Shown here piece by piece: positions 1 to 55,118 of a stretch of DNA of 55,118 bases. The DNA lies in the IMG/VR virus record IMGVR_UViG_3300036925_000021, positions 1 through 55,118 of that record; one strand, given 5' to 3'. Numbering within the stretch: position 1 is the first letter of the stretch; each line of letters opens with the position of its first letter. The translations under genes were made by a program, and so were the position numbers. This stretch comes from a virus. The notes under the pieces were generated by a model. That model worked only from the letters and a program-made list of their open reading frames with translations, ran no database searches and was not told the DNA's origin.

Positions 1-127
1 GCGCTAGCTGTCACGGCCGCGCCGCTGCCGCGCACCCCCAGCATCAGAGGGGGTGCGCATGGTTGGAAGGCTGCCGCTGGAGCCTTTGGTTGCAACAGCC
101 GGGGAGGAGTTGGGGCCGGCGCCGGAT
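1..127. repeat. 127-bp terminal overlap, left copy
   Basis: Bases 1-127 are identical to 54992-55118. The shared stretch holds the end of the ParB-fold gene (stop at 5-7), a hairpin and the start of the small-terminase candidate. Both genes are intact only when the ends are joined, so the contig is circular or circularly permuted, with a unit length of 54,991 bp. A length of exactly 127 matches a common maximum assembler k-mer, so I read it as an assembly overlap and not as a packaged terminal repeat. Confidence 0.95.
30..58 (+). promoter_or_regulatory. perfect 10-bp hairpin over the ribosome site of the small-terminase candidate
   Basis: GCGCACCCCC (30-39) pairs perfectly with GGGGGTGCGC (49-58), leaving a 9-base loop. 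The right arm contains most of the only Shine-Dalgarno-like sequence (AGAGGGGG, 46-53) and ends directly before the ATG at 59. It also lies just after the stop of the upstream replication operon. It could limit translation of the terminase gene or help stop upstream transcription; there is no T-run, so the first reading is slightly preferred. Confidence 0.5.
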
Positions 128-934
128 TGGGCGCCGGCGGGGCCGCCGGCGCCGCCGGTGGGATGGGACACCGTGCCGGTAGGCCGCCCGCAGAATTTAA
201 CCACGGAGCTGCTGCAGCGCATCGGCGCCGCGGCGATGGCCGGCCTGGGGCGAGACGACATCGCGGCGGCGGCGGGGGTGGGTCGCTCGACGCTCATGGG
301 GTATTTGGCGGCGGCGCGGGCTGTCTCCGAGCTGCTCGTAGAGGGCTGGGAGGACTGGACTGTTGCGCGGTTGCGTCGCTTGGCCGCCCGGCTCGGCATC
401 GAAGCGAGCGACGTTGTGGGCTCCGGAAAGCGCGGGGGCAAGCTTCGCGCGGACTGGGTGCGAGCCATCCCGGGACAGGGCGTGTACCCCCCGCGGGCGG
501 GCGACGGGCGCTATCCGGTCGGGTTGTTGCTGGACTTGTTGGACGTACTCGAAAGGGCCGCGCCAAGGGGCGAGGCGGTGACGGTGCAGCAGCTCGCGCG
601 CTCCGGCAAGGGCGGCCAGGAGGTGAAGCGATCGTGGACGAAGAAGCGCTATCGCGTCGAGGGCGAGACGCGGACGCTGATCGAGGTGGAGGAGCGGGAG
701 GAGCTGCGGGAGCTGCCGCCGCACCCGATGAGCTTGCGCTTCATGCTGGAGCGGCACCCAAAGTGGCGGGCGCGATGGGGCAGCGGCGCGCAGATCACGC
801 CCCAAGCTTTCGAGGACTACCTCGGTCGGTTGGCGGCGGTGGTGGCGGCCGAGATCACCGACCCGCAGGCCCTGCTTCGGATTGAGGAGGCCTGGTCTCG
901 CATCCCCTTGGGGGCGGCGCCCGGCTTAGAATAG
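59..934 (+). CDS. putative terminase small subunit (HTH protein, candidate 1)
   Basis: This encodes 291 residues. I chose the ATG at 59 because AGAGGGGG lies at a suitable distance; a GTG at 53 would add two residues. After a Pro/Gly/Ala-rich start, residues about 42-85 (GRPQNLTTELLQRI then DDIAAAAGVGRSTLMGYL) form a helix-turn-helix of the kind found at the N-terminus of many small terminases. The rest has no motif I recognise, apart from basic and acidic helical stretches. It follows the replication operon across the contig junction and lies 2.5 kb upstream of TerL, with only small genes between. The protein at 2739 is an alternative small terminase, so the role is an inference. Confidence 0.6.
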   Translation: MVGRLPLEPLVATAGEELGPAPDWAPAGPPAPPVGWDTVPVGRPQNLTTELLQRIGAAAMAGLGRDDIAAAAGVGRSTLMGYLAAARAVSELLVEGWEDWTVARLRRLAARLGIEASDVVGSGKRGGKLRADWVRAIPGQGVYPPRAGDGRYPVGLLLDLLDVLERAAPRGEAVTVQQLARSGKGGQEVKRSWTKKRYRVEGETRTLIEVEEREELRELPPHPMSLRFMLERHPKWRARWGSGAQITPQAFEDYLGRLAAVVAAEITDPQALLRIEEAWSRIPLGAAPGLE

Positions 935-951
935 GCAGTATTCGGTATAGA

Positions 952-965
952 CCCCTGGAAAGGAG
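952..965 (+). promoter_or_regulatory. start-associated motif CCCCTGGAAAGGAG
   Basis: An exact copy of the phage-wide motif CCCCTGGAAAGGAG sits just before the ATG at 972. The GGAG forms the Shine-Dalgarno core, but conservation extends well upstream of it. Other copies occur at 5371, 48725 and 52203 (+) and at 45051, 41160 and 35166 (-). Confidence 0.75.
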
Positions 966-971
966 AAGCCA

Positions 972-1610
972 ATGGCAGCGATGACCATCGAGCAGTTCGT
1001 CGCCGGCGTCGCGTCGGTGACGCGGCTGCCCCGGATTGACGTTCAGCGCCCCCTTACCCCGACAGACTGGCGCCTGGCGGCGCAGTGGTTTGCCGACGAG
1101 GTACCCCTGGCTGTGATCGCGGAGGTGGCGGAGGAGGTTTCGGCCGCCATGGTCCGGGAGCACGGCACCGCCTCCAGCCTCGTCTATCTCGCCGCGCCGG
1201 TGCGGCGGCGGTGGGGGGAGGCGCGCCGGATGCGCACCCTCGCCGCGAGGGGGCCAGCGCAACCTATCGAGATCGACGTGGCGGCGGCGCTTCGCACGCT
1301 GGAGCGCCAGGTCCTCGCTGCGGTTGGCGAAGACGACGAGCTCACCTCTGCTCTGGCCGGCCTGCGTGCCGAGCGGTGGCTACGTGGGGACCCCTGGCTG
1401 GTCGAGGACGCCCTGCGGCAGGCGCAGGCGGCGAGGGCGGGCGCTTTGGTCGAGGAGCACCGCCTGGCGCTCCTGGGGCGCTACGGAGGGCGCATGCGGC
1501 TCTTCTCGCAGGAGGGGCGGGAGCGCTTCTTGCGCCGGGCGGCGTGGGGCGCGGCTGGCCTCCCGCGCCTGACCCTCTTCGCGCTTGGCGAGGGGGCATA
1601 CCGTGGCTAG
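972..1610 (+). CDS. conserved-looking protein of unknown function, 212 aa
   Basis: The start is fixed by the CCCCTGGAAAGGAG motif ending seven bases before the ATG. The protein is 212 residues, highly charged and mostly helical. Residues about 27-70 (PLTPTDWRLAAQWF, then PLAVIAEVAEEV and SLVYLAAPVRRRW) resemble a helical domain I associate with uncharacterised proteins of high-GC bacteria, in which a short-helix DNA-binding or adaptor role is suspected but not shown. I cannot assign a function. Its stop codon overlaps the GTG of the next gene, so the two are probably translationally coupled. Confidence 0.75.
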   Translation: MAAMTIEQFVAGVASVTRLPRIDVQRPLTPTDWRLAAQWFADEVPLAVIAEVAEEVSAAMVREHGTASSLVYLAAPVRRRWGEARRMRTLAARGPAQPIEIDVAAALRTLERQVLAAVGEDDELTSALAGLRAERWLRGDPWLVEDALRQAQAARAGALVEEHRLALLGRYGGRMRLFSQEGRERFLRRAAWGAAGLPRLTLFALGEGAYRG

Positions 1611-2007
1611 GGGGCGGCGGCGGGCGCTGGATCACCAGCCCACCCAGGCGGTGGTCGAGCCGGAGACAAGGCGCTACCGCCTTACAGCGGGGCGCCGGAG
1701 GCAGGCGACGCACGAGGGGCCGATCACCTGGAGCACACTAGATCCCGCGCTCCGGTGGCGGACCGGCGCGATCGCCACGGCGGGCGGCTACTTCGCGTAC
1801 CGCGTGCAGTGGCGGGCGGGGAGGGGGGGGGCTGGCCCGTCCCAGCTGCCCACCTACTCGCGCCTCCAGACCGTTTGGAGCGGTGCGCTGTACGAGCGGA
1901 CGTGGTGGGGCAAGGTCTACTCGCATCAGCACCTCGTCACCCTGGCCCGGGTGTTGAGCAAGGAGCTGGCCGAGCAGGCGGCCGGCACGGGCGGGGGGGC
2001 GCGATGA
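1603..2007 (+). CDS. small basic protein of unknown function, 134 aa
   Basis: I chose the GTG at 1603, which overlaps the TAG of the preceding gene; a TTG at 1585 is possible. The protein is rich in Arg, Trp and Tyr: residues 1-40 are strongly basic, and later segments such as ALYERTWWGKVYSHQHLV look like a folded core. No family is recognised. The ATG of the next gene overlaps its stop codon (ATGA), so it belongs to a tightly packed operon leading to the terminase. Confidence 0.7.
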   Translation: MARGRRRALDHQPTQAVVEPETRRYRLTAGRRRQATHEGPITWSTLDPALRWRTGAIATAGGYFAYRVQWRAGRGGAGPSQLPTYSRLQTVWSGALYERTWWGKVYSHQHLVTLARVLSKELAEQAAGTGGGAR

Positions 2008-2411
2008 GGCCGGCCCGCGCCTTCTGCCGCTGCGGCTTCCCGCGCCTTGAATGGCCGGGGCGCTACCGCTGGGCCTGCGTTCACGGCCACGGCCTGGAGC
2101 CGCCGCCCGGCCCCTACGTTGTCTCTCGCCGGCCCGCTGGCGGTGCCGAGGCCCGGCCCCTTCGGGCAACTTGCGGGGGCTGCGGCGCCCCCGCGGGGGA
2201 TCTCGATGGTGGCCGCTGCGGCGCCTGCATGGTCGCTGACGGCCTGCCGCCGGCGCTGGGTGCGACCCGCCGACGCCTGGCCGTGGCTGCTATCGCCGAG
2301 TCGCTCGCGGGTCGCTCGCTGGCTACCTGGCTGCGCGGCCGGGAGGGCCGCGGGGCGGGGCCGGTGCCGCGGGCGCTGGTTGCCAGCCTGGCAGCGGAGA
2401 GGGCACCATGA
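2004..2411 (+). CDS. zinc-ribbon protein, 135 aa
   Basis: Translation starts at the ATG overlapping the previous stop (ATGA). Cysteines lie in two clusters. The first is near the N-terminus (CRCGF, then a Cys/His pair around residue 30). The second, around residues 55-75, has two CxxC-type knuckles (CGGCG and CGAC) about nine residues apart, typical of a zinc ribbon. The C-terminal half is helical and Arg/Ala-rich. It could be a small nucleic-acid-binding adaptor. It is one of about eleven Cys-knuckle proteins in this genome. Confidence 0.75.
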   Translation: MRPARAFCRCGFPRLEWPGRYRWACVHGHGLEPPPGPYVVSRRPAGGAEARPLRATCGGCGAPAGDLDGGRCGACMVADGLPPALGATRRRLAVAAIAESLAGRSLATWLRGREGRGAGPVPRALVASLAAERAP

Positions 2412-2746
2412 GCGTCTCCGTTGGGCGCCCCCCATCCTGTGCCTTCTGCGGCTGCACGGACGATGATTGCGGGCGGTGCGTCGAGCGCTCGGGTGCCCCG
2501 TGCTCATGGCTCCCGCGGCTTCGCGGCTTCGCACCCTTCCTCCGCCAGCCGAGGACCTGCTCGTGCTGCGCCCCTTTCCTCGTGGTTGAGCTGGGCCTGG
2601 TCACGCCGGAGGCGCGCAAGGCCTGGCGCCGGACCGTGGCCGCCTTTCTTGCGGAATGCGACGATGCCGGCGCCCCGTGGCTCAACGGCAGCATTGCGGC
2701 GGCGATGCTGCAGCGCATCACCGTGCGCGGGAGGGAGCATGCCTAG
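2408..2746 (+). CDS. CxxCGC zinc-binding phage protein, 112 aa
   Basis: The N-terminus carries CAFCGCTDDDCGRC followed by CSWL, and a CSCC pair around residue 50. This is the arrangement of a small Cys-rich protein seen in many unrelated phages and prophages, whose function is not established. The start overlaps the previous stop by four bases (ATGA). The C-terminal 50 residues are helical. The gene sits in the small-gene run before the terminase. Confidence 0.8.
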   Translation: MSVSVGRPPSCAFCGCTDDDCGRCVERSGAPCSWLPRLRGFAPFLRQPRTCSCCAPFLVVELGLVTPEARKAWRRTVAAFLAECDDAGAPWLNGSIAAAMLQRITVRGREHA

Positions 2747-3431
2747 GCGCCTCAGCGAGGAGACGCGCCGGGCCGCGCTGGCCGCGTATCGGCGCACCGG
2801 CTCGATCCTGCGGACCGCCCGGGAGGTGGGGGCCTCGGCGTCCTGGGTGGGCACGGTGGTGCGCGGCGCCGGCATCGGTACACCCACGCCCGTCTTCCCG
2901 GCCTCCCTTGTCCGGCGCGCGGTCACGCTCTACGTCGGGCAGGGCCTGAGCGTGGCTCGCGTGGCGGAGCAGCTCGCGCGCGAGGTCGAGGGCGACGGCC
3001 CCTCCGCTACATGGGTATGGCGCCACCTACGGGGCGCCGGCGTGCTGCGCTCGAAGCGGGGCGCGCAGCGGCGCCGGCGCGAGAAGCGGAACGCGCGGAC
3101 CGACGCGGAGGCCGCTCGTCAGGCGGTCGCGATGTACGACGCCGGCTACTCGATCGAGGCGATCCGAAGGCGGCTCCACGTCGCTCATCGCCGGGCCAGC
3201 GCTTGGATCGCCGCCGAGCGGGAACTGCGCGCGCCCTCGAAGGCCGCTGAGATCCGCCACTGGGCCGCCCCTACGGATGCTGTCCGCGCCCGCCTCCGCC
3301 GGCGCGCCAGGGTGATCCAGCTGCGCCTCATGGGCGAGACCTACGCCGACATCGCTGCGGACGTCGGCATCTGCCCCGCCACGGTGGGCAACTACCTCAA
3401 GGCGGCCGGCATGGTGCGTGCGCGTGGGTAA
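2739..3431 (+). CDS. multi-HTH DNA-binding protein just upstream of TerL (small-terminase candidate 2)
   Basis: This 230-residue, Arg-rich protein contains about four resolvase- or transposase-type helix-turn-helix units. The clearest are residues 5-40 (SEETRRAALAAYRRTG... AREVGASASWVGTVV), 50-90 (RRAVTLYVGQGLSVARVAEQL), 115-150 (AVAMYDAGYSIEAIRRRL) and 185-225 (ETYADIAADVGICPATVGNYL). The ATG overlaps the previous stop region. Its position directly before TerL is the classic place for a small terminase, so it competes with the protein at 59 for that role. A multi-HTH sequence reader for pac recognition would fit; a transcription regulator is the alternative. Confidence 0.7.
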   Translation: MPRRLSEETRRAALAAYRRTGSILRTAREVGASASWVGTVVRGAGIGTPTPVFPASLVRRAVTLYVGQGLSVARVAEQLAREVEGDGPSATWVWRHLRGAGVLRSKRGAQRRRREKRNARTDAEAARQAVAMYDAGYSIEAIRRRLHVAHRRASAWIAAERELRAPSKAAEIRHWAAPTDAVRARLRRRARVIQLRLMGETYADIAADVGICPATVGNYLKAAGMVRARG

Positions 3432-3477
3432 GCGGCGCCGCTACGGCCCGCGCCCGCGCGCCCGGTAGACTGCTTCG

Positions 3478-5274
3478 ATGCAACCGCCGGACCCCCGGGG
3501 CGGCCTCGCCCTTGCCGACATAGCCCGCCTCGCCCTGGCGCGCGGCCTACGCTCCGCCGGCAGCCTGGCCGGCGACCGGCGTCCGGAGGACAGGCGGGCG
3601 TACGTGGGGCAGCCGGCCAAGTACTTCCGGGACGTCCTGGGCATCACTCGGCTCTGGAGCGTCCAGGAGGAGGCCCTGGACCTGATCGAGCGGCACGACC
3701 GGGTGCTGCTTCCTTCAGGCAACAACCTGGGCAAGACCTTTCTGCTGGGCGCGTACGCCGTCTACTGGTACGACGCCGTGGGCGCGGAGTCGGACCCCGA
3801 GATGGGGCTCACCGAGCGCGGGGCTCGGGTCCTTCTGCCCGGACCCTCCCACCGAACGATCCTCAACACCATCTACGCGGAGATTCTGGAGCACATGGCG
3901 CGCGCTGAGGCGCGCGGGCACAAGATGCCGGGGCGGCGCTCCCAGCTATCCGTGCTCTGCCGGGTGCGGGAGCGCTGGTGCATGGAGCCCATCTCGCCTC
4001 GGACCCGGACGCAGCAGGACGTCACGCACGACGCCTCCGGACGCCACGCGTTCTACCAAATCGCCCTGATCGAGGAGGGGGCCGGCGTCAGCGATGCCGT
4101 GTGGCGCTCCGTTGAGGGCATGTGCTCGTCGGCCGGCAACAAGATCATCTCCTCCTTCAACCCCACCGAGCCGAGGGGGCCGGCGTTCCAGCGGGCCAAG
4201 CTGGCGGGCTGGAAGGTCATCCACTTCGACGCCTTCACCCACCCCAACATCCGCCAGCGCCGCGGAGTCATCCCCTCGGCGATCGATCACCGAGTGATCG
4301 ACCAGCGGGTGGTGGACGATTGCACCGACCTGGGGCCGCCCCGGGTGGGTTTGGTGCCCGACCCCCAGCTGCATGACTTCTGGTACGCCGTGCCGCCGGA
4401 CGGGGTGTCGGACGATGGCGGGGGGCGCGCGGACGGTGTGCCGGGCCATCCGCGGGGCGAGGTCCGCCTCTACCGGCCCAGTAACACGTTTCTCGCGCAA
4501 GTGCGCGGGCAGTGGCCGGCCTCTGCGCACTCGGGGCTGTTCGATCCGGGCGCCTGGGACGCGGCCGTGCGCCGGGGGGAGGAGACGCCGATGCCCGGCG
4601 GGCCTCCCGAGCGGGTCGGCTTCGACGTCGCGCGGGAGGGGGACGACACCTCAGTGCTTGCCCCTGCCTGGGGTCGACCTGCGGCGGTTCTGCTGCGGGA
4701 CCGCCACGACGCGCTGGTGGCGCGCGACGAGGCGGCGCTGGCGCGGCTCCAGGCCGATGGCCGCGCCCGGGTCGGCTGGCCGGTCCCCCTTGCCAAGGGC
4801 CGCGGGCCGGCGACCGCCCGCCAGGCGTCGAGCAGCTACCCCGACGCCTCGGTCCTTTGGATCATCGACGAGGGCAGCGTCGGCGCAAGCCCGCTGGATC
4901 ACATGGGGGAAGTCCTCGGCCGGGAGGTGGTGCCGGTGAGCTTCGCCGCCAGCCCCCCCGACGAGCGGCTGCCCGGGGAGCCCTACGCCGCCAACATGCG
5001 GGCGTCCCTGTTTATCCGGGCCGCCATGCTGGTCAACGCCGGCTTGGTTGATCTCCCGGATGATCCGGATCTCCGGGAGGAGTGCCTGGCCCACGAGGTC
5101 ATACACGAGGCCCGGACCGTCGTCGACGACAACGGCCAGCGGCATCGAGTTGAGGCGGTCCGGGTCGAGCCGAAGGACAAGGTGAAGAAGAAGCTCGGCC
5201 GCTCCCCGGACCGCGCCGACGCTTTGGTCCTCTCCCTCTTCGAGCCGCCTGGCGGCGGATGGGGCCTCACCTAG
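3478..5274 (+). CDS. terL: terminase large subunit (packaging ATPase and nuclease)
   Basis: This 598-residue protein is the DNA-packaging motor. The N-terminal ATPase has a deviant Walker A, SGNNLGKT (residues 80-87), and Walker B IALIEE (195-200). The C-terminal RNase-H-like nuclease shows three acidic sites: GFDVAREGDDTS (D383), WIIDEG (D464) and SPDRADAL (D578/D581). The asparagines in the P-loop replace the usual flexible residues but keep GKT. The start ATG lies 46 bases after the multi-HTH gene; the ribosome site is weak. A fragment of the nuclease region (4609-4636 forward, 4688-4722 inverted) is duplicated at 6923-6985. A GC hairpin follows the gene. Confidence 0.93.
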   Translation: MQPPDPRGGLALADIARLALARGLRSAGSLAGDRRPEDRRAYVGQPAKYFRDVLGITRLWSVQEEALDLIERHDRVLLPSGNNLGKTFLLGAYAVYWYDAVGAESDPEMGLTERGARVLLPGPSHRTILNTIYAEILEHMARAEARGHKMPGRRSQLSVLCRVRERWCMEPISPRTRTQQDVTHDASGRHAFYQIALIEEGAGVSDAVWRSVEGMCSSAGNKIISSFNPTEPRGPAFQRAKLAGWKVIHFDAFTHPNIRQRRGVIPSAIDHRVIDQRVVDDCTDLGPPRVGLVPDPQLHDFWYAVPPDGVSDDGGGRADGVPGHPRGEVRLYRPSNTFLAQVRGQWPASAHSGLFDPGAWDAAVRRGEETPMPGGPPERVGFDVAREGDDTSVLAPAWGRPAAVLLRDRHDALVARDEAALARLQADGRARVGWPVPLAKGRGPATARQASSSYPDASVLWIIDEGSVGASPLDHMGEVLGREVVPVSFAASPPDERLPGEPYAANMRASLFIRAAMLVNAGLVDLPDDPDLREECLAHEVIHEARTVVDDNGQRHRVEAVRVEPKDKVKKKLGRSPDRADALVLSLFEPPGGGWGLT

Positions 5275-5282
5275 CCCCGCTA

Positions 5283-5301
5283 CCCACCCCGGCGGGGTGG
5301 G
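5283..5301 (+). terminator. GC hairpin after terL, possible terminator
   Basis: CCCACCCC (5283-5290) pairs with GGGGTGGG (5294-5301) around a three-base loop, nine bases after the terL stop and 22 bases before a promoter. There is no T-run, so termination would be imperfect or factor-dependent. Confidence 0.45.
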
Positions 5302-5322
5302 GGGGGATGGCAGCGCGATGCC

Positions 5323-5336
5323 TTATAGGTTATAAT
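5323..5336 (+). promoter_or_regulatory. palindromic TATAAT promoter for the accessory operon
   Basis: TTATAGGTTATAAT is an A/T island in very GC-rich DNA. It ends in a perfect -10 box (TATAAT, 5331-5336) and is nearly symmetric (TTATA/TATAA). No good -35 box lies 17 bases upstream, so an activator or a phage-specific polymerase partner may be needed. Thirty-four bases separate it from CCCCTGGAAAGGAG at 5371, and a CCCCAC/GTGGGG hairpin (5340-5364) lies in the leader. The same three-part design recurs on the minus strand at 41.2 kb and 35.2 kb. Confidence 0.7.
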
Positions 5337-5370
5337 CCTCCCCACGGCGCTCCCGTTGGTGGGGGTGCCG

Positions 5371-5384
5371 CCCCTGGAAAGGAG
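5371..5384 (+). promoter_or_regulatory. start-associated motif CCCCTGGAAAGGAG
   Basis: An exact copy, followed by AAGC as at 952, sits just before the ATG at 5391. It supplies the ribosome site of the exonuclease gene. Confidence 0.75.
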
Positions 5385-5390
5385 AAGCAC

Positions 5391-6047
5391 ATGCGACGCA
5401 TCGTGGTCTTCGACATCGAGACCGCCGGCCTCCGGGCCGGCACGCACCCCATTATTCAGTTCGCCGCCCTCGCGGCCGATCTGCCGAACCAACCCGGCGA
5501 GGATCGCTCCATCTACGAGGTCGTCGAAGAGATCGAGGTGAAGGTCCAGTTCGAGGGCCTGGAGACCGATCCGGAGGCCCTCTCGCGGAACTCGTACAAC
5601 CCGACCGCGTGGGCACGCGAGGCCGTTCCGCCGCTGACGGCCGCGGAGCGGGTCTCGACGTTCTTCCGGCGGCACGCCGCCCTGGAGCGGGTCTCGAAGA
5701 CGAAGGGAACCACCTACCGGGTGGCCGAGATCTGCGCCTACAACGGCGTCCTCTTCGACGGCGAGTTCCTCGTGACCTGGTACAGGCAGCTCGGGTTGTT
5801 CTGCCCGGCCGCCTGCTACGAGATCGTCGACCCCCTGCAGCTCGCCCGCTGGATCTCCCGCTTCGGCGACCGGCGGCGAATCGGCACCCCGCCGGACAAC
5901 CTGCGCCTGGAGAGCGTCGCGGCGTGGCTCGGCATCGAGCGCCCCGGCGAGATGCACGACGCCCTCAACGACGCCCGGGTCACCCTGCGGGTGATGTGGC
6001 GGCTGATGCAGCTCGCCGGCCTGGCGGAGGAGCGCAACCATGGCTAG
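5391..6047 (+). CDS. DnaQ-like DEDDh 3'-5' exonuclease
   Basis: This 218-residue protein starts at the ATG behind the start-associated motif. It shows the exonuclease signatures of the DEDDh family: Exo I at residues 7-11 (FDIET, D8 and E10), Exo II around AYNGVLFDGEF (N118, D123), and Exo III MHDALNDAR (H189, D194). Members remove nucleotides from 3' ends in proofreading, repair or RNA turnover. There is no polymerase gene beside it, so it probably acts alone or with host enzymes, for instance on recombination ends or host RNA. It opens an operon driven by the palindromic promoter at 5323. Confidence 0.88.
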   Translation: MRRIVVFDIETAGLRAGTHPIIQFAALAADLPNQPGEDRSIYEVVEEIEVKVQFEGLETDPEALSRNSYNPTAWAREAVPPLTAAERVSTFFRRHAALERVSKTKGTTYRVAEICAYNGVLFDGEFLVTWYRQLGLFCPAACYEIVDPLQLARWISRFGDRRRIGTPPDNLRLESVAAWLGIERPGEMHDALNDARVTLRVMWRLMQLAGLAEERNHG

Positions 6048-6594
6048 GGGGCCAATCGAGGTGCAGGTCGTGCGGTCCCATGGCAAAGTGGCGATCGGCC
6101 AACGCCTGGTGGGTTTCGGCGTCGTGGTCCACCACGGACCTGGCGCCCATAGCGTCGAGGTGCTCACCGACGGCGAGCCTCACCCTCATCTGGTGGGGGG
6201 CGACGACTACGACGCCGTCTCCATCAACCTTTCGCGGGCCGCCGAGATCGAGCTGGGGCGGCTCTTCGATGCGCTCGGCGTGCGCTACAACCCCGACCTC
6301 GGGCGCGGGCTGCTGGATGATCTGGAGGCGGCGCGGCGCCAGGTGGGGGCGCCCGCCCTCAGCGTGGAGGAGGCGACTTGCCTGGCGCCGAGCGCCGCCG
6401 GTCCGTGGGAGGTGTCACCGATCATCGACGCTGGCATCTCCGACTCCGCGAGGTGGCGAGACTGGCCGTCCTTCGATCCATCCCACGGGCACCTCGCTCA
6501 GCGGATCGTGCGCAGCGTCGTCGAGAGGATCTACGGGGCCGGCTTTGTCATCGCCCGGCGCGCCGTGCCGGCCGGGCCGAGGGGGGGGGCCTGA
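6040..6594 (+). CDS. hypothetical protein, 184 aa
   Basis: The ATG overlaps the end of the exonuclease gene by eight bases. The N-terminal 65 residues read as beta-rich (IEVQVVRSHGKVAIGQRLV, VVVHHGPGAHSVEV). The middle is helical, and the C-terminus has a helix ending in Arg/Gly. I recognise no domain. Close packing and matching high third-position GC support a real gene. Confidence 0.7.
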   Translation: MARGPIEVQVVRSHGKVAIGQRLVGFGVVVHHGPGAHSVEVLTDGEPHPHLVGGDDYDAVSINLSRAAEIELGRLFDALGVRYNPDLGRGLLDDLEAARRQVGAPALSVEEATCLAPSAAGPWEVSPIIDAGISDSARWRDWPSFDPSHGHLAQRIVRSVVERIYGAGFVIARRAVPAGPRGGA

Positions 6595-7001
6595 TGCTAC
6601 CCACCGGCATACAGGTTCCCGCCGCAAGATTCACCGCCGCGGCGGAACTCGCCGTGGCCGCTTACGCCGAGAACGGCCGCGTTGCCCTGGTGCTCATCGG
6701 CGAACGGGGCGTGGAGGCGAAGGCGACGGTCAACCTCGTCGACGTCGAGCTGCCGGCTGGCTGCGTCCACCTCAAGGGCTGGAGCGAAAACGAGGGTCTG
6801 CCGGAGGCGCTCGTCGCCGCCGGCGCCGTCGAGTTGACTGGCGAGGTGGTGCGCACGGGCCGCGTCGAGGCGCAGGTCGCCAGGCTGACCGGCCGCCTCG
6901 CCGAGATGATCCCGGGGGCGGAGAGCGGGTCGGCTTCGACGTCGCGCGGGCGCCACCAGCGCGTCGTGGCGGTCCCGCAGCAGAAGGAGGAACCATCATG
7001 A
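6594..7001 (+). CDS. hypothetical protein, 135 aa, with a C-terminus built from terL sequence
   Basis: It starts at the ATG overlapping the previous TGA. Residues 1-108 look like a normal small alpha/beta protein (ALVLIGERGVEAKATVNLVD). From about residue 111 the DNA is a forward 28-base copy of terL followed immediately by an inverted 35-base copy of terL 52 bases further on, so the last ~25 residues (SGSASTSRGRH... VVAVPQQKEEPS) are accidental coding. The original C-terminus was therefore probably replaced. Function unknown. Confidence 0.65.
   Translation: MLPTGIQVPAARFTAAAELAVAAYAENGRVALVLIGERGVEAKATVNLVDVELPAGCVHLKGWSENEGLPEALVAAGAVELTGEVVRTGRVEAQVARLTGRLAEMIPGAESGSASTSRGRHQRVVAVPQQKEEPS
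6923..6985. repeat. fold-back duplication of a terL fragment
   Basis: Bases 6923-6950 are identical to terL 4609-4636 in the same orientation. Bases 6951-6985 are the exact reverse complement of terL 4688-4722. The two pieces join without a gap, leaving out the 51 bases between them in terL. This is the structure expected from a template switch during replication or break repair, though a chimeric assembly must be excluded. Confidence 0.9.
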
Positions 7002-7189
7002 GCTGGCAGAGACAACTCGAGCGGGAGGAGGAGGAGCTGGAACGCGCGTACAACCAGGGGGAGATCTCCGCGGAGGCGTACCGGCGGGAGCTTCGCGAGC
7101 TGCACCGAGAGGCGCTCAGGGCCGCCGAGGAAGAGGCGCGGGACGCCTACGATGCGGTCATGGGCCAGCACCTCGGGGGGCACTACTGA
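6998..7189 (+). CDS. small coiled-coil protein, 63 aa
   Basis: A strong AAGGAGG lies nine bases before the ATG at 6998. The product is a short, highly charged helix (MSWQRQLEREEEELERAYNQ... ELRELHREALRAAEEEARDA) ending in GGHY, which resembles other short phage proteins predicted to form coiled-coil pairs. No function can be given. Its stop overlaps the next ATG (TGATG). Confidence 0.75.
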   Translation: MSWQRQLEREEEELERAYNQGEISAEAYRRELRELHREALRAAEEEARDAYDAVMGQHLGGHY

Positions 7190-7488
7190 TGCCCCGCCTC
7201 AGTGAGGGGGCGGCGATGGCCATGGCGCGGGCCGAGGCCAAGCTTGAGCGGGAGGGGAGGGGCTACCGACTCCGGACCTCCGAAAGCCTCTCCAATCCGC
7301 TGCCGCTGGCCGTCGCGATGGAGCAACAGTGCGCGTGGCTGGCGCGGCGCTGCCTTGCCTGGATGGGGTACAGCACCACCACCCAGGATCTCACCATGGG
7401 GATGACCGGCCCGGCCCACATGCGGGTCCGCAAGGCCCTGGCCGAGCTGCGCCGCGGTGCCGGCCTGGAAGGGGGGCGCGATGCCTAG
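7189..7488 (+). CDS. hypothetical protein, 99 aa
   Basis: The start overlaps the preceding TGA, so translation is probably coupled. The product is helical, with a central segment (LAVAMEQQCAWLARRCLAWMGYSTTT) that has two Cys and two Trp. It is followed by a short Met/Thr-rich stretch and a basic helix. There is no domain I recognise. It overlaps the next start by eight bases. Confidence 0.65.
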   Translation: MPRLSEGAAMAMARAEAKLEREGRGYRLRTSESLSNPLPLAVAMEQQCAWLARRCLAWMGYSTTTQDLTMGMTGPAHMRVRKALAELRRGAGLEGGRDA

Positions 7489-7927
7489 CACGGAACGCTG
7501 GATCTCCGCTGGCCAGCGCATCATTGCCGGCAAGCTGGCCAACGCGTGGGCGCCTGACGAGGCATCGCTGGAGACCGAGGACCTGCTCTGCTACGCGGTG
7601 CGGCGCGGGCGCACGTACAGCCTCGGGATGAGCTACGAGGCGCAGGTCGAGCGGTCCGATGACAGGGTGACGCTCCACGGGACGCCGGCCTGCACGGGCG
7701 AGAAGGCGGCCCTGCCGGCAGCGCTCCTTGCCCGCTGGGCGGCCAGGACCGAGGCCGCACGGGCGCGCCATACAGCGGGGCAGGCAGAGGCCAGGGCGAA
7801 GCGTGAAGGCAGCCCCATCGGGGCCATGACGCTCGAAGCACTACGCGAGGAGCTGCGCCGCCTCCCGGCGCCGCATCGCCGGGGCCTTCTTGCGTTCACC
7901 CTGGACTACCTGGCGGGGGTGGGCTGA
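7481..7927 (+). CDS. hypothetical protein, 148 aa
   Basis: I chose the ATG at 7481, preceded by a GGAAGGGGGG ribosome site, over an ATG 24 bases upstream. The protein has an acidic first third, a short beta-like part (GMSYEAQVERSDDRVTLHG) and a long Ala/Arg helix, ending with a segment LEALREELRRLPAPHRRGLLAF that could pack as a helical hairpin. No family is recognised. The stop overlaps the next ATG. Confidence 0.65.
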   Translation: MPSTERWISAGQRIIAGKLANAWAPDEASLETEDLLCYAVRRGRTYSLGMSYEAQVERSDDRVTLHGTPACTGEKAALPAALLARWAARTEAARARHTAGQAEARAKREGSPIGAMTLEALREELRRLPAPHRRGLLAFTLDYLAGVG

Positions 7928-8205
7928 TGCCGGCGCGGCCGCCCGCCCACGACGCTTTGACCGCCGCTTGGGTTGACTACCTGACCGCCGGCGGCCTGCT
8001 GGCCGCGCTGGAGGCGGTGGAGTGGAGCGGCAAGCGCCAACCTCAAGACGGATGCTACGAGTGGGACGACTGCTGTCCGTGCTGCGGCGCCGTCGAGCGT
8101 CCCGGCGAGTGGGGTGAGGCCGACCAATACAACCCGGGCGAGCATTGGCCCGGATGCCAACTGGCCGCCGCCCTGCGCAAGGCCCGCGGCGAGGCCACCG
8201 CCTGA
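7927..8205 (+). CDS. small Cys/His zinc-binding protein, 92 aa
   Basis: The central block CCPCCGAVERPGEW, followed by NPGEHWPGCQLAAALRKA, is the pattern of a widespread small phage protein with a CxxCG knuckle and a downstream H-x-x-x-C. Such proteins probably bind one zinc; their function is unknown. It is coupled to both neighbours by overlapping start and stop codons. Confidence 0.72.
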   Translation: MPARPPAHDALTAAWVDYLTAGGLLAALEAVEWSGKRQPQDGCYEWDDCCPCCGAVERPGEWGEADQYNPGEHWPGCQLAAALRKARGEATA

Positions 8206-8579
8206 TGCCCAGGGTCCGCGTCGGCTACGTGCGGCCCCCCTGCCAGGCCGCGGCGCCAGAGCGCTGGGCGCCCTTCCTTGTGGGCTCCGACCTCTTTGTC
8301 TCGACTGGCCGGATTCTCCAGGGGGGTAGCGCCCTTGGCCCCTGCGTACGGGCGTGGCGCGTCCAGCTTTTCCGCCTGGCGCGCAAGGCGATCGAGCCGA
8401 GCTTCGAGCAGCGGGCCAGCGAGTGGGTGCGGGTCGCGAGCATCACCGCGGTGGGGGAGCCGAACATGGCCGGCCACGGCGACCGGGATCGCATCGTCGC
8501 GTGGAACGCCTACTCTCTCCACCAGGTGGTGGCCGACAAGGGGGATGGCCTTCGTCATCACCGCCACTGGTTGGAGTAG
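8205..8579 (+). CDS. hypothetical protein, 124 aa
   Basis: It starts at the ATG overlapping the TGA of the zinc protein. The sequence looks like a compact alpha/beta fold (RVGYVRPPCQAA, PFLVGSDLFVSTG, VRVASITAVGEPNMAGHGDRD) ending in HHRHW. The DRDRIVAWNAYSLHQVV stretch is suggestive of a catalytic or metal site, but I cannot name it. It is the last gene of the tightly overlapping run that began at 5391. Confidence 0.65.
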   Translation: MPRVRVGYVRPPCQAAAPERWAPFLVGSDLFVSTGRILQGGSALGPCVRAWRVQLFRLARKAIEPSFEQRASEWVRVASITAVGEPNMAGHGDRDRIVAWNAYSLHQVVADKGDGLRHHRHWLE

Positions 8580-8583
8580 CCTA

Positions 8584-8606
8584 CAATCAGAGGAAAGGAG
8601 GCACCC
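8584..8606 (+). repeat. 23-bp leader repeat, copy 1
   Basis: Bases 8584-8606 and 9495-9517 are identical over 23 bases, with AGAGGAAAGGAGG at their centre. Each copy lies directly before a small gene, so the repeat is a second, longer type of conserved ribosome-site leader. Confidence 0.85.
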
Positions 8607-8611
8607 GCACC

Positions 8612-8899
8612 ATGAAGGGACGAATCGAATGCTGGTACTGGGATCTCAAATGCTGGTACTGGCGTCGCGGAGGCGTCGGCTTCCGGTGGGTGTGCTGGGC
8701 GGGCGGCACGACGCCGCAGTCGCCCACGGTGACCGTGCGAGCCTTCACCTTCCGCGGAGCGTACCGGGCGGCACAACGCTGCTGGAACCGCAAGGCGGTC
8801 GCCGTTGAGCCGCTACGCAAGACGCGCAAGCGGCTCCCTGCTCACCCCGGCGACCCGCGCGTCGTTTGGCCGACCGTCGACGCCGAGAGGTGCGCGTAA
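8612..8899 (+). CDS. Trp/Cys-rich small protein with CWYW repeat, 95 aa
   Basis: A 23-bp conserved leader gives the ribosome site. The N-terminus contains two copies of CWYW (residues 7-10 and 14-17), encoded by a 14-base direct repeat (8628-8641 and 8649-8662), followed by GFRWVCWAGG. The rest is basic and resembles a short beta-hairpin protein with an Arg-rich tail. No family is recognised. It is transcribed between a possible weak start at 8582-8587 (TACAAT) and the secreted-protein gene. Confidence 0.65.
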   Translation: MKGRIECWYWDLKCWYWRRGGVGFRWVCWAGGTTPQSPTVTVRAFTFRGAYRAAQRCWNRKAVAVEPLRKTRKRLPAHPGDPRVVWPTVDAERCA

Positions 8900-8927
8900 A
8901 CCAAGGGTTCACCCGCGGGGCCGCGCG

Positions 8928-8933
8928 GATAAT
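8928..8933 (+). promoter_or_regulatory. possible -10 box GATAAT
   Basis: GATAAT stands out in a GC-rich gap between two genes and lies 48 bases before the start of a secreted protein. No convincing -35 box is seen, so the call is weak. Confidence 0.3.
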
Positions 8934-8980
8934 CACTGCCACCTCCCGGCCCGAGGGGTGGCGCGACAAGGAGAAGAATG

Positions 8981-9397
8981 ATGAGCAAGAAGACCAAAGC
9001 GATGCTGTTCGTCCTCGCCGCACTGGTGGTGCTGGTGGCTCCTCAGGCGGGCGCCATGATCCAGTGGTGCGAGATCGAGATGGGTTGCCTATCTCCGGCC
9101 GGCTGGGCGCCGGAGTACTACGACGACCCCGGCTGTGTCATCAGCACGTACGTGCTCTACTGCACGGCCGCGGCCAGCGTGGACCAGGGGGTCGAGTTCC
9201 AAGCGATCGCCTGCTCCAACACCTACACCTACGAGGTGGCTCTCTGCGCCCCCAACGACACGGAGTGCAACGAAAACGCGAACCAGCACCTCAACGCGTG
9301 CCTCGTGGGCGTGCTTAAGGACTACCACACCGCGTGCGACCCGCAACTGGAAGGGCTGCTGGATGCCCTGGACGGTTGCGGATTCCCCGAGGTTTGA
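8981..9397 (+). CDS. secreted Cys-rich protein, 138 aa
   Basis: The N-terminus is a clear Sec signal peptide: MSKKTKAM, then a hydrophobic core (LFVLAALVVLV) and a cleavage site near PQAGA. The mature part has ten cysteines spaced along an otherwise acidic and polar chain, as expected for a disulfide-bonded periplasmic or extracellular protein. AAGGAG at 8968 is better spaced for ATG 8981 than for ATG 8978. A T-tailed hairpin follows closely, so the gene may be a stand-alone unit. Functions such as superinfection exclusion or envelope modification are possible, but nothing in the sequence decides between them. Confidence 0.8.
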   Translation: MSKKTKAMLFVLAALVVLVAPQAGAMIQWCEIEMGCLSPAGWAPEYYDDPGCVISTYVLYCTAAASVDQGVEFQAIACSNTYTYEVALCAPNDTECNENANQHLNACLVGVLKDYHTACDPQLEGLLDALDGCGFPEV

Positions 9398-9412
9398 CCT
9401 GAGTTCCGTCGA

Positions 9413-9437
9413 GGGGGCTGGCGGGCGGCCCCCGCTT
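9413..9437 (+). terminator. intrinsic terminator
   Basis: GGGGGC (9413-9418) pairs with GCCCCC (9428-9433) around a nine-base loop and is followed by GCTTTT. It sits 16 bases after the stop of the secreted-protein gene. Confidence 0.65.
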
Positions 9438-9494
9438 TTCCACCCCATCACAGGAGATCATTCCGCCCCCACTGGTGTCAGTGGGACCGTACGG

Positions 9495-9517
9495 CAATCA
9501 GAGGAAAGGAGGCACCC
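9495..9517 (+). repeat. 23-bp leader repeat, copy 2
   Basis: This is an exact copy of 8584-8606. It provides the AGGAGG ribosome site of the GTG-started gene at 9521. Confidence 0.85.
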
Positions 9518-9520
9518 AAC

Positions 9521-9724
9521 GTGGTACCCGCGATGATTCAGGCGGTCGTCACCAAGGTCGAGGACCGGATGGAGACGGCCGAAAGCGATGCGGAGGCCGC
9601 CGAGCTGCTGGCCCTCCGCGAAGCCCTGGGGGAGGCCCTGGCGCTGGCCCGCCTGCTCTACCCCGAGGGCGAAAGCGAGGAGGAGTGCAACTTCGTGGCG
9701 GATGCGGCCAGGCCGCCGCCTTGA
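9521..9724 (+). CDS. small acidic helical protein, 67 aa
   Basis: The GTG start lies eight bases after AGGAGG in the conserved leader. The chain is acidic and strongly helical (KVEDRMETAESDAEAAELLAL... LARLLYPEGESEEECN). It has no signal peptide or membrane segment and no domain I know. It lies between two hairpins (9413 and 9782) and may be a separately controlled small gene. Confidence 0.6.
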   Translation: MVPAMIQAVVTKVEDRMETAESDAEAAELLALREALGEALALARLLYPEGESEEECNFVADAARPPP

Positions 9725-9781
9725 CGGCGACGCGCTGCGCGGGCTACGATGATCACGCTCGCTCCTGACACCACAAGGGAA

Positions 9782-9817
9782 GAGGGGGCCTCCGGCGGCA
9801 ACGCTGGAGGCCCCCTC
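9782..9817 (+). terminator. perfect 12-bp stem-loop terminator candidate
   Basis: GAGGGGGCCTCC (9782-9793) pairs perfectly with GGAGGCCCCCTC (9806-9817) around a 12-base loop. The T-run is missing (GCTGCTTCT follows), but stem strength and position between genes support a terminator or RNA-processing structure. Confidence 0.55.
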
Positions 9818-9841
9818 GCTGCTTCTGGTATCGTTCTGCGC

Positions 9842-10144
9842 ATGCAACCGCTTTTCCCAGCCCTGAGCCCCAGGATGGCCAACGCGCTGGAGCGGCTCGC
9901 CCGGGCGGCCCTGCGCGGCCTCGACCGGCCGCGCCTCAGTCCCGGATGCATCAACGCTCTTGAGCGACGCCGGCTCGTCGCCGGCGGCCACGTCCTGACG
10001 CTGGCCGGCTGGGTGCGCTCCGTGCCGCTGCTCCAGCGCCGCGACCAGGGGGCAGCGGTTCGCATTCTTACTGAGGCCGCCTGGCGGATCTCCGCCGGCG
10101 CCGCCGGCCTTCTTCTTCATCAACCAAGGCAGAAACCGTCGTAG
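9842..10144 (+). CDS. winged-helix-like small protein, 100 aa
   Basis: The ATG at 9842 has no Shine-Dalgarno, but TATCGT at 9829 could make the transcript leaderless. Residues 8-65 (LSPRMANALERLARAAL... LSPGCINALERRRLVAGG... LTLAGWVRS) have the pattern of a winged-helix domain as in MarR-type and many small phage proteins: a helix, a recognition helix ending in LERRGLV-like sequence, and a wing. It may regulate the neighbouring acb2 unit, which is an inference from position only. Confidence 0.65.
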   Translation: MQPLFPALSPRMANALERLARAALRGLDRPRLSPGCINALERRRLVAGGHVLTLAGWVRSVPLLQRRDQGAAVRILTEAAWRISAGAAGLLLHQPRQKPS

Positions 10145-10157
10145 AGGAGACCTGCTC

Positions 10158-10424
10158 ATGAAGCATCCCAGCAACACCCCCGTCTTGATGGACGATCTCG
10201 TCGACCTCTTCACCTACCACCCGCCGGCCGACCGCAGGGTCACGGATCGCTACGAGACGATTCGCGGTGCGGCCCTCACCCTGGCACGAATCATCATCGC
10301 CAGCTGTCCCGGCGGCGCGGATTGCGAGGCGGCCATTCGCAAGGTCCGTGAGGCCGTGATGACTGCCAACGCCGCAATCGCCTGTGAGCCCCCCCGGAAC
10401 GGCTTCGACGAATCGCCCCGATGA
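10158..10424 (+). CDS. acb2: Acb2-type anti-CBASS cyclic-nucleotide sponge
   Basis: The 88 residues match the Acb2 family (homologues include T4 Vs.4): FTYHPP at 18-23, RYETIR at 31-36, a Cys-Pro at 50-51, and the terminal helix VREAVMTANAAIA at 63-75. Characterised Acb2 proteins are small helical hexamers that bind cyclic di- and trinucleotides made by CBASS (and in some cases Thoeris-type) defence enzymes and so block the defence effector. The GAGGAGA ribosome site supports the ATG at 10158. It lies in the accessory operon beside a small winged-helix gene and overlaps the next gene's start. Confidence 0.85.
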   Translation: MKHPSNTPVLMDDLVDLFTYHPPADRRVTDRYETIRGAALTLARIIIASCPGGADCEAAIRKVREAVMTANAAIACEPPRNGFDESPR

Positions 10425-10819
10425 GACCGCGCCTCACCATCACGCTGGAGCTCGCCGCCGGCGACAGCGACCCCGAGGGCCTTCTCGACGACCTGGACGG
10501 GCAGCTTCCGGATCGCCGCGGCGGGGCTGCGGGGGCGGTGTTCGCGCGCGACGCGGCCAGGGTGGAGCCGCAGCGCGGAGCTGCTGGGCCTCGGGTGCGC
10601 CTCGATGTGCGCCTGGGCGACCCGGCGGCGCGCGATGGCTTCCAGGCTGCAGCGCTTGCCCGCGTCGAGCGCGGCCCTCATGCGTCGCGGATCGTTCGCG
10701 GCCAGATCTCTCGGCACGCTTGCCATCACGACGACGAACCGCGGCGACCCTGCGCTCATCCGGAGGTCGTGTGGACGCACCCCAACGGTCCCCCTCGAAG
10801 CGACGAGCCGGACCTGTAG
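10421..10819 (+). CDS. hypothetical protein, 132 aa
   Basis: The ATG overlaps the acb2 stop (ATGA). The first 40 residues (MRPRLTITLELAAGDSD... LLDDLDGQLPDRRGG) look like a beta strand and helix of a small folded domain. The remainder is Arg/His/Pro-rich and less protein-like, so the true end or frame is uncertain. Third-position GC is high in this frame, which supports it over the minus-strand alternatives. Function unknown; co-expression with acb2 is likely. Confidence 0.5.
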   Translation: MRPRLTITLELAAGDSDPEGLLDDLDGQLPDRRGGAAGAVFARDAARVEPQRGAAGPRVRLDVRLGDPAARDGFQAAALARVERGPHASRIVRGQISRHACHHDDEPRRPCAHPEVVWTHPNGPPRSDEPDL

Positions 10820-10832
10820 GCGAGCGCCCCTG

Positions 10833-10841
10833 TGCTATGAT
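10833..10841 (+). promoter_or_regulatory. extended -10 promoter candidate TGCTATGAT
   Basis: TGC followed by TATGAT is an extended -10 element in the gap after the accessory operon. No -35 is evident. It would start a transcript near 10848, running into the hairpin at 10919 or on into the head genes. Confidence 0.4.
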
Positions 10842-10847
10842 CGGTGC

Positions 10848-10950
10848 GTTCCTCCTCGTGGCTCGTGTGGCAACCCGCCATAACCGCAGGCCGGAGCATC
10901 CCTTTCCAGGGGCCGTGACGGGGAGGGGGCAGCCGCCCCCTCCCCGAACC
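10848..10950 (+). ncRNA. candidate small RNA with anti-ribosome-site segment
   Basis: The 217-base gap 10820-11036 has no convincing gene. A promoter-like TGCTATGAT (10833) and a strong hairpin (10919-10946) would bound an RNA of roughly 100 bases. Inside it, CCTTTCCAGGGG (10901-10912) is the exact reverse complement of CCCCTGGAAAGG, the core of the start-associated motif found before at least five genes. The RNA could therefore pair with those ribosome sites. The alternative is a stray minus-strand copy of the motif. This is an inference from sequence alone. Confidence 0.3.
10919..10946 (+). terminator. perfect 12-bp hairpin terminator
   Basis: CGGGGAGGGGGC (10919-10930) pairs perfectly with GCCCCCTCCCCG (10935-10946) around AGCC. 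A weak GGTTTCC tract follows. It separates the accessory operon from the head operon. Confidence 0.65.
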
Positions 10951-11036
10951 GGTTTCCCCCCTCCCCCCAGCCTCCAGCGATCTTTCCGAGCCCCCCTTCC
11001 GCCCCCTAGGTCATCCGCGCTACGCTCGGCGGCGTG

Positions 11037-11327
11037 ATGATGCGCAGGCTTCGAGACGTTGCTTCAAGCCACGGGGCGGCGATGGTCTTTCGGGCGACCG
11101 CGTACTTTCAGGCCCTCCCGCGCGGCCACCGCTGGATCCTCTCGTGGGCCGTTGGCGGCGGCCTGGTCGCCGCCTCCATCGCCGGCATGGCGGGTGGCGG
11201 TCGCTGGTGGTGGCTGGTGGCGACCTGGGCCGGGCTCCTGATCCTTGCGCGCACCGGGCTGGGAGTCCTCCTCACTGTGCTCTGGCTCGGCGTCGACGGC
11301 CTCAAGGATAAGGCGGGCCGCTCGTGA
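11037..11327 (+). CDS. small membrane protein, 96 aa
   Basis: After a basic N-terminus, residues about 34-56 (WILSWAVGGGLVAASIAGMA) and 60-90 (RWWWLVATWAGLLILA, LGVLLTVLWLGV) form two or three membrane helices, followed by a short charged tail. No Shine-Dalgarno is present before the GTG/ATG cluster at 11034-11040. It lies directly before the portal, whose GTG overlaps its stop. A membrane protein in this position is not part of the standard head set. A holin-like or DNA-entry role is conceivable but unsupported. Confidence 0.65.
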   Translation: MMRRLRDVASSHGAAMVFRATAYFQALPRGHRWILSWAVGGGLVAASIAGMAGGGRWWWLVATWAGLLILARTGLGVLLTVLWLGVDGLKDKAGRS

Positions 11328-13714
11328 GCGACTGGACCGACGTCGCTCGCCGGCTCGTCGTCGGCCGGGCGACGAGCAACACCTCGCCGTACGCCGATGA
11401 AAGCCTGGCCAGCGCGGCGCATGGGCTCCTGGGCGGATTCCTCAGCCGCGGGGGCGCGCTGGCCGGCAGCCAGACGCGCGCCCAGGGGGAGCTGCTCCGG
11501 CTCTACGGCACCACGCCGATTATCCGGATGGTGTCGTACAAGATCGCGGAGACGATCGCCTCCTGCCAATGGTCGCTCCATGCGATGCGCGGCTCACAGC
11601 AGCGCGCGCGAGCGGCGCACTACGCGGCCCAGCAGCGCTACTGGCGGCTCCGGAGCGCTACGAAGCTGCGCGCCGCCGGCGAGCTGGAGGAGGTGGAGGC
11701 GCATCCCTTCCTGGACGGCGTGCGCCTCGGTACGCCGCTTCTGCTTGGCCATCTCAACCTCCAGGTCTCTCAGATCTGCTACGACGTGTCCGGCGAGTAC
11801 TTCTGGGTTCTGGATCGCAACGCCGCCGGCGTGCCCCACCGCTGGTGGGTGGTACCGCCCCACTGGGTCTCCGAAACGCCGACGCTCCAGACCCCCTTCT
11901 TTCGCATCCTGGTCCACGGGGTCAATATCGAGATCCCCATCGAGGACATGGTGTGGGTGCGCGATCCGGACCCCTGGTCGCCCTACCGCCGCGGCACCGG
12001 CGCTGCCCGCTCGCTCGCCGAGGAGCTGGACGCGGACCGCTTCGCCGGCAGCTTCACCTCGCAGTTCTTCGCAAACAACGCGGTGCCCAACCTGCTCATC
12101 ATGGGGCCAAAGCTCAACGAGACGACGCGCGGGCAGATGTCGCGGCGGTGGCTCGATCGCCTTCAGGGCCTGTACAAGAAGTGGCTCCCCTACTTCATGG
12201 AGGCACCGCACGGCGCCCAGGTAAAGGAGCTGTCCCAGGACTTCCAGGCGATGAATTTGGTGGAGCTGCGGAACCGGCACAAGAGCCTCGCTATGGAGGT
12301 CTTCGGCCTCAACCCCGAAATCCTGGGGCACGTCGTCGGGTCCAACCGCGCCACCAGCACGATGGCGCAGCAGAACTTCAGAGCCCACGTCGTCATCCCC
12401 AGGCTGGAGCTGATCCGCGCGGTGTTTCAGTACCGCATCCTCCCGCTCTACAACTCCCCGCGCCCGCTGGTCGCGGAATACACGCTGCCGGAGCTCCAGG
12501 ACCCCGAGCTGGAGCTGGACTACTTCAAGGCCGCGCCATGGGCGCAATCGATTTCGGAGATCCGCCGGCGTCAAGGAGCCGACCCTGCGGAGGACCTGCC
12601 GGACGACGTCCATGCCATCCCGCTCGCCGTGCGGTGGAAGTCACGCGCCGAGCTGCTCAACCCTCCCGCGCCGCCGGCGCCGCCGTTACCCGCAAGCGAC
12701 GAGGGCGGGGACGAGGGTGCGGACGATGCCGAGGAGGAGGCCGAGCCGGCGGAGTCGAAGGCCGCCAGCCACCGCTCGGGGTCCGCGGCGCGCTGGTGGC
12801 CATGGCGTCGAAGGGCTACGGGCGAGGCAGAGTTTTGGGAGGCCTTCATGGCCCTTGCCGAGTCGCTGGAGGGGGAGGCGCGCGACGTGTTCCTCCAGGC
12901 GGCGGCAGCGCTGAAGGACCCCTGGACGGTCGACGACCTGGAGGACCTCATCCGCGACATCGGCGACGCCGATCTGGCAGCGGACCGGGTCGCGGCGGCC
13001 CTCGGGGACGACCGCGCGATGATCGGCCTGGAGGCAGGCTCGGACACCGTCGAAACGCTCATCGTCGAGGCGGCGGCGCTGGCGCGCGACAACCTCATCA
13101 CGGACTTCGGGCTGGGGGCGGTGGACATGGAGGCCTTCTCGGCCCGCGCGGCGAACGCTGCCGCCAGCGTGGTCGGGGAGGAAATCACAAACGTCTCAAA
13201 AAAGACGATCGAGGCGGTCCGGGATCGCATCGTGGCCGGGTACGAGGAGGGGCGCAAGACCCGCGAGATCGCCGAGACCGTCAAGGAGGTCCTCGGCCTC
13301 GACAAGCCGCGAGCGGAGCAGCTCGACAAGTTCATCCGCGGCCTCAACAACCGCCCCCCTCATCTGCCGGATCTCACCCAGGCCGAGATCAACGCAAAGA
13401 TCCAGCGCGAGTACGCGCGGCTCCTCGACCAGCGAGCGTGGACGGTCGCCCGCACGGAGAACCTGCGCGCCGCGACGACGGGCCAAAACGAGCTGTGGCG
13501 CGAGGCCGCCTCGCAGGGCATCATGGACCCGACCGAGTACCGCCGGCGCTGGGTGCGCGTGCCGGCCGCGACGGACTGCCCGATTTGCGAGAGCTACGAG
13601 GGCCAGGAGGTCGGCATCAGCGTTCTGTTCGACGGGATCGAGGGCAAGCTCGACGGGAGCCCAGCGCACGCCAACTGCCTGTGCGCCATCCAGCTGATTC
13701 GCCTGGGGGACTGA
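11324..13714 (+). CDS. portal protein fused to a MuF-like minor head domain
   Basis: This 796-residue protein starts at a GTG overlapping the previous stop. Residues about 1-450 are an HK97-type portal: LLRLYGTTPIIRMVSYKIAE, PPHWVSETPTL, EDMVWVRDPDPWSPYRRGTG, and FGLNPEILGHVVGSNRATST near residue 330-350. After a Pro/Asp/Glu linker (about 447-485) comes a helical region and then a C-terminal MuF head-morphogenesis domain: ARTENLRAATTGQNELWREA (about 707-727), CPICESYEGQEV (about 751) and HANCLCAI (about 782). Portal forms the dodecameric DNA gate; MuF proteins are minor head proteins packaged in the capsid. These are usually two genes, so the fusion is notable. Confidence 0.9.
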   Translation: MSDWTDVARRLVVGRATSNTSPYADESLASAAHGLLGGFLSRGGALAGSQTRAQGELLRLYGTTPIIRMVSYKIAETIASCQWSLHAMRGSQQRARAAHYAAQQRYWRLRSATKLRAAGELEEVEAHPFLDGVRLGTPLLLGHLNLQVSQICYDVSGEYFWVLDRNAAGVPHRWWVVPPHWVSETPTLQTPFFRILVHGVNIEIPIEDMVWVRDPDPWSPYRRGTGAARSLAEELDADRFAGSFTSQFFANNAVPNLLIMGPKLNETTRGQMSRRWLDRLQGLYKKWLPYFMEAPHGAQVKELSQDFQAMNLVELRNRHKSLAMEVFGLNPEILGHVVGSNRATSTMAQQNFRAHVVIPRLELIRAVFQYRILPLYNSPRPLVAEYTLPELQDPELELDYFKAAPWAQSISEIRRRQGADPAEDLPDDVHAIPLAVRWKSRAELLNPPAPPAPPLPASDEGGDEGADDAEEEAEPAESKAASHRSGSAARWWPWRRRATGEAEFWEAFMALAESLEGEARDVFLQAAAALKDPWTVDDLEDLIRDIGDADLAADRVAAALGDDRAMIGLEAGSDTVETLIVEAAALARDNLITDFGLGAVDMEAFSARAANAAASVVGEEITNVSKKTIEAVRDRIVAGYEEGRKTREIAETVKEVLGLDKPRAEQLDKFIRGLNNRPPHLPDLTQAEINAKIQREYARLLDQRAWTVARTENLRAATTGQNELWREAASQGIMDPTEYRRRWVRVPAATDCPICESYEGQEVGISVLFDGIEGKLDGSPAHANCLCAIQLIRLGD

Positions 13715-13766
13715 GGTGGGCTCGATTCGCGCCGTCGACGCGTAAGCGCGCTGGCGCCGGCCGCTT

Positions 13767-13916
13767 TCATCCGCGCCGCCGGCCGCCCTTCCTGCCCTGC
13801 CCCCGCCGCCGGCGCTTCCGCTGCAGCTTCTTCTTGTCGCGGCGGCGCGCCCTCTTGCTGGCCAGCTTCTTCGCGCGCTCCGCGCGAGCGATTGCCTCGG
13901 GATGCATCGTGCTCAT
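13767..13916 (-). CDS. very basic 49-residue peptide
   Basis: This is a short gene read from ATG 13916, which overlaps the stop of the Xre gene (ATGA). The translation is dominated by Lys and Arg (KKLASKRARRRDKKKLQRKR, then a Gly/Arg tail), giving more than 20 basic residues. It could bind nucleic acid non-specifically. Coupling to the regulator gene supports it, but at this length and GC content chance is a real alternative. Confidence 0.5.
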   Translation of the reverse strand: MSTMHPEAIARAERAKKLASKRARRRDKKKLQRKRRRRGQGRKGGRRRG

Positions 13917-14356
13917 GCCTTCTCCTGTTCGTGGCGCCCCCGGATCGGCAGGCGCCCCCCCTGACTGGGGCCGGCAAGAAGAAGCACCAGCGAGCCCCCG
14001 GGGCGTTCAAGGTAGCAGTCCATGACTAGGGCGGTCGCCGGCAGCCCCTGGGTGATCTCCAGGACATGCCGGCGCCCACCCTCCAGGCCGGTCGCCAGCT
14101 GGCCGGCGTCGAGCACGACATGGGGCTCGACGGGCGGCTGGTCGTGGAGGGCGAGGTACACCAGGTAGGGGAGCGTCACGCCGAGGCCCTCAGCGATGCG
14201 CCTGAGGTCCTGTAGAAGGCGATCGCCGTTGTCCGATCGGCCCCCCTCCAGGTAGCCCCATCGGTGGTACTCCACGCCGCACCGCTCCGCGGCGTCCTCC
14301 TGGCGGAGATCGGTCAACGCGCGCAGGCACTTGAGGGCGGAAGAGATCGTCGGCAT
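13913..14356 (-). CDS. Xre-type HTH regulator, 147 aa
   Basis: The N-terminal 65 residues (ISSALKCLRALTDLRQEDAAERCGVEYHRWGYLEGGRS... IAEGLGVTLPYLVYLAL) are a Cro/C1-type helix-turn-helix. The C-terminal part is beta-rich (ALVMDCYLERPGGSLVLLL) and may sense a ligand or dimerise. I chose the ATG at 14356 over one at 14407 because TACACT lies six bases upstream, so the message would be leaderless. The gene is antisense within the head operon, between portal and protease, an unusual place for a repressor. Confidence 0.75.
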   Translation of the reverse strand: MPTISSALKCLRALTDLRQEDAAERCGVEYHRWGYLEGGRSDNGDRLLQDLRRIAEGLGVTLPYLVYLALHDQPPVEPHVVLDAGQLATGLEGGRRHVLEITQGLPATALVMDCYLERPGGSLVLLLAGPSQGGRLPIRGRHEQEKA

Positions 14357-14362
14357 TCGTAG

Positions 14363-14391
14363 AGTGTACGGATTCACTGGACGGGGCGCAA
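14363..14391 (-). promoter_or_regulatory. promoter of the Xre gene, leaderless
   Basis: On the minus strand TTGCGC (14391-14386), a 17-base spacer and TACACT (14368-14363) precede ATG 14356 by exactly the distance expected for a transcript starting at the A of ATG. It overlaps the start region of the protease gene on the plus strand. Confidence 0.45.
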
Positions 14392-14414
14392 GCCTGGCGC
14401 CGATCATCAGGGCC

Positions 14415-15557
14415 GTGAGCCAGCCACAACAAGCCGCGGCAAGCCCTCCGCCCCAGCCCCCGGTTCCGGCGGGCGTCTCCTATGCTGACTACGACGCCTG
14501 GCGCGCGGAGATGCGCCTTTTTGCCACGTCGTCCGCAGCCCGCGAGGCCGGCGCCGAGGACCACTGGATTCGCAAAGGCCTGCCGGCCGAGGTACGGCAG
14601 ATCGAGCCAGAGGATGGCGGCGAGATCTACGAATTCGACTTCGTGATTACCGGCGATGCCAAGCGCGACCGGTACAACGATCTCGTGAGCACTGGTGGCT
14701 GGACCTGGGAGAACTACTTCCTGGGCGGCCCCGGGCCGGTCCTGTGGGCGCACAACAGCTGGCAGCCGCCGATCGCGCGCTGCCCCGCCCCGATCCGGCG
14801 CATCGAGAGCGCCATCGTCGCCCGCTGCATCTTCCCCCGGCCGGAAGAGATCGGCTACGAAGAGGGGCAGCCCCACCTCGCCAGGACCGTCCGCTTGATG
14901 CTCCTGAACAAATTCCTCAAGGCGTGCTCAGTCGGCTTCATGCCGCTGGAGTGGACCTGGGACGACGAGGAGGGGGGCTACAACTTCCTCCGACAGGAGC
15001 TCTACGAGTGGTCCATCGTCCCGGTGCCGGCCTACCCCGGCGCCTACATGCTCGACCAGATGAAAGGCGTGCTGCCAAAGCCCGACGTCGCACCGCTCCT
15101 TCGCTGGTGCGAGGAGACCCTGAGCGCGGATCGCGGCCCGGGCGTTTGGATGCCGCGCGACGTCGCGCAGCATCTTCTCGACGGCATGGGAGCGAAGGGC
15201 CGCGGCTCGGTGGTCATCGACGGGAGCGTGGCGAAGCTCGCCGCAAAGGCTCCACCGGCCGCCTCGCCAAGCACAAGCCAGGCAGCCGCGACCCCGGAAG
15301 CGGCAACTGCCAGCCTTCTTCTTCAAGCGGCCGTCGATCTGGTTCGCAGCGCGCTTCCGGCGGCGCCGATCGAAGCACCGCAGCCGAAGGCGCAGAAGCC
15401 GGCGGTGGTCAAGACCGAGCCCGCGCCGCCCTTCCTGGTCGTCGATCTTGCCGGGCCGCCGGAGGTGGTCGGCTTTTCGGTCAGCCAGGCGGAGATCAAG
15501 GAGGCGGTCCGTGCCGCTTTCAACGAGCAAACGGTCCGGACCGGCCAGGTCTTCTAA
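14415..15557 (+). CDS. HK97-type prohead protease (S78 family), possibly with scaffold tail
   Basis: I chose the GTG at 14415 (380 residues); longer starts would extend into the antisense Xre promoter. Catalytic features of the S78/HK97 protease are visible: His in VLWAHNSWQPP (H113) and Ser in FLKACSVGFMP (S172), with the usual following strand YEWSIVPVPAYP. Residues about 275-345 are an Ala/Pro-rich, low-complexity region and the end is helical (SQAEIKEAVRAAFNEQ), so the protein may be protease plus scaffold in one chain. It matures the capsid before packaging. The capsid gene follows 17 bases later. Confidence 0.85.
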   Translation: MSQPQQAAASPPPQPPVPAGVSYADYDAWRAEMRLFATSSAAREAGAEDHWIRKGLPAEVRQIEPEDGGEIYEFDFVITGDAKRDRYNDLVSTGGWTWENYFLGGPGPVLWAHNSWQPPIARCPAPIRRIESAIVARCIFPRPEEIGYEEGQPHLARTVRLMLLNKFLKACSVGFMPLEWTWDDEEGGYNFLRQELYEWSIVPVPAYPGAYMLDQMKGVLPKPDVAPLLRWCEETLSADRGPGVWMPRDVAQHLLDGMGAKGRGSVVIDGSVAKLAAKAPPAASPSTSQAAATPEAATASLLLQAAVDLVRSALPAAPIEAPQPKAQKPAVVKTEPAPPFLVVDLAGPPEVVGFSVSQAEIKEAVRAAFNEQTVRTGQVF

Positions 15558-15574
15558 CTAACGGAGGGCGCAGC

Positions 15575-16939
15575 ATGACCATCACCAGCACCGAAATCAC
15601 CGAAACCGCCGCGGCGACGCCGGCAGCGCCGGCGATCCACTTCAAGGATCGCGACGAGTTCCGAACCTTCGTCACGGACATCGTGCGCGAGATCCACGGC
15701 GACGAGGCCGCCGAAACCAGGGAGGCCTCGATCGCCCGCGGCAAAGAGGCGGGAGCGGGCGTCCCGGAGCCGAAGAGCGGCGTGGCCAAGTTCCTCGGCG
15801 CCCTCGGCGCCGGCGAAGGCGAGCGGGCGGCCAGCGATCTCGACCGCCTGGCCGAGGCCGACCCCGAGACCCGCCACCGGCACGCGCAGATTCGGGCCGC
15901 CCTGACGATCCAGGCCCTCGTCACGCACAGCGACGTCGCGCCGAGCCAGCGCGCCGCCGCCGCGGCCGAGTACCTCTCTACGACGTACAAGGGGTCGGAG
16001 CTCGCGGGCCAGGTCGTCCGGGCGCTGACGGCCGCCGACACGGAGAGCGCGGCCATCCTCGTCGGCGACCAGGTGGCCAACGACATCATCGAGCTCACCC
16101 GGCCGCTCGCCGTGCTGAGCCGCCTCGGGGCGCGCACGATCCCGCTGCCGTCCGGCGAACTCACCATCCCCTCGCACGTCGCAGGATCGACCGGCGGCTG
16201 GATCGGCGAGGGCGACGACATCCCGCTGACGCAGCCGGAATTCGGCGCGATCACGATGCGGGAGCGGACCTACGGCGCCATCGTGCCGATCTCGAAGAAG
16301 CTCCTGCGCGTCGCGGACCGCACGCCGGTCGACAGCTTCGTCGTTACCGACCTGCGCAACGACATCGCCGTCTCCCTCGACACCGCGGGCCTGCGCGGCA
16401 GCGGCGTCAATGCTCAGCCCCTCGGGGTGCGCTGGCAGGGCGTGGGCGCCGCAGAGGCGGGCGCCGACATCGCCGGCGTGACGGCCACCCTCCTCGGCTG
16501 CTTCCAGGCGATGGGCGAGGCCGAGCTGGCCATGCTGCGGCTCGGCTGGGGCATGAGCTGGCGCACCTGGGCGCACCTGATGGGGCAGCGCGACGGCAAC
16601 TCGAACCTGGTGTGGGGCGACGAGATGCGGGGCGGCACCCTGATGGGCCAGCGCTACGCGCAGACCTCCAAGATCCCGGACAACCTCGATCCGCTCGCGA
16701 CGGGAACGGCGAACAAGAGCGAGCTGTACTTCATGGACATGGAGGAGGTCCTGGAGGGCCGCGGCCAGCAGATCGCCATCGACATGTCCGAGCAGGCCGC
16801 CTACATGACGGCCGGCGGGCAGGTCCGCTCCAGCTTCCAGAAGTACGAGATGCTGGTGCGCGCGATCGTGGGCTACGACGTCCGCATCCGCCGGTCCGGA
16901 GCCGTGCAGGTCCGTTACGTCACCTGGGGCGCCGCCTAG
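15575..16939 (+). CDS. major capsid protein (HK97 fold)
   Basis: A CGGAGGG ribosome site precedes the ATG at 15575. The product is 454 residues. Residues about 30-170 are a charged helical delta-domain-like region, cut away in HK97-type heads. The core contains LPSGELTIPSHVAG, GGWIGEGDDIPLTQPEFGAITM, RTYGAIVPISKKLL and the late VRAIVGYDVRIRRSGAVQV strand, all typical of the Phage_capsid family. Position after the protease and before decoration and connector genes agrees. Confidence 0.92.
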   Translation: MTITSTEITETAAATPAAPAIHFKDRDEFRTFVTDIVREIHGDEAAETREASIARGKEAGAGVPEPKSGVAKFLGALGAGEGERAASDLDRLAEADPETRHRHAQIRAALTIQALVTHSDVAPSQRAAAAAEYLSTTYKGSELAGQVVRALTAADTESAAILVGDQVANDIIELTRPLAVLSRLGARTIPLPSGELTIPSHVAGSTGGWIGEGDDIPLTQPEFGAITMRERTYGAIVPISKKLLRVADRTPVDSFVVTDLRNDIAVSLDTAGLRGSGVNAQPLGVRWQGVGAAEAGADIAGVTATLLGCFQAMGEAELAMLRLGWGMSWRTWAHLMGQRDGNSNLVWGDEMRGGTLMGQRYAQTSKIPDNLDPLATGTANKSELYFMDMEEVLEGRGQQIAIDMSEQAAYMTAGGQVRSSFQKYEMLVRAIVGYDVRIRRSGAVQVRYVTWGAA

Positions 16940-16977
16940 AGCCAACCCCGCAAACCCGGCTGAAGGAGGCCAACAAG

Positions 16978-17433
16978 ATGCATCGACAGCTCGACATGGG
17001 GTTCCACCTCGGCCTGCGCGCCGGCGGCCAGCACGCCGCCGTCGCCGGCGCCGCCAGCGATGGCCAGGAGGTTACCGGCCCGACCTGGCACGACCTGAAG
17101 GACTACGGCTCCGGCGTGCTCGCTCTTGTCGTCCAGGCCACCCTGGCGGAGGATGAGACACTCACCCTGGCGGTGAACCTCCAGGATGCCGCGGACGACC
17201 AGGGCACCGGCGCCGCCGACTACGGCGACGCTTTCGCCGCCGCTGTGGTCCTCACCGGCCCGACCGGGGGCGGCACCGTGCGGACCATCGTGCGGATCGA
17301 CTTCTCCCTGGAGAACTTCCAGGGCTACCTCAACTACCAGCTCACGCCCAGCTTCAGCGCGGCGAACACCGACACCAGCGCGATCGCCGCGGCCTTCGCC
17401 CTCGGCGGGGCGCGCGACCTGCCGGCCGTCTGA
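16978..17433 (+). CDS. probable head decoration protein (Bbp16-like), 151 aa
   Basis: AAGGAGG lies eight bases before the ATG at 16978. The chain is beta-rich (VLALVVQATLAEDETLTLAVNLQDAADDQG, VRTIVRIDFSLENFQGYLNY), the pattern of the small proteins that follow capsid genes in Bordetella phage BPP-1-like heads (Bbp16). Decoration of the capsid or vertex is the likely role. The assignment rests on position and fold pattern, not on catalytic residues. Confidence 0.6.
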   Translation: MHRQLDMGFHLGLRAGGQHAAVAGAASDGQEVTGPTWHDLKDYGSGVLALVVQATLAEDETLTLAVNLQDAADDQGTGAADYGDAFAAAVVLTGPTGGGTVRTIVRIDFSLENFQGYLNYQLTPSFSAANTDTSAIAAAFALGGARDLPAV

Positions 17434-17449
17434 GCCTACGGGAGAACGC

Positions 17450-18040
17450 ATGAGCGACGACATGATCACCGGCAAGTTCACTACCTCGGTACCGCCGTAC
17501 GCCCCGGGAGAGGTCGCCTCCTTCTCGCGCGAAAAGGCAAAGCAGCTCATCGCGAGCGGGGCCTGGGTGCCACTCGGGGTCGACGCGCCGAACCGCGGCC
17601 CGGGGCGCCCGGACCCCAGCGGCGTCGCGAAGGCGATGCGCGCTCTGGCCGACCAGCCGCCGCCGCGCCGGAGCGTCGGCGGCGCGCAAGCCGGCGTCGA
17701 CCTCTTCACCACACCGCCGCCGCCGCCGGCGCCCTCCGCCGCCGCTACGGCCGCCGCCGCGGGCACCATCGGTACGGCAGACCTCACGCCGCAGAAGGCG
17801 CCCGGCAAAACGGCGACCAGCGGTCCGCCGGCGAATCTTCCGCCGGAGAGTGCGCCGCCGGGGCATCCGCTGCACGCCGTCGAGGGCATCGGCCCCGGTA
17901 CCTACGGCACGCTGGAGAAGGTGGCCATCCGAACGGTCGCCGATCTGCGCGCGGCCGAGGAAGCCGCCATCACGGCGCTGGGTATCACCGGTCGCCCCGC
18001 GGCCGTCATCGAGGAGCTGCGCGCCAAGCCGAAGGCGTGA
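17450..18040 (+). CDS. head-region protein with C-terminal helix-hairpin-helix domain
   Basis: This 196-residue protein begins at ATG 17450 behind GGGAGAA. Residues 1-45 (KFTTSVPPYAPGEVASFSREKAKQLIASGAWV) resemble short N-terminal modules of head proteins that follow the capsid gene. A long Pro/Ala-rich linker leads to residues about 148-193, HAVEGIGPGTYGTLEKVAIR... ALGITGRPAAVIEELRAK, a helix-hairpin-helix domain of the DNA-binding or polymerising kind. The same domain, with near-identical DNA over 29 bases, ends the protein at 20564, and a third version sits in the lipase at 36698. A minor capsid protein touching DNA is a reasonable guess. Confidence 0.7.
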   Translation: MSDDMITGKFTTSVPPYAPGEVASFSREKAKQLIASGAWVPLGVDAPNRGPGRPDPSGVAKAMRALADQPPPRRSVGGAQAGVDLFTTPPPPPAPSAAATAAAAGTIGTADLTPQKAPGKTATSGPPANLPPESAPPGHPLHAVEGIGPGTYGTLEKVAIRTVADLRAAEEAAITALGITGRPAAVIEELRAKPKA

Positions 18041-18117
18041 CGCGCGCACCATGGACCAACGGGAGAAAGGGCGGTCGCCGGTCGACCGGATGATCCGGAG
18101 GCCACCGATCACGAGTG

Positions 18118-18984
18118 ATGGGCAACGTCGCGATCCTGACGGAAGGCGAGCCCCGATGGGCCAGCCTGACAAGCGCTCGGAACCGCCTCGGCCTGGCCGT
18201 CGAGGCGACGACCGACGCCCTGCTCGATGAGCTGATCCTGGAGGTCTCTGGCGAGCTGGAGGGCCTTGTTTGCCGACCGCTGGGCCGGCACCGATATCGG
18301 GAGTCTGCTCCCGGCCGCGGCACCGTTCTTCTCTTCCTTTCCCGGGCGCCCATCGAGTCGCTCCTCAGCGTCGCCTTCGACGGCGAGGAGCTCGACCTGG
18401 CAGACGAGGCAATCGAAATCGACGGCCCCTCGACGATTCGCCGCCGCGCCGCCTGGCAGAACACGGCGCCGCTGAGCGACGAGGGCATTGTTCGCCGCCC
18501 CGTCGCCGGGCAGGAGCTTCCCCTCTACAGCGTCGAGTACTGGGCCGGCTACCTCATGCCCCCGCAGGTGGTTTCGTGGACCGCGGGGGCTGCGGTGACC
18601 GCTGGCGCCTGGGTGCGCCCCGCCAACCGCGGCAACCCCCTGCGCTTTGAAGCCGACGCGGCAGGGGCGACGGGGGACACCGAGCCCACCTGGCCCACCA
18701 GCGCCGGCGAATCGGTCGCCGACAACGGCATCACCTGGACGGCGTACGCCGCGAAGGAGCTGCCCGCCGGCCTCCGCCGGTTGGCGCTCCGGCTGATCGT
18801 CGACGCCTGGCACACCAGAAGCCGGGATCGCGGCTTGCGAAGAGTTGCCGAGATGGGGACGAGCCGCGAGTACCACAACCCGGGCGGGGCCGGCGGCGGC
18901 CGGACCGGCGGCTCCCCCTTCGATCTTGCCCCGCGCGAGGAGGAGATTCTCTGCTCCGAGGCCGCGCTGGTGGGGGCTGCCTGA
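18118..18984 (+). CDS. head-tail connector with an inserted domain, 288 aa
   Basis: The N-terminal 80 residues (EPRWASLTSARNRLGLAVEATTDALLDELILEVSGELEGLVCRPL) match the helical start of HK97 gp6-like connectors, which sit under the portal. They normally run straight into VEYWAGYLMP... LPAGLRRLALRLIVDAWH. Here about 55 residues are inserted (VSWTAGAAVTAGAWVRPANR... GDTEPTWPTSAGESVADNGI), a tryptophan-rich beta module seen in other phage surface proteins. GTG 18115 is an alternative start. The stop overlaps the next ATG. Confidence 0.75.
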   Translation: MGNVAILTEGEPRWASLTSARNRLGLAVEATTDALLDELILEVSGELEGLVCRPLGRHRYRESAPGRGTVLLFLSRAPIESLLSVAFDGEELDLADEAIEIDGPSTIRRRAAWQNTAPLSDEGIVRRPVAGQELPLYSVEYWAGYLMPPQVVSWTAGAAVTAGAWVRPANRGNPLRFEADAAGATGDTEPTWPTSAGESVADNGITWTAYAAKELPAGLRRLALRLIVDAWHTRSRDRGLRRVAEMGTSREYHNPGGAGGGRTGGSPFDLAPREEEILCSEAALVGAA

Positions 18985-19562
18985 TGCAGGATCTTGCCGA
19001 TACCGCGGTCGCGCAGCTCGACGAGCTCGGCGCCGAGGCGATCACCCTGCGCCGCGCTGTCGAGCTCACCGCGCCAGGAATCGCCTCCGTTCCGGAGCTC
19101 CAGCTTGGCACTGATGCCAGCGTCGGCGAAACCGCTTTGGAGCTGCAGCGCGGCGTCGGCGATCCCATGCCCCTAAGCGGCAAGCTGCCTGCCGGCCTTG
19201 CGCTTACCATCGGGGCGGAAATGGTTGTGCTGGCCGCCGCGGCCGAGGTGGAGGCCTCCCAGCTTGCCGTGCAGCTTGTCGGGGCGCTACAGGGCGCGCA
19301 TGTCGCCGGCGCGAGCGTCGACGTTCCGTCCAGCCTGGCAATCGACCTCCGGGCGCTTCGCATCGACGCCAGCCCGCACAGCCCAGGCGCGGACCTACTC
19401 CCCGCCGGGCAGTTCGCAGTTCGCCTCGCCCGCGTCCTTCTCCCCGCCGGCGTCGAGGTCGAGCCTGGGGACGTCATCGAGGCCGCCGACTGGAAGGGCT
19501 CCGTGACGCGCCAGCCGATCATTCGAGCCGGCCGCGTCCACCTGGTGGTGGAGGGCCTCTGA
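18984..19562 (+). CDS. minor head/neck protein of unknown fold, 192 aa
   Basis: It starts at the ATG overlapping the connector's stop and ends overlapping the next ATG. The chain is Ala/Leu/Val-rich and low in Lys, with alternating strands and helices (GDVIEAADWKGSVTRQPIIRAGRVHLVVEGL at the end, cut here by a strand pair). In siphovirus order this slot holds a head-closure (stopper) protein; that is the inference. I see no diagnostic motif. Confidence 0.6.
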   Translation: MQDLADTAVAQLDELGAEAITLRRAVELTAPGIASVPELQLGTDASVGETALELQRGVGDPMPLSGKLPAGLALTIGAEMVVLAAAAEVEASQLAVQLVGALQGAHVAGASVDVPSSLAIDLRALRIDASPHSPGADLLPAGQFAVRLARVLLPAGVEVEPGDVIEAADWKGSVTRQPIIRAGRVHLVVEGL

Positions 19563-20104
19563 TGCCGCGCGCGAAAGAGATCTCGTGGGCGCAGCTCGGC
19601 GCGGAGCTGCGCCGCGTCGGCCGGGACCAGGTCCCGCGTCTGAGCACCGAGTTGATCGGCGGGATGGGCCGCCGCTGGTTCTTCAGGATCATCCGGCTTG
19701 CGCCCGTGGGGCGCCACAAGGCCTCCCGCCGGCGTGGCACCTCCCCGCACCCTGGCAAGTTCCGCGCCTCGGTGCGCGCCGGCGCCGGCCGCCCGAAGTG
19801 GGCGCGCCTCCCGGACAGCCCGACGTACGGGGTTCCGGGCGCCGGCGACATCGAGCCGGAGCTGGCGCGGCTGAAGCCGGGACAGACCTTCCATCTCACC
19901 GACGATGCCAAAACGGACCGCGCGAAGCGAGGCTATGCGGACGTCCTCGAGCGGGGGCGCCACACCGACTCTCGCGGCCGGCCGGCGGGCAGCAAGCAGG
20001 CGCCAAAGGGCGTCTTCGCGCCGGCGATGCTCGAAATGCTGGGTACGCGCAAGCAAATCATCGCAAGCGCGCTTGCCGCGACCCTGCAGAAGGAGCCGCT
20101 GTGA
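19562..20104 (+). CDS. HK97 gp10-like neck / tail-completion protein, 180 aa
   Basis: This is a basic protein with the layout of the HK97 gp10 family: an N-terminal helix (WAQLGAELRRVGRDQVPRLSTELIGGMG), then APVGRHKASRRRGTSPHPGKFRASVR, which corresponds to the TPVDTG...LRxSW signature, and DVLERGRH with KGVFAPAMLE towards the end. The family joins tail to head completion. The gene overlaps both neighbours by one to four bases. Confidence 0.7.
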   Translation: MPRAKEISWAQLGAELRRVGRDQVPRLSTELIGGMGRRWFFRIIRLAPVGRHKASRRRGTSPHPGKFRASVRAGAGRPKWARLPDSPTYGVPGAGDIEPELARLKPGQTFHLTDDAKTDRAKRGYADVLERGRHTDSRGRPAGSKQAPKGVFAPAMLEMLGTRKQIIASALAATLQKEPL

Positions 20105-20562
20105 CAACGACCGCCACGACCGTCCAGGCGCGCATCGAGGAGATTCTGCTGGGCTGGGCTCCGACGACGCTGCCGAGCGCCGCCTGGCAGGGCATTTTCG
20201 GCCCCAATTCGGAGCCCAGCAAACCCACGCCCACCGGCGACCGAGCCGAGCCCGCCATGTTCGCGTCCTGGCTGATCGAGACCCCGAACGTTCCCGCCGG
20301 CGGCGGCCCGGTTCGTAGCGATCTTGCCGTGGCGCTCTACGTCGAGATGGGCGTCGGTGCCACTCACTACACCGCCGCCTACCAGGACCTCCTCGCAACC
20401 TTCGTCGCCGCCAACGATGGCACCGACGACGGCCTGGTCTTCCTGGTCGGCACCGGCGACGACGAGGATCTTGGTTGCGAGGCCAGCCTACAGGTCTTTG
20501 GGCCGCGCTACGGGTGGTGGTGCGCCATGGCCACGATCCCTTTCTACCGAGGAGGAGCTTGA
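20101..20562 (+). CDS. probable tail terminator protein, 153 aa
   Basis: It begins at GTG 20101, overlapping the previous stop. The pattern is a helix (TVQARIEEILLG), strands (PAMFASWLIETPNV, SDLAVALYVEMGV), a helix (YTAAYQDLLATFVAAN) and the closing strands (LGCEASLQVFGPRYGWWCAMATIPF). This is the typical alpha/beta layout of ring-forming tail terminators that cap the tail tube. Position before the tube genes agrees. Confidence 0.7.
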   Translation: MTTTATTVQARIEEILLGWAPTTLPSAAWQGIFGPNSEPSKPTPTGDRAEPAMFASWLIETPNVPAGGGPVRSDLAVALYVEMGVGATHYTAAYQDLLATFVAANDGTDDGLVFLVGTGDDEDLGCEASLQVFGPRYGWWCAMATIPFYRGGA

Positions 20563-20563
20563 G

Positions 20564-20920
20564 ATGCGAGGAACCCTGATGAGAGGGCTAGGCCCTCACC
20601 CCGAAGGGCAGACCGTCACCAACGATCGGGGCGACGTCGAGCCTGGCGTTACGTTCCTGGATCCAATCCGGTTCGAGATCACGACCCGGGATGGCGGCCT
20701 CGCGATCGTCAACGAAGACCTTCTTGCCGACGTCGAGGGCGTGGGGGGCGCCACCCTGGGAAAGCTTACGGAGGCCGGCCTTCGCACGGTTCAGCAGCTC
20801 CAGGAGGCCGGCCCGGACGTCATCGGGGCGCTGGGCATCACCGGTCGCCCCGCGGCGGCCTTACAGGCCGCCCTTCAAGCCTTGAGCAGCGAACCGGAGG
20901 AGGTGCGCGATGGCGAGTAG
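20564..20920 (+). CDS. small protein with C-terminal helix-hairpin-helix domain, 118 aa
   Basis: The GAGGAG ribosome site points to ATG 20564. Residues 1-55 are a short beta-like module (TVTNDRGDVEPGVTFLDPIR). Residues 57-105, ADVEGVGGATLGKLTEAG... IGALGITGRPAAALQAAL, form the same helix-hairpin-helix seen at the end of the protein at 17450. Bases 20828-20856 and 17975-18003 differ at one of 29 positions, so the domain was copied recently or exchanged. The gene overlaps the tail-tube gene by 11 bases. Confidence 0.7.
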   Translation: MRGTLMRGLGPHPEGQTVTNDRGDVEPGVTFLDPIRFEITTRDGGLAIVNEDLLADVEGVGGATLGKLTEAGLRTVQQLQEAGPDVIGALGITGRPAAALQAALQALSSEPEEVRDGE

Positions 20921-21695
20921 CAAGCGGGTTCTCCACAACCTCCTTTTCCACTTCGGCGGCTACCGCATTTCGCGGGAGGCCAACCGGCTCCTCTACACGC
21001 CGCAGCGCTCCGAGCAGGACGTGTCCGGCTTCGAGGATGAAACCGACCAGACCGCCAAGGGTACGCATGCCAACAAGGTGGAGATCGCGGGCGTCCCCAC
21101 CGGCGAGCTGGAGCTGGAGCTGTTCACGCAGCTGCTGGCCAGCGCGGATCGCTCCCTGACGGCGTGCCTGCGCAGTGGCTCGGCCAAGGGCGCCGCGCCG
21201 GTCGGCTCCGAAACGCTGACGCTTCTGGTGGATGTCTCCGGCGCGCCGGTCGGCGGCGATCGCAACACCCCCGGCAGCTTCACCGCGAGCCTCTTCACCA
21301 ACTACCAGATGTACTACGGCGCCCTTCTCTACAACGACGTGGGCGGCGCCGGCACCACGGCCGCGGGCGCCAAGGCCGGCTACGCGGCCGGCGCGCTAGG
21401 GGCGGGCCAAGTTCTCGCCTGGGACATCGCCGTCCTGGAGCCGCCAGGCATTGGCGGCACCGGCGGCCCCCAGGCCACGATCACCCTGGAGAGCGACGTG
21501 GACAACACGTGGGCCGCGCCGGCGACGCGCCTCTCCGCGAGTGTCTTTGCGGCTCCCGGCAGCCAGCTTCTCACCCTCGACGGCGACACCGACCCCGTCA
21601 CCGACACCTGGTGGCGGATCAACGTCACGGGGCTGACCGGCACGGATCCGGTCGTCTACCTCCTGGCGTCGCTGACGATCACCACCAAGATCTAA
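20910..21695 (+). CDS. tail tube-like protein A, 261 aa
   Basis: GGAGG lies before ATG 20910. It begins MASSKRVLHNLLFHFGGYRI and contains DVSGFEDETDQTAKGTHANK and GGDRNTPGSF. Both are echoed in the next protein (MASTKRVFIGRTL; DATTTDQMQKGTHNHK; GGDRNAVDEQ), so the two are paralogues of the beta-rich tail tube family. This copy has an extra C-terminal Ig-like region (LTLDGDTDPVTDTWWRINV... LLASLTITTKI). Which one forms the tube cannot be told from sequence. Confidence 0.7.
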   Translation: MASSKRVLHNLLFHFGGYRISREANRLLYTPQRSEQDVSGFEDETDQTAKGTHANKVEIAGVPTGELELELFTQLLASADRSLTACLRSGSAKGAAPVGSETLTLLVDVSGAPVGGDRNTPGSFTASLFTNYQMYYGALLYNDVGGAGTTAAGAKAGYAAGALGAGQVLAWDIAVLEPPGIGGTGGPQATITLESDVDNTWAAPATRLSASVFAAPGSQLLTLDGDTDPVTDTWWRINVTGLTGTDPVVYLLASLTITTKI

Positions 21696-21710
21696 AGAAA
21701 GGGGACCACC

Positions 21711-22172
21711 ATGGCAAGCACGAAGCGCGTCTTCATCGGGCGCACCCTCACCTACGATCCCGACAGCGCCGCCGAGGACTGGAGCGACTACGTCAAGAGC
21801 GTGCGCATCGAGGTCGCGCGCGCGGAGCACGACACCTCGGTCGACGCTACGACGACGGACCAGATGCAGAAGGGCACCCACAACCACAAGGTGAGCATCA
21901 CCTTCGTCTTCCCCGCCGACGATGCGCTCCTGCGCGCGAAGCTCCTCGCGGCCTACAACGCCGACGCCGACGTCCGCTTCTACAGCAAGCAGGCGGCGGG
22001 AGCGATCGCCCCGGGCAACCTGGAGTACCGCTTCGACGCGGTCGTCTCCAACCCGGGGCCGATCGGCGGCGACCGCAACGCGGTCGACGAGCAGCAGGTG
22101 ACGTGGCCGGTCAACGCTTTGGCCATCAACGACGGCACCACCGTGACGCCCCTGGGCGACGCGCTGCCGTAG
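21711..22172 (+). CDS. major tail tube protein candidate, 153 aa
   Basis: A strong AAAGGGG ribosome site precedes ATG 21711. The 153 residues are beta-rich (VRIEVARAEHDTSVDATTTD, KVSITFVFPADDALL, VRFYSKQAAGAIAPGNLEY) and end with QQVTWPVNALAINDGTTVTP, typical of tube monomers. Compact size, the strongest ribosome site of the area and a hairpin after the gene suggest high expression, so I favour it over its longer paralogue as the main tube protein. Confidence 0.7.
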   Translation: MASTKRVFIGRTLTYDPDSAAEDWSDYVKSVRIEVARAEHDTSVDATTTDQMQKGTHNHKVSITFVFPADDALLRAKLLAAYNADADVRFYSKQAAGAIAPGNLEYRFDAVVSNPGPIGGDRNAVDEQQVTWPVNALAINDGTTVTPLGDALP

Positions 22173-22194
22173 CTTCGAACCAACAGCATGAGTT

Positions 22195-22239
22195 GTGGGG
22201 GCGCCGCCGGACGGCACGGACCGGCTCCCCAGCCCCCAC
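22195..22239 (+). terminator. hairpin after the tail tube gene
   Basis: GTGGGGGC (22195-22202) pairs with GCCCCCAC (22232-22239) with further pairing possible inside. It may reduce read-through from the tube gene into the chaperone gene, as seen in many siphoviruses. There is no T-run. Confidence 0.4.
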
Positions 22240-22301
22240 CCTGCTGCGCGGCCTGGGCGCCCGGCGGCGGCTGTGCGGCACCTACGACAAAGGAGGCATC
22301 C

Positions 22302-23042
22302 GTGAAGCTGAGCAAACTTGGTCATGCGCTACCCACCATTCGCGACTCGCGCACCGCGCTTTCGCCCTGGCAGGGCGTCGAGGTGGAGCTGCCCGATGGC
22401 AGCCAAACCAACGTCGACCTCTTCGAGGGCGGCCTGAACTTCTCCCTGGTGATCTACCGCCAGGGCCGCTACGTCGACGCCAAGCAGCCGTTCATCGAGT
22501 TCCTGAAGGAGGCTCAGGGGGGCAGCCCATTCGCAAAGGCGATCCTCAAGGCCAGCCTGAAGTTCGGCGCCGCGGCCTCCGGGCAGCGCCGCCGGCGCGG
22601 TGTCGGTCGCGCGGCCAACAACCGGATGATCGACGACGTCCTGGACCAGACCGATCTCTCCGGGGTGACCGAGACCGACGAGCTCGCCAAGATCAAGCCG
22701 GGCGTGGCCAAGTACCTGATGGGCCAGATGCACGACGTGCTCGACGCCGACAACAACCCGGTGCCCGACAGCGAGGAGGGGCGGATGAGCTTGCTCCGCA
22801 ACCCGGTGGCGCCGGACGGCACGTTCGCCTGGCTTCCCCGCGAGGTCTGCGTCACCGTCGCCGGCTTCGGCGAGATCAAGGTCGACGTCCCCTACGGCGA
22901 CAGGCCGGTCGGCGATGCCATCACGGCCTGGATTCTCGACGAGGCGGAGTCCAGCGAGGACTTCCTGGCGGAGGCTGTGGCCGAGGCCGGCGACGCTTTA
23001 GCCGCTTCGCCCGATTCCGGTTCGGGCGCTACGGAGAGCTGA
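22302..23042 (+). CDS. tail assembly chaperone, short (unshifted) form, 246 aa
   Basis: The GTG at 22302 follows AAAGGAGG. The protein begins MKLSKLGHALPTIRDSRTAL and reads as a mixed alpha/beta domain (VEVELPDGSQTNVDLFEGGLNFSL) followed by helices. It lies directly between tail tube and tape measure, the place of the G/GT chaperone pair of siphoviruses. A TTA codon at 22998 and a hairpin at 23008-23028 near its end mark a likely -1 frameshift leading into the next open frame. These proteins coat the tape measure during tail assembly and are not in the virion. Confidence 0.75.
   Translation: MKLSKLGHALPTIRDSRTALSPWQGVEVELPDGSQTNVDLFEGGLNFSLVIYRQGRYVDAKQPFIEFLKEAQGGSPFAKAILKASLKFGAAASGQRRRRGVGRAANNRMIDDVLDQTDLSGVTETDELAKIKPGVAKYLMGQMHDVLDADNNPVPDSEEGRMSLLRNPVAPDGTFAWLPREVCVTVAGFGEIKVDVPYGDRPVGDAITAWILDEAESSEDFLAEAVAEAGDALAASPDSGSGATES
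22997..23028 (+). promoter_or_regulatory. candidate -1 programmed frameshift signal
   Basis: In the chaperone frame the codons are GCT TTA GCC. The TTA-reading tRNA can re-pair one base back on TTT. Seven bases downstream, CGCCCGA (23008-23014) pairs perfectly with TCGGGCG (23022-23028) around a seven-base loop, a suitable stimulator at the usual spacing. TTA should be a rare, slow codon in such GC-rich DNA. Slippage leads into a frame that is open to 23608 but has no ATG, GTG or TTG for about 350 bases. Confidence 0.6.
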
Positions 23043-23608
23043 AAACCGATGACCGGAGAGGGTACCTGGCGCGGCTGGAGCAGCTGGAGTGCACGCACTT
23101 CCGCTGCGGCGCCTGCGGTCACGCCTGGTGCCCTCAGTATCTTGAAGGCCCCTGCCCCTCGTGCGGCGCTGAGCATGAGTCGCACGAGAACACGGGCTGC
23201 CGCATCCCCTGGACACCGGACCGGTGCCCGTGGTGCGAGCGGCTCGCCACCCGCCCCGGCTTTTGCCTCACCTGCCGGCGCGCGTGGGAGCCGCTGCGCT
23301 GCTCGAAGTGCGGAAGGGCGGGGCGCGAGCGGCGGCTCGACGATTGGTTCGAGCAGCCGGACGGGCTGCCGATCCCTCTGGTTTCGGAGTTGGCCAGCGT
23401 CGTGCTCATCGCGCTCGAAGTCGAGGGCAGCCTGGGAAAGGACTTCTCGGGTGGAACGCTGTACAGCGAAATCGTGGCATGGTTCGAGGACCATTGTGTC
23501 GAGCCGGCCGAGAGGGTGATGTGGCGCTACTTTTTCGGCCTGATCGCCGATGAGCGCGCCGCGGCCTCCGCCGCCCGGCTAGAGCGGGCGACGGAAGAAG
23601 GGGACTGA
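23000..23608 (+). CDS. tail chaperone -1 frameshift extension, zinc-rich
   Basis: This frame continues the chaperone after a -1 slip near 22998 and adds 202 residues, giving a product of about 435. It opens FARFRFGRYGELKTDD, then carries a dense set of cysteine knuckles: CTHFRCGACGHAWC, CPSCG, CPWC, CLTC and CSKCG, at least four zinc sites, before a helical end. The first usable in-frame start after 23000 is a TTG near 23390, inside the domain, so independent translation is unlikely. Zinc ribbons are unusual in a chaperone T-extension and may bind the tape measure. Confidence 0.65.
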   Translation, partial: SRFARFRFGRYGELKTDDRRGYLARLEQLECTHFRCGACGHAWCPQYLEGPCPSCGAEHESHENTGCRIPWTPDRCPWCERLATRPGFCLTCRRAWEPLRCSKCGRAGRERRLDDWFEQPDGLPIPLVSELASVVLIALEVEGSLGKDFSGGTLYSEIVAWFEDHCVEPAERVMWRYFFGLIADERAAASAARLERATEEGD

Positions 23609-23611
23609 TCG

Positions 23612-26600
23612 TTGCAGCAGGAGCTTGCGGTCCACGCCACCCTGCGGGCGCAGGGGTTTACCGCTGGCGCGAAGCAGATCCAGCGCGACAGCGGTGGCGT
23701 AGACCGCGCCTCCAAGAAGGCCGCCAAAAGCGTCGGGTTGATGGGCACAGCGCTGAAGCGCCTTGTCCAGCTCGCCGCCGCTGGCGGCCTTGCTGTTCTC
23801 ATCTCGCAGGCGGTCCAGCTCGGGACCCACTTCGACACCTCCCTTACCCGGATCAACACCCTGGTGGGTGTCGCCAGGGAGCAGGTCACCGGCTGGCGCG
23901 GGGAGCTGCTGCAGCTGGCCGGCGAGGTCGGCCGCGGCCCCACCGAGCTGGCCGACGCTCTCTACGTCGTCACCTCCGCCGGCCAGCGCGGTGCCGAGGC
24001 CCTCCAGATCGTCGAGCAGGCCGGCAAGGCTGCAGCGATTGGCCTGGGGGAGACCCGGGAGATCGCCCGGGCGGTGACGGCCGCGATGAACGCGTACGGC
24101 AAGGAGGTGCTGTCCGCCTCCAATGCCACTGACGTCTTGGTGGCCACCGTTCGCGAGGGCAACCTGGAGGCTTCCGATCTGGCGCCCGTGCTGGGCCGCA
24201 TCGTCGGGCTCGCCTCCCAGCTCGGCATCAGCTTCCAGGAGGTCGGCGGCTTCATCGCCACCTTCACCCGGCTGGGTGTCCGCGCCGACGAGGCCGTGAC
24301 TGCTTTGCGCGGCACGATGAGCAGTTTGCTCGGGCCGACCAAGGCGCAGGAGGACGCCCTTGGCCAGGTCAGCATGTCCATGGCCGACCTGAAGGCGCAG
24401 ATCCGGGAGAAGGGCCTGGCCCGCACCCTCGTGGACCTGGTGGCCGCCTTCAAGGGCAACGAGGACGCCCTGGCGGCGATCATCCCCAACGTTCGGGCTC
24501 TCTCCGGCATTCTCGGCACCGCCGGCTCCCAGGGGGAAGAGTTCATCGCCATCGAGCGCTCCATCGCCGACGCCATGGGCTCGATCACCGAGGAGGCCTT
24601 TGCCCTCACCCAGGCGGACCCCGCGCAAGTCTTTGCGCGGATGCGGGCGGAGATCGAAACCGCCAAGATCAAGATCACCGAGGGCCTTCTGCCGGTCCTC
24701 GCTGACGCGGCCAGGGGCGTCCAGGCCTGGGTTCAGGACAACGAGGATCTCATCGCGGGCCTGGGGCAACTGCTCGGGGTGCTTGGCCACCTTGTCGGCG
24801 CCCTGCTCTCGGTGAGGGAGCTGGTCTACGCCATCATCGCGATGGCCTTTGCGCGCTGGCTGCTGGCGGTCGCCGCAGCCTCGCAGGTCTCCGCCCTGGC
24901 CACCCTGGACCTGGCCGGTGCCCTCGCCGCGACGCGCGCCGGCTACGGCAAGCTCGTCGCTCTGAACATCGCGAGCCAGTTCCAGGCCTGGGCCGCCGCA
25001 ACCGGCGCGCTCAACCTCGCCCTTTCAGTGGGCCTTGTGGGCGCCATCGTTGCGGTCGGCGTCGCCCTCAACCACCTGATCAAGAAGTGGGGGGAGGCGA
25101 GCGAGGCGGCGATGCGCTACGAGCGACAGGCCTCCGAGGTCCTCGGCGTCATCGGGCAACTCCAGCACGCCAGGCTCACGAAGACCCCTGTCGATCCGGC
25201 CCTTTGGGTTGAGGCTACAAATCGCGTACACGCGCTCAGTACCGAGCTCCAGGCGGCGCAGAAGAAGCTGGACGGCCTCAGGGCTGGGCCGCGGGTGGAG
25301 GGCTCTGGCTCGCTCATCTCGGACGCGCAGGCGAGAGTCGAGGACCTGGATCGTCGCCTCGGTCTGCTCCGCAAGACCATGACGCAGCTTCGCCAGGCGG
25401 GGCTGAAGCCGACCTTCGAAGAGCTGCAGAAGTGGGCCAACCGGGCGGCTGGGGGGGGCGGTAGCGGCGGCGGCGCCGGCGGGGTTGCTGGCCTGACAAA
25501 GCGCCTGGAGGAGTTGAAGGCGATCACGGAGCGCTACGGCAGCTCGGTCGAGGATCTCGACGAGATGCGCCAGCACACCAGGGCGCTTGAGCAGGCCTTC
25601 GTGGGGTGGCGGGACGTTCTCGTCGAGATCCCGGGCGAGGGGCAGCGAATCGTCCAGGCCTTCGACGACCTGGACCTCGACATCATCGCGAAGGCCGTCG
25701 AGCTGGGCCTCGACCCGGTGAAGGCTTTGACGGGCGAGGTCGACGAGCTTGGCGTCTCCGTTCGGTCCGTCGTGCTCGACGCGATCCAGCTCGAGCGGGA
25801 GCTGGAGTCGATGGGGAAGGACTACGAGATCTCGATCACCCTGACCGAGACCGTAGCTGGCCAGCGCGCCCCCGACCGCCTGGAGGTTCCCTCCCTCACC
25901 TTCCCCGTCACCTTCGACCTGTCCCAGGAGGAGCTGGACGCGCTGACGGCGCAGTACCGGGACCACGTGCAAAAGCAGAACTGGAAATCGATCTACACGT
26001 CGATGGCGAACGGGCTGCAGGATTCCCTGGGGCGCGCCTTCGAGTCGATCTTCACGAAGGGCATGGTGGGCTTCCGGGACTTCTTCAAGGATATCTCCCG
26101 CCTGGGCCTCAACATCATGTCGCAGTATCTGGCGGCCGAGCTTTCCAACATGCTTCAGCGGCAGATGGCGCAAGCCGGCAGCCTCCAGGCGTTCCTCGGG
26201 ACGGGCGTTGGCGGCCTGGCGACCCTCGGAATCGTCGGGGCAACCGTCGCGGGCGCCAACAACCAGGGCTACGCCGCCCTCGGCGCCGCCCTCGGCGCCG
26301 CGATCGGCACCTGGGTGTTTCCCGCTCTGGGGACGGAGCTGGGCGCGATTGTGGGGGCCTGGCTCGGCTCCATGGTCAAGCGCGGCAGCCCGGAGTTCTT
26401 CGGCCAGGTCGAGGCCGAGATGGGAAAGATCAAGATCACCACCTCGAACCTCGGCGGCGGATCGGCCAAGGTGGGCAACGCCCTGCTCGACCCGCTGACC
26501 AAGCTTCTCGACGACGTCCTGGACAACCTCGGCGCGGAGCTGCTCAATCTCGCCGGCGGCATCGACCTCCGGATGAAGGAGGACTGGGCCGTCGTCTTCG

Positions 26601-28768
26601 TCGACGGGGTCGCGCACCACTTCGAGAAGGACTGGAGCGCGGCGATGAGCTTCGCCGTGACGGAGATCCTCAAGCGGGCGGACCTGGGGGGCGTCTCCGA
26701 CACGCTGAAGACGGTGATCCAAAACAGCAACGCCGGCTCGCTGGAGGAACTCACCCAGCACATTGACTTCGGGCGCTGGTACGAGCGGCTGGGCCTTGAG
26801 TCGGCCGCCGTTCAGTTCGTCAACGATCTGGAGGAGGAGGGCCGCAAGATCCGCCAGGCGATGGAACTGGGCCTCGATCCAGGCCCCATCGTCGAGGACT
26901 ACAAGCGCCGCTTCGAGGACGCCCGCAACGCGTTGCTGGGCATCCAGGTAGACCCCAAGCAGCAGCTTGCGGCCGAGATTGACTCCTGGAACCGCGAGCG
27001 CCAGCTCATGGAGTCGAAGCTCCGGATCGAGACGGCCAACAACAAGGCGCGCGCGGCGCTGCTGCGCAGCGAGGCCGAGCAGCTCCGCGCCAAGCTGCGG
27101 CTGGATGAGTCCCACCTGCAGATCCGCTACGACATGCTGGGGGCGGAGGTTTCCATCAACTCGGCAGAGTACGAGCTGCTTTCGGCAAAGATGGAGGCGC
27201 TGGCCGCCCTGGAGCAGGCGATCACGGTCGCTGAGGGCATACTGGCCTCGCTGCCGGCCCTGATCTCCGACGCCGAGAAGGCCGCGGCCGTCGCCCGGGC
27301 CGGCGCTGCGGCGAGCGGTAGGCAGCAGCGCGCGGAGCAGCGGGAGTCGATCCGCGGCGAGGTAGGGCGCTTCGGCATGGGAGGGGTTGCGGCGGAGGTA
27401 GATCAAGCCACCCAGTGGCTCCGCGACTTCGAGCAGGGGGTTCATGACGCGGGCTTCGCCGCCGAGGAGGCCGCCGCGGTCATGGCCGCCGCCGCCGGCG
27501 AGCTGGAGCGACGGATGGCCGAGATCAAGGAGCGTGTCCTGGGTGAGGTCGGCGACTTCCTAAACTGGGACAAGCCGCTGCTCGGTTCCCTCGACGACGT
27601 GACCGACCGCGCTCTGGCTCTGAAGAAAGATCTCCGCGACCTCAAGAGGGCCGGGGAGCTGGGAAGCGCCGAGTTCGACCGCTTGGCCAAGGCGGTGACG
27701 GCAGCGGCGATGGCGCAGCGTCGGGCCGCCATCGAGGGCGCGGCCAACAATCTCCTCGGCCAACTCTACGACCTCCTTGGAATGGAGGAGGAGTCCCGCC
27801 AACTGCGCTGGGAGCTGACCGTCGCGGAGCTCCAGATCAAGCGCGAGGAACTGGCGATCGCCATCGCCAAGTACCACCTGGAGGCGGACGTCCTCGCAAA
27901 GATCGACGAGCTGATCGGCAAGGTGGTGGCGGCCGGCCCGGACCTCTTCAAGCCCGGCGGCGGCGGCTCGGCTGGCAGCTACCGGAGCAGTCGCTCCAGC
28001 GCGATCTCGTCGGTGCTGGCAGACCGCCAGCGCGCCCTCGACCTGCTCAAGGAATGGCGCGCCCAGCTTCTCGGCGCCGCCCGCGGCGAGCTGCGGGACA
28101 TCGTCTCCCGGTTTGAGGACATCAACGAGGTGCTCGGCGAAACGCCGGAGCTGCTGGCGACGTACCGCCTCGCCCTGGAGCAGTTCACCGACCAGCTCCT
28201 GGAGGGCGTTCGAGATCTTCGCCGCCGCCTGCACGAGGGTGAGTTCGGGGGGGTCGCCCCGCGCCGCCAGCTTGTCGACGCCCGGCAGGCGTTCCTCGAC
28301 CAAGCCCAGGCCGCCATTGGCGGGGACCTGGACGCAATCGAAGGGCTGCCGGATCTCGCGGAGCACCTTCTGAGCCTCGCCCGCGAGTACTTCGCTGGCT
28401 CGCTCGGCTTCCGCCAGATTTTCGAGCTCGTTGATGCGGTCCTCGCCAAGGTCGAGGAAGCGACGCCCGGAAACGTGGACACCGCGGCGGCCGACGAGCT
28501 GGACGCCGAGCGGCGGGAGCGCATGGTCACGGCCGGGGATCGGGTCGTCGAGGCTTCCGTCGCCCGGGCGGCCGTCGACATCTCCGGCGCCGTCCGCAAC
28601 GCCGGGGAGGAGCAAACCCTCGCGCTTGACCGCCTCGGCGCGGAGGTGCGCGGTTTGCAGGTCCAGGTCAAGGCCCAGGCGGATGGGCTTGCGGCGCAGC
28701 AGGGCTCCCTGGCCCGCGTGGCGACCACGACGGAGTCCCTGGTGATCCAGCTGGGGCGGCGGGCATGA
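23612..28768 (+). CDS. tape measure protein
   Basis: At 1,718 residues this is the longest gene. It begins at TTG 23612 behind GAAGGGG. After a basic N-terminus comes a TP901-type domain (residues about 70-290: FDTSLTRINTLVGVAREQV, LYVVTSAGQRGAEALQIVEQ, GNLEASDLAPVLGRIVGLA, TALRGTMSSLLGPTKAQEDA). Several hydrophobic stretches follow (near residues 380-490 and 865-920), with long coiled coils between. The chain sets tail length; at about 1.5 angstrom per residue a tail near 250 nm would be expected. Its end overlaps the next ATG. Confidence 0.93.
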   Translation: MQQELAVHATLRAQGFTAGAKQIQRDSGGVDRASKKAAKSVGLMGTALKRLVQLAAAGGLAVLISQAVQLGTHFDTSLTRINTLVGVAREQVTGWRGELLQLAGEVGRGPTELADALYVVTSAGQRGAEALQIVEQAGKAAAIGLGETREIARAVTAAMNAYGKEVLSASNATDVLVATVREGNLEASDLAPVLGRIVGLASQLGISFQEVGGFIATFTRLGVRADEAVTALRGTMSSLLGPTKAQEDALGQVSMSMADLKAQIREKGLARTLVDLVAAFKGNEDALAAIIPNVRALSGILGTAGSQGEEFIAIERSIADAMGSITEEAFALTQADPAQVFARMRAEIETAKIKITEGLLPVLADAARGVQAWVQDNEDLIAGLGQLLGVLGHLVGALLSVRELVYAIIAMAFARWLLAVAAASQVSALATLDLAGALAATRAGYGKLVALNIASQFQAWAAATGALNLALSVGLVGAIVAVGVALNHLIKKWGEASEAAMRYERQASEVLGVIGQLQHARLTKTPVDPALWVEATNRVHALSTELQAAQKKLDGLRAGPRVEGSGSLISDAQARVEDLDRRLGLLRKTMTQLRQAGLKPTFEELQKWANRAAGGGGSGGGAGGVAGLTKRLEELKAITERYGSSVEDLDEMRQHTRALEQAFVGWRDVLVEIPGEGQRIVQAFDDLDLDIIAKAVELGLDPVKALTGEVDELGVSVRSVVLDAIQLERELESMGKDYEISITLTETVAGQRAPDRLEVPSLTFPVTFDLSQEELDALTAQYRDHVQKQNWKSIYTSMANGLQDSLGRAFESIFTKGMVGFRDFFKDISRLGLNIMSQYLAAELSNMLQRQMAQAGSLQAFLGTGVGGLATLGIVGATVAGANNQGYAALGAALGAAIGTWVFPALGTELGAIVGAWLGSMVKRGSPEFFGQVEAEMGKIKITTSNLGGGSAKVGNALLDPLTKLLDDVLDNLGAELLNLAGGIDLRMKEDWAVVFVDGVAHHFEKDWSAAMSFAVTEILKRADLGGVSDTLKTVIQNSNAGSLEELTQHIDFGRWYERLGLESAAVQFVNDLEEEGRKIRQAMELGLDPGPIVEDYKRRFEDARNALLGIQVDPKQQLAAEIDSWNRERQLMESKLRIETANNKARAALLRSEAEQLRAKLRLDESHLQIRYDMLGAEVSINSAEYELLSAKMEALAALEQAITVAEGILASLPALISDAEKAAAVARAGAAASGRQQRAEQRESIRGEVGRFGMGGVAAEVDQATQWLRDFEQGVHDAGFAAEEAAAVMAAAAGELERRMAEIKERVLGEVGDFLNWDKPLLGSLDDVTDRALALKKDLRDLKRAGELGSAEFDRLAKAVTAAAMAQRRAAIEGAANNLLGQLYDLLGMEEESRQLRWELTVAELQIKREELAIAIAKYHLEADVLAKIDELIGKVVAAGPDLFKPGGGGSAGSYRSSRSSAISSVLADRQRALDLLKEWRAQLLGAARGELRDIVSRFEDINEVLGETPELLATYRLALEQFTDQLLEGVRDLRRRLHEGEFGGVAPRRQLVDARQAFLDQAQAAIGGDLDAIEGLPDLAEHLLSLAREYFAGSLGFRQIFELVDAVLAKVEEATPGNVDTAAADELDAERRERMVTAGDRVVEASVARAAVDISGAVRNAGEEQTLALDRLGAEVRGLQVQVKAQADGLAAQQGSLARVATTTESLVIQLGRRA

Positions 28769-31599
28769 ACGGGCCGTGGGGGGCGTGGGCATGGGGGGCG
28801 GCGGCACCCTTCGACGACAGCGCGGGTTCGGCGCTGGCCAACCTGCTCGCGACGCCGACGCAGCGCACCTGGCTCCTGACCGCGTACCCACGAACCTATC
28901 CCGCCGGCTCTGAGGTCGAGGTCCGGATCGCGGACATCGGCTTCTGGTCCCAGCCCACCGACACCCCGGCCAACAAGCTGTGGCACACCGGCCTGCAGCA
29001 GCCGTACGCCTTCAAGCTCGACCTGATGCCCAACGGCAAGGTCGTGGGCATCGCGCCACCGCGCCCTGGGGACGTCACCATCGCCAACCCCAACGGGGAG
29101 TTCGACTACCTACTCGACTTGGAGTGGGCCGGCGCCCGCATGGAGGTCCGCCTGGGGGACGGTAGCCTGGAAGCCCGCGCGCCGTACGGCTCCTTTGGCC
29201 CTGTCCTGATCGGCAACGCCGCCGGCATCACGGGCAGCGCCGTCGAAATCCGGATCGCCCTTGAGGGTGCGTTGCAAGCCCTCGACGAGCCGCACCAAGA
29301 TGCCCTTTACCTGGGGCTCGGCGAGGCCCTGCGAATGGATGGGGTGGACGACCACATCGACGTTGCCGGTGATGGCTTCAACGTTGGCTCCGAGCAGTCG
29401 TTTTTTCTGATGGTGCGGTTTCGGGCGGATCCCGGCCGTGCGGGCCAGCAAGAGGTGCTTGCCGCCAAGCGCACCACCTCGACCGGGTGGATGCTTTGGC
29501 TCAGCACGGTCGGCAACCTGGTGTTTACAACCGACGACGGCGTGACGGGGCAAAACTTGACCGGCTCCCGCGACCTTCGAGACGGCGAGATTCATAGCGC
29601 GCTGGCCGTGCTGGACAGATCGGGCGCGGTCCATTTTGCGAAGACCTACGCGGACGGGGAAGCGGAGGCCGGCCCCGCGAACCGCGACGGGCTAGGCTCG
29701 CTCGTAAACACCCATGCGTTTCGGGCCGGAGCGCGCTCAGACGGGGCGCTGTTCTTCAAGGGGGACATGGTGGAGTTGGCCTTCGGCTTTCGCCCGGTTT
29801 CCGCCGAGGAGGTTCTCGCGTGGTTGGGTCGGCCGCTTGACGCAGCTTCGGACGACTGCTACGTGTACGACTGCAACGAAGCGCTGGGCGCCGTGCTCAA
29901 CTGCGCGCCGCCGGAGCTGGGCCTCGACGTTGGCCTGCTCTGCGACGGCGTGGACGATTTAGTTCTGGCGCCCGACGATGACTCGCTGGATTGCCAGGAT
30001 GCCGACCTCCCCCTGCGGCTCCGCGTTGCGGGTGGCCGCACCGCCAGCAGCGGCGATGGCTACCAGACCCTCGCCCAAAAGTTCTTCAACTATCGGCTTG
30101 CGTACGCGACCGACTCCGTCCGGCTCACCTACTTTTCGGACGACGGCACTGCGTACAGCTGGACCTGGAACGGCTTTGGCGAGATGCTCGTCTGGCATGA
30201 CTTCGATGCCACCCTTTTTTCCCTAGCCTCGAACGGCTGCACGCTGCACGTCGACGGGGTCGATCTCGGGGCCGCGGACAGTTACACGGCGACGGGGGGC
30301 GTCGGGCGGAATCTCAACAACGGATTCAGCGTCGGGAGCGACAACAGCGGCGCTTTTCAAAGACGCTACGGGCCGACCTGGCTTGCGCAGGTCTGGATCG
30401 CCGGGGTCCTGGTCCTCGACTGGCCGATCGACGAAAACACCGGCGGCACCGTCGCGGATCTCTCCGGCCACGGCAACGACGGAACAATCACCGGGGCAAC
30501 CTGGATCGATCGCCACGCGGCGATCACCGGGGCAACCTGGGCGACGAGCTACGAGGGGCCGGAAGTGCTGGTGGGCAAGAGCAAGCCGTTCGGCTACGGC
30601 GGCCCGATAGAGGAGACGGCGCCCATTCTTCTCTCGGCGCAGCTCCAAATCTACCAGTTGCACGGTGGATCGATGGGCGGGCTGCTGCTGCTGGAGGACA
30701 GCGGGCAGGCCTTGACGCCCACCACGGATACGGCGGACCTGGTCACTGTCGCCGGCCTCGCCAGTGACGAATATGCGACCGACCTTGCCCGTGGGCTGCT
30801 GCGCCTGGGCGACAAGCCAGCGGGCAAGCTGACTGCCACCTGGCTCGGCGACAACGCCGGGGGCTGGACCGGCGATCGCTTCGAGATTATCCAGCGCATC
30901 GCTTTGCGGTGCGGTTTGACGGAAGCGCAGATTGATGCAACGAGCTTCGCGGCAGCGCAGGCCGCCGACGTCGCCGGCGACGTCCAGATCTACACCGGCC
31001 TGGAGGTGGTCCACGCAGCCCAGCTGATCGGCCAGCTGGCGGAGCCCGACGCCAGCGTGACGGCGGACCGGCTTGGCATCCTTCGCGTGGTGGTCTGGGA
31101 GCCCCCCGAGGATCTCGTCGCCATTCGAACGCTGACCGACGACGATGTGGATCTCGACGGCTACCGTCTGCTTCGAAGCGAGGACCCGACCTACCTCTGG
31201 CGGATCGGCTACGCTCGGTACTACACCACCCAGGACGAGGGGGAGGTCGCCACCGGTGTCTCGGCAGCGAGGCGCCAGCAGCTCCAGGAAACGTGGCGCT
31301 ATGCGATCTACCGGGACAGCGCCCTCAAGGCTGCGCTCCCCCGGGCGCAAACGCAGACGGTCCCCACCCAGCTCACCACCCGCGCGGCGGCCGTCCGCAT
31401 GGGAATCAAGATGGCGGCCCTACTCGGCCGGCCACGGCGCTTCGAAAGCCTCGGCGTGCCGGAGACTACTGGCCTCTACTTCGCTGGCGATCCGCTGGCA
31501 ACCGCGCTGAGCCGCTACAATCTGAGCAACGGCAAGATCATTGTCACCGGCGTCGACGAGGATTCGAGCGGCGACGTGAACTTCATCGTCCTACGGTAA
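28765..31599 (+). CDS. tail protein with two LamG-like lectin domains
   Basis: This 944-residue protein follows the tape measure. The N- and C-terminal parts look like a tail tip or hub protein (RTWLLTAYPRTYPAGSEVEV, GDVTIANPNGEFDYLLDLE; later LRVVVWEPPEDLVAIRTLTD and the closing strand GKIIVTGVDEDSSGDVNFIV). Between them are two concanavalin/LamG-like modules: residues about 185-350 (ALRMDGVDDHIDVAGDGFNV... SEQSFFLMVRF) and 390-575 (LLCDGVDDLVLAPDDDSLDC... LDWPIDENTGGTVADLSGHG). Such modules bind carbohydrate, so this is a good candidate for host-surface contact. An 18-base direct repeat (30487 and 30523) encodes ITGATW twice at the end of the second module. Confidence 0.8.
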   Translation: MNGPWGAWAWGAAAPFDDSAGSALANLLATPTQRTWLLTAYPRTYPAGSEVEVRIADIGFWSQPTDTPANKLWHTGLQQPYAFKLDLMPNGKVVGIAPPRPGDVTIANPNGEFDYLLDLEWAGARMEVRLGDGSLEARAPYGSFGPVLIGNAAGITGSAVEIRIALEGALQALDEPHQDALYLGLGEALRMDGVDDHIDVAGDGFNVGSEQSFFLMVRFRADPGRAGQQEVLAAKRTTSTGWMLWLSTVGNLVFTTDDGVTGQNLTGSRDLRDGEIHSALAVLDRSGAVHFAKTYADGEAEAGPANRDGLGSLVNTHAFRAGARSDGALFFKGDMVELAFGFRPVSAEEVLAWLGRPLDAASDDCYVYDCNEALGAVLNCAPPELGLDVGLLCDGVDDLVLAPDDDSLDCQDADLPLRLRVAGGRTASSGDGYQTLAQKFFNYRLAYATDSVRLTYFSDDGTAYSWTWNGFGEMLVWHDFDATLFSLASNGCTLHVDGVDLGAADSYTATGGVGRNLNNGFSVGSDNSGAFQRRYGPTWLAQVWIAGVLVLDWPIDENTGGTVADLSGHGNDGTITGATWIDRHAAITGATWATSYEGPEVLVGKSKPFGYGGPIEETAPILLSAQLQIYQLHGGSMGGLLLLEDSGQALTPTTDTADLVTVAGLASDEYATDLARGLLRLGDKPAGKLTATWLGDNAGGWTGDRFEIIQRIALRCGLTEAQIDATSFAAAQAADVAGDVQIYTGLEVVHAAQLIGQLAEPDASVTADRLGILRVVVWEPPEDLVAIRTLTDDDVDLDGYRLLRSEDPTYLWRIGYARYYTTQDEGEVATGVSAARRQQLQETWRYAIYRDSALKAALPRAQTQTVPTQLTTRAAAVRMGIKMAALLGRPRRFESLGVPETTGLYFAGDPLATALSRYNLSNGKIIVTGVDEDSSGDVNFIVLR
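30487..30540 (+). repeat. 18-bp direct repeat inside the lectin tail protein
   Basis: ATCACCGGGGCAACCTGG occurs at 30487-30504 and 30523-30540 in frame, so ITGATW appears twice, 12 codons apart. It marks the junction after the second LamG-like module and may be a trace of domain insertion. Confidence 0.8.
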
Positions 31600-31613
31600 G
31601 GGGGCCGAACCGC

Positions 31614-32447
31614 ATGGGAGTCGTCATCGCCTCACCAGCTAGCATCGAGGCCGCCGCCAGCTTCGCGTGGGTGGGCTCTGAGGCGCCAGGCCTGCCCGCC
31701 ACAAACCTGCTGGACCTCCAGCCGCGCCACCCTTGGTACGCGCCCGACGAGGGCAGCGCGGCCTTCGTCATCAACCTGGGGAGCGCGCTGGCCATGCGGG
31801 TGCTCTGGCTGGGGTACATCACGGATGGCGGCACTGGCGCCGCGGGGGCGGACGTCCAGATCCAGTGGCGCGCCGACGCGAGCTCGTCGACGCTGATCAA
31901 CACACCGGCCGCGGCGGCGTACAACGCCGGCGTCGTCGACCTCTGGCCCCAGGCCGGCCTCGCCTCCCGGCCCTTCGTGCACTCCATCGTTTACCTGCCT
32001 GCGGCGCAGACCTACCAGTTCTGGCGCTGCGACATCACCGAACTCGCCAGCGGCGCCGGCTTTCGCGCCGGCGTCCTCGTCATGGACGCCGGCCTGCCGC
32101 TCAGCCGCAAGATCGACTGGGGGGCGGGGGCGGACATCGAGGAGTACGCCGGCGGCGACCGCAAGCTTTTGGGGGGAGCCCGCATCCCGCGGCGCGGGGC
32201 GCGGGCGCGGGTTCACACGGGCACCGTCTCGCACCTCCTCGGTGATGAGTGGGACGAGCTGGAGGCCCTCTACTACGCGCGGGGGCGCTCGCAGTCGGTG
32301 CTCATGCTCGACGACCCGGAGGCACCCACGCGCCAGGCGGCCAGAATGCACTACGGGACCTTCCGGCGCTGCAGGGGCACCGGGATTCCCAAGACCACAC
32401 CGCCGAAGTACCGCGTCGACATCGAGGTGGAGGAGCTACCTATATGA
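31614..32447 (+). CDS. minor tail protein, 277 aa
   Basis: ATG 31614 follows AAGGGGG. The first 140 residues resemble a discoidin-like beta-sandwich used in tail proteins: GLPATNLLDLQPRHPWYAPD, then AAFVINLGSALAMRVLWLGY and the late FWRCDITEL. The remainder (GDEWDELEALYYARGRSQSV, then KYRVDIEVEELPI) is the type of domain that ends distal tail proteins. It overlaps the next ATG by four bases. Structural tail protein is likely; the precise position in the tip is not known. Confidence 0.7.
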   Translation: MGVVIASPASIEAAASFAWVGSEAPGLPATNLLDLQPRHPWYAPDEGSAAFVINLGSALAMRVLWLGYITDGGTGAAGADVQIQWRADASSSTLINTPAAAAYNAGVVDLWPQAGLASRPFVHSIVYLPAAQTYQFWRCDITELASGAGFRAGVLVMDAGLPLSRKIDWGAGADIEEYAGGDRKLLGGARIPRRGARARVHTGTVSHLLGDEWDELEALYYARGRSQSVLMLDDPEAPTRQAARMHYGTFRRCRGTGIPKTTPPKYRVDIEVEELPI

Positions 32448-33352
32448 CCATCAACGCCCACGGGCTGATCGCGCAGACCAGCACCACCACCGGCGCCGAC
32501 CCGTACAAGCTCACCGGCGTCATCACGGACTTCGGGCTGCCGGGCCTGCGCTTCCGCGACGTCTTCGCCGATGGCACGACGGACATCCCGGTCCACGTCT
32601 ACAGCGAGGACGGATGGGAGTACGGCTACGCCACCCTCGACTACGGCGCCACCGCCCCCGAAGACACGCTGACGATGACCAGCTTCGTCAGCACCAGCAA
32701 CGGCGGCGGCAAGGTGAGCTGGGCGACGGCTGGCCCGCGCAACATCGTGCTGCAGGTGCCGGTCGAGCACATCATGGTCAAGGCGGACAACCTTGCCGGC
32801 CTGGCCAGCGCCCCGGCAGCGCGGGGCAACCTTGGCTCGACGACGGTGGGGGATGCCGTGTTTACCGCCGCCGATACTGATGCGGGCCGGGCGGCGCTGG
32901 GAGCTACCGCGGTCGGGGATGCGCTGCTCACGGCGGCCGACGCCGCCGCCGGCCGAGCGGCCATCAGCGCGCAGGCCGCGGGGAGCTACGCCAACGCGTC
33001 GCACGAACACAGCCGGGTAGTGGTGTCCAGCGGGCAGTCGGGGGGCACGACAGGGCGCGTCGTCCGCGTGAGCGCTGCCGATACGTGGGCGGATGCCGTC
33101 AGCAGCGACACCGCCGCGCAGCTCGCGCGGCTGGCATTCAAGCAGGCCAGTGGCGTCTACGTCATCGAGGGCCTGATCACCGGCCTGTCTGGCCGCACAG
33201 TAGGAGCAACGCAATTTCTCTCCAACGTCCCCAGCAGCCAGTTCACCGAGGCGCCACCGACGCTTCCGGGCTCCCTGCGACGCGTTCCCCTGGGCGTCGC
33301 GCTGAGCGCCACCACGGTGCTCTTCCACCCGGGCCTGGTGATCGGGAGCTGA
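32444..33352 (+). CDS. tail fibre-like protein with short repeats, 302 aa
   Basis: The N-terminal 105 residues follow a pattern common in phage fibres and adaptor proteins: TTTGADPYKLTGVITDFGLP, RDVFADGTTDIPVHVYS, WEYGYATLDYGA, TSFVSTSNGGGKVSW. Two copies of a fibre shaft repeat come next (AARGNLGSTTVGDAVFTAAD and GRAALGATAVGDALLTAADA), as in trimeric tail fibres. The C-terminal 110 residues are beta-rich and Ser/Thr-rich, ending with TTVLFHPGLVIGS. It probably contacts the host or links a receptor-binding protein. Confidence 0.72.
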   Translation: MTINAHGLIAQTSTTTGADPYKLTGVITDFGLPGLRFRDVFADGTTDIPVHVYSEDGWEYGYATLDYGATAPEDTLTMTSFVSTSNGGGKVSWATAGPRNIVLQVPVEHIMVKADNLAGLASAPAARGNLGSTTVGDAVFTAADTDAGRAALGATAVGDALLTAADAAAGRAAISAQAAGSYANASHEHSRVVVSSGQSGGTTGRVVRVSAADTWADAVSSDTAAQLARLAFKQASGVYVIEGLITGLSGRTVGATQFLSNVPSSQFTEAPPTLPGSLRRVPLGVALSATTVLFHPGLVIGS

Positions 33353-33356
33353 GACC

Positions 33357-33983
33357 ATGACGCAGGAAGCCTACGCCTCCTCGGACATCGCGACCGGGTC
33401 CTGGGTCCGAAGCACCGGGAGCGGGTCCTGGTTTTCGCACATCAACAGCGGCCTCAACACGATCTATCTTTCCTACGCCGACGCTGGCGAAACCATCGGC
33501 GAGTGGGGGACGCCGCTCGAAACCCCCTCGGAGCTGGTGAGCTATGTGCGGCTCGTCGTCCAGGTCAAGGCGACCGGCACCTTTGGCCGAGGCTTTCGCG
33601 TCTCCCTGTACGAGGGGGCCACGCTCCGCGTCAGTGAGCAGGACCTCTCGCCTGGAACCATCGGCGCCTGGCAGTTCGTGACCTATGACCTCAGCGGCGC
33701 CGAGAAGGGGTCGATTGGGGACTGGGCGGATCTTTCCATGCGGGTGCGGGTTCCATCCACCGGCATTGCGGGCACGGCCTTTTTGGCCTCGGCCTACATC
33801 CTGGCGCCGGACGCCGGCTTCGAGCACCTCGACGTCGGCAGCGGCCTCGCCCTGTTGGTGGTCGGCGCCGGCAGTGGGCACTACCTGGTGCCGGACGGGG
33901 GGGGACTGAAGCGGATTGCGGGAGGGGAGGTTGCCGGCGCCCTGGTTCTGGACGCCGGCGGGAACGTCATCGTGCGGAGCTAG
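33357..33983 (+). CDS. predicted virion-associated beta-sandwich protein, 208 aa
   Basis: It starts four bases after the fibre gene. The protein is almost entirely beta-strand-like and rich in Gly, Ser, Thr and aromatic residues (SELVSYVRLVVQVKATGTFG, LRVSEQDLSPGTIGAWQFVT, ADLSMRVRVPSTGIAGTAF), similar to lectin-type or fibre-tip modules. No catalytic motif is seen. It is the last gene of the plus-strand structural operon and overlaps the opposing gene's end by 17 bases. Confidence 0.6.
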   Translation: MTQEAYASSDIATGSWVRSTGSGSWFSHINSGLNTIYLSYADAGETIGEWGTPLETPSELVSYVRLVVQVKATGTFGRGFRVSLYEGATLRVSEQDLSPGTIGAWQFVTYDLSGAEKGSIGDWADLSMRVRVPSTGIAGTAFLASAYILAPDAGFEHLDVGSGLALLVVGAGSGHYLVPDGGGLKRIAGGEVAGALVLDAGGNVIVRS

Positions 33984-34302
33984 GCTGGCGGCCGTTGCAG
34001 CGCGCGAACCGCTGGAGATCCATGCTGCCGGCAAAGGCGCCGGCCGCCGGCTGGTAGGGCTCATCCGGCCAGGCGTACGTGTACGGCGCAGGACACACCG
34101 CACAATCGAACCAGGCCTCGATCCTGACGGTGCATCGAAACTCGGTGCAGACGCGGTACTCGCACGTGAGCGTCCCGGTGGCCTGGTCGCACGCCACCTG
34201 CTGCGGGCCGCCAAGAGCCGGCCCACAGCAGGTGGTCGCGAAGCTCTGACTTGCGGCGGCGAACATCAGGAGCGTGGCGAGGGAAATGATCAGTCGGTGC
34301 AT
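33967..34302 (-). CDS. secreted Cys-rich protein, 111 aa
   Basis: Read from ATG 34302 behind AAAGGAA. The start is a Sec signal peptide (MHRLIISLATLLMFAAASQS, cleavage near SFA-T). The mature part has nine cysteines in under 90 residues, including an adjacent CC pair, plus aromatic and Pro-rich segments (CPAPYTYAWPDEPYQP), so a disulfide-bonded periplasmic or external protein is likely. It is one of four signal-peptide proteins scattered in this genome. Function unknown. Confidence 0.75.
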   Translation of the reverse strand: MHRLIISLATLLMFAAASQSFATTCCGPALGGPQQVACDQATGTLTCEYRVCTEFRCTVRIEAWFDCAVCPAPYTYAWPDEPYQPAAGAFAGSMDLQRFARCNGRQPSSAR

Positions 34303-34317
34303 GGGTTGGGTTCCTTT

Positions 34318-34635
34318 CTACTGGTGGAAGTAGATCGTGAGTATGTCGCGGATGACGCGCGATCGCGACACCCGCAGGGGTCGGGCCTCCACCTCCTCAT
34401 CGATCCGCTTGCGCAGCTCGCGGGTGAGGTAGACGCCCACCTTGTTCTGATCGGACGGCACGGGCGGTCGCCGCGGCGGTGCCTTCTCGGCGGCGATCCG
34501 CTCGAGGCGGGCCAGCTTCCCCTGCTCGCGGCGCCGGCGGTCCGCGCTGCGATGGGTGTCGCAACAGTACTTCGCCGACGCCCGCTTCGAGCGCAGGGAT
34601 TTTCCGCACCACAGGCACTCGCCACGGTTCGGCAC
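34318..34635 (-). CDS. zinc-finger plus ribbon-helix-helix regulator, 105 aa
   Basis: GTG 34635 is preceded by GGAAAGGGG. Residues 6-30 (GECLWCGKSLRSKRASAKYC then CDTHRSADR) form a zinc finger like those of small phage and HNH-associated proteins. Residues 65-103 (KVGVYLTRELRKRIDEEVEA... VSRSRVIRDIL) are a ribbon-helix-helix DNA-binding motif: a strand, a helix and a second helix with SRSxVIRD. A dual-domain regulator is likely. It follows the unknown protein at 34776 on the same strand. Confidence 0.72.
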   Translation of the reverse strand: MPNRGECLWCGKSLRSKRASAKYCCDTHRSADRRRREQGKLARLERIAAEKAPPRRPPVPSDQNKVGVYLTRELRKRIDEEVEARPLRVSRSRVIRDILTIYFHQ

Positions 34636-34775
34636 GGGCGGTCATACCCCTTTCCGTGCCGCACGGCTTCTGAGGCCACCAGAGGCGCGAGAGGGGGTGA
34701 TTTTCCGGGGACCACATCCCACGATGCCGGCCTGGCGGCGGTGGGGTGCTTGGCGGCGCCCAATCAGCAGGAGCG

Positions 34776-35147
34776 TCACCGGTAGGTCCCCCTGCAGATC
34801 TCGCCGCCCTCTTCGCGCCCGCAGGGCTCCCCCGCCTTCGCGCCGCTGCCCTCATCGCCGCAGGCGTCGCACACGGGCAGCCGGGGCGGCCCGCCTCCAG
34901 TCGGTGCCGCTTTCGGCTCTGGTTCTCTCGGTGCCTCCCGCACAGGTCGGTCCGCCAGGAAGACCTCCACGAGCGCGGTGCCGCGATTCGTCCCGCGGAG
35001 GCGCCGGCGAACGCGGTACGGCCTGCCATCAACCTCGATCTCGCTCAGCCCCTTGTAGTCCCGGTGGATGCGGCCCCAATCGGCGGCGGTGATGTGGTCC
35101 TGCGGGTCCGTGACCGGACGGTTGAGGATTGGCCTACTTATCTTCAT
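34776..35147 (-). CDS. hypothetical protein with Cys-rich tail, 123 aa
   Basis: ATG 35147 follows a variant of the start-associated motif (ACCTGGAAAGGGCAAGCG), and the palindromic TATAAT promoter lies 50 bases upstream. Residues 1-67 (ILNRPVTDPQDHITAADWGR, SEIEVDGRPYRVRRRLRG, ALVEVFLADRP) look like a small beta-rich domain. The C-terminus has four cysteines (CDACGDEG... CGREEGGEICRG) that may bind zinc. Being directly under one of three strong promoters suggests early or high expression. No family is recognised. Confidence 0.7.
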   Translation of the reverse strand: MKISRPILNRPVTDPQDHITAADWGRIHRDYKGLSEIEVDGRPYRVRRRLRGTNRGTALVEVFLADRPVREAPREPEPKAAPTGGGPPRLPVCDACGDEGSGAKAGEPCGREEGGEICRGTYR

Positions 35148-35153
35148 CGCTTG

Positions 35154-35166
35154 CCCTTTCCAGGTG
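35154..35166 (-). promoter_or_regulatory. start-associated motif, variant
   Basis: Read on the minus strand this is CACCTGGAAAGGG followed by CAAGCGATG. It keeps CCTGGAAAGG of the consensus and is 31 bases from the -10 box. Confidence 0.6.
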
Positions 35167-35196
35167 GCCAGCCGGGCTGATTCCCGGCTCGCCCTT

Positions 35197-35210
35197 ATTA
35201 TAAGTTATAA
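35197..35210 (-). promoter_or_regulatory. palindromic TATAAT promoter
   Basis: On the minus strand TTATAACTTATAAT ends in a perfect -10 (plus-strand 35197-35202). A leader hairpin, AGCCGGG/CCCGGCT (about 35170-35189), and the start-associated motif variant follow, the same layout as at 5323 and 41197. The symmetric element could also drive or repress the divergent lysis genes. Confidence 0.65.
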
Positions 35211-35239
35211 CGCAGCGCACTGCAAATGGCCTTCTCGCA

Positions 35240-35251
35240 ATCCGTACGGAT
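35240..35251. promoter_or_regulatory. 12-bp palindrome in the divergent region
   Basis: ATCCGTACGGAT is a perfect 12-base palindrome between the minus-strand gene at 35147 and the lysis block. It may be an operator; no binding protein can be assigned. Confidence 0.35.
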
Positions 35252-35291
35252 CGCCTGGCAGCTTCCACCCTGCCGCGCATAGCCTTTTGTC

Positions 35292-35801
35292 GTGCGCCGA
35301 TTCGCGAGGCTGGTCTGGAACCGCGACGAGTTTGACCACGGGCTGCTGCTGCTGGCGGTTGCCATCAGCTTGTGGCCGGGCTGGCTGGAGTTCGGGGTCG
35401 CCGCCCTGGTCGCGCTCGGCCAGCTCACCCTCTCCCTCGTCCCGTGGTCGCGCCAGCCGCTGCTCGTTGCCCGGGCCAGGGTCGCCCTTCCCGCCCTTGC
35501 CTCCGGCCTGTGGACCTTCATCTTCATCTCCGTACAACGGGCCGGCGCCGCGGCCGGACCCTGGGGGCTGGCCTGGGGGCGGGGTGTCGGGCCAGTTGAT
35601 ACCCCTCATCTACGGCGCAGCGATCACCGGCCTTCTCAGCACCTTCGGCTGGATCTTCGTGCGCTGGTTTCGGCGCGGCGAGGGCGAAGCGGCCTATCGC
35701 CAGGCCGAGCTCGCCGCGGCAAGCGCCTTCCGCCAAGAGCTGGAGGCCCACCTGGCGAAGACGTGGGGCCGCCTGGAGCGGGAGCAGTCGGAGCTGGATG
35801 A
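35292..35801 (+). CDS. holin-like membrane protein (3' end uncertain)
   Basis: GTG 35292 opens a protein with a charged start (RRFARLVWNRDEFDHG) and two or three membrane helices: LLLLAVAISLWPGWLEFGVA with AALVALGQLTLSLV, and LPALASGLWTFIFISVQ. It fits the place and profile of a holin, upstream of a spanin-like gene and endolysin. The last ~70 codons overlap the next gene in another frame and read as Arg/Pro-rich shadow sequence, so either the two genes overlap heavily or a frame change occurs near 35580. There is no Shine-Dalgarno. Confidence 0.6.
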   Translation: MRRFARLVWNRDEFDHGLLLLAVAISLWPGWLEFGVAALVALGQLTLSLVPWSRQPLLVARARVALPALASGLWTFIFISVQRAGAAAGPWGLAWGRGVGPVDTPHLRRSDHRPSQHLRLDLRALVSARRGRSGLSPGRARRGKRLPPRAGGPPGEDVGPPGAGAVGAG

Positions 35802-35916
35802 ATGCCGGCAACGAGTGGGCGAGGTGAGAAGCGCTTTGCGCCAGTGCGAGGCGGAAAAGGCGCGACTGGATGCCGAGATCGGCTTCCTGAACCAGGAGCT
35901 GGAGGCGCAGCGATGA
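35584..35916 (+). CDS. i-spanin-like protein (membrane anchor plus coiled coil), 110 aa
   Basis: I chose GTG 35584; TTG 35596 is also possible. One N-terminal membrane helix (LIPLIYGAAITGLLSTFGWI) is followed by a long charged coiled coil (LERE QSELDECRQRV type heptads to residue 110), the design of Rz-like inner-membrane spanins that help break the outer membrane of Gram-negative hosts. No outer-membrane partner is embedded in it. It lies between the holin-like gene and the endolysin, whose ATG overlaps its stop (ATGA). An endolysin-linked membrane scaffold is the alternative. Confidence 0.65.
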   Translation: MSGQLIPLIYGAAITGLLSTFGWIFVRWFRRGEGEAAYRQAELAAASAFRQELEAHLAKTWGRLEREQSELDECRQRVGEVRSALRQCEAEKARLDAEIGFLNQELEAQR

Positions 35917-36698
35917 CGAAGGCATCCGACAACGAAGCGTTCGCCAGCGGGGTGCAGGACTGGCTCCGCGCCGGCGGTTTCTACGCCGGCAAGGTCGACG
36001 GCTGGGCCGGCAGCGCAACCCGGGCGGCCTGGGATCTCGCGACGGGCGCGCCGCCCTTCGATCGGAGCCTGCGCCTGCCGCCCGACCAGTACATTCCAGG
36101 CCCGGAAACGAAGTCGTTGATCGTCCTCCACCACACCGCCGGCGCCAGCGCCGAGTCGACCTTCCGCTGGTGGGCGACGACGGCAGAGCGGATCGGCGTC
36201 GCCTTCATCGTGCGCCGCGATGGCGCGATCCTAGAGGTGATGCCCCCGGAGGCCTGGGCCTACCACCTCGGCCTGCGCGGGACCGGCGGCCGGGTGGACC
36301 GCCGCTCGATTGGAATCGAGATGGCCTGCGAGGGCGGGCTGATCCGCGGCCCGGCGACGCGCCCCGGACAGCGGGTGGGCTGGTACGCCTTCGGCGTCGT
36401 CGCGGAGCGGACGGAGTACCGCGGCCCGGTGGTGCCTGCCCCGCAGGGCTACCGCGGCTACGACGCCTTTGCGGCCTACACGCCGGCGCAGCTGGCTAGC
36501 GCTATCCACCTGGTGGACCACCTCTGCAACCGGTTCAGCATTCCGCGGCAGACCCCCGCCGACTTCGTTTTCGACGCCGCCTTGCTCGACTACGTCGGCG
36601 TCGTTGGCCATCATCATCTGCGCGCCGACAAGAGCGACCTCCATCCCGGCTTCGACTGGCCGGCGCTCCTGCAGGGTGCCAACCTGGAGGAGATGTGA
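35913..36698 (+). CDS. endolysin: peptidoglycan-binding plus N-acetylmuramoyl-L-alanine amidase
   Basis: This is a 261-residue enzyme. Residues 8-42 (EAFASGVQDWLRAGGFYAGK... GWAGSATRAAWDLATG) form a PG_binding_1 module. Residues 66-245 are an Amidase_2 domain with zinc ligands in LIVLHHTAG (H73/H74) and GVVGHHHLRADKSDLHPG (H233-H235, D242), and the substrate-side AWAYHLG. It cuts the bond between MurNAc and L-alanine in the wall. There is no signal peptide, so release depends on the holin. Start and stop overlap both neighbours. Confidence 0.9.
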   Translation: MTKASDNEAFASGVQDWLRAGGFYAGKVDGWAGSATRAAWDLATGAPPFDRSLRLPPDQYIPGPETKSLIVLHHTAGASAESTFRWWATTAERIGVAFIVRRDGAILEVMPPEAWAYHLGLRGTGGRVDRRSIGIEMACEGGLIRGPATRPGQRVGWYAFGVVAERTEYRGPVVPAPQGYRGYDAFAAYTPAQLASAIHLVDHLCNRFSIPRQTPADFVFDAALLDYVGVVGHHHLRADKSDLHPGFDWPALLQGANLEEM

Positions 36699-37678
36699 TG
36701 CCCTTCTTCCGCCCTACCGCCCTTGCGTTGGCCGAGATCTCCGCGGCCGAGTACTTCGACGATATCGGGGCCGCCCTGCGCAACACCAAGGCGGCTTTGG
36801 GTGAGTTCGATGTGGTCCACAGCAACCGCGGCAGCGAGTGCGAGTACTCGATCCTCCGTGTCGCCGGCGGCGGCCCCTTTGGCCCGGACCCCGGGCAGGT
36901 CCTCGTCTTCCGCGGAACGGAGCCGACCAACCTTTGCGACTGGATGACCGACGCCCGGATCTACCGACGCCGCTGGGCCGGCACCGGCCGGGTCCACCGC
37001 GGCTTTGCCGACGAGGTGGACGCGGAGCTCCCCCGCATCCGCGCGGCGCTGCGGCCGAACCTGCCGGTGTTCTCCACCGGCCACTCCAAGGGCGCCGGCG
37101 ACGCGACCTATGCGACCGCCTGGCAGCTACGGAGCGGCTACGAGGTGGCCGGGCTTTACACGTACGGCTCGCCCCGCGTCTTCAATCGCCGTGGTGCCGA
37201 AGCCCTGGACGCAGCGCTGGGGGATCGATTCTGGCGCGTCGTCAACAACAACGACATCGTGACGCGGGTGCCGGTAACGGCGATCTGGCGCGGCTACTGG
37301 CACGCCGGACGCCTTGCCTACATCGAGGCGGACGGTGCGCTCGTCTTCGAGCCGAGCCGCTGGCGGCGCTTCCGCGATCGGGTGCGCGGGAGGATGCAGG
37401 CGCTGCGCGGTGGCGAGCCGACCGTGGCGGAGGTGCCCGGCCTGCCGGGCAAGGTGGTCAAGCGGCTGGAGGCCGCGGGGCATGCGAAGCTGTCGCAGAT
37501 CCTGAGCGTCTCCGTCGCCGAACTGGCGGCCAGCGTGGTGGGGCTCGGCCCCGCCGGCGCCGCGGCGATCGCGGCCTGGGCCGTCCATCGCTCGCAGGGT
37601 TGGCATCTGGCCGCCGGCGCCTTCGATGGCACCGCGGACCACTCGATCACCCGCTACGTGGGTGCCCTGCGCTCCTAA
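36698..37678 (+). CDS. class-3 lipase with inserted helix-hairpin-helix domain
   Basis: This 326-residue alpha/beta hydrolase has oxyanion FRGTEP (72-76), nucleophile GHSKG (S130), acid NNNDIVTRVP (D186) and histidine DHSITRY (H315), a complete lipase_3 triad. Between the acid and the histidine, residues about 245-295 (VPGLPGKVVKRLEAAGHAKL... VVGLGPAGAAAIAAWA) form a helix-hairpin-helix domain like those at 17450 and 20564. It follows the endolysin with overlapping TGATG, so it probably acts in lysis on membrane or outer-envelope lipid, as LysB does for mycobacteriophages with another fold. No signal peptide is seen. Confidence 0.85.
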   Translation: MPFFRPTALALAEISAAEYFDDIGAALRNTKAALGEFDVVHSNRGSECEYSILRVAGGGPFGPDPGQVLVFRGTEPTNLCDWMTDARIYRRRWAGTGRVHRGFADEVDAELPRIRAALRPNLPVFSTGHSKGAGDATYATAWQLRSGYEVAGLYTYGSPRVFNRRGAEALDAALGDRFWRVVNNNDIVTRVPVTAIWRGYWHAGRLAYIEADGALVFEPSRWRRFRDRVRGRMQALRGGEPTVAEVPGLPGKVVKRLEAAGHAKLSQILSVSVAELAASVVGLGPAGAAAIAAWAVHRSQGWHLAAGAFDGTADHSITRYVGALRS

Positions 37679-37684
37679 AAAAAG

Positions 37685-37712
37685 CCCCCCGCCGCGGAGT
37701 GCGACGGGGGGG
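37685..37712 (-). terminator. intrinsic terminator of the minus-strand operon
   Basis: On the minus strand a CCCCCCG/CGGGGGG stem extended by CGC... GCG around ACTCC is followed by C and seven Ts (plus-strand 37677-37683). It is the best intrinsic terminator in the genome and ends the 48336-37755 transcript. The same hairpin may slow converging lysis transcripts. Confidence 0.88.
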
Positions 37713-37754
37713 GTCGGGAGGTGGCGCCGGCAAGGCGCCCGCAGCAGCTCTTGG

Positions 37755-38204
37755 CTAGGCGCCCGAGGTAAAGGTCGAGCTACCGCTGGTCGACCTGCAG
37801 CTGTCGCCGGTCGGATCGCTCGATGCCGAGCAGGTGCAGCGCGAGGCCTCCCACGTGATCCGCTGGGGCAGCGGGCTCAGAAACGTGCAGCTCACGGTCC
37901 CCGAGGCGTTGTCGGAATCCGCCGGCGTGCAGGTCCCCGAGCCGGTGAAGCGCCAGAAGGCCGCGGCCGTCCCCTCGGTGGGAAGGGAGTAGTTGGCGTC
38001 GCAGGTCACGGAGCCGTCCGCGTTGCTGACGCACCCGGCCGCCACGACCCGCGCGCCAACCGTCTGCGGCGCGGGGTTCGTGCACATCGGCACCTCCGTC
38101 GGGGAGTTGCCCCCCCGCACCTCGTCTCCGATTTGGCAGCCCCACACGCAAGCGGTGCAGAGCACGAGGGCGACCAGGGCCGCCCGGCTCAGAAGTCTGT
38201 TCAT
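37755..38204 (-). CDS. secreted or lipo-protein, Cys-rich, 149 aa
   Basis: ATG 38204 follows AAGGAGA. The N-terminus MNRLLSRAALVALVLCTACV is a signal sequence; LCTAC is close to a lipobox, so a lipoprotein is possible but not certain. The mature chain has about nine Cys and many Ser, Thr and Gly, with repeated-looking CTF/CT segments, as in disulfide-stabilised surface proteins. It is the last gene of the minus operon, facing the lysis block. If lipidated it could be the missing outer-membrane spanin partner, though it lacks the Pro-rich short form of known o-spanins. Confidence 0.72.
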   Translation of the reverse strand: MNRLLSRAALVALVLCTACVWGCQIGDEVRGGNSPTEVPMCTNPAPQTVGARVVAAGCVSNADGSVTCDANYSLPTEGTAAAFWRFTGSGTCTPADSDNASGTVSCTFLSPLPQRITWEASRCTCSASSDPTGDSCRSTSGSSTFTSGA

Positions 38205-38238
38205 CAGGGTGTCTCCTTCCATGGTTCGTTTTCGCCCC

Positions 38239-39000
38239 CTACCGGAGGGCGCGGTGGTCGTAGTACGCCTCGATGCGCAGGCGCGCGTCGCCGATGATCG
38301 GTGTCATCTGCGCTGCTGGCGCCCCGCCACGAGCGTAGCTCAGGAGGCGCGCCAGCGCGACGTCCACGGTGGCCAGAGTCTCCTGGCACGCCACGTCCTC
38401 CTCGACGATGGCCGGTGCCCCGAGGAGCGCGCGCGGCTCGGCAAGCGCCGCCTTGTCCTCCAACGGGGCACCGTCGAGGAGGGCTGTGGCGCGATCGTTG
38501 GCGACCCCCATCCGGGTGACGAGGCTCGGTGCGTATTGTCGCAGAGCCCCCATCAGGTCGGGTCGATCGGCGAGCGCCGGCGCGATCACCAGGTAGCCCC
38601 AGGTGCCGACCGTCTCCCCGCCTCGGTCCACCCAGCGGCGCCGGTCGCGCATCACATGCACGACATCCGGCTGGGCGCCGTCGCGCGGATCGATCTGCGA
38701 GGGAAAGGCGGTGACCAGGGTTCCGGCGGTGAGAGCGCGTCCCCGAGCTGCGGCGCCGGGAGGCCACCGCAGGATCACCGCGGGGTCGGATGCGGGGCGG
38801 GATACCAGGGACACGCAGAGCGCCCAGTCGCCCCCTTCGGGATGCGGCGCGGGCTCCATGACGGTGAAGCACCGGACGGCGCCCAGTTCGCCGACGATCG
38901 AGTGACCGGCGGCGCGGAGCCGCTCGAACAACTGCGCCTGCGCGGGCAGCGCGGCGATGGCGACGAGCAGCAGCATGCAGGAAAGCAACCTTCTCTTCAT
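38239..39000 (-). CDS. secreted protein, 253 aa
   Basis: AAAAGGAGG just before ATG 39000 fixes the start; an upstream in-frame GTG/ATG run is not supported. The signal peptide is MKRRLLSCMLLLVAIAALPA with cleavage near AQA. The mature 230 residues form a mixed fold (VRCFTVMEPAPHPEGGDWAL, TWGYLVIAPALADRPDLMGA, LATVDVALARLLSYARGGA). Only a few Cys are present, unlike its secreted neighbours. No enzyme signature is recognised. A periplasmic or external accessory protein is likely. Confidence 0.72.
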   Translation of the reverse strand: MKRRLLSCMLLLVAIAALPAQAQLFERLRAAGHSIVGELGAVRCFTVMEPAPHPEGGDWALCVSLVSRPASDPAVILRWPPGAAARGRALTAGTLVTAFPSQIDPRDGAQPDVVHVMRDRRRWVDRGGETVGTWGYLVIAPALADRPDLMGALRQYAPSLVTRMGVANDRATALLDGAPLEDKAALAEPRALLGAPAIVEEDVACQETLATVDVALARLLSYARGGAPAAQMTPIIGDARLRIEAYYDHRALR

Positions 39001-39031
39001 GGGGTGTTCCTCCTTTTCGATGGTTCGCGTG

Positions 39032-39039
39032 ATTCTACA
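39032..39039 (-). promoter_or_regulatory. possible extended -10 promoter tgTAGAAT
   Basis: On the minus strand TGTAGAAT precedes the secreted-protein gene (ATG 39000) by 31 bases. No -35 is seen, but the extended -10 form may suffice. Confidence 0.4.
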
Positions 39040-39046
39040 CCTGCGC

Positions 39047-39292
39047 CTAGTTGCGCATGGTAGACGGGATGGAGCGGCCCGTGGCCCGGGAGCGAAGGCC
39101 GGCATGGATGATCCGGCCATCGCTCCCCGGCGCCAGGAAGTACTCCGGCACCCACCTGGCCACCGCGTCGCCGAACAGCGGCAGGCTACGGCCCGTGGCG
39201 CCCGTGAGGGCTGGGGTCAGTGGATCATCCATGCCGCAGCGCGCGGCCCGAATCCGTGGCTTGCGGAAAAGCCAGACGAGGGCGGCGCGCAC
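39047..39292 (-). CDS. hypothetical protein, 81 aa
   Basis: It starts at a GTG overlapping the upstream gene's stop (TAGTG at 39294-39290). The basic N-terminus MRAALVWLFRKPRIRAARCG could sit on a membrane surface. The rest (GATGRSLPLFGDAVARWVPE, then IIHAGLRSRATGRSIPS) is a compact alpha/beta stretch with ATGRS twice. DNA inside it holds a 15-base inverted pair (39100-39114 and 39222-39236). No function is assigned. Confidence 0.5.
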   Translation of the reverse strand: MRAALVWLFRKPRIRAARCGMDDPLTPALTGATGRSLPLFGDAVARWVPEYFLAPGSDGRIIHAGLRSRATGRSIPSTMRN

Positions 39293-39645
39293 TAGCTGCG
39301 CTCCGCCTGGTAGGCGAGGCGGATAATCGCGACGGCTCCCCGAAGGTCCGCCCAGCGGCCCAGGGGATCTCTCGCTGCCCGCTCCGCGAGCAGGGTCTCC
39401 GCGGCGCGGAGCGCATCCGAGATGGAGTCGCCGCCGCCCCCCACGGCCCGCTCGGCCTCTCGGAAAAGCCGGGCCGCCTGGAACATCGCCGGCGTCCATT
39501 CGGCCTCCGGCGGCTCCTCCTCCTCCTCGCCGCCCATGCGCTGAAGGCGCTCCTCGGCCTCAATGGCGCGAGCGAGCGAGCATCCCTCTGCGCTCCCTGG
39601 ATCGACGCCGGCGGCGCGGATCATCTCTTTTGTTGCGTAATCCAT
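39292..39645 (-). CDS. hypothetical acidic helical protein, 117 aa
   Basis: GGGAGAG precedes ATG 39645; an earlier in-frame start at 39684 lacks a ribosome site. The product is mostly helical and acidic (LARAIEAEERLQRMGGEEEE, AARLFREAERAVGGGGDSIS), ending with a basic helix. It could be a small adaptor or coiled-coil partner. It is coupled to the following gene by a TAGTG overlap. Confidence 0.6.
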   Translation of the reverse strand: MDYATKEMIRAAGVDPGSAEGCSLARAIEAEERLQRMGGEEEEEPPEAEWTPAMFQAARLFREAERAVGGGGDSISDALRAAETLLAERAARDPLGRWADLRGAVAIIRLAYQAERS

Positions 39646-39656
39646 GTCGGCTCTCC

Positions 39657-40043
39657 CTACGGAAGACGGAGGGTGTGCCCGCACCAGCTGCAGGCCCCCA
39701 GGAGTTGGTCGGGATGGGCCGCGCGCCGGGTGAGGCCAGCGAGAGCGCGGCGCGCCCGGCTCGGTACTGGCGTCAACGAAACGACGCCACCACAGATGGT
39801 GCAGGCGGCCTCGCGGGGCGGACGGCTTGCCGAGACGGCCCGCTCAAGTGCGAGCCCTCGCTCGCTCCGCAAGCGGCTACGCCAGCGCAGCGCCCGCAGG
39901 CGCGCCCCCATTCGGCGCATGGCGCGCTGGTGATACCTGGCGCCGCCGGCGGCGCCATGAATCCGGCGGCGTTGGTACATCGCCTGGTGATGGTGAAGCC
40001 GGCGCCGCGCCCACCATGCCCAGGTCCTTTCCAGTAGGTGCAT
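39657..40043 (-). CDS. basic zinc-knuckle protein, 128 aa
   Basis: GGGGAGGGG is placed before ATG 40043. The N-terminal 70 residues are extremely Arg- and His-rich (RTWAWWARRRLHHHQAMYQR, then RRMGARLRALRWRSRLRSER). The C-terminal half has two cysteine knuckles, CTICGG (around 81) and CSWCGH (around 118), typical of a single zinc ribbon. Nucleic-acid binding is likely. The gene belongs to the minus accessory operon behind the H1-like protein. Confidence 0.62.
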   Translation of the reverse strand: MHLLERTWAWWARRRLHHHQAMYQRRRIHGAAGGARYHQRAMRRMGARLRALRWRSRLRSERGLALERAVSASRPPREAACTICGGVVSLTPVPSRARRALAGLTRRAAHPDQLLGACSWCGHTLRLP

Positions 40044-40152
40044 ATACCCCTCCCCTGGGTAATCGGGCGCCGGCGAGGCGCAACGGGCCGGGCACGCCCC
40101 GGCCCCCTTGAGGCCCCCCTTTGGTGGAGCGCGCCTCGCGGCGCCCGCGGAG

Positions 40153-40180
40153 GCCCGCCCCCCCTCAGGGGGCGGCGGGC
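40153..40180 (-). terminator. strong GC hairpin after the H1-like gene
   Basis: GCCCGCC...CCCCC pairs with GGGGG...GGCGGGC around TCA, with a one-base bulge, in the 157-base gap 40044-40200. There is no T-run. It may attenuate transcription or protect the upstream message. The rest of the gap shows another GGGCCGGG/CCCGGCCC hairpin and no gene. Confidence 0.4.
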
Positions 40181-40200
40181 TACCGTAGGCGTCGCGACGC

Positions 40201-40959
40201 TTACGCCGCGGCGCTGCTTGCGGCCACGGCCGCGGCCGTGGCGGCCTTCCTCGGGGCGGCCTTCTTCGCGGCGGCCTTCTTCGCGGCGGCCTTCTTCGGG
40301 GCGGCCTTCTTCGCGGCGGCCTTCTTCGCGGCGGCCTTCTTCGGGGCGGCCTTCTTCGCGGCGGCCTTCTTCGGGGCGGCCTCGCTCATGAAGGTGAGGC
40401 AGCGAGCCTGCAGGGCCTTCGGGGGGGTCGGCATCGGCTTGCCCTGCCGGCTCCGCTTCGCCGGCCACACGGCGATCGAGGATCGCTTCGGCCGCTTGCC
40501 CCTGGGAAGCAGCTCGTTGATCGCGCGCACCCGCTCCTCGGTGCCCATGCCCACGGATGCCATCCATTGGCAAAGGCCGCCGACGTCGACGCCCTCGATC
40601 TCGAACGTGTTGTTGGGGCTGGGGTTGGTGGTCTCGGCCCCGCTGAGCTTCTTCTGTCGGGCGGTCTTCGTCTTCGTAGCCATGGTGAATCTCCCAATGT
40701 GTTCGGGCGTCACGAGCCAGAAGTCTGACTCCGTCCGCCCCTCGGTTTCCAACCAGTACGCCTCGCGGCGCACGATCGCGCCGCTTTCGATGTCCCTGAA
40801 GCCTGACACCCTTCCGCCATAGATCTCGGCGTGAGTGCCACGAATGAACCGCAGGCTGGCGCGCGCCGCGCCCTGCGGCTCCTCGATGAGAATCGAGCGA
40901 CCGTCCCGCGCCGGGGGGCGCGGTGCAAGCTCGTCCAGCTTCTTCTTCCTGCCGGTCAT
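40201..40959 (-). CDS. histone H1-like protein with N-terminal extension, 252 aa
   Basis: The ATG at 40959 overlaps the preceding stop. Residues 1-92 (RSILIEEPQGAARASLRFIR, GFRDIESGAIVRREAYWLET) look like a small beta domain. A second ATG at 40683 (MATKTKTARQKKLSGAE) has its own GGGAGA site, so a 160-residue short form is possible in the same frame. The later part has a globular stretch (FEIEGVDVGGLCQWMASVGM) and a tail of AAPKK/AAAKK repeats encoded by nine 15-base units, like bacterial histone-H1 (HU-tail or Hc1) proteins. DNA compaction or host nucleoid binding is expected. Confidence 0.75.
   Translation of the reverse strand: MTGRKKKLDELAPRPPARDGRSILIEEPQGAARASLRFIRGTHAEIYGGRVSGFRDIESGAIVRREAYWLETEGRTESDFWLVTPEHIGRFTMATKTKTARQKKLSGAETTNPSPNNTFEIEGVDVGGLCQWMASVGMGTEERVRAINELLPRGKRPKRSSIAVWPAKRSRQGKPMPTPPKALQARCLTFMSEAAPKKAAAKKAAPKKAAAKKAAAKKAAPKKAAAKKAAAKKAAPRKAATAAAVAASSAAA
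40246..40380 (-). repeat. nine tandem 15-bp units encoding AAPKK/AAAKK
   Basis: Units of TTCTTCG(G/C)GGCGGCC repeat from 40246 to 40380 on the plus strand, the first with one change. Read on the minus strand they give the Lys/Ala/Pro tail of the H1-like protein. Unit number is likely to vary by slippage. Confidence 0.95.
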
Positions 40960-41141
40960 CCGCGCGCGTCCCGCTTCGCGACGAGGGCGCGAAGAACTCT
41001 CAGCTCGTCGTCGTAGTCGGCGTCGCCCCCGCCCATCTCCTGAACCGCGTCGGCAAGCTTGCTCTCCAACGAGGCCAGCGCTTCGGTCGGGTGGAGATCG
41101 AGGACGATCTCGCCAAGTCCGATCCGCTCGAATCCTTGCAT
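40956..41141 (-). CDS. small acidic protein, first gene under the 41.2-kb promoter, 61 aa
   Basis: ATG 41141 follows CCCTGGAAAGGAGCCCACG, the start-associated motif. The chain is acidic (IGLGEIVLDLHPTEALASLE, MGGGDADYDDELRVLRALVA) and probably a helical hairpin. It shares ATGA with the H1-like gene, so the two are made together; an acidic partner or chaperone for the very basic protein is plausible. No family is recognised. Confidence 0.68.
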   Translation of the reverse strand: MQGFERIGLGEIVLDLHPTEALASLESKLADAVQEMGGGDADYDDELRVLRALVAKRDARG

Positions 41142-41147
41142 CGTGGG

Positions 41148-41160
41148 CTCCTTTCCAGGG
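41148..41160 (-). promoter_or_regulatory. start-associated motif (minus strand)
   Basis: CCCTGGAAAGGAG, read on the minus strand, forms the ribosome site of the gene starting at 41141. It lacks only the first C of the consensus. Confidence 0.75.
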
Positions 41161-41196
41161 AAGCAGTGGCGGGGACCATCCCCGCCCGGTACAACC

Positions 41197-41210
41197 ATTA
41201 TAAGTTATAA
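41197..41210 (-). promoter_or_regulatory. palindromic TATAAT promoter
   Basis: TTATAACTTATAAT on the minus strand ends with a perfect -10 (41202-41197). A leader hairpin GGCGGGGA/TCCCCGCC (41168-41186) and the start-associated motif (41160) follow; 36 bases separate -10 and motif. The promoter overlaps the stop codon of the upstream DUF6166 gene, so it gives a second, internal entry to the minus operon. Confidence 0.7.
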
Positions 41211-42038
41211 GGACGCCATCTGCAAACCCCTGCCCGCCCACTCCCGAACGCAGGCCTCGCATGCCCGCGTTGGGGGAACGCGCCGCCTGGTGATCGGCAC
41301 CTCCCCGAAGGGCAGGCGCGCGCCACACGCCGCGGTGATCGCGCCACCCGGCTGCTGCTGCCGGACGAGCCAATGGAATCGAGCCTCGGCCACATCTGCG
41401 CCATCCGCCCAGCCCCGCGCCCACCGGTTCCGCGGGCGGGCGTTGAACCAGGCGGCGATCTGCGAGGCCCTCAGCTCGGCCTCCCTGCCGATGAGTCGCG
41501 CGATGACGTCGTCCTTGAAGGCCTGGTGGTGCGCCAGGGCGAGATCGTCGCCAACGGCCTCCGCCAGGATGGCGAGCGCCAGTTGCGCCGGTCCGGAGCC
41601 GGCGTAGCCCATCTCGAAGCCGGTCGGACTGTGATCCATGAGATCCAGCCGGGGTGGCAGGGGCCGGCTCTCGCCGGCGCGGAGGACCTCGACATCGAGG
41701 CCGCCCGTCTCGCCGCGCACCATGAGGAAAATCACCTCGCCGTGCGGCTGGGGCGCCGCGACGGGCAAGGCCCGCTCCGCGGCCTGGGCGCGACGGTGCA
41801 TGCGGTTGGCTCGCTCGATCTGATCCATGAGAAGGTGCCGAAGGTAGATCAGCTCGTTTGACCCACCTCCCACCAGGACGGCGTCGACATCGCCGACCAA
41901 CTCGGCGAACGAGACGGCATCGCCCCTCCCTGCCAGCGCCTCGCGGAGCAGCTCTAGGCCCGTCGCTTGCGCCGCCCCCTCATCCTCCGCGGCGACGGCA
42001 ACGTAGGCACCTACACGATAGACGCGCCGGCCGCTCAC
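41205..42038 (-). CDS. DUF6166-domain protein with C-terminal Cys/His cluster, 277 aa
   Basis: GTG 42038 overlaps the ParB gene's stop (GTGA). Residues about 100-200 match DUF6166: RLDLMDHSPTGFEMGYAGSG and PAQLALAILAEAVGDD, then AFKDDVIARL. This domain is widespread in high-GC phages and plasmids and has no known function. Before it are a small beta domain (YRVGAYVAVAAEDE) and a coiled coil (LRHLLMDQIERANRMHRRAQ). The C-terminus adds CGARLPFGE and RACEACVREW, perhaps zinc. Its last codons carry the 41.2-kb promoter. Confidence 0.78.
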   Translation of the reverse strand: MSGRRVYRVGAYVAVAAEDEGAAQATGLELLREALAGRGDAVSFAELVGDVDAVLVGGGSNELIYLRHLLMDQIERANRMHRRAQAAERALPVAAPQPHGEVIFLMVRGETGGLDVEVLRAGESRPLPPRLDLMDHSPTGFEMGYAGSGPAQLALAILAEAVGDDLALAHHQAFKDDVIARLIGREAELRASQIAAWFNARPRNRWARGWADGADVAEARFHWLVRQQQPGGAITAACGARLPFGEVPITRRRVPPTRACEACVREWAGRGLQMASL

Positions 42039-43807
42039 GACGACCCATCCTTCGCCCCCCCCTTCGCCTTCTTCGCGGTGGCCTTCGCGCCCATCTTGGC
42101 CGCGGCCTTCTTCTTCTTCTTCGCCCTCGGCGTTCCGTCCTCGTTGAGCAACGCCCAGGACCTCGGGTCCGCCAGCTCGGCGAAGGCGCCCGCGCGGATC
42201 TCCTCGGCGTCGTCCGCCTTGCCCACCATGCCGGCGAGGGCGAGAGCCTCGGCGAGCTGCAGGTGGGTATCCACCCACGAGCCGTATTTCATTCGGGCGG
42301 CGAGCACGTATTGCAGGCGCACCCAAAGCTCAACCCGGAGGGCCAGCTCGTTGTCCGCGTAGAGGGTCCAGCGCGCCATCGCCGCGCTCGTTTTCTTCTT
42401 CTTGACGTGCGCTTTGAGCGTCTTCGGGTCGAGTGCTCCGTCGAGTGCTCCATTGCCATACAGAGCGTGGACATCGGCCGACGCCCGCTCCTCCTTGTGA
42501 GACGTTCCGATCGCGGCGACGAGACGGCAGAGGGCGTCCGCCGAAGGGAGGCAGCCATCATCCTGGATCCAGCGAAGGATCGCGCTCCAAAGGCGTTCAA
42601 CAGCCAGCTTCTCGCGGCGCCGGTTCAGCGCCGCCCGGCGCTCCGGCAGCGGCGTGGGCGCCCCCTTCGGCCGAGCTGCCTTGCCGCCGCCCCGCGCTGG
42701 TGGTGCGCACCAAGTGACCTTCCCCGGCTCCTGCGGGTCAAGGGCGGCGATCGCCCCGCGGGACCCCTTGCGAACCTTCTCCACTGCGTAGCGCTCGATC
42801 GTCCTGGCCCCCGCCGGCAGACCCTCCCCGCCCCCCTGATAGGCGACGACGACGTAGACGTTGTCCGCCCCGTGGTCGGCCACGAGCTGGCGATAGCGTC
42901 GCGCCAGGAACGCCTGGCGCTTTGCCTCGTAGCAGGGGGGCCGCAGGCACAGGTCTTTCGCGCCCTCGACCTCCCACAGGTGGGGCTGTTGCGACGTCCG
43001 GGCGGGGCAGTCGCTGCAGGCCCCAGCCTCCGGGACCAGCTCCGCGTCGTCGCGCCGCCAGGGAGCCCCATCCAGGGATCGCTGGACGCGCTGCGCGATG
43101 TAGCTGCGGAGCCGCGCGACGGTGGGTATGCCGTTCCACCACTGCTCGGAGACCTCCTCCAGGAGCCGCGCCTGGACGTCGGGTTCGAGGCGCGCGACGA
43201 GCTCCAGGTGGCCAACACCCCAGCTGGCCACCTGGCCATTCTCCTGCTCGGCCGCCTCCAGCCATGCCGGCACCAGGTCGTTGAGGGCCATCCGCCGCGC
43301 CACCCAGGACTCGCTCTTGCCGATCTCGGCGGAGACGGCGGCGACGTCGCCGCCCCGCTGCTCCATGAGCAACCTGACGGCACGGGCGGAGGGGATCGGT
43401 TCCAGCCCCTCGCGCTGTAGGTTCTCGATGACGGTGATCTCCAACGCCTGCGCGTCCGTCATCGCCTCGTGGACCATGGCGGGGATGCTGGTGCGACCCG
43501 CAAGGCGCGAGGCGCGGACGCGCCGCTCCCCGGCGACGAGGAGGTACCCCACCTTTGGGGCCGGCGCCCCCTTCGGCCGCGCCACCGCGCCGCCGGGGGC
43601 GGGGGCGGGGCGAACGACCACCGGCTCGATGACACCGCTCTGCGCGATGGAAACGGCCAGCTCCGCGAGGGCGGGATCATCCTCGCGGAAGCGCCGCGTC
43701 TGGTGCGGTGAGGGGGCGATTGCCGCGAGATCCAGGTGGGGGTCGAAGCGCGGCTCCGGCGAACCGCTGGTCGTCGTCGTCTTCGAGGGGGTCTTCTTCT
43801 TGGCCAT
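42035..43807 (-). CDS. ParB/KorB-like DNA-binding protein, 590 aa
   Basis: Residues about 24-130 form the ParB/Srx nuclease-like domain: LDLAAIAPSPHQTRRFREDD, GYLLVAGERRVRASRLAG and TVIENLQREGLEPI. An HTH follows (MEQRGGDVAAVSAEIGKSES, WVARRMALNDL), as in ParB and KorB. The long C-terminal part has a Cys pair cluster (GACSDCPARTSQQP, CLRPPCYE) and a Lys/Ala tail. No ParA is encoded, so plasmid-type partition is doubtful. Phage proteins of this kind can act as regulators or CTP-dependent DNA clamps. Two overlapping genes flank it in the minus operon. Confidence 0.85.
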   Translation of the reverse strand: MAKKKTPSKTTTTSGSPEPRFDPHLDLAAIAPSPHQTRRFREDDPALAELAVSIAQSGVIEPVVVRPAPAPGGAVARPKGAPAPKVGYLLVAGERRVRASRLAGRTSIPAMVHEAMTDAQALEITVIENLQREGLEPIPSARAVRLLMEQRGGDVAAVSAEIGKSESWVARRMALNDLVPAWLEAAEQENGQVASWGVGHLELVARLEPDVQARLLEEVSEQWWNGIPTVARLRSYIAQRVQRSLDGAPWRRDDAELVPEAGACSDCPARTSQQPHLWEVEGAKDLCLRPPCYEAKRQAFLARRYRQLVADHGADNVYVVVAYQGGGEGLPAGARTIERYAVEKVRKGSRGAIAALDPQEPGKVTWCAPPARGGGKAARPKGAPTPLPERRAALNRRREKLAVERLWSAILRWIQDDGCLPSADALCRLVAAIGTSHKEERASADVHALYGNGALDGALDPKTLKAHVKKKKTSAAMARWTLYADNELALRVELWVRLQYVLAARMKYGSWVDTHLQLAEALALAGMVGKADDAEEIRAGAFAELADPRSWALLNEDGTPRAKKKKKAAAKMGAKATAKKAKGGAKDGSS

Positions 43808-43810
43808 CGT

Positions 43811-44638
43811 TCAGCCTCCGGTTTCGGTCGGTGAAAAGAGTGAAGCCTGCAAGGGGGCATCCCCCGGCGGGGTCCGCTCCACTAGGATCGGCTCCCCGCC
43901 TTCGTCGCCGAGCATCTCGGCGGGCAGGGGCCGGAACAACCACGGCGCGAAGAGGGCGCCGTTGATCTTGGTGGCCAGCGTGCACCATGGGTTGATGTCC
44001 TGGCCGAAGAGGTTGAGGCAGTGGTTCGAGGCGGCCAGCAAGAACCGGCCCGTGCCCACGCAGGGATCGTAGACGCGGCCGGTGACCGGCGCGGAGGGGT
44101 TGATGATCATTCCAATCATCAACTGGCACATCGCCGGCGGCGTGGGGTAGAAGCCATCCAGGCTCTTGCCGGCGCCGCGGGCCTCTACGAAGAGATCCCC
44201 GAGGTAGTCGTACGGATGGAGGAGAAGCAGGTCGGCGTTGAAGGTGCGGTAGAGGAACTCCTCAGCGCCCTCGTCCAGGCCGGCCCGCTCCCGCTCGCAA
44301 CAGGCCAAGGCATGGCCGAGCCATCCGGTGAGGGCGAGGTGAGGGCCGGCGTAGAGGCGATGGCGGCTGTAGAGCTCGTCGGTGAGCTTGCCTAGCATCC
44401 GGCGCACCTCACTCGATGGTGAGGAAAAAGAGACTTGCGGGATCGCGGAGTTGACGTGCCCCGCCGCCAGCTGGTCGAGGTGGTAGCCCCAGCGGTTGCC
44501 GGTTGAGGGGATGCGCTCGTGCAGGGCGACGACGTAGGGAAGCATCCAGCCGCGGTAGGCCCAGGGCGGCACCTCGTCGCCGAGGTGCGGTAGGCGCCCC
44601 GCCTCGGCCATGAAGGCGCAGAGGTCAGGCGCTGACAT
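43811..44638 (-). CDS. adenine-N6 methylase-like protein lacking a visible catalytic motif, 275 aa
   Basis: Residues 160-225 carry the N6-methylase SAM site: GFYPTPPAMCQLMIGMI (162-178), VYDPCVGTGRFLLAAS (motif I, 189-204) and GQDINPWCTLATKI (motif II). The expected motif IV (NPPY/NPPF or DPPY) is not found in the ~50 residues after motif II or earlier. The N-terminal 150 residues are helical. Either a truncated, SAM-binding but non-methylating protein or a variant with an unrecognised motif is possible. No restriction enzyme lies nearby; protection or mimicry against host restriction is the usual phage use. Confidence 0.75.
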   Translation of the reverse strand: MSAPDLCAFMAEAGRLPHLGDEVPPWAYRGWMLPYVVALHERIPSTGNRWGYHLDQLAAGHVNSAIPQVSFSSPSSEVRRMLGKLTDELYSRHRLYAGPHLALTGWLGHALACCERERAGLDEGAEEFLYRTFNADLLLLHPYDYLGDLFVEARGAGKSLDGFYPTPPAMCQLMIGMIINPSAPVTGRVYDPCVGTGRFLLAASNHCLNLFGQDINPWCTLATKINGALFAPWLFRPLPAEMLGDEGGEPILVERTPPGDAPLQASLFSPTETGG

Positions 44639-45029
44639 CGAAGAGCCCCATCTGCGCGCGCGCCTCGCCGGCCTGCTCGATCGGTTTGGCCTCGACGGGG
44701 GGGACCGGCGCCGCGCCGCCTAGGTGCTCGGCCTCCCAGTGCATCCCGTCGAAGGTGATGCCCCCGGGCGCAAGAGCGCCGATGGCCAGGCCGCGGGCCA
44801 GGTGGTTGATCGCCGTAGCGGCGACGCCCTCCTTGCCGCCGCCGAACATCATCACGTCTCCGTGCTGGGCGATGTAGCGCGCGCCCTCGCGCGCCGCCTC
44901 CTGGAGCGGCGGCCAGGCGCACCGTTGAACCTGCTCGATCCAGAGGGGGACCGCCAGGGCCAGGGTCAGGCGCAGCAAGGCCGCGGAGCGCGGCTCGCCG
45001 GCGTCAGGTGAGTAGCTGTTCTCCTTCAT
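44625..45029 (-). CDS. hypothetical protein, 134 aa
   Basis: ATG 45029 follows an exact start-associated motif (45051-45038). The chain has a helical hydrophobic stretch (ALLRLTLALAVPLWIEQVQR), a helix-turn region (LQEAAREGARYIAQHGDVMM) and a Gly-rich loop (FGGGKEGVAATAINHLARGL), then an acidic tail ending QMGLFDV. This LFDV-type end is short and could be a beta-clamp-like binding peptide (QMGLF, close to the QLxLF consensus), an inference. It overlaps the methylase-like gene by 14 bases. Confidence 0.65.
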   Translation of the reverse strand: MKENSYSPDAGEPRSAALLRLTLALAVPLWIEQVQRCAWPPLQEAAREGARYIAQHGDVMMFGGGKEGVAATAINHLARGLAIGALAPGGITFDGMHWEAEHLGGAAPVPPVEAKPIEQAGEARAQMGLFDVSA

Positions 45030-45420
45030 CCTCGGGGCTCCTTTCCAGGGGGGCGATGGGTGGGGTAACGGCACAGCGGCACATGTGGTGGAACGGTGGC
45101 TGTAGCTCCTCCGGGAAGCGGTGCTCCTCGCGACAGCGGCGGCACCTCCTGATGGTCCCGTACGGAACGGGGACCAGGCCAATGACGCGCGCGCCGAAAC
45201 CCACCGACCACTGCCCGCCGATCGGCAGGACCTGGGCGTCGGCCAGCTCTGGCTTGAGTATCTCGGCCATGGCGAGGATGGAAACCGGCTGGCCCCACTG
45301 GTGGCCACGCACCGCGCAGGTGACGCGGCGAAGGAGCTGGCCAAGCCCGGCGATCCGACCGCGGAGTAGGGCGCGGAGCGAGCGGGGCATAAGGAGGATC
45401 TGGTCGAGGGTCTGGCGCAT
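45004..45420 (-). CDS. basic protein with Cys cluster, 138 aa
   Basis: Read from ATG 45420. The N-terminal half is basic and helical (LMPRSLRALLRGRIAGLGQL). The centre (GLVPVPYGTIRRCRRCREEH) and later HHMCRC give four cysteines and two histidines, enough for one zinc site. The 3' end overlaps the next gene by 26 bases, and that gene's start-associated motif lies inside it. No family is recognised. Confidence 0.62.
   Translation of the reverse strand: MRQTLDQILLMPRSLRALLRGRIAGLGQLLRRVTCAVRGHQWGQPVSILAMAEILKPELADAQVLPIGGQWSVGFGARVIGLVPVPYGTIRRCRRCREEHRFPEELQPPFHHMCRCAVTPPIAPLERSPEDEGEQLLT
45038..45051 (-). promoter_or_regulatory. start-associated motif (minus strand)
   Basis: An exact CCCCTGGAAAGGAG on the minus strand, nine bases upstream of ATG 45029. 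It lies inside the preceding coding sequence, showing that the motif is tied to translation starts more than to promoters. Confidence 0.75.
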
Positions 45421-45431
45421 CGTATCTCCAG

Positions 45432-46109
45432 CTAAGCGCCGACCCGCAGCCGCCAGTCCTCGCGGTCGGTCGGCGGTATCCAGGGAATCCCGAGGGCGCG
45501 AAAGGCGTCGCGCTCCTCGGGCGTGGAAAGCGGCTCGTCAAGGGGGGCGCTGGCAGGGCCGTACACCGGCGGCGGGTGGACCCTCGACGGCGGGTGCATG
45601 CGGCCCTGATGGACGCGCCCGCCCTTCGTGCGGCGAGCCCACTCGGTCACGAACCAGCGCGAGAACTCCGCGGGGCCTGTCCGGATGACGCAAAGGACGC
45701 CCCAGGTCTGCGGGGTGCAAAGGAAGAGATCAACGAGGCAGCTGCCGGCGTAGAGGGGGCAGCCAAGCCGCCAGTACTTCGAGGCGCCGGCCGGCCGTTT
45801 CGTGTGCCACGCGTAGTCAGGCTCGGGGGGGTTGGAGCCCGGGCGCACGGGCCAAAGCGGCGAGGCGGTGATCACGTCGTGGAGCGGCAGGTAGGCGGGG
45901 GATGAAGCGTCGCCGAAAAGCGAGCCCTGCTCCGGTGGCACCCCCTCATGGCGTGGAATCGCGAGCAGCTCGATGTCCGAGACGAGCCGCATTCCACGCC
46001 GCACGCTCCCGGCGATCTCGATGCGCTCGCACGCGGGAGACATCAGCCCCACAAGCCACTGGCCCAGGCGCTCTGCCTCCGCTAGGAGCATGCGGTTGCC
46101 GCTGCTCAT
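45432..46109 (-). CDS. DNA polymerase X / beta-like nucleotidyltransferase, 225 aa
   Basis: ATG 46109 overlaps the upstream gene's stop. The palm motif of family X is clear: RIEIAGSVRRGMRLVSDIELL (GSVRR 34-38, D45 and E47), with the third acid in CLVDLFLCTPQTWG (D127). The C-terminus shows GPAEFSRWFVTEWARR and EERDAFRALGIPWIPPTDRE, as at the end of Pol X palms. The usual helix-hairpin-helix domains of Pol beta are missing, so it is a minimal palm enzyme, perhaps for gap filling, end addition or NMP transfer to another target. Confidence 0.82.
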   Translation of the reverse strand: MSSGNRMLLAEAERLGQWLVGLMSPACERIEIAGSVRRGMRLVSDIELLAIPRHEGVPPEQGSLFGDASSPAYLPLHDVITASPLWPVRPGSNPPEPDYAWHTKRPAGASKYWRLGCPLYAGSCLVDLFLCTPQTWGVLCVIRTGPAEFSRWFVTEWARRTKGGRVHQGRMHPPSRVHPPPVYGPASAPLDEPLSTPEERDAFRALGIPWIPPTDREDWRLRVGA

Positions 46110-46525
46110 GGCCGACCCCCCCGGCGGCGCCGCGCCGCGCACCCCGCGTCCCGCTGGTGCTGCGCGAGCCTGGAGCGCGGGAGTCGGCGGCCACAGTGGG
46201 GGCACGGCGCCGGCTCACAGCCCGCATCCCGCTGATGCTGCCGCAGACCCGTCGGCGAGACGCGCCGGCCGCAGGTGGGGCAGGCGATCCTTTCCTCGGG
46301 GTGCTTCGCGCGGACGTGCTGCTGCAGGCCGCTCTCCCCCGACAAAACGGCATCGCAGAGGGGGCACGGGCAGGGCTGGCGGTCATGGCTCGTCGGCCGG
46401 CAGTTCGGGCCGCGGTCTGCGAGGCAGGTCGTGCAGCGGCGCGGGTAGCCCACCGCATCCCCGAGATACTCGCCACACCCCTGGCACAGGGTGCCGTCCA
46501 GCATCATCTCCGCAATCTGGCCCAT
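46106..46525 (-). CDS. tandem zinc-finger protein, 139 aa
   Basis: It begins MGQIAEMMLDGTLCQGCG, the start of a small zinc protein found in many prophages (CQGCGEYL... GYPRRCTTCL). Three more fingers follow: CPLCDAVLSGESGLQQHVRAK (C2H2 type), CPTCGRRVSPTGLRQHQRDA and CPHCGRRLPRSRLAQHQRDA, each closed by GC in place of the second His. The last two are internal duplicates. C2H2-type arrays are uncommon in phages and imply DNA or RNA binding. The start ATG 46525 has AAGGAGAAA before it. Confidence 0.8.
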   Translation of the reverse strand: MGQIAEMMLDGTLCQGCGEYLGDAVGYPRRCTTCLADRGPNCRPTSHDRQPCPCPLCDAVLSGESGLQQHVRAKHPEERIACPTCGRRVSPTGLRQHQRDAGCEPAPCPHCGRRLPRSRLAQHQRDAGCAARRRRGGRP

Positions 46526-46664
46526 GGCTTTCTCCTTCCAGTCGTAGTGGCGCCCGCCCGACCAGCGCAAGGCAAAGGCGATTCAGAAGCAGCCCTCTCA
46601 AGGCGGCGGCGAAGGTCTGGTAGGTGCGGGGCAGCAGGGGCGGCACCCAAACCTCCCAGGCCAC
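46383..46664 (-). CDS. doubtful small protein overlapping the zinc-finger gene, 93 aa
   Basis: A GTG at 46664 lies right after the HTH gene's TGA. The first 50 residues (MAWEVWVPPLLPRTYQTFAA, LRGLLLNRLCLALVG) look like a membrane or helical peptide and fill the otherwise empty 46526-46664. The remaining codons overlap the zinc-finger gene in another frame and look like a shadow. It may be real, only its first half may be meaningful, or it may be chance. Confidence 0.25.
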   Translation of the reverse strand: MAWEVWVPPLLPRTYQTFAAALRGLLLNRLCLALVGRAPLRLEGESHGPDCGDDAGRHPVPGVWRVSRGCGGLPAPLHDLPRRPRPELPADEP

Positions 46665-46916
46665 TCAACCGACGCCAGGCAGCAGGGCGGCGTAGGCAGC
46701 GAGGACGCGGGGCGGGCAGCTCGTCCGCTCAAGCTCGATCGCGCTGATCTCCGCGACGGGCATCGAGAGGCGCCTGCCCATCTCGCCCATGGAAAGGCCG
46801 GCGGCCTCGCGGGTCCGCCTGAGTGCACGCCGCTCTGGCCGAGCGACGACACCGCGACCGCTGCACAGCGGGCAGTCTTCGGTGACAACCGGAATGCCCG
46901 GGCTCGGCTCGCTCAT
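46665..46916 (-). CDS. zinc-knuckle plus Xre HTH protein, 83 aa
   Basis: It starts at ATG 46916, overlapping the RusA gene's stop. CPLCSGRG (residues 15-22) is half of a zinc or rubredoxin-like knuckle. Residues 30-80 (RALRRTREAAGLSMGEMGRR, LSMPVAEISAIELERT) form a Cro/C1-type HTH. This mix of a short Cys start and an HTH is common in small phage regulators. It may control the minus operon it belongs to. Confidence 0.72.
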   Translation of the reverse strand: MSEPSPGIPVVTEDCPLCSGRGVVARPERRALRRTREAAGLSMGEMGRRLSMPVAEISAIELERTSCPPRVLAAYAALLPGVG

Positions 46917-47497
46917 GAGGCTCCTCCCAGGCCCAGGACGGCCTGGCCGCTGCCCTGGACCAGCATTTCGTAAATGGTGATCTCCACCCGAGGGTCGGCC
47001 GCGTCCTTCCGAACGCAGCTGCCGGCCCAGGATCGAATGAAGGCGTCGTTGGTGATTACCCCGGCCACCTCAAGCGCATCGCCGATTGCCTGGTAAAAGC
47101 CGGCGAGGTCGCCGCCCAGTTGCCGGCGGCCAAATCGCGCGACGTAGATGAGGGCGACGATGTGGAGGTGTTGCTCGGGACCCCCCGCGGCCGGCCGCGC
47201 GGTCCAGGCGGTGCGCATCTGCGGCACCACCTCCGCCTCCCACTTGGTGTAGGCGGCGGAGGGCAGGACGATGGGGCGCACGCCACCTCCCCCCCGGCCG
47301 CCGAGGGCGGCGGCGAGAACGCGCTGCGCCTCTGCGTATCCCCGGCGCTCCAGGAGGGAGGCAAGGCCGCGCAGGAGGCGCGCAAGGCCTGGCCCGTAGC
47401 CCTTAGGGCATCCCTTGTAGACCACGCGCCCCGAGGTCTTCTTCGTGACCGGCTTGCCGTACGCGACGAGCTGGCCAAGACGGCGCCGGGTGCTCAT
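46913..47497 (-). CDS. RusA-like Holliday-junction resolvase
   Basis: ATG 47497 is shared with the upstream gene's stop region. The 194 residues start GKPVTKKTSGRV, carry a helical insert, and end with the RusA core: HLHIVALIYVARFGRRQLGG, DLAGFYQAIGDALEVAGVIT, NDAFIRSW and DPRVEITIYE. Acidic residues at D130, D140 and D151 sit where RusA has its metal-binding aspartates. The enzyme cuts four-way junctions and debranches DNA before packaging. A 45-residue basic insert after residue 30 is longer than in short RusA proteins. Confidence 0.82.
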   Translation of the reverse strand: MSTRRRLGQLVAYGKPVTKKTSGRVVYKGCPKGYGPGLARLLRGLASLLERRGYAEAQRVLAAALGGRGGGGVRPIVLPSAAYTKWEAEVVPQMRTAWTARPAAGGPEQHLHIVALIYVARFGRRQLGGDLAGFYQAIGDALEVAGVITNDAFIRSWAGSCVRKDAADPRVEITIYEMLVQGSGQAVLGLGGAS

Positions 47498-48336
47498 GCC
47501 GGCGCGGCGTCGAGCCACTCGGCCGCGTACTCCGCGTCGAGGACGTCGGTCAGGATCTCGGGGAGCGGAGGCAACACGATCGATGCGGCGACCGTCGCCT
47601 CGCCCTCCATGCGCAGGAGGCGGCGCCGGCCCACGGTCGCCATGAACTGGCATGCCGCAACGCGATCCTCAGCGCTCCAGGCCTCGACGATCCTGCCGCC
47701 CACCGGGGTGTGGCCCGCGCCCGTGAAGACGCCGCCGACGATGTAGTCCGGTATGGGATCGCCCGCCCGGAAGAAGACGTCGAAGGCGTCGCGCTCCCTC
47801 CGGATGATGTCCAGGCTCTTCGGGCTCGGGGCTCGGTCGGCGCCGAGGGCTGCCGGCCCCCACACCGTCGCGAACGTCAGCTCCTCGCCGCTGATCGGCC
47901 CCAGGGCGCCAGACGGCTCCCCGGCGACCATCCAGACGAGGAAATCGTTGCCCTTGCTGTGGCGCCAGACCTCGACGTCCTCCCCCTCGTCGCCTTCGTC
48001 GTCGCCCTCCTCCTCGCCTTCGTCGTCGCCTTCCTCCTCGCCTTCGCCGAAGAACGCCTGCGCGTTCCCCGCGCTGTCGTCTTCGTCGTCGCCGCCCTTG
48101 GTGGGCTCCTCGAAGAGGGTGCCCGCGCCGCGCGCGAGGGCGTCCTGCTGCGCCGTGTCGATCTCCGCCAGGTGCCCCAGCAACTGCCGGTTGCACTCCT
48201 CGGCCGCGGCGTACGCCTCGCGCAGGCGGTTGGTCTCGTACGTCTGCACGGTTCCCAGCTGCGCCTCGATCTGCAGGGCGCGCTTCCGGTTCTCCAGGAT
48301 CCCCGTCTGGCTCGCGTGGTCTAGCGCCTTCGCCAT
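47494..48336 (-). CDS. protein with acidic repeat linker, 280 aa
   Basis: GGAAAGGGAG precedes ATG 48336; the earlier in-frame ATG at 48420 lies in the operator. Residues 1-75 are a coiled coil (LENRKRALQIEAQLGTVQTY, LREAYAAAEECNRQLL). Then comes a Glu/Asp/Gly stretch (about residues 95-125) built from repeated EEEGDDEG units. The C-terminal half is beta-rich (SLDIIRRERDAFDVFFRAGD, IPDYIVGGVFTGAGH). It is the first gene of the minus operon. DNA mimicry or protein binding through the acid stretch is possible, but no function can be assigned. Confidence 0.7.
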   Translation of the reverse strand: MAKALDHASQTGILENRKRALQIEAQLGTVQTYETNRLREAYAAAEECNRQLLGHLAEIDTAQQDALARGAGTLFEEPTKGGDDEDDSAGNAQAFFGEGEEEGDDEGEEEGDDEGDEGEDVEVWRHSKGNDFLVWMVAGEPSGALGPISGEELTFATVWGPAALGADRAPSPKSLDIIRRERDAFDVFFRAGDPIPDYIVGGVFTGAGHTPVGGRIVEAWSAEDRVAACQFMATVGRRRLLRMEGEATVAASIVLPPLPEILTDVLDAEYAAEWLDAAPA

Positions 48337-48402
48337 GTCAGCTCCCTTTCCTATGCTTGCCGCGCGGCGGCCCATCCGCCGGCGGAGGGTGGCCGGCATC
48401 GT

Positions 48403-48461
48403 ATCATAAGAATGATGCAAGTCGCATCGGATTGCATAAATCCTATAGCCTACGATATGAT
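48403..48461. promoter_or_regulatory. divergent promoter/operator region
   Basis: For the plus strand TTGCAT (48432-48437), an 18-base spacer and TATGAT (48456-48461) form the best sigma70-type promoter in the genome, driving the RHH gene. For the minus strand TATGAT (48408-48403) lies 67 bases before ATG 48336. The region holds dyads ATCAT/ATGAT (48403-48416) and ATGCAA/TTGCAT (48415-48437), good operator candidates for the adjacent RHH protein. Confidence 0.65.
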
Positions 48462-48487
48462 CCGCGGCTGAAAGGAGGATTCATCAG

Positions 48488-48718
48488 ATGGCGAGAGTTC
48501 TGACAAAGGGCCGGAGCGGCCCAGGAGTCGTGAAGTCGGCGAGCCTCGATCCGCGGTTCGTCGAGGAGCTGGAGGCCGTGGCCGCGCGCCAGGAGCAGTC
48601 CGTGTCGCGCGTGATCGCAACCCTGCTGGAGTCGCTCGCGGGCGGCGTGGAAAGGCGCTACGTCGAGATCGTCGCGGCGCGGGCGCAGAGAGCAACGCAC
48701 AACGACGGGGCGGCCTAG
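48488..48718 (+). CDS. ribbon-helix-helix regulator, 76 aa
   Basis: AAAGGAGG precedes ATG 48488. Residues 16-52 (KSASLDPRFVEELEAVAARQ, EQSVSRVIATLLESL) fit a ribbon-helix-helix DNA-binding domain: a short strand, a helix, a turn with SVSRV and a second helix. It is the first gene of the recombination operon and next to the dyads at 48403-48437, so autoregulation and control of both divergent operons is likely. Confidence 0.78.
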   Translation: MARVLTKGRSGPGVVKSASLDPRFVEELEAVAARQEQSVSRVIATLLESLAGGVERRYVEIVAARAQRATHNDGAA

Positions 48719-48724
48719 CCCGCC

Positions 48725-48738
48725 CCCCTGGAAAGGAG
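48725..48738 (+). promoter_or_regulatory. start-associated motif CCCCTGGAAAGGAG
   Basis: An exact copy just before ATG 48745 of the SMC-like gene; it overlaps no promoter. Confidence 0.75.
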
Positions 48739-48744
48739 AACCCT

Positions 48745-50316
48745 ATGAGCAACGCGGACACCCTGCAGGTCGAGGTGACCGATCTTGCCGGTATCGCCGG
48801 CACCGCCCACGCCGTCATCACGGAGGGCGTCAACGAGCTCCGCGGCCCGAACGGCGCCGGCAAGTCCTCTCTTGCCGCCGCCGTCGCCGCGGGTCTCACC
48901 TCTACCGCTGTCGACCTGCACGAAGGGGCGGACCACGGGCAGGTGGTCATCTCCGGCCGGCCCACCGTCATGCGGCGCTCCGGCGCGGGCGTCAAGGCGG
49001 AGACGACCGGCCCCCCGCCGGACCATCGCCTGCTGCCCTGCGATGCCGTCGCGACCCTGATCACGGGGGATGGGGTGCAGGACCCCGACCGCGCGAACGC
49101 GCGTCGCCTCAAGGCCCTGACCCGGATCTACCCGCTGCCCGTCGACGAGGCGGCCCTGGGGCACCTGGTGCAGGATGATGAAGAGGTCCGCGCGCAGGCG
49201 CGGTTCCTCGTCGGCCAGCAACTCCCCGACGCCCAGGAGGCCCTCCGGAAGCTGATCAACACCGCGGCCCTCGCGCTGGAGAAGGAGGCCGCCGAGGATG
49301 AGGCGGCCATCAAGGTCCACGCGGACCAAGCGGCCGAGCTGCTCAACGAGCTGGGCGGGCGCGCGTCGCTCACCCGCCAAACGGCGGCGCAAGCCCGGGC
49401 CGACGTCGAGGAGGCGCAGCGCGAGCTGGCCCGGCTGGAGGCGGCGCGCGAGAAGCGGGTCGCCCTGGAGGACCAGCAGCAAGAAATCCGGGGGATGGAC
49501 GATCCCGAGCCGCCGCTGCTGGGGCGGCAGGAGGCGCGGGAGGAGGCGGTGACGCAGCATCTGGCCGCGGTGCGCGCGAAGGAGGAGGCGCAGGAGGCCC
49601 TGCGCGCGGCCGAGAAGGCCGTCGAGGTCTGCCACCGCGAGTTGGCCAGCAGGACGGAGGCGCTTGAGGCGACGGTGGCGGAGCACGCGCGCTGGAAGGA
49701 GCGCCGCGCCATCCTGGGGAAGGAGGTCGAGGGGCCGGAGCAGGACGAGGTCGACGCGGCCGTCGCCGACGTCACGCTGCGCCGCAAGGTGGAGGAGCGC
49801 GCAAGCCGTTCCGACAGCTACCGCGCGGCGACGGCCGCGGCCGAGGCGCGGACGAAGGAGCTGGCGGTCCGCAGCGAGCGGGCGGCCCACTTGCGCCGCC
49901 TGGTGGAGGACCTTGGCGACCGCATCGGCGTGCTGCTCGAAGGCGCCGGCATCCCGGACACGCGGATCGTGCGTGGCCGGCTGAGCGCCGTTCTGGCCCA
50001 GGAGGGGGGCGCCGCCCCGCGCGTGGTGGATCTCACCAGCGGGCACATCTCCTCTGGCGAGCTGGTCCGCTGGGCCTTGCGCGTCGGGGCGCCCGCCCTC
50101 GGCGCCGGCGTCCTCAACTTGACGACGATGCGGCCGGGGGACCCCAACTGGTGGAACGACCTGTCCCCCGAGCGTCGGCGCGAGCTACAGGGCGTCATCG
50201 CGGAGACCGCCCCCGGCCTGACGGTGCTCGCCGAGGTGCCCGGAGATGGCCCGTTCGAGGTCTTCCACTACGCGACCGACCGCGCGACCCCCGTCACGCG
50301 CTCGGGGGCCGCCTGA
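48745..50316 (+). CDS. SMC/Rad50-like coiled-coil ATPase, 523 aa
   Basis: Walker A GPNGAGKSS is at residues 34-42. About 250 residues of coiled coil follow (QTAAQARADVEEAQRELARL, EALRAAEKAVEVCHRELASR). Then LTSGHISSGELVRWALRVGA (about 428-447) resembles the ABC signature, and LTVLAEVPG near 500 the Walker B strand, though the usual DE pair is not obvious. This is half the length of a full Rad50 or SMC. In phages such proteins travel with exonuclease and annealing genes, as they do here, and probably assist DNA-end processing. The start follows the motif at 48725. Confidence 0.8.
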   Translation: MSNADTLQVEVTDLAGIAGTAHAVITEGVNELRGPNGAGKSSLAAAVAAGLTSTAVDLHEGADHGQVVISGRPTVMRRSGAGVKAETTGPPPDHRLLPCDAVATLITGDGVQDPDRANARRLKALTRIYPLPVDEAALGHLVQDDEEVRAQARFLVGQQLPDAQEALRKLINTAALALEKEAAEDEAAIKVHADQAAELLNELGGRASLTRQTAAQARADVEEAQRELARLEAAREKRVALEDQQQEIRGMDDPEPPLLGRQEAREEAVTQHLAAVRAKEEAQEALRAAEKAVEVCHRELASRTEALEATVAEHARWKERRAILGKEVEGPEQDEVDAAVADVTLRRKVEERASRSDSYRAATAAAEARTKELAVRSERAAHLRRLVEDLGDRIGVLLEGAGIPDTRIVRGRLSAVLAQEGGAAPRVVDLTSGHISSGELVRWALRVGAPALGAGVLNLTTMRPGDPNWWNDLSPERRRELQGVIAETAPGLTVLAEVPGDGPFEVFHYATDRATPVTRSGAA

Positions 50317-50678
50317 TGCCGGCGCCCAGCAACACCATCGTCGATCTCCAGCCTGCGCCCGGCGCGGCCGGGGCGCTGGCCGGCACCTGCCCCAACCCGG
50401 GCTGCGGCCGCACCGTCTCCGAGGCGCGCAAGCGCCTGCTGGCCCACTGGTCCGCCTGGGTGGGTCGCTGCCCGCACTGCGGGTGGCTTCTCTTCTTGGA
50501 TATCGAGGACCTGCGGCCAGGCGCCCGCCCGCCGGCGTGGATCGCGGACGGCGAGGGGGGAGCGGCGCTGGCCCTTCGGCTCCCCGACCGCGCCGAGATC
50601 GAGTGGAACGGCCTCGACGTTCCGGCGGAGCAGCGCGACGGCGCCCCGCCCCCACCGGCCCCCGGCGGGGAGGGGTGA
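50316..50678 (+). CDS. zinc-ribbon protein, 120 aa
   Basis: ATG 50316 overlaps the SMC-like gene's stop. CPNPGCGRTV (24-33) and CPHCGW (52-57) frame a zinc ribbon, with a helix KRLLAHWSAWVGR between the knuckles. The remainder is acidic (LFLDIEDLRPGARPPAWIAD) and ends Pro/Gly-rich. It is probably a small DNA- or protein-binding accessory of the recombination operon. Confidence 0.72.
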   Translation: MPAPSNTIVDLQPAPGAAGALAGTCPNPGCGRTVSEARKRLLAHWSAWVGRCPHCGWLLFLDIEDLRPGARPPAWIADGEGGAALALRLPDRAEIEWNGLDVPAEQRDGAPPPPAPGGEG

Positions 50679-50682
50679 CGCC

Positions 50683-50994
50683 ATGCCCCGCCATGGCATG
50701 GGCAGGCGGGCGGCGCAGTTGCGGGTCGACCGCGGCGACCTGACGCCCGACGCCCTTCTTGCCCTGATCGCCGAGACGCCCGCGGCTGGGGCCTCCCGCG
50801 TCAATCCCGGCCTCACGAAAGAGCAGGCCCTCGGCATCCTTCGGCGCGCCGTCGAGGCATGGAAAAGGAGGGGGCGTTCGCTGGAGCTGCGCAAGCCGCG
50901 GTGGTCGGGGCGCGGAACGGTCGGCTCAGGGTGGCGAACCATCGCAGTGAATGTCCTGCGCGAATGCGGCCCGCCCGGCACCGGGGAGCCGTGA
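50683..50994 (+). CDS. hypothetical basic protein, 103 aa
   Basis: It starts four bases after the zinc-ribbon gene. Its helical core (LTPDALLALIAETPAAGASR, LTKEQALGILRRAVEAWKRR) suggests a small helix bundle, and the C-terminal part has a basic Trp/Gly stretch (KPRWSGRGTVGSGWRTIAV). No family is recognised. Start and stop overlaps with its neighbours support the frame. Confidence 0.62.
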   Translation: MPRHGMGRRAAQLRVDRGDLTPDALLALIAETPAAGASRVNPGLTKEQALGILRRAVEAWKRRGRSLELRKPRWSGRGTVGSGWRTIAVNVLRECGPPGTGEP

Positions 50995-51272
50995 TGAGCA
51001 GCCCTGCCCTTCAGCTCCTCGCCGCCGCCCTCGGCAGGGAGATCGCCGCCTTTGGCGCCGGCCTTGCGTGCCGCGGCTGCGGGTCCACCTTTGCGCCGCG
51101 GCAGATTCGCCACGGGCAGGCGGGCAGCCAGCCCCGGCTGGAGCGCATCTGCGGGGCCTGCGCCGATCAACTGGCGGCGGCCCTTCCCGCCGGCGTGCGC
51201 CTGCGCTACGCGTCTGGCGTTCTCTACCTGGAGCAGGTCAACCACAACCACCACGGAGGAGGCTCAGCATGA
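50994..51272 (+). CDS. small zinc-knuckle protein, 92 aa
   Basis: I chose ATG 50994, which overlaps the previous stop. CRGCGSTF (26-33) and CGACADQL (53-60), with Arg-rich sequence between, form a zinc ribbon. The end HNHHGGGSA is His-rich. It lies directly before the exonuclease gene and shares ATGA with it. A helper in DNA recombination is possible, from context only. Confidence 0.68.
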   Translation: MSSPALQLLAAALGREIAAFGAGLACRGCGSTFAPRQIRHGQAGSQPRLERICGACADQLAAALPAGVRLRYASGVLYLEQVNHNHHGGGSA

Positions 51273-52189
51273 CCCATACCCCCCGCACCATCATCGACGC
51301 CCTCGAAGCATTCTGGACCCCCAGCGCCAGCGAGTACCACAACCCGGCCAACGGGCTGTGGGGCTCCTCGATGATCCGCACCTTCAGCGAGACGCCCTGG
51401 CTGGCCTACACGACCTACGTATCGATGGAGACCCCCCCGGAGGCGCCCTCGAAGGAGATGACCCTCGGCCAGCTCGCGCACCTCCTCATCCTCGAACCCG
51501 ACCTGGTCGCCGACGAGGTGCTCGTCGTCGAGGTCGGCAGCCGCGCCGCCAAGGCGTACAAGACGGCCGCCGAGCACACCCCGGAGAAGCTGGTGGTGAT
51601 CCGGCCCTGGATGGACGACGCCGAGCGTATGGCGGCGAGCGTCCTGGAGCCTCGCACCGAGGCGGCGAGGGTCGCCCACGCGCTCCTCGTCGAGGGGGCC
51701 GGTCGCCGCGAGTACTCGATCCGGTGGGAGGTCGCCGGGGGGGTGCAGGCCAAGGCCCGCCTCGACTACCTGGCGCCCCTGCCGGGCGCCATCGGCAACG
51801 TCGACATCAAGACCACCAGCGCGCCGGACGAGGAGTCGTTCGCCCTCGCCGTCAACAGCCGCAACTACTGTGTCCAGGCGGCGCTCTACGAGCGGGGCCT
51901 GGCCCATGCGCTCGGCCGGCTGCCGGGGGACCTCCAGGGCGCGACCTGCCGACCCCTGGAGATTCCCCGGCGCCTGCTGTACGTGGCCATCCGCAACGCC
52001 CCGCCCTACGAGGTCTACGTCTACGAGCCCGACGAGGCGTTCCTCGACCTGGGGCGCCGCCGGCTCGACGCCATCCTGCCGCATCTGGCGGAGTGCCTCA
52101 ACTCGCCCGATCTCTCCTTGTGGGCGACCGACGCCGAGCGCGCCGGCGTGCGCCGCCTGTCGCCGAAACCCTGGATGCTGGAGCGCTGA
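51269..52189 (+). CDS. PD-(D/E)XK exonuclease (RecB/YqaJ type), 306 aa
   Basis: GGAGGAGG precedes ATG 51269. The nuclease core is RLDYLAP (D166) followed by NVDIKTTSAPDEESFALAVN (D179, K181), the D-x-K signature, then the helix YCVQAALYERGLAHAL with the conserved Q. An N-terminal helical domain (LGQLAHLLILEPDLVADEVL) is typical of phage exonucleases that act with a single-strand annealing protein. The next gene looks like that partner, so together they should give a Red- or RecET-like recombination pair. Confidence 0.82.
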   Translation: MTHTPRTIIDALEAFWTPSASEYHNPANGLWGSSMIRTFSETPWLAYTTYVSMETPPEAPSKEMTLGQLAHLLILEPDLVADEVLVVEVGSRAAKAYKTAAEHTPEKLVVIRPWMDDAERMAASVLEPRTEAARVAHALLVEGAGRREYSIRWEVAGGVQAKARLDYLAPLPGAIGNVDIKTTSAPDEESFALAVNSRNYCVQAALYERGLAHALGRLPGDLQGATCRPLEIPRRLLYVAIRNAPPYEVYVYEPDEAFLDLGRRRLDAILPHLAECLNSPDLSLWATDAERAGVRRLSPKPWMLER

Positions 52190-52202
52190 GCCCCCCCCAT
52201 CA

Positions 52203-52216
52203 CCCCTGGAAAGGAA
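52203..52216 (+). promoter_or_regulatory. start-associated motif, last base changed
   Basis: CCCCTGGAAAGGAA lies nine bases before ATG 52225; 13 of 14 bases match the consensus and the 12-base core CCCCTGGAAAGG is exact. Confidence 0.7.
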
Positions 52217-52224
52217 GTGCAACC

Positions 52225-53532
52225 ATGGCAGCAGCAGCGAAGAAGGAGCCCCAAGTATTCGCCCCGGACGCCCTGGCCGTCGTCGCCCGCGCGGAGATTG
52301 ACGGCCGCGTGGCTACCGCCCGGGCCTATCCCCGGAGGATCGAGGACTTCGAGGAGGAGATGGCGCGCTTCGTCGAGACCGACGACGACCTGTGCGCCGC
52401 CGGCTACTACTCCCTGCAGCGCCAGGGCCGCAACGGGGTGAAGCTGATCCAGGGTCCCTCGGTGCGGTTCGCCGAGGTGGTGATCTACTCCTGGCGCAAC
52501 GCTGAGATCGGCACCCGCTATGCCGGCGAGAGCGAGGGCGGCAACGCGGTGCTCGTCCAGGGCATTGCGTACGACTACGAGCGCAACCTGCGCGTGGCGG
52601 ACGAGATCACCCGCTCGATCGTCGGGCGGAAGGGCCGCCGCTTCTCGGCGGACATGGTCGTCACCACGATTCGGGCGGCCGGCGCCATCGCGCGCCGGAA
52701 CGTCATCCTTGGGATCGTCCCGCGCGTCGTCTTCAAGCCCTTCTTCGACCGCTCCCTGGTGCGGGTGCTGGGCTTGACGGCCGGTCAGACCGATCGGTAC
52801 GTGCGCCTGGAGGAGCGGGCGCAGGAGGTCGGGCTCGATAAGCGCCAGCTCGCGGCCCTGCTGCAGAAGGAGCTTGGCCGCATTCCCCCGAGGGGGGATC
52901 TGCGCGACAAGGAGGCCCTGCACGTCCACGGGGTGCTGAACGCCGTCGACGACGGCATGCTGGATCTTGAATCGATCCTCGCGGCGGAGGAGGGCGGGGG
53001 CGATGGGCCGTCCCAGGCCGCCCGGGAGATCCTCGCAGACGACGCAGCGAGGGCGGAGCCGCCGCCCTCGCCAGCGGACGACGAGCTGGCCACCCCGGGG
53101 GAGATTGAGCAGCTGCGCGCCCGCGCCCGGGAGGCCGGCCTGACGGACGACGGCTTGGTGGAGCTCGTCATGGACAACAGCGCGGCCCGCTCCTTCGAAG
53201 CCCTGCGGCATGGCGAGCTGGTCAAGCTTCACGCCATGGTGCTCCGGCTGGCGCAGGACGCGGTGGCGCCCGCCCCAGCGGCCCCGCCGCCGCCGCCGCC
53301 GCCGCCGCCGGCCCGCCCCGCCCCGCCATCTCCCGGCGGCCCCCCCCTGGGCGAGGCGCGGGCCGAGCGCCTCCGCCAGCTCGGCGGCGCCCTCGGCGTC
53401 GCGGAGGACGTCGTCAACAGCGTCCTCGTCGCCGCCATGCAGGACGCTGGCGCCGAGGCCGTGGCCGACCTGCCGCTGAGCCTGGAGGTGGAGCTGGAGA
53501 AGCGTCTCCGCGCCGTTGCTGCTGCGGGCTGA
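52225..53532 (+). CDS. probable single-strand annealing protein, 435 aa
   Basis: ATG 52225 follows the start-associated motif. Residues 1-190 match a phage protein family usually found after exonuclease genes: AVVARAEIDGRVATARAYPR, FVETDDDLCAAGYYSLQRQG, GPSVRFAEVVIYSWRNAEIG, then RRFSADMVVTTIRAAGAIAR. This is a RecT/Erf-like annealing protein by context. After a helical part come two short helix domains (GEIEQLRARAREAGLTDDGL; RLRQLGGALGVAEDVVNSVL) separated by a run of ten or so prolines. The paired exonuclease precedes it. Confidence 0.7.
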   Translation: MAAAAKKEPQVFAPDALAVVARAEIDGRVATARAYPRRIEDFEEEMARFVETDDDLCAAGYYSLQRQGRNGVKLIQGPSVRFAEVVIYSWRNAEIGTRYAGESEGGNAVLVQGIAYDYERNLRVADEITRSIVGRKGRRFSADMVVTTIRAAGAIARRNVILGIVPRVVFKPFFDRSLVRVLGLTAGQTDRYVRLEERAQEVGLDKRQLAALLQKELGRIPPRGDLRDKEALHVHGVLNAVDDGMLDLESILAAEEGGGDGPSQAAREILADDAARAEPPPSPADDELATPGEIEQLRARAREAGLTDDGLVELVMDNSAARSFEALRHGELVKLHAMVLRLAQDAVAPAPAAPPPPPPPPPARPAPPSPGGPPLGEARAERLRQLGGALGVAEDVVNSVLVAAMQDAGAEAVADLPLSLEVELEKRLRAVAAAG

Positions 53533-53538
53533 TGCGGC

Positions 53539-54405
53539 GTGAAGAAGCCCTGGCTGAAGTTTTACGTTCGGGACTGGATCGCTAATCCCAAGTTGTCGAA
53601 GGCGCCCTGGGCGCTGCGCGGGATCTGGTGCCACGTCCTATGCCTGCTCTGGATGGAGGAGGAGGCCGGCATCGTCCGGGAGGACCTGGCGACGCTGGCC
53701 CGCATGGTGGGTTGCCGCCGGCGGGAGCTAGCCGACCTTGCCGACCGACGCATCCTTAAGGGGACGGACGGGCCGGTGTTCGCCGATCCCTTCACGTACA
53801 AGCCGAAGCGCGGCCCCCTGGTGACGCTCATCGAGGCGCAGCCCGGCCCGCTCTGGTTCTCCTCCCGGATGGTGGTGGAGGCCCACCTCGCGGCCGTCGC
53901 GCGCCGGAGCGGCAAGAAGGGGCACCGCCTGAGCCCGCACGGCAAGGCGACACCCCGCGGGGTGGGCTCCGGGGTTGGGGCCGCCCACCCCGCGGCCCAG
54001 CCCGCGGACCACCCCGAGCCCCCATTATCATCAGAGGCTCAGAGTGCTATGTATCCTTCTACTGAACACCATCATCAACCGGACACCCCGCGGGGTGGGC
54101 CTGGGGGTGATGATGTCGAGGAGCTGCTGGCCGCGTACAAGGCACTCCCCATGACGCCGCAGCGCCTGGGCCGGGGCGACCGCGCGACAGCCGCGCGGCT
54201 GCTGGGCGTGGCGGGGCTGCAGGCGGCGCTCGACGGCCTGCTCGTCGGCGCCGCCCGGGCGCAGCGGGCGGGTAGCCGCGTCCGGAGCCTGCGATACTTT
54301 GAGGGCACCACCGAGGAGGTGGCGGCCGAGGAGCCGCTCGACGAGGCATACCGCCGACATCTACGCGCCGCCATCGGGGCGGCGGAAGGAGGCACGACAG
54401 AATGA
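53539..54405 (+). CDS. replication-initiator-like protein (winged-helix N-terminus), 288 aa
   Basis: GTG 53539. The start WLKFYVRDWIANPKLSKAPW and LCLLWMEEEAGIVREDLATL, then ARMVGCRRRELADLADRRIL, is the pattern of phage replication initiators with an N-terminal winged helix (DUF1376-like or O-like). The centre, residues about 135-195, is a low-complexity linker whose DNA holds palindromes and an A/T-rich stretch, much as lambda O carries its origin. The C-terminal helix domain (VEELLAAYKALPMTPQRLGR) may bind a helicase or loader. It ends overlapping the ParB-fold gene (ATGA). Confidence 0.7.
   Translation: MKKPWLKFYVRDWIANPKLSKAPWALRGIWCHVLCLLWMEEEAGIVREDLATLARMVGCRRRELADLADRRILKGTDGPVFADPFTYKPKRGPLVTLIEAQPGPLWFSSRMVVEAHLAAVARRSGKKGHRLSPHGKATPRGVGSGVGAAHPAAQPADHPEPPLSSEAQSAMYPSTEHHHQPDTPRGGPGGDDVEELLAAYKALPMTPQRLGRGDRATAARLLGVAGLQAALDGLLVGAARAQRAGSRVRSLRYFEGTTEEVAAEEPLDEAYRRHLRAAIGAAEGGTTE
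53951..54097. other. candidate replication origin inside the initiator gene
   Basis: CACCCCGCGGGGTG, a perfect 14-base palindrome, occurs at 53951-53964 and 54084-54097 within a 19-base identical context, and a partial copy lies at 53986. Between them is an A/T-rich island (54022-54080, including CATTATCATCAGAGG and GCTATGTATCC) that stands out in this GC-rich genome. Repeats flanking an A/T stretch inside an initiator gene match the layout of lambda ori. No initiator binding can be shown from sequence. Confidence 0.45.
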
Positions 54406-54998
54406 GGACGAAGCTGTGGAGAGTCGAGGACCTGAGGGAGCCCAGCTACAACCCGCGCACCATGACGGACGGGCAGCGCGCGCAGCTCCAGGCGTCGCTG
54501 GCCGAGTTCGGGGTGGTCGTGCCCATCGTCGTGAACACCCACCCGGGGCGAGAGGGGGTGGTCGTCGGCGGCAATCAGCGCGTCGCGGCCCTCCGCGAGG
54601 CGGGCGAGGCGCGAGTGCCGGCGGTCGAGGTGGATCTAGCCCCGGAGCGGGAGCGCGCCCTCTGCCTCCGCCTGAACCGCAACACCGGCGAGTGGGACCA
54701 CGAAAAGCTCCAGGCCGCCTTCAGCAACGACGAGCTCCTCGCCGTTGGCTTCGAGGGCTGGGAGCTGGGGATCATTCTGCCCGCGGATGAGGACCCCCTC
54801 AGCCACGACGTCGACGCTGAGGCGGGAATTCACTCAACGACCGACTATGCCGAGCCGCGGATGGCGGTGCTGGCGGCGCGGCTGGATGAGCTGCGCGCTG
54901 CCTTCACGCGCGTCGAGCTAAGCAAAGGCAACCTGCCGTGGAACCAAGAGACCTACCCCTTCTACCCGCCGAACGTGTATGTGTATTGCTGGCGCTAG
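54402..54998 (+). CDS. ParB/Srx-fold protein, 198 aa
   Basis: It starts at ATG 54402 overlapping the previous stop. Residues 5-120 form a ParB-like nuclease fold: VEDLREPSYNPRTMTDGQRA, ASLAEFGVVVPIVVNTHPGR, VVVGGNQRVAALREAGEARV and RLNRNTGEWDHEKL. It lacks the HTH and C-terminal dimer domain of partition proteins. Many phages and mobile elements have such short forms beside methylase or replication genes. The final ~60 residues are helical. The stop lies in the terminal overlap, just before the hairpin and the small-terminase candidate. Confidence 0.8.
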   Translation: MRTKLWRVEDLREPSYNPRTMTDGQRAQLQASLAEFGVVVPIVVNTHPGREGVVVGGNQRVAALREAGEARVPAVEVDLAPERERALCLRLNRNTGEWDHEKLQAAFSNDELLAVGFEGWELGIILPADEDPLSHDVDAEAGIHSTTDYAEPRMAVLAARLDELRAAFTRVELSKGNLPWNQETYPFYPPNVYVYCWR

Positions 54999-55118
54999 CT
55001 GTCACGGCCGCGCCGCTGCCGCGCACCCCCAGCATCAGAGGGGGTGCGCATGGTTGGAAGGCTGCCGCTGGAGCCTTTGGTTGCAACAGCCGGGGAGGAG
55101 TTGGGGCCGGCGCCGGAT
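54992..55118. repeat. 127-bp terminal overlap, right copy
   Basis: This is identical to 1-127. It contains the last bases of the ParB-fold gene, the 10-bp hairpin (55021-55049) and the first 69 bases (from ATG 55050) of a duplicate of the small-terminase candidate, cut off by the contig end. It is not a separate gene. Confidence 0.95.

What the first reader, a model, noticed from the sequence alone, without database searches (positions are those of the whole stretch)
10848..10950. Candidate small RNA complementary to the phage-wide ribosome-site motif
The gene-free gap at 10.82-11.03 kb holds an extended -10 promoter (TGCTATGAT, 10833), a perfect 12-bp hairpin (10919) and between them CCTTTCCAGGGG, the exact complement of CCCCTGGAAAGG. 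That 12-mer is found directly before the starts at 972, 5391, 48745, 52225 (+) and 45029 (-), with near copies before 41141 and 35147 (-). An RNA made here could pair with many phage ribosome sites at once and time their translation. The competing reading is a displaced minus-strand copy of the motif; but on that strand the next ATG follows the motif without spacing and opens only a short frame.
Basis: partly seen in the sequence, partly recalled or inferred. Interest (0 to 1): 0.75.

Follow-up and report, generated by a model that had tools for sequence, protein, structure and literature searches.

The report
Late-leader RNA complementary to ribosome-site motif
An unclassified phage marks several of its non-structural genes with one shared ribosome-site tag, and carries the exact complement of that tag in an untranslated stretch, just after a strong promoter and before its head genes; a well-studied mycobacteriophage group has the same kind of complement in a conserved RNA hairpin, which suggests, but does not prove, an RNA that turns early genes down.

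Summary
CCCCTGGAAAGG occurs six times exactly (0.02 expected): five copies sit 8-10 nt before an ATG, and the sixth is reversed at 10901-10912 in a gap that is non-coding on both strands. The motif is a Start-Associated-Sequence (SAS) type element, as in Cluster K mycobacteriophages; three modules have promoter + hairpin + motif + ATG. A strict promoter scan of both strands finds four sites: those three modules and 10836(+), which reads into the complement 60 nt downstream and on to the portal operon. The following hairpin has no U-tract, so a leader is likelier than a terminated sRNA. The rival, a reversed relic of the hairpin+motif module, also fits. No relative of this phage was found, so covariation is untestable here. 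Cluster K gives an independent parallel. Its lone reversed SAS lies in the gap where late transcription of Adephagia starts, as the 10-nt loop of a hairpin with compensatory stem changes, invariant in 12 Anayavirus genomes. But other Cluster K phages keep SAS without it, and Cluster EF has none. Verdict: complementarity real; antisense leader plausible (about 0.45), discrete sRNA unproven.

The parts
10833..10841 (+). extended -10 promoter TGCTATGAT (TGTGCTATGAT with the two bases before it); weak -35
   Evidence: one of only 4 strict promoter hits on both strands of the window; intergenic
10848..10900 (+). predicted 5' leader from the inferred start site to the complement; non-coding
   Evidence: codon score of ORF 10844-10918 is -0.34 per codon against +0.22 for genes
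10901..10912 (+). CCTTTCCAGGGG, exact complement of the ribosome-site motif (anti-motif)
   Evidence: CCUUUCC mostly unpaired in the longer leader foldings, partly paired in the 98-nt one
10919..10946 (+). perfect 12-bp GC hairpin after the anti-motif; no U-tract follows, so leader structure rather than intrinsic terminator
   Evidence: z -3.58 for 10848-10950
11034..11327 (+). first ORF after the gap (97 aa; possibly starts at 11082), directly upstream of portal
11324..13714 (+). portal / head morphogenesis protein, start of the head gene operon
952..963 (+). motif copy, 8 nt before ATG 972
5331..5382 (+). module: TATAAT promoter, hairpin, motif (5371-5382), 8 nt before ATG 5391 (DnaQ-like exonuclease)
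35155..35202 (-). module: TTATAACTTATAAT promoter, hairpin, motif (1 mismatch), 7 nt before ATG 35147
41150..41202 (-). module: TTATAACTTATAAT promoter, hairpin, motif (1 mismatch), 8 nt before ATG 41141
45040..45051 (-). motif copy, 10 nt before ATG 45029
48725..48736 (+). motif copy after a hairpin, 8 nt before ATG 48745 (P-loop protein)
52203..52214 (+). motif copy, 10 nt before ATG 52225

Best explanation
The 12-mer is an SAS-type extended ribosome site: GAAAGGAG can pair with a 16S tail, and CCCCTG is conserved beyond it. It sits before seven genes, none of them recognised as structural. The gap at 10.82-11.03 kb is the untranslated leader of the head-gene transcript started by the 10836 promoter. 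The exact complement of the motif in this leader pairs in trans with the tagged mRNAs, covers their Shine-Dalgarno sequence and turns their translation down as the head genes come on. Shown: the sequence elements, their strand and order, the non-coding state of the gap, and the complementarity. Inferred: transcription, timing, trans pairing and repression. A leader that continues into the operon is likelier than a separate sRNA.
For: Exact 12/12 complement, 0.02 exact copies expected by chance. A strict promoter scan of 55 kb x 2 strands gives 4 hits: three motif modules, and 10836(+) aimed at the complement; a reversed relic would land within 100 nt downstream of such a promoter in about 3% of non-coding positions. 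Non-coding on both strands. Duplex -22.9 kcal/mol against -13.3 for a generic 16S tail with the motif. Seed CCUUUCC about 0.6-1.0 unpaired in the longer leaders. Parallel in Cluster K: the single reversed SAS forms the 10-nt loop of a hairpin in the 92/93 gap, is invariant in 12 Anayavirus genomes, and the stem has 8 pairs with two-sided changes over 15 genomes (0/500 shuffles reach that). The Adephagia RNA-seq paper states that late transcription appears to start in that gap (PMC11373665).
Against: No transcript data and no relatives of this phage. The hairpin-then-motif order on the minus strand equals that of the sense modules, as a relic would show. In the 98-nt leader the complement is partly paired with itself. 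In Cluster K, Pixie, Keshu, Oscar, Chris, Omnicron and ZoeJ lack the anti-SAS loop (Pixie, Oscar, Chris and Omnicron were scanned and keep many SAS copies), and Amginevirus/Unicornvirus loops are imperfect complements. Cluster EF AnnaSerena has no reversed SAS. In GC-rich DNA the duplex energies with the motif genes do not stand clear of all other starts.
Confidence: 0.45

Rival explanations
1. Reversed relic: a copy of the hairpin+motif half of the SAS-like module was carried into this gap on the minus strand. It drives no gene and has no function; the 10836 promoter simply serves the head operon.
For: Hairpin directly upstream of the motif on the minus strand, as in 4 of 7 sense copies; the Cluster K paper reports occasional sites away from gene starts.
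Against: A 12-mer kept exact without selection, no remnant of the promoter half or of an ORF, and coincidence with one of only four strict promoters, on the opposite strand.
Confidence: 0.33
2. Discrete small RNA of about 100 nt: starts at about 10848, ends at the 10919 hairpin, acts on many ribosome sites in trans.
For: Promoter, gap and hairpin in the right order; strong folding of 10848-10950, z -3.58.
Against: No U-tract after the hairpin, although this phage has a classic one at 37711-; the fold score is driven by the GC hairpin. No Rfam match (sub-threshold matches are to animal microRNA families).
Confidence: 0.1
3. Local control element of the head operon: the hairpin and CCCCTGGAAAGG/CCTTTCCAGGGG are the site of a DNA- or RNA-binding phage protein that also binds the sense modules, so strand does not matter.
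For: Pope et al. favoured DNA-binding proteins for the ESAS inverted repeats; the phage encodes a ParB-like protein with unknown targets.
Against: The motif is asymmetric and held at a nearly fixed distance from ATG, as expected for translation; hairpin sequences differ between modules.
Confidence: 0.12

Closest known systems
[quoted passage not shown] Microbacterium Cluster EF counterpart (PMC7302621)
   Same: Asymmetric 12-13 nt repeat containing the Shine-Dalgarno core, a few nt before mostly ATG starts of non-structural genes, conserved beyond 16S pairing; about half have an upstream inverted repeat with promoter; four K1 phages have one reversed site not at a gene start.
   Different: Different sequence (CCCCTGGAAAGGAG vs GGGATAGGAGCCC / GGGAAAGGACCCC), fewer copies (7 sense), no detectable relationship of the genomes; hairpins here are not a shared sequence.
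Anti-SAS hairpin in the late-leader gap of Anayavirus (Cluster K1), recognised in this work
   Same: Complement of the phage's own ribosome-site repeat in an untranslated region between a candidate promoter and genes transcribed late.
   Different: There the complement is the whole 10-nt loop of a long conserved hairpin; here it precedes a hairpin and may fold on itself. No sequence homology.
c4 antisense RNA of phages P1/P7 (PMC12197685)
   Same: Phage antisense RNA that pairs around a ribosome site, with complementary sequence placed in loops.
   Different: c4 acts on the ant mRNA; here one RNA could act on seven genes. No Rfam match in the window.
T4 RegA translational repressor (PMC3014915)
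   Same: Works alike in outcome: one trans factor represses many phage mRNAs at their initiation regions.
   Different: RegA is a protein and its sites are A+U-rich without an exact repeat.

Membership tests
SAS (start-associated sequences) | short asymmetric repeat with Shine-Dalgarno core, a few nt before ATG, in one orientation relative to genes | tested here: met
   7 copies, 7-10 nt from the 12-mer end to ATG, all ATG
SAS (start-associated sequences) | conservation beyond the bases that pair with 16S rRNA | tested here: met
   CCCCTG exact in 5 of 7, one mismatch in 2; a generic 16S tail pairs with the 3' part only
SAS (start-associated sequences) | 10-19 copies per genome | tested here: not met
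   7 sense copies + 1 reversed; Cluster EF has ten
SAS (start-associated sequences) | consensus GGGATAGGAGCCC (Cluster K) | tested here: not met
   different sequence; the claim is 'of the SAS kind', not a Cluster K SAS
ESAS | promoter plus inverted repeat upstream of the motif in a subset | tested here: met
   3 of 7 with promoter and hairpin, 4 of 7 with hairpin
ESAS | conserved 17-bp sequence of the inverted repeat | tested here: not met
   hairpin sequences differ between copies
trans-acting antisense sRNA | own promoter | tested here: met
   10836, strict scan; sequence evidence only
trans-acting antisense sRNA | defined 3' end (intrinsic terminator) | tested here: not met
   hairpin without U-tract
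trans-acting antisense sRNA | covariation with targets in relatives | not testable with these tools
   no relative found
trans-acting antisense sRNA | transcript detected | not testable with these tools
   virus record without expression data
c4 antisense RNA | match to an Rfam family | tested here: not met
   no match at gathering score in the window

The most novel reading that the evidence does not exclude
Phages that tag early genes with one ribosome-site repeat also make a late leader RNA carrying its complement, which switches the tagged genes off together. The arrangement arose separately in this phage and in Cluster K1 mycobacteriophages, where it would explain the unexplained reversed SAS.
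Probability: 0.33. Interest if true: 0.85.

Novelty: new variant of a known kind. Interest (0 to 1): 0.6.

Why it matters
The function of SAS/ESAS elements has been open since 2011; Pope et al. asked whether they bind a protein or an RNA. If an anti-SAS leader RNA exists, one RNA would control a set of phage genes at the ribosome site. The idea can be tested at once in Adephagia on M. smegmatis, where the conserved hairpin and the late-transcript start coincide.

Tried and rejected
Minus-strand gene at 10899-10756: rejected, non-coding score and 1-nt spacing. Plus-strand coding through the gap (frame of 10384-11037; 24-aa ORF 10844-10918): negative codon scores. Intrinsic terminator: no U-tract. 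Motif scan of viral contigs: 23 contigs with one copy each, so no family. Loose promoter+complement scan: 39 matches taken as chance, none with a tagged gene in the stretch held. Module scan: none. Searches with capsid, portal, terminase and a motif gene gave only distant relatives or none. Rfam low-score matches are animal microRNA families. Duplex energies over all starts do not single out the motif genes in 70% GC DNA.

Full report
Observation. All features are at the stated places. CCCCTGGAAAGG occurs six times exactly on the two strands, against 0.02 expected. Five copies are 8-10 nt before an ATG, and two one-mismatch copies are 7-8 nt before an ATG. The sixth exact copy is reversed at 10901-10912. 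The gap from 10820 to 11033 has negative codon scores in the frames tested on both strands. The preceding ORF 10421-10819 scores neutral, so the non-coding stretch may be longer.

What the motif is. GAAAGGAG is complementary to a 16S tail ending in CUCCUUUC (own knowledge; the host is unknown). CCCCTG is conserved without that pairing. Three copies (5371+, 35155-, 41150-) belong to a module: TATAAT-type promoter, 31-36 nt to the motif, a hairpin in between, then ATG. Four of the seven sense copies follow a strong hairpin, each in about the top 3% of random sites. The closest known kind is the Start-Associated Sequence with Extended SAS of Cluster K mycobacteriophages (PMC3203893) and Microbacterium Cluster EF (PMC7302621). 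Sequence and copy number differ.

The reversed copy. Two readings compete. As a minus-strand relic it has the hairpin in the right order, but no promoter, no coding ORF and 1 nt to the ATG. As a plus-strand RNA element it follows TGTGCTATGAT, one of only four strict promoter hits on both strands of the window; the other three are the modules. The RNA would carry the exact complement 60 nt after the -10. Predicted pairing with the motif is -22.9 kcal/mol, against -13.3 for a generic 16S tail. The seed CCUUUCC is mostly free in the 113- and 186-nt leaders, less so in the 98-nt one. The hairpin after it lacks a U-tract, so I expect the RNA to continue into the 97-aa ORF and portal: a leader rather than a terminated sRNA.

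Comparative test. The window phage has no usable relatives, so I tested the idea in the analogue. Pope et al. note that four K1 phages have one reversed SAS not obviously at a gene start. I found it at the same place in Adephagia, Anaya and Angelica, between a TTTTAGACT promoter-like site and the next gene (93 in Adephagia). The plus strand folds into a long hairpin whose 10-nt loop region CTCCTATCCC is the complement of the SAS core GGGATAGGAG. In 12 Anayavirus genomes this stretch does not change, while over 15 genomes the stem has 8 pairs changed on both sides, with 0 of 500 shuffles as high and slid controls far lower. A 62-nt probe of the hairpin finds 107 records. [quoted passage not shown] I found no description of this hairpin in the papers I could search.

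Limits of the parallel. SAS persists where the loop is gone or changed: Pixie, Oscar, Chris and Omnicron keep 9-20 forward SAS matches (up to 2 mismatches) without it, Keshu and ZoeJ lack the loop too, and Amginevirus and Unicornvirus have pyrimidine-rich loops that pair imperfectly. AnnaSerena has ten SAS and no reversed copy. So the complement is optional where it exists, and the window case stands on one genome.

Conclusion. The complementarity and its promoter are real sequence features. An antisense leader that acts on the tagged genes is the best single explanation (0.45), a reversed relic the main rival (0.33). Transcription, timing and repression are inference.

Noticed in passing
L025:28585-28722 (Adephagia 58584-58721) and the same gap in L026-L032, L034, L040-L048: Conserved structured RNA in the Cluster K late-transcript start region, with compensatory stem changes; in most Anayavirus the loop is the SAS complement. 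No convincing Rfam match.
   Followed up: partly
window 1-127 and 54992-55118: Exact 127-bp direct terminal repeat: the record is probably a complete genome.
   Followed up: no
window 40201-40959 (-): Protein with a C-terminal run of AAPKKAAAKK repeats (15-bp tandem repeats), like histone H1-type tails.
   Followed up: no
window 42035-43807 (-): Large ParB-like protein (590 aa) in a phage without an identified centromere.
   Followed up: no
window 9721-9820 (+): Second promoter-like site (TTGACG/TACGAT) followed by a strong hairpin GAGGGGGCCTCC..GGAGGCCCCCTC before a possible ORF at 9842; similar layout to the 10.8-kb gap.
   Followed up: no
window 3460-3478 (+): TAGACT 6-7 nt before the terminase ATG: possible leaderless start.
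   Followed up: no

Follow-up and report, generated by a model that had tools for sequence, protein, structure and literature searches.

Lipolytic lysis enzymes other than mycobacteriophage LysB have been little studied. The LysB gene is located downstream of lysA in mycobacteriophage (PMC6116114), and in LysB of phage D29 a domain between the catalytic Asp and His forms the acyl-binding site (PMC7022511). A Pseudomonas syringae phage carries a GDSL-like lipase (part24) within its lysis cassette (PMC12173070). In a limited literature search, no account of a class-3 lipase belonging to a lysis module was found. The fungal class-3 lipases of Rhizomucor miehei and Thermomyces lanuginosus share the alpha/beta hydrolase fold, the Ser-Asp-His order, and the GXSXG motif with the phage protein described here; in contrast, they are secreted and have no helix-hairpin-helix (HhH) insert.

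The phage protein is encoded on an IMG/VR virus contig with a G+C content of 70%, and "the window" refers to the whole stretch of DNA that was analysed (55,118 nucleotides). The locus contained a plausible lysis lipase with a real domain insertion, and its features were as follows.

35292-35801, plus strand: holin candidate ORF with two hydrophobic segments; it overlaps the next gene, and its true end is uncertain.
35584-35916, plus strand: i-spanin- or holin-like protein; it has a single transmembrane segment and a charged tail that is probably a coiled coil, and its start is uncertain.
35913-36698, plus strand: Amidase_2 endolysin of 261 aa, with a weak PG_binding_1 match at the N-terminus.
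36698-37678, plus strand: class-3 lipase gene, 326 aa, in which a signal peptide was not recognised.
36698-37417, plus strand: lipase core, residues 1-240, aligned with 44 phage homologues.
37079-37093, plus strand: nucleophile motif GHSKG, with S130; GHSLG in the phage relatives inspected.
37253-37255, plus strand: catalytic acid D186 in NNNDIV, invariant in the alignment.
37418-37621, plus strand: inserted domain with a predicted RadA/Rad51-type (HhH)2 fold, residues 241-308, with hairpins PGLPG and GLGP.
37637-37645, plus strand: D314-H315-S316, with the catalytic histidine H315; D314 and H315 are invariant.
37685-37711, minus strand: terminator-like hairpin and T run just past the lipase stop, serving convergent minus-strand genes.

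The lysis operon was tightly packed, and the lipase gene was its final gene. Specifically, the 35584-35916 ORF, which matched phrog_2658 (E 0.004) and whose transmembrane segment was called from hydropathy, overlapped the start of the amidase gene at 35913, and the lipase ATG sat in the amidase stop codon (TGATG at 36696-36700), a one-base overlap that bore out the proposed coupling of the gene to the endolysin. The sequence GGAGGAG was located immediately 5' of the lipase ATG. Tail genes were found to the left of the operon, and convergent minus-strand genes were found to the right, beyond the terminator-like hairpin. No Rfam match was observed close to the lipase locus, and a megablast search of the 12 kb surrounding the lipase gene against phage records returned no match.

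Two ORFs at 37755-39120 on the minus strand, convergent with the lipase gene, had N-termini that were lipoprotein-like (ALVLCTACVWGC) and secretion-signal-like. They matched no family in profile searches with Pfam and PHROGs, and judging from their sequences they are possibly envelope proteins. Further along the minus strand of the window, an ORF at 40201-41424 ended in a long KKAAAKKAAPKKAA tail that resembled histone H1-type tails, and an ORF at 42035-43807 encoded a ParB-like protein according to PHROG matches. A second ParB-like start (LREPSYNPRTM), judged by eye, was located at 54402-54998 on the plus strand.

We inspected the 36 same-strand genes located directly upstream of the lipase gene in non-redundant phage relatives. 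Ten of the 36 matched the Rz-like spanin family phrog_812, about 3 more were assigned to other Rz-like spanin families by reading the sequences, and two others looked holin-like by eye; about two-thirds were not recognised as lysis genes. The lysis role gained support because the phage relatives often directly followed Rz-like spanin genes, and these neighbours suggested that class-3 lipases are recurrent members of phage lysis modules, located next to spanins in aquatic phages. Placement of the lipase in a lysis block was thus backed both by the amidase overlap and by the Rz-like spanin adjacency in phage relatives. The original prediction had also proposed that such a lipase points to an additional lipid barrier in the envelope of the host. 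The need for this barrier was unsupported, and the spanin adjacency in relatives argued against it, since recurrence beside spanins means that a special host lipid barrier is not required.

The same neighbourhoods bear on the idea that the protein is a late effector, which remodels host lipids or blocks superinfection and adjoins the endolysin gene by chance. Many relatives adjoin non-lysis genes (methyltransferase-like genes, for example), and cyanophage P-SSM2-type phages have a lipase gene as well; however, the one-base overlap with the amidase stop codon and the spanin adjacency in relatives count against it, and we consider this idea unlikely.

Other gene arrangements were noted among the relatives. 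In L071, L072, L099, and L108, the gene upstream of the lipase gene encoded a membrane protein that looked like mechanosensitive-channel (MscS-like) sequences by eye (ISALLLLVITLWFKDFATKIAKG...GDTVILDGQDALIVKIG). In a Gallionellaceae contig (L278, 5011-8655), consecutive genes encoded an amidase, a class-3 lipase, and a protein that looked patatin-like by eye, with a protein of 983 aa after them; the amidase was related to the window's endolysin by tblastn, and this amidase-lipase pairing was outside any obvious phage. In a conjugative Vibrio plasmid (L006, 1108-2172), a class-3 lipase gene was located near a gene annotated as a tape measure protein.

The lipase core matched Pfam family Lipase_3 over residues 68-193 (E 1.1e-17; 64.7 bits versus a gathering score of 22) and PHROG 21992 (phrog_21992, "esterase/lipase"; E 2.4e-19), and no LysB or cutinase family was among the Pfam and PHROGs matches. 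Homologues were gathered from phage and plasmid records, viral contigs, and genomes. In alignment A3 (45 proteins), S130, D186, D314, H315, and Y320 were invariant, as were R72-G73-T74 in the oxyanion segment RGTEP, which was conserved in the 45 sequences. The same five residues were likewise invariant in alignments with bacterial homologues. Thus, the complete class-3 triad that had been proposed (S130, D186, and H315) was borne out by conservation.

An AF2 model built with the 45-protein alignment had a pLDDT above 90 across most of the core. Foldseek matched this model to the Rhizomucor and Thermomyces lipases (E 2e-9), and VIA matched it to fungal class-3 lipases (Z about 22-23, rmsd about 3, residues 1-323 aligned). 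In a solved-structure profile search, the S130 and D186 regions aligned with Rhizomucor lipase, and the alignment ended before the histidine. With a Lipase_3 score above the gathering score, a GXSXG motif with a Ser-Asp-His triad, and a class-3 alpha/beta-hydrolase fold in the predicted model, the protein had what is expected of a Lipase_3 member, and its class-3 lipase fold was predicted with confidence. The lipases of PHROG 21992 and of mostly aquatic phages (L010-L108) were about 32-38% identical to it; they shared its triad and its NNND and FDG..DHS..Y signatures and were often encoded beside Rz-like spanins. They differed in having no insert, a D-to-H spacing of 58-69, and GHSLG rather than GHSKG.

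In the GHSKG motif, K131 stands where the inspected phage relatives have Leu directly after the nucleophile. This might be taken as a sign that the protein has lost catalysis and is a lipase-fold binder kept for its HhH module; EDS1-type proteins do reuse the class-3 fold (cf. the EDS1/PAD4 lipase-like domains). However, the triad and the oxyanion segment were wholly intact. In addition, GHSKG is the usual nucleophile motif of Mbeg1-like proteins, a family that this lipase matched weakly (E 0.11), so the motif need not imply lost activity. A catalytically dead lipase seems very unlikely to us.

The distance between the catalytic acid and the histidine set this lipase apart. The D-to-H spacing was 129 in this lipase versus 57-80 in the relatives measured (58-69 in viral relatives and 57-80 in genome relatives); 179 relatives were fetched (99 viral and 80 bacterial), and a few truncated or divergent ones gave no spacing. 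The spacing of 129 arose because about 68 residues (241-308) were inserted right before the catalytic-His loop. The insert was flanked by RDRVRGRMQALRGG on the left and by GAFDGTADHS on the right, and the equivalents in relatives, KDRWRGRARALAKG and then FDGIFDHS, were separated by at most 1-2 residues in alignment A3. The GC3 of the insert was 0.93 versus 0.88, indicating that the gene's coding signature was kept, which makes a frameshift or a non-coding insertion unlikely. The spacing and the alignment thus confirmed that an insert lies between the acid and the histidine. Its presence at residues 245-295, as first proposed, was upheld, and its exact extent was not, as the alignment gave slightly wider bounds of about 241-308.

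As in LysB of phages D29 and Ms6, a lipolytic serine hydrolase gene was located downstream of an endolysin gene, and a domain was located between the Asp and the His. The position of the insert is a striking parallel to that of the LysB domain, though the family differs: LysB is cutinase-like rather than Lipase_3, it acts on mycolyl-arabinogalactan, and its linker is described as an acyl-binding site and not as an HhH domain. The P. syringae phage lipase likewise shares the lysis-cassette location and an extra non-catalytic domain with this lipase; it differs in being a GDSL hydrolase whose extra carbohydrate-binding domain is not inserted. The shared topological position between Asp and His (PMC7022511), together with a hydropathy peak at residues 265-296, is consistent with an insert that serves as an acyl-binding or membrane-docking cap like the LysB linker, with its hydrophobic second half towards lipid. 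A compact HhH domain, as predicted, would instead bury those hydrophobic residues as its core, and we regard such a cap as possible but doubtful.

Profile searches with the insert returned DUF3701 (E 0.011) and HHH_5 (E 0.098) from Pfam and RadA (E 0.084) from NCBIfam. The HHH_5 match (13.6 bits) fell below the gathering score of 27, and the HhH assignment was therefore made by fold, without filing the insert as a Pfam HHH_5 member. None of nine shuffled sequences matched DUF3701 or HHH_5, and the sole other match was an unrelated Patatin. The insert was also folded alone (residues 237-307) as a single-sequence model. The five models varied widely, with mean pLDDT values of 83.6, 81.9, 70.8, 54.1, and 49.2, and the best model (83.6) contained helices at 251-259, 265-269, 273-279, and 284-305. 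Foldseek matched the insert model to N-terminal domains of RadA/Rad51 and to HhH domains of Y-family polymerases, with TM scores mostly of 0.65-0.75, rmsd values of about 1.4-1.5, and E values of only 0.01-0.4, and VIA matched it to AF1548 and NusA (acidic-repeat domain) at Z 8.7-10.

The predicted model contained two helix-hairpin-helix units in a RadA-type arrangement (TM 0.67-0.75). Because the sequence motif (PGLPG and GLGP), the profiles, and the fold agreed, HhH was the best call, and the models supported an (HhH)2 domain resembling the N-terminal part of RadA/Rad51. The predicted fold (TM 0.67-0.75) was consequently what sustained the original prediction of an HhH insert, the profile evidence being weak. 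Modelling recovered both the class-3 fold and, in the separately folded insert, the HhH fold; it did not place the insert in the full-length AF2 model, where the pLDDT was below 50 over much of the insert, and the location of the insert relative to the active site was therefore inferred from topology only. The RadA/Rad51 N-terminal (HhH)2 domain (Pfam HHH_5) and the NusA acidic repeat share the predicted fold at TM 0.67-0.75; in contrast to the insert, they are parts of DNA-repair or transcription proteins and are not inserted in hydrolases.

PASTA was also suggested for the insert, by phmmer, which matched PknB PASTA chains (E 0.3-1.3 for single repeats and 0.0014 over the whole multi-repeat protein), and would make the insert a cell-wall-binding repeat rather than HhH. 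It was rejected since the insert model was all-helical and matched RadA/Rad51; Pfam, moreover, returned HHH_5 and DUF3701 and no PASTA. We consider a PASTA-like repeat highly improbable.

The insert shares its predicted fold with the HhH domains of RadA/Rad51 and of Y-family polymerases, its first hairpin carries K/R residues (PGLPGKVVKRL), and it contains 5 K/R versus 3 E. These properties would suit a nucleic-acid-binding module through which lysis-spilled or virion DNA holds the lipase, or activates it by displacing the catalytic-His loop. However, the second hairpin (GLGPAGAAAI; GLGPAGAAAIAAW) has no basic residue, which makes DNA binding appear less likely from the sequence, and the context is envelope lysis. 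Domains of the Rad51-N and NusA-AR2 type bind proteins too, which also counts against a nucleic-acid module. Taken together, we consider such a module quite unlikely.

The HhH graft in a lysis lipase was apparently a one-off. The insert was found in none of the 179 fetched relatives (99 viral and 80 bacterial), and searches for the same architecture by DNA geometry in IMG/VR and about 85,000 genomes yielded no second lipase with the insert. A pattern scan of IMG/VR for NNND followed 117-137 codons on by DHxxxxY found no insert-bearing lipase, a similar scan of the genome collection found nothing, and scans of three more length ranges in IMG/VR found only normally spaced lipases. Other insert-bearing copies may exist, since the pattern scans demanded AAC as the first Asn codon plus a fixed length range. 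The insert alone had no match in phage records, a hand-made HhH consensus had none in viral contigs, a direct search of viral contigs for close relatives of the lipase found none, and a literature search for a lipase with an HhH insertion found nothing relevant.

We put roughly even weight on the reading that the protein is an active class-3 serine lipase or phospholipase that acts at lysis and whose HhH insert serves for docking or as a cap. The lysis operon would yield the lipase last, along with the amidase, and, because it has no recognisable signal peptide, the lipase would exit the cytoplasm with the amidase via the holin lesion. By hydrolysing lipids of the envelope, it would weaken the inner and/or outer membrane and complete lysis. 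The (HhH)2 domain interrupts the loop before the catalytic histidine and would sit at the active-site rim. There it would most likely serve as a docking or cap domain, whether for acyl chains, an envelope component, or another protein, rather than bind DNA. A more elaborate version, in which a bound partner (a protein, or nucleic acid freed at lysis) moves the catalytic-His loop and thereby confines membrane lipid hydrolysis to the onset of lysis, strikes us as improbable.

The suggested recurrence of class-3 lipases beside spanins in aquatic phages makes their possible role in outer-membrane disruption directly testable. The RadA-type graft by the catalytic histidine, in turn, is a natural experiment in which a hydrolase tolerates, and is perhaps controlled by, a domain inserted at the rim.
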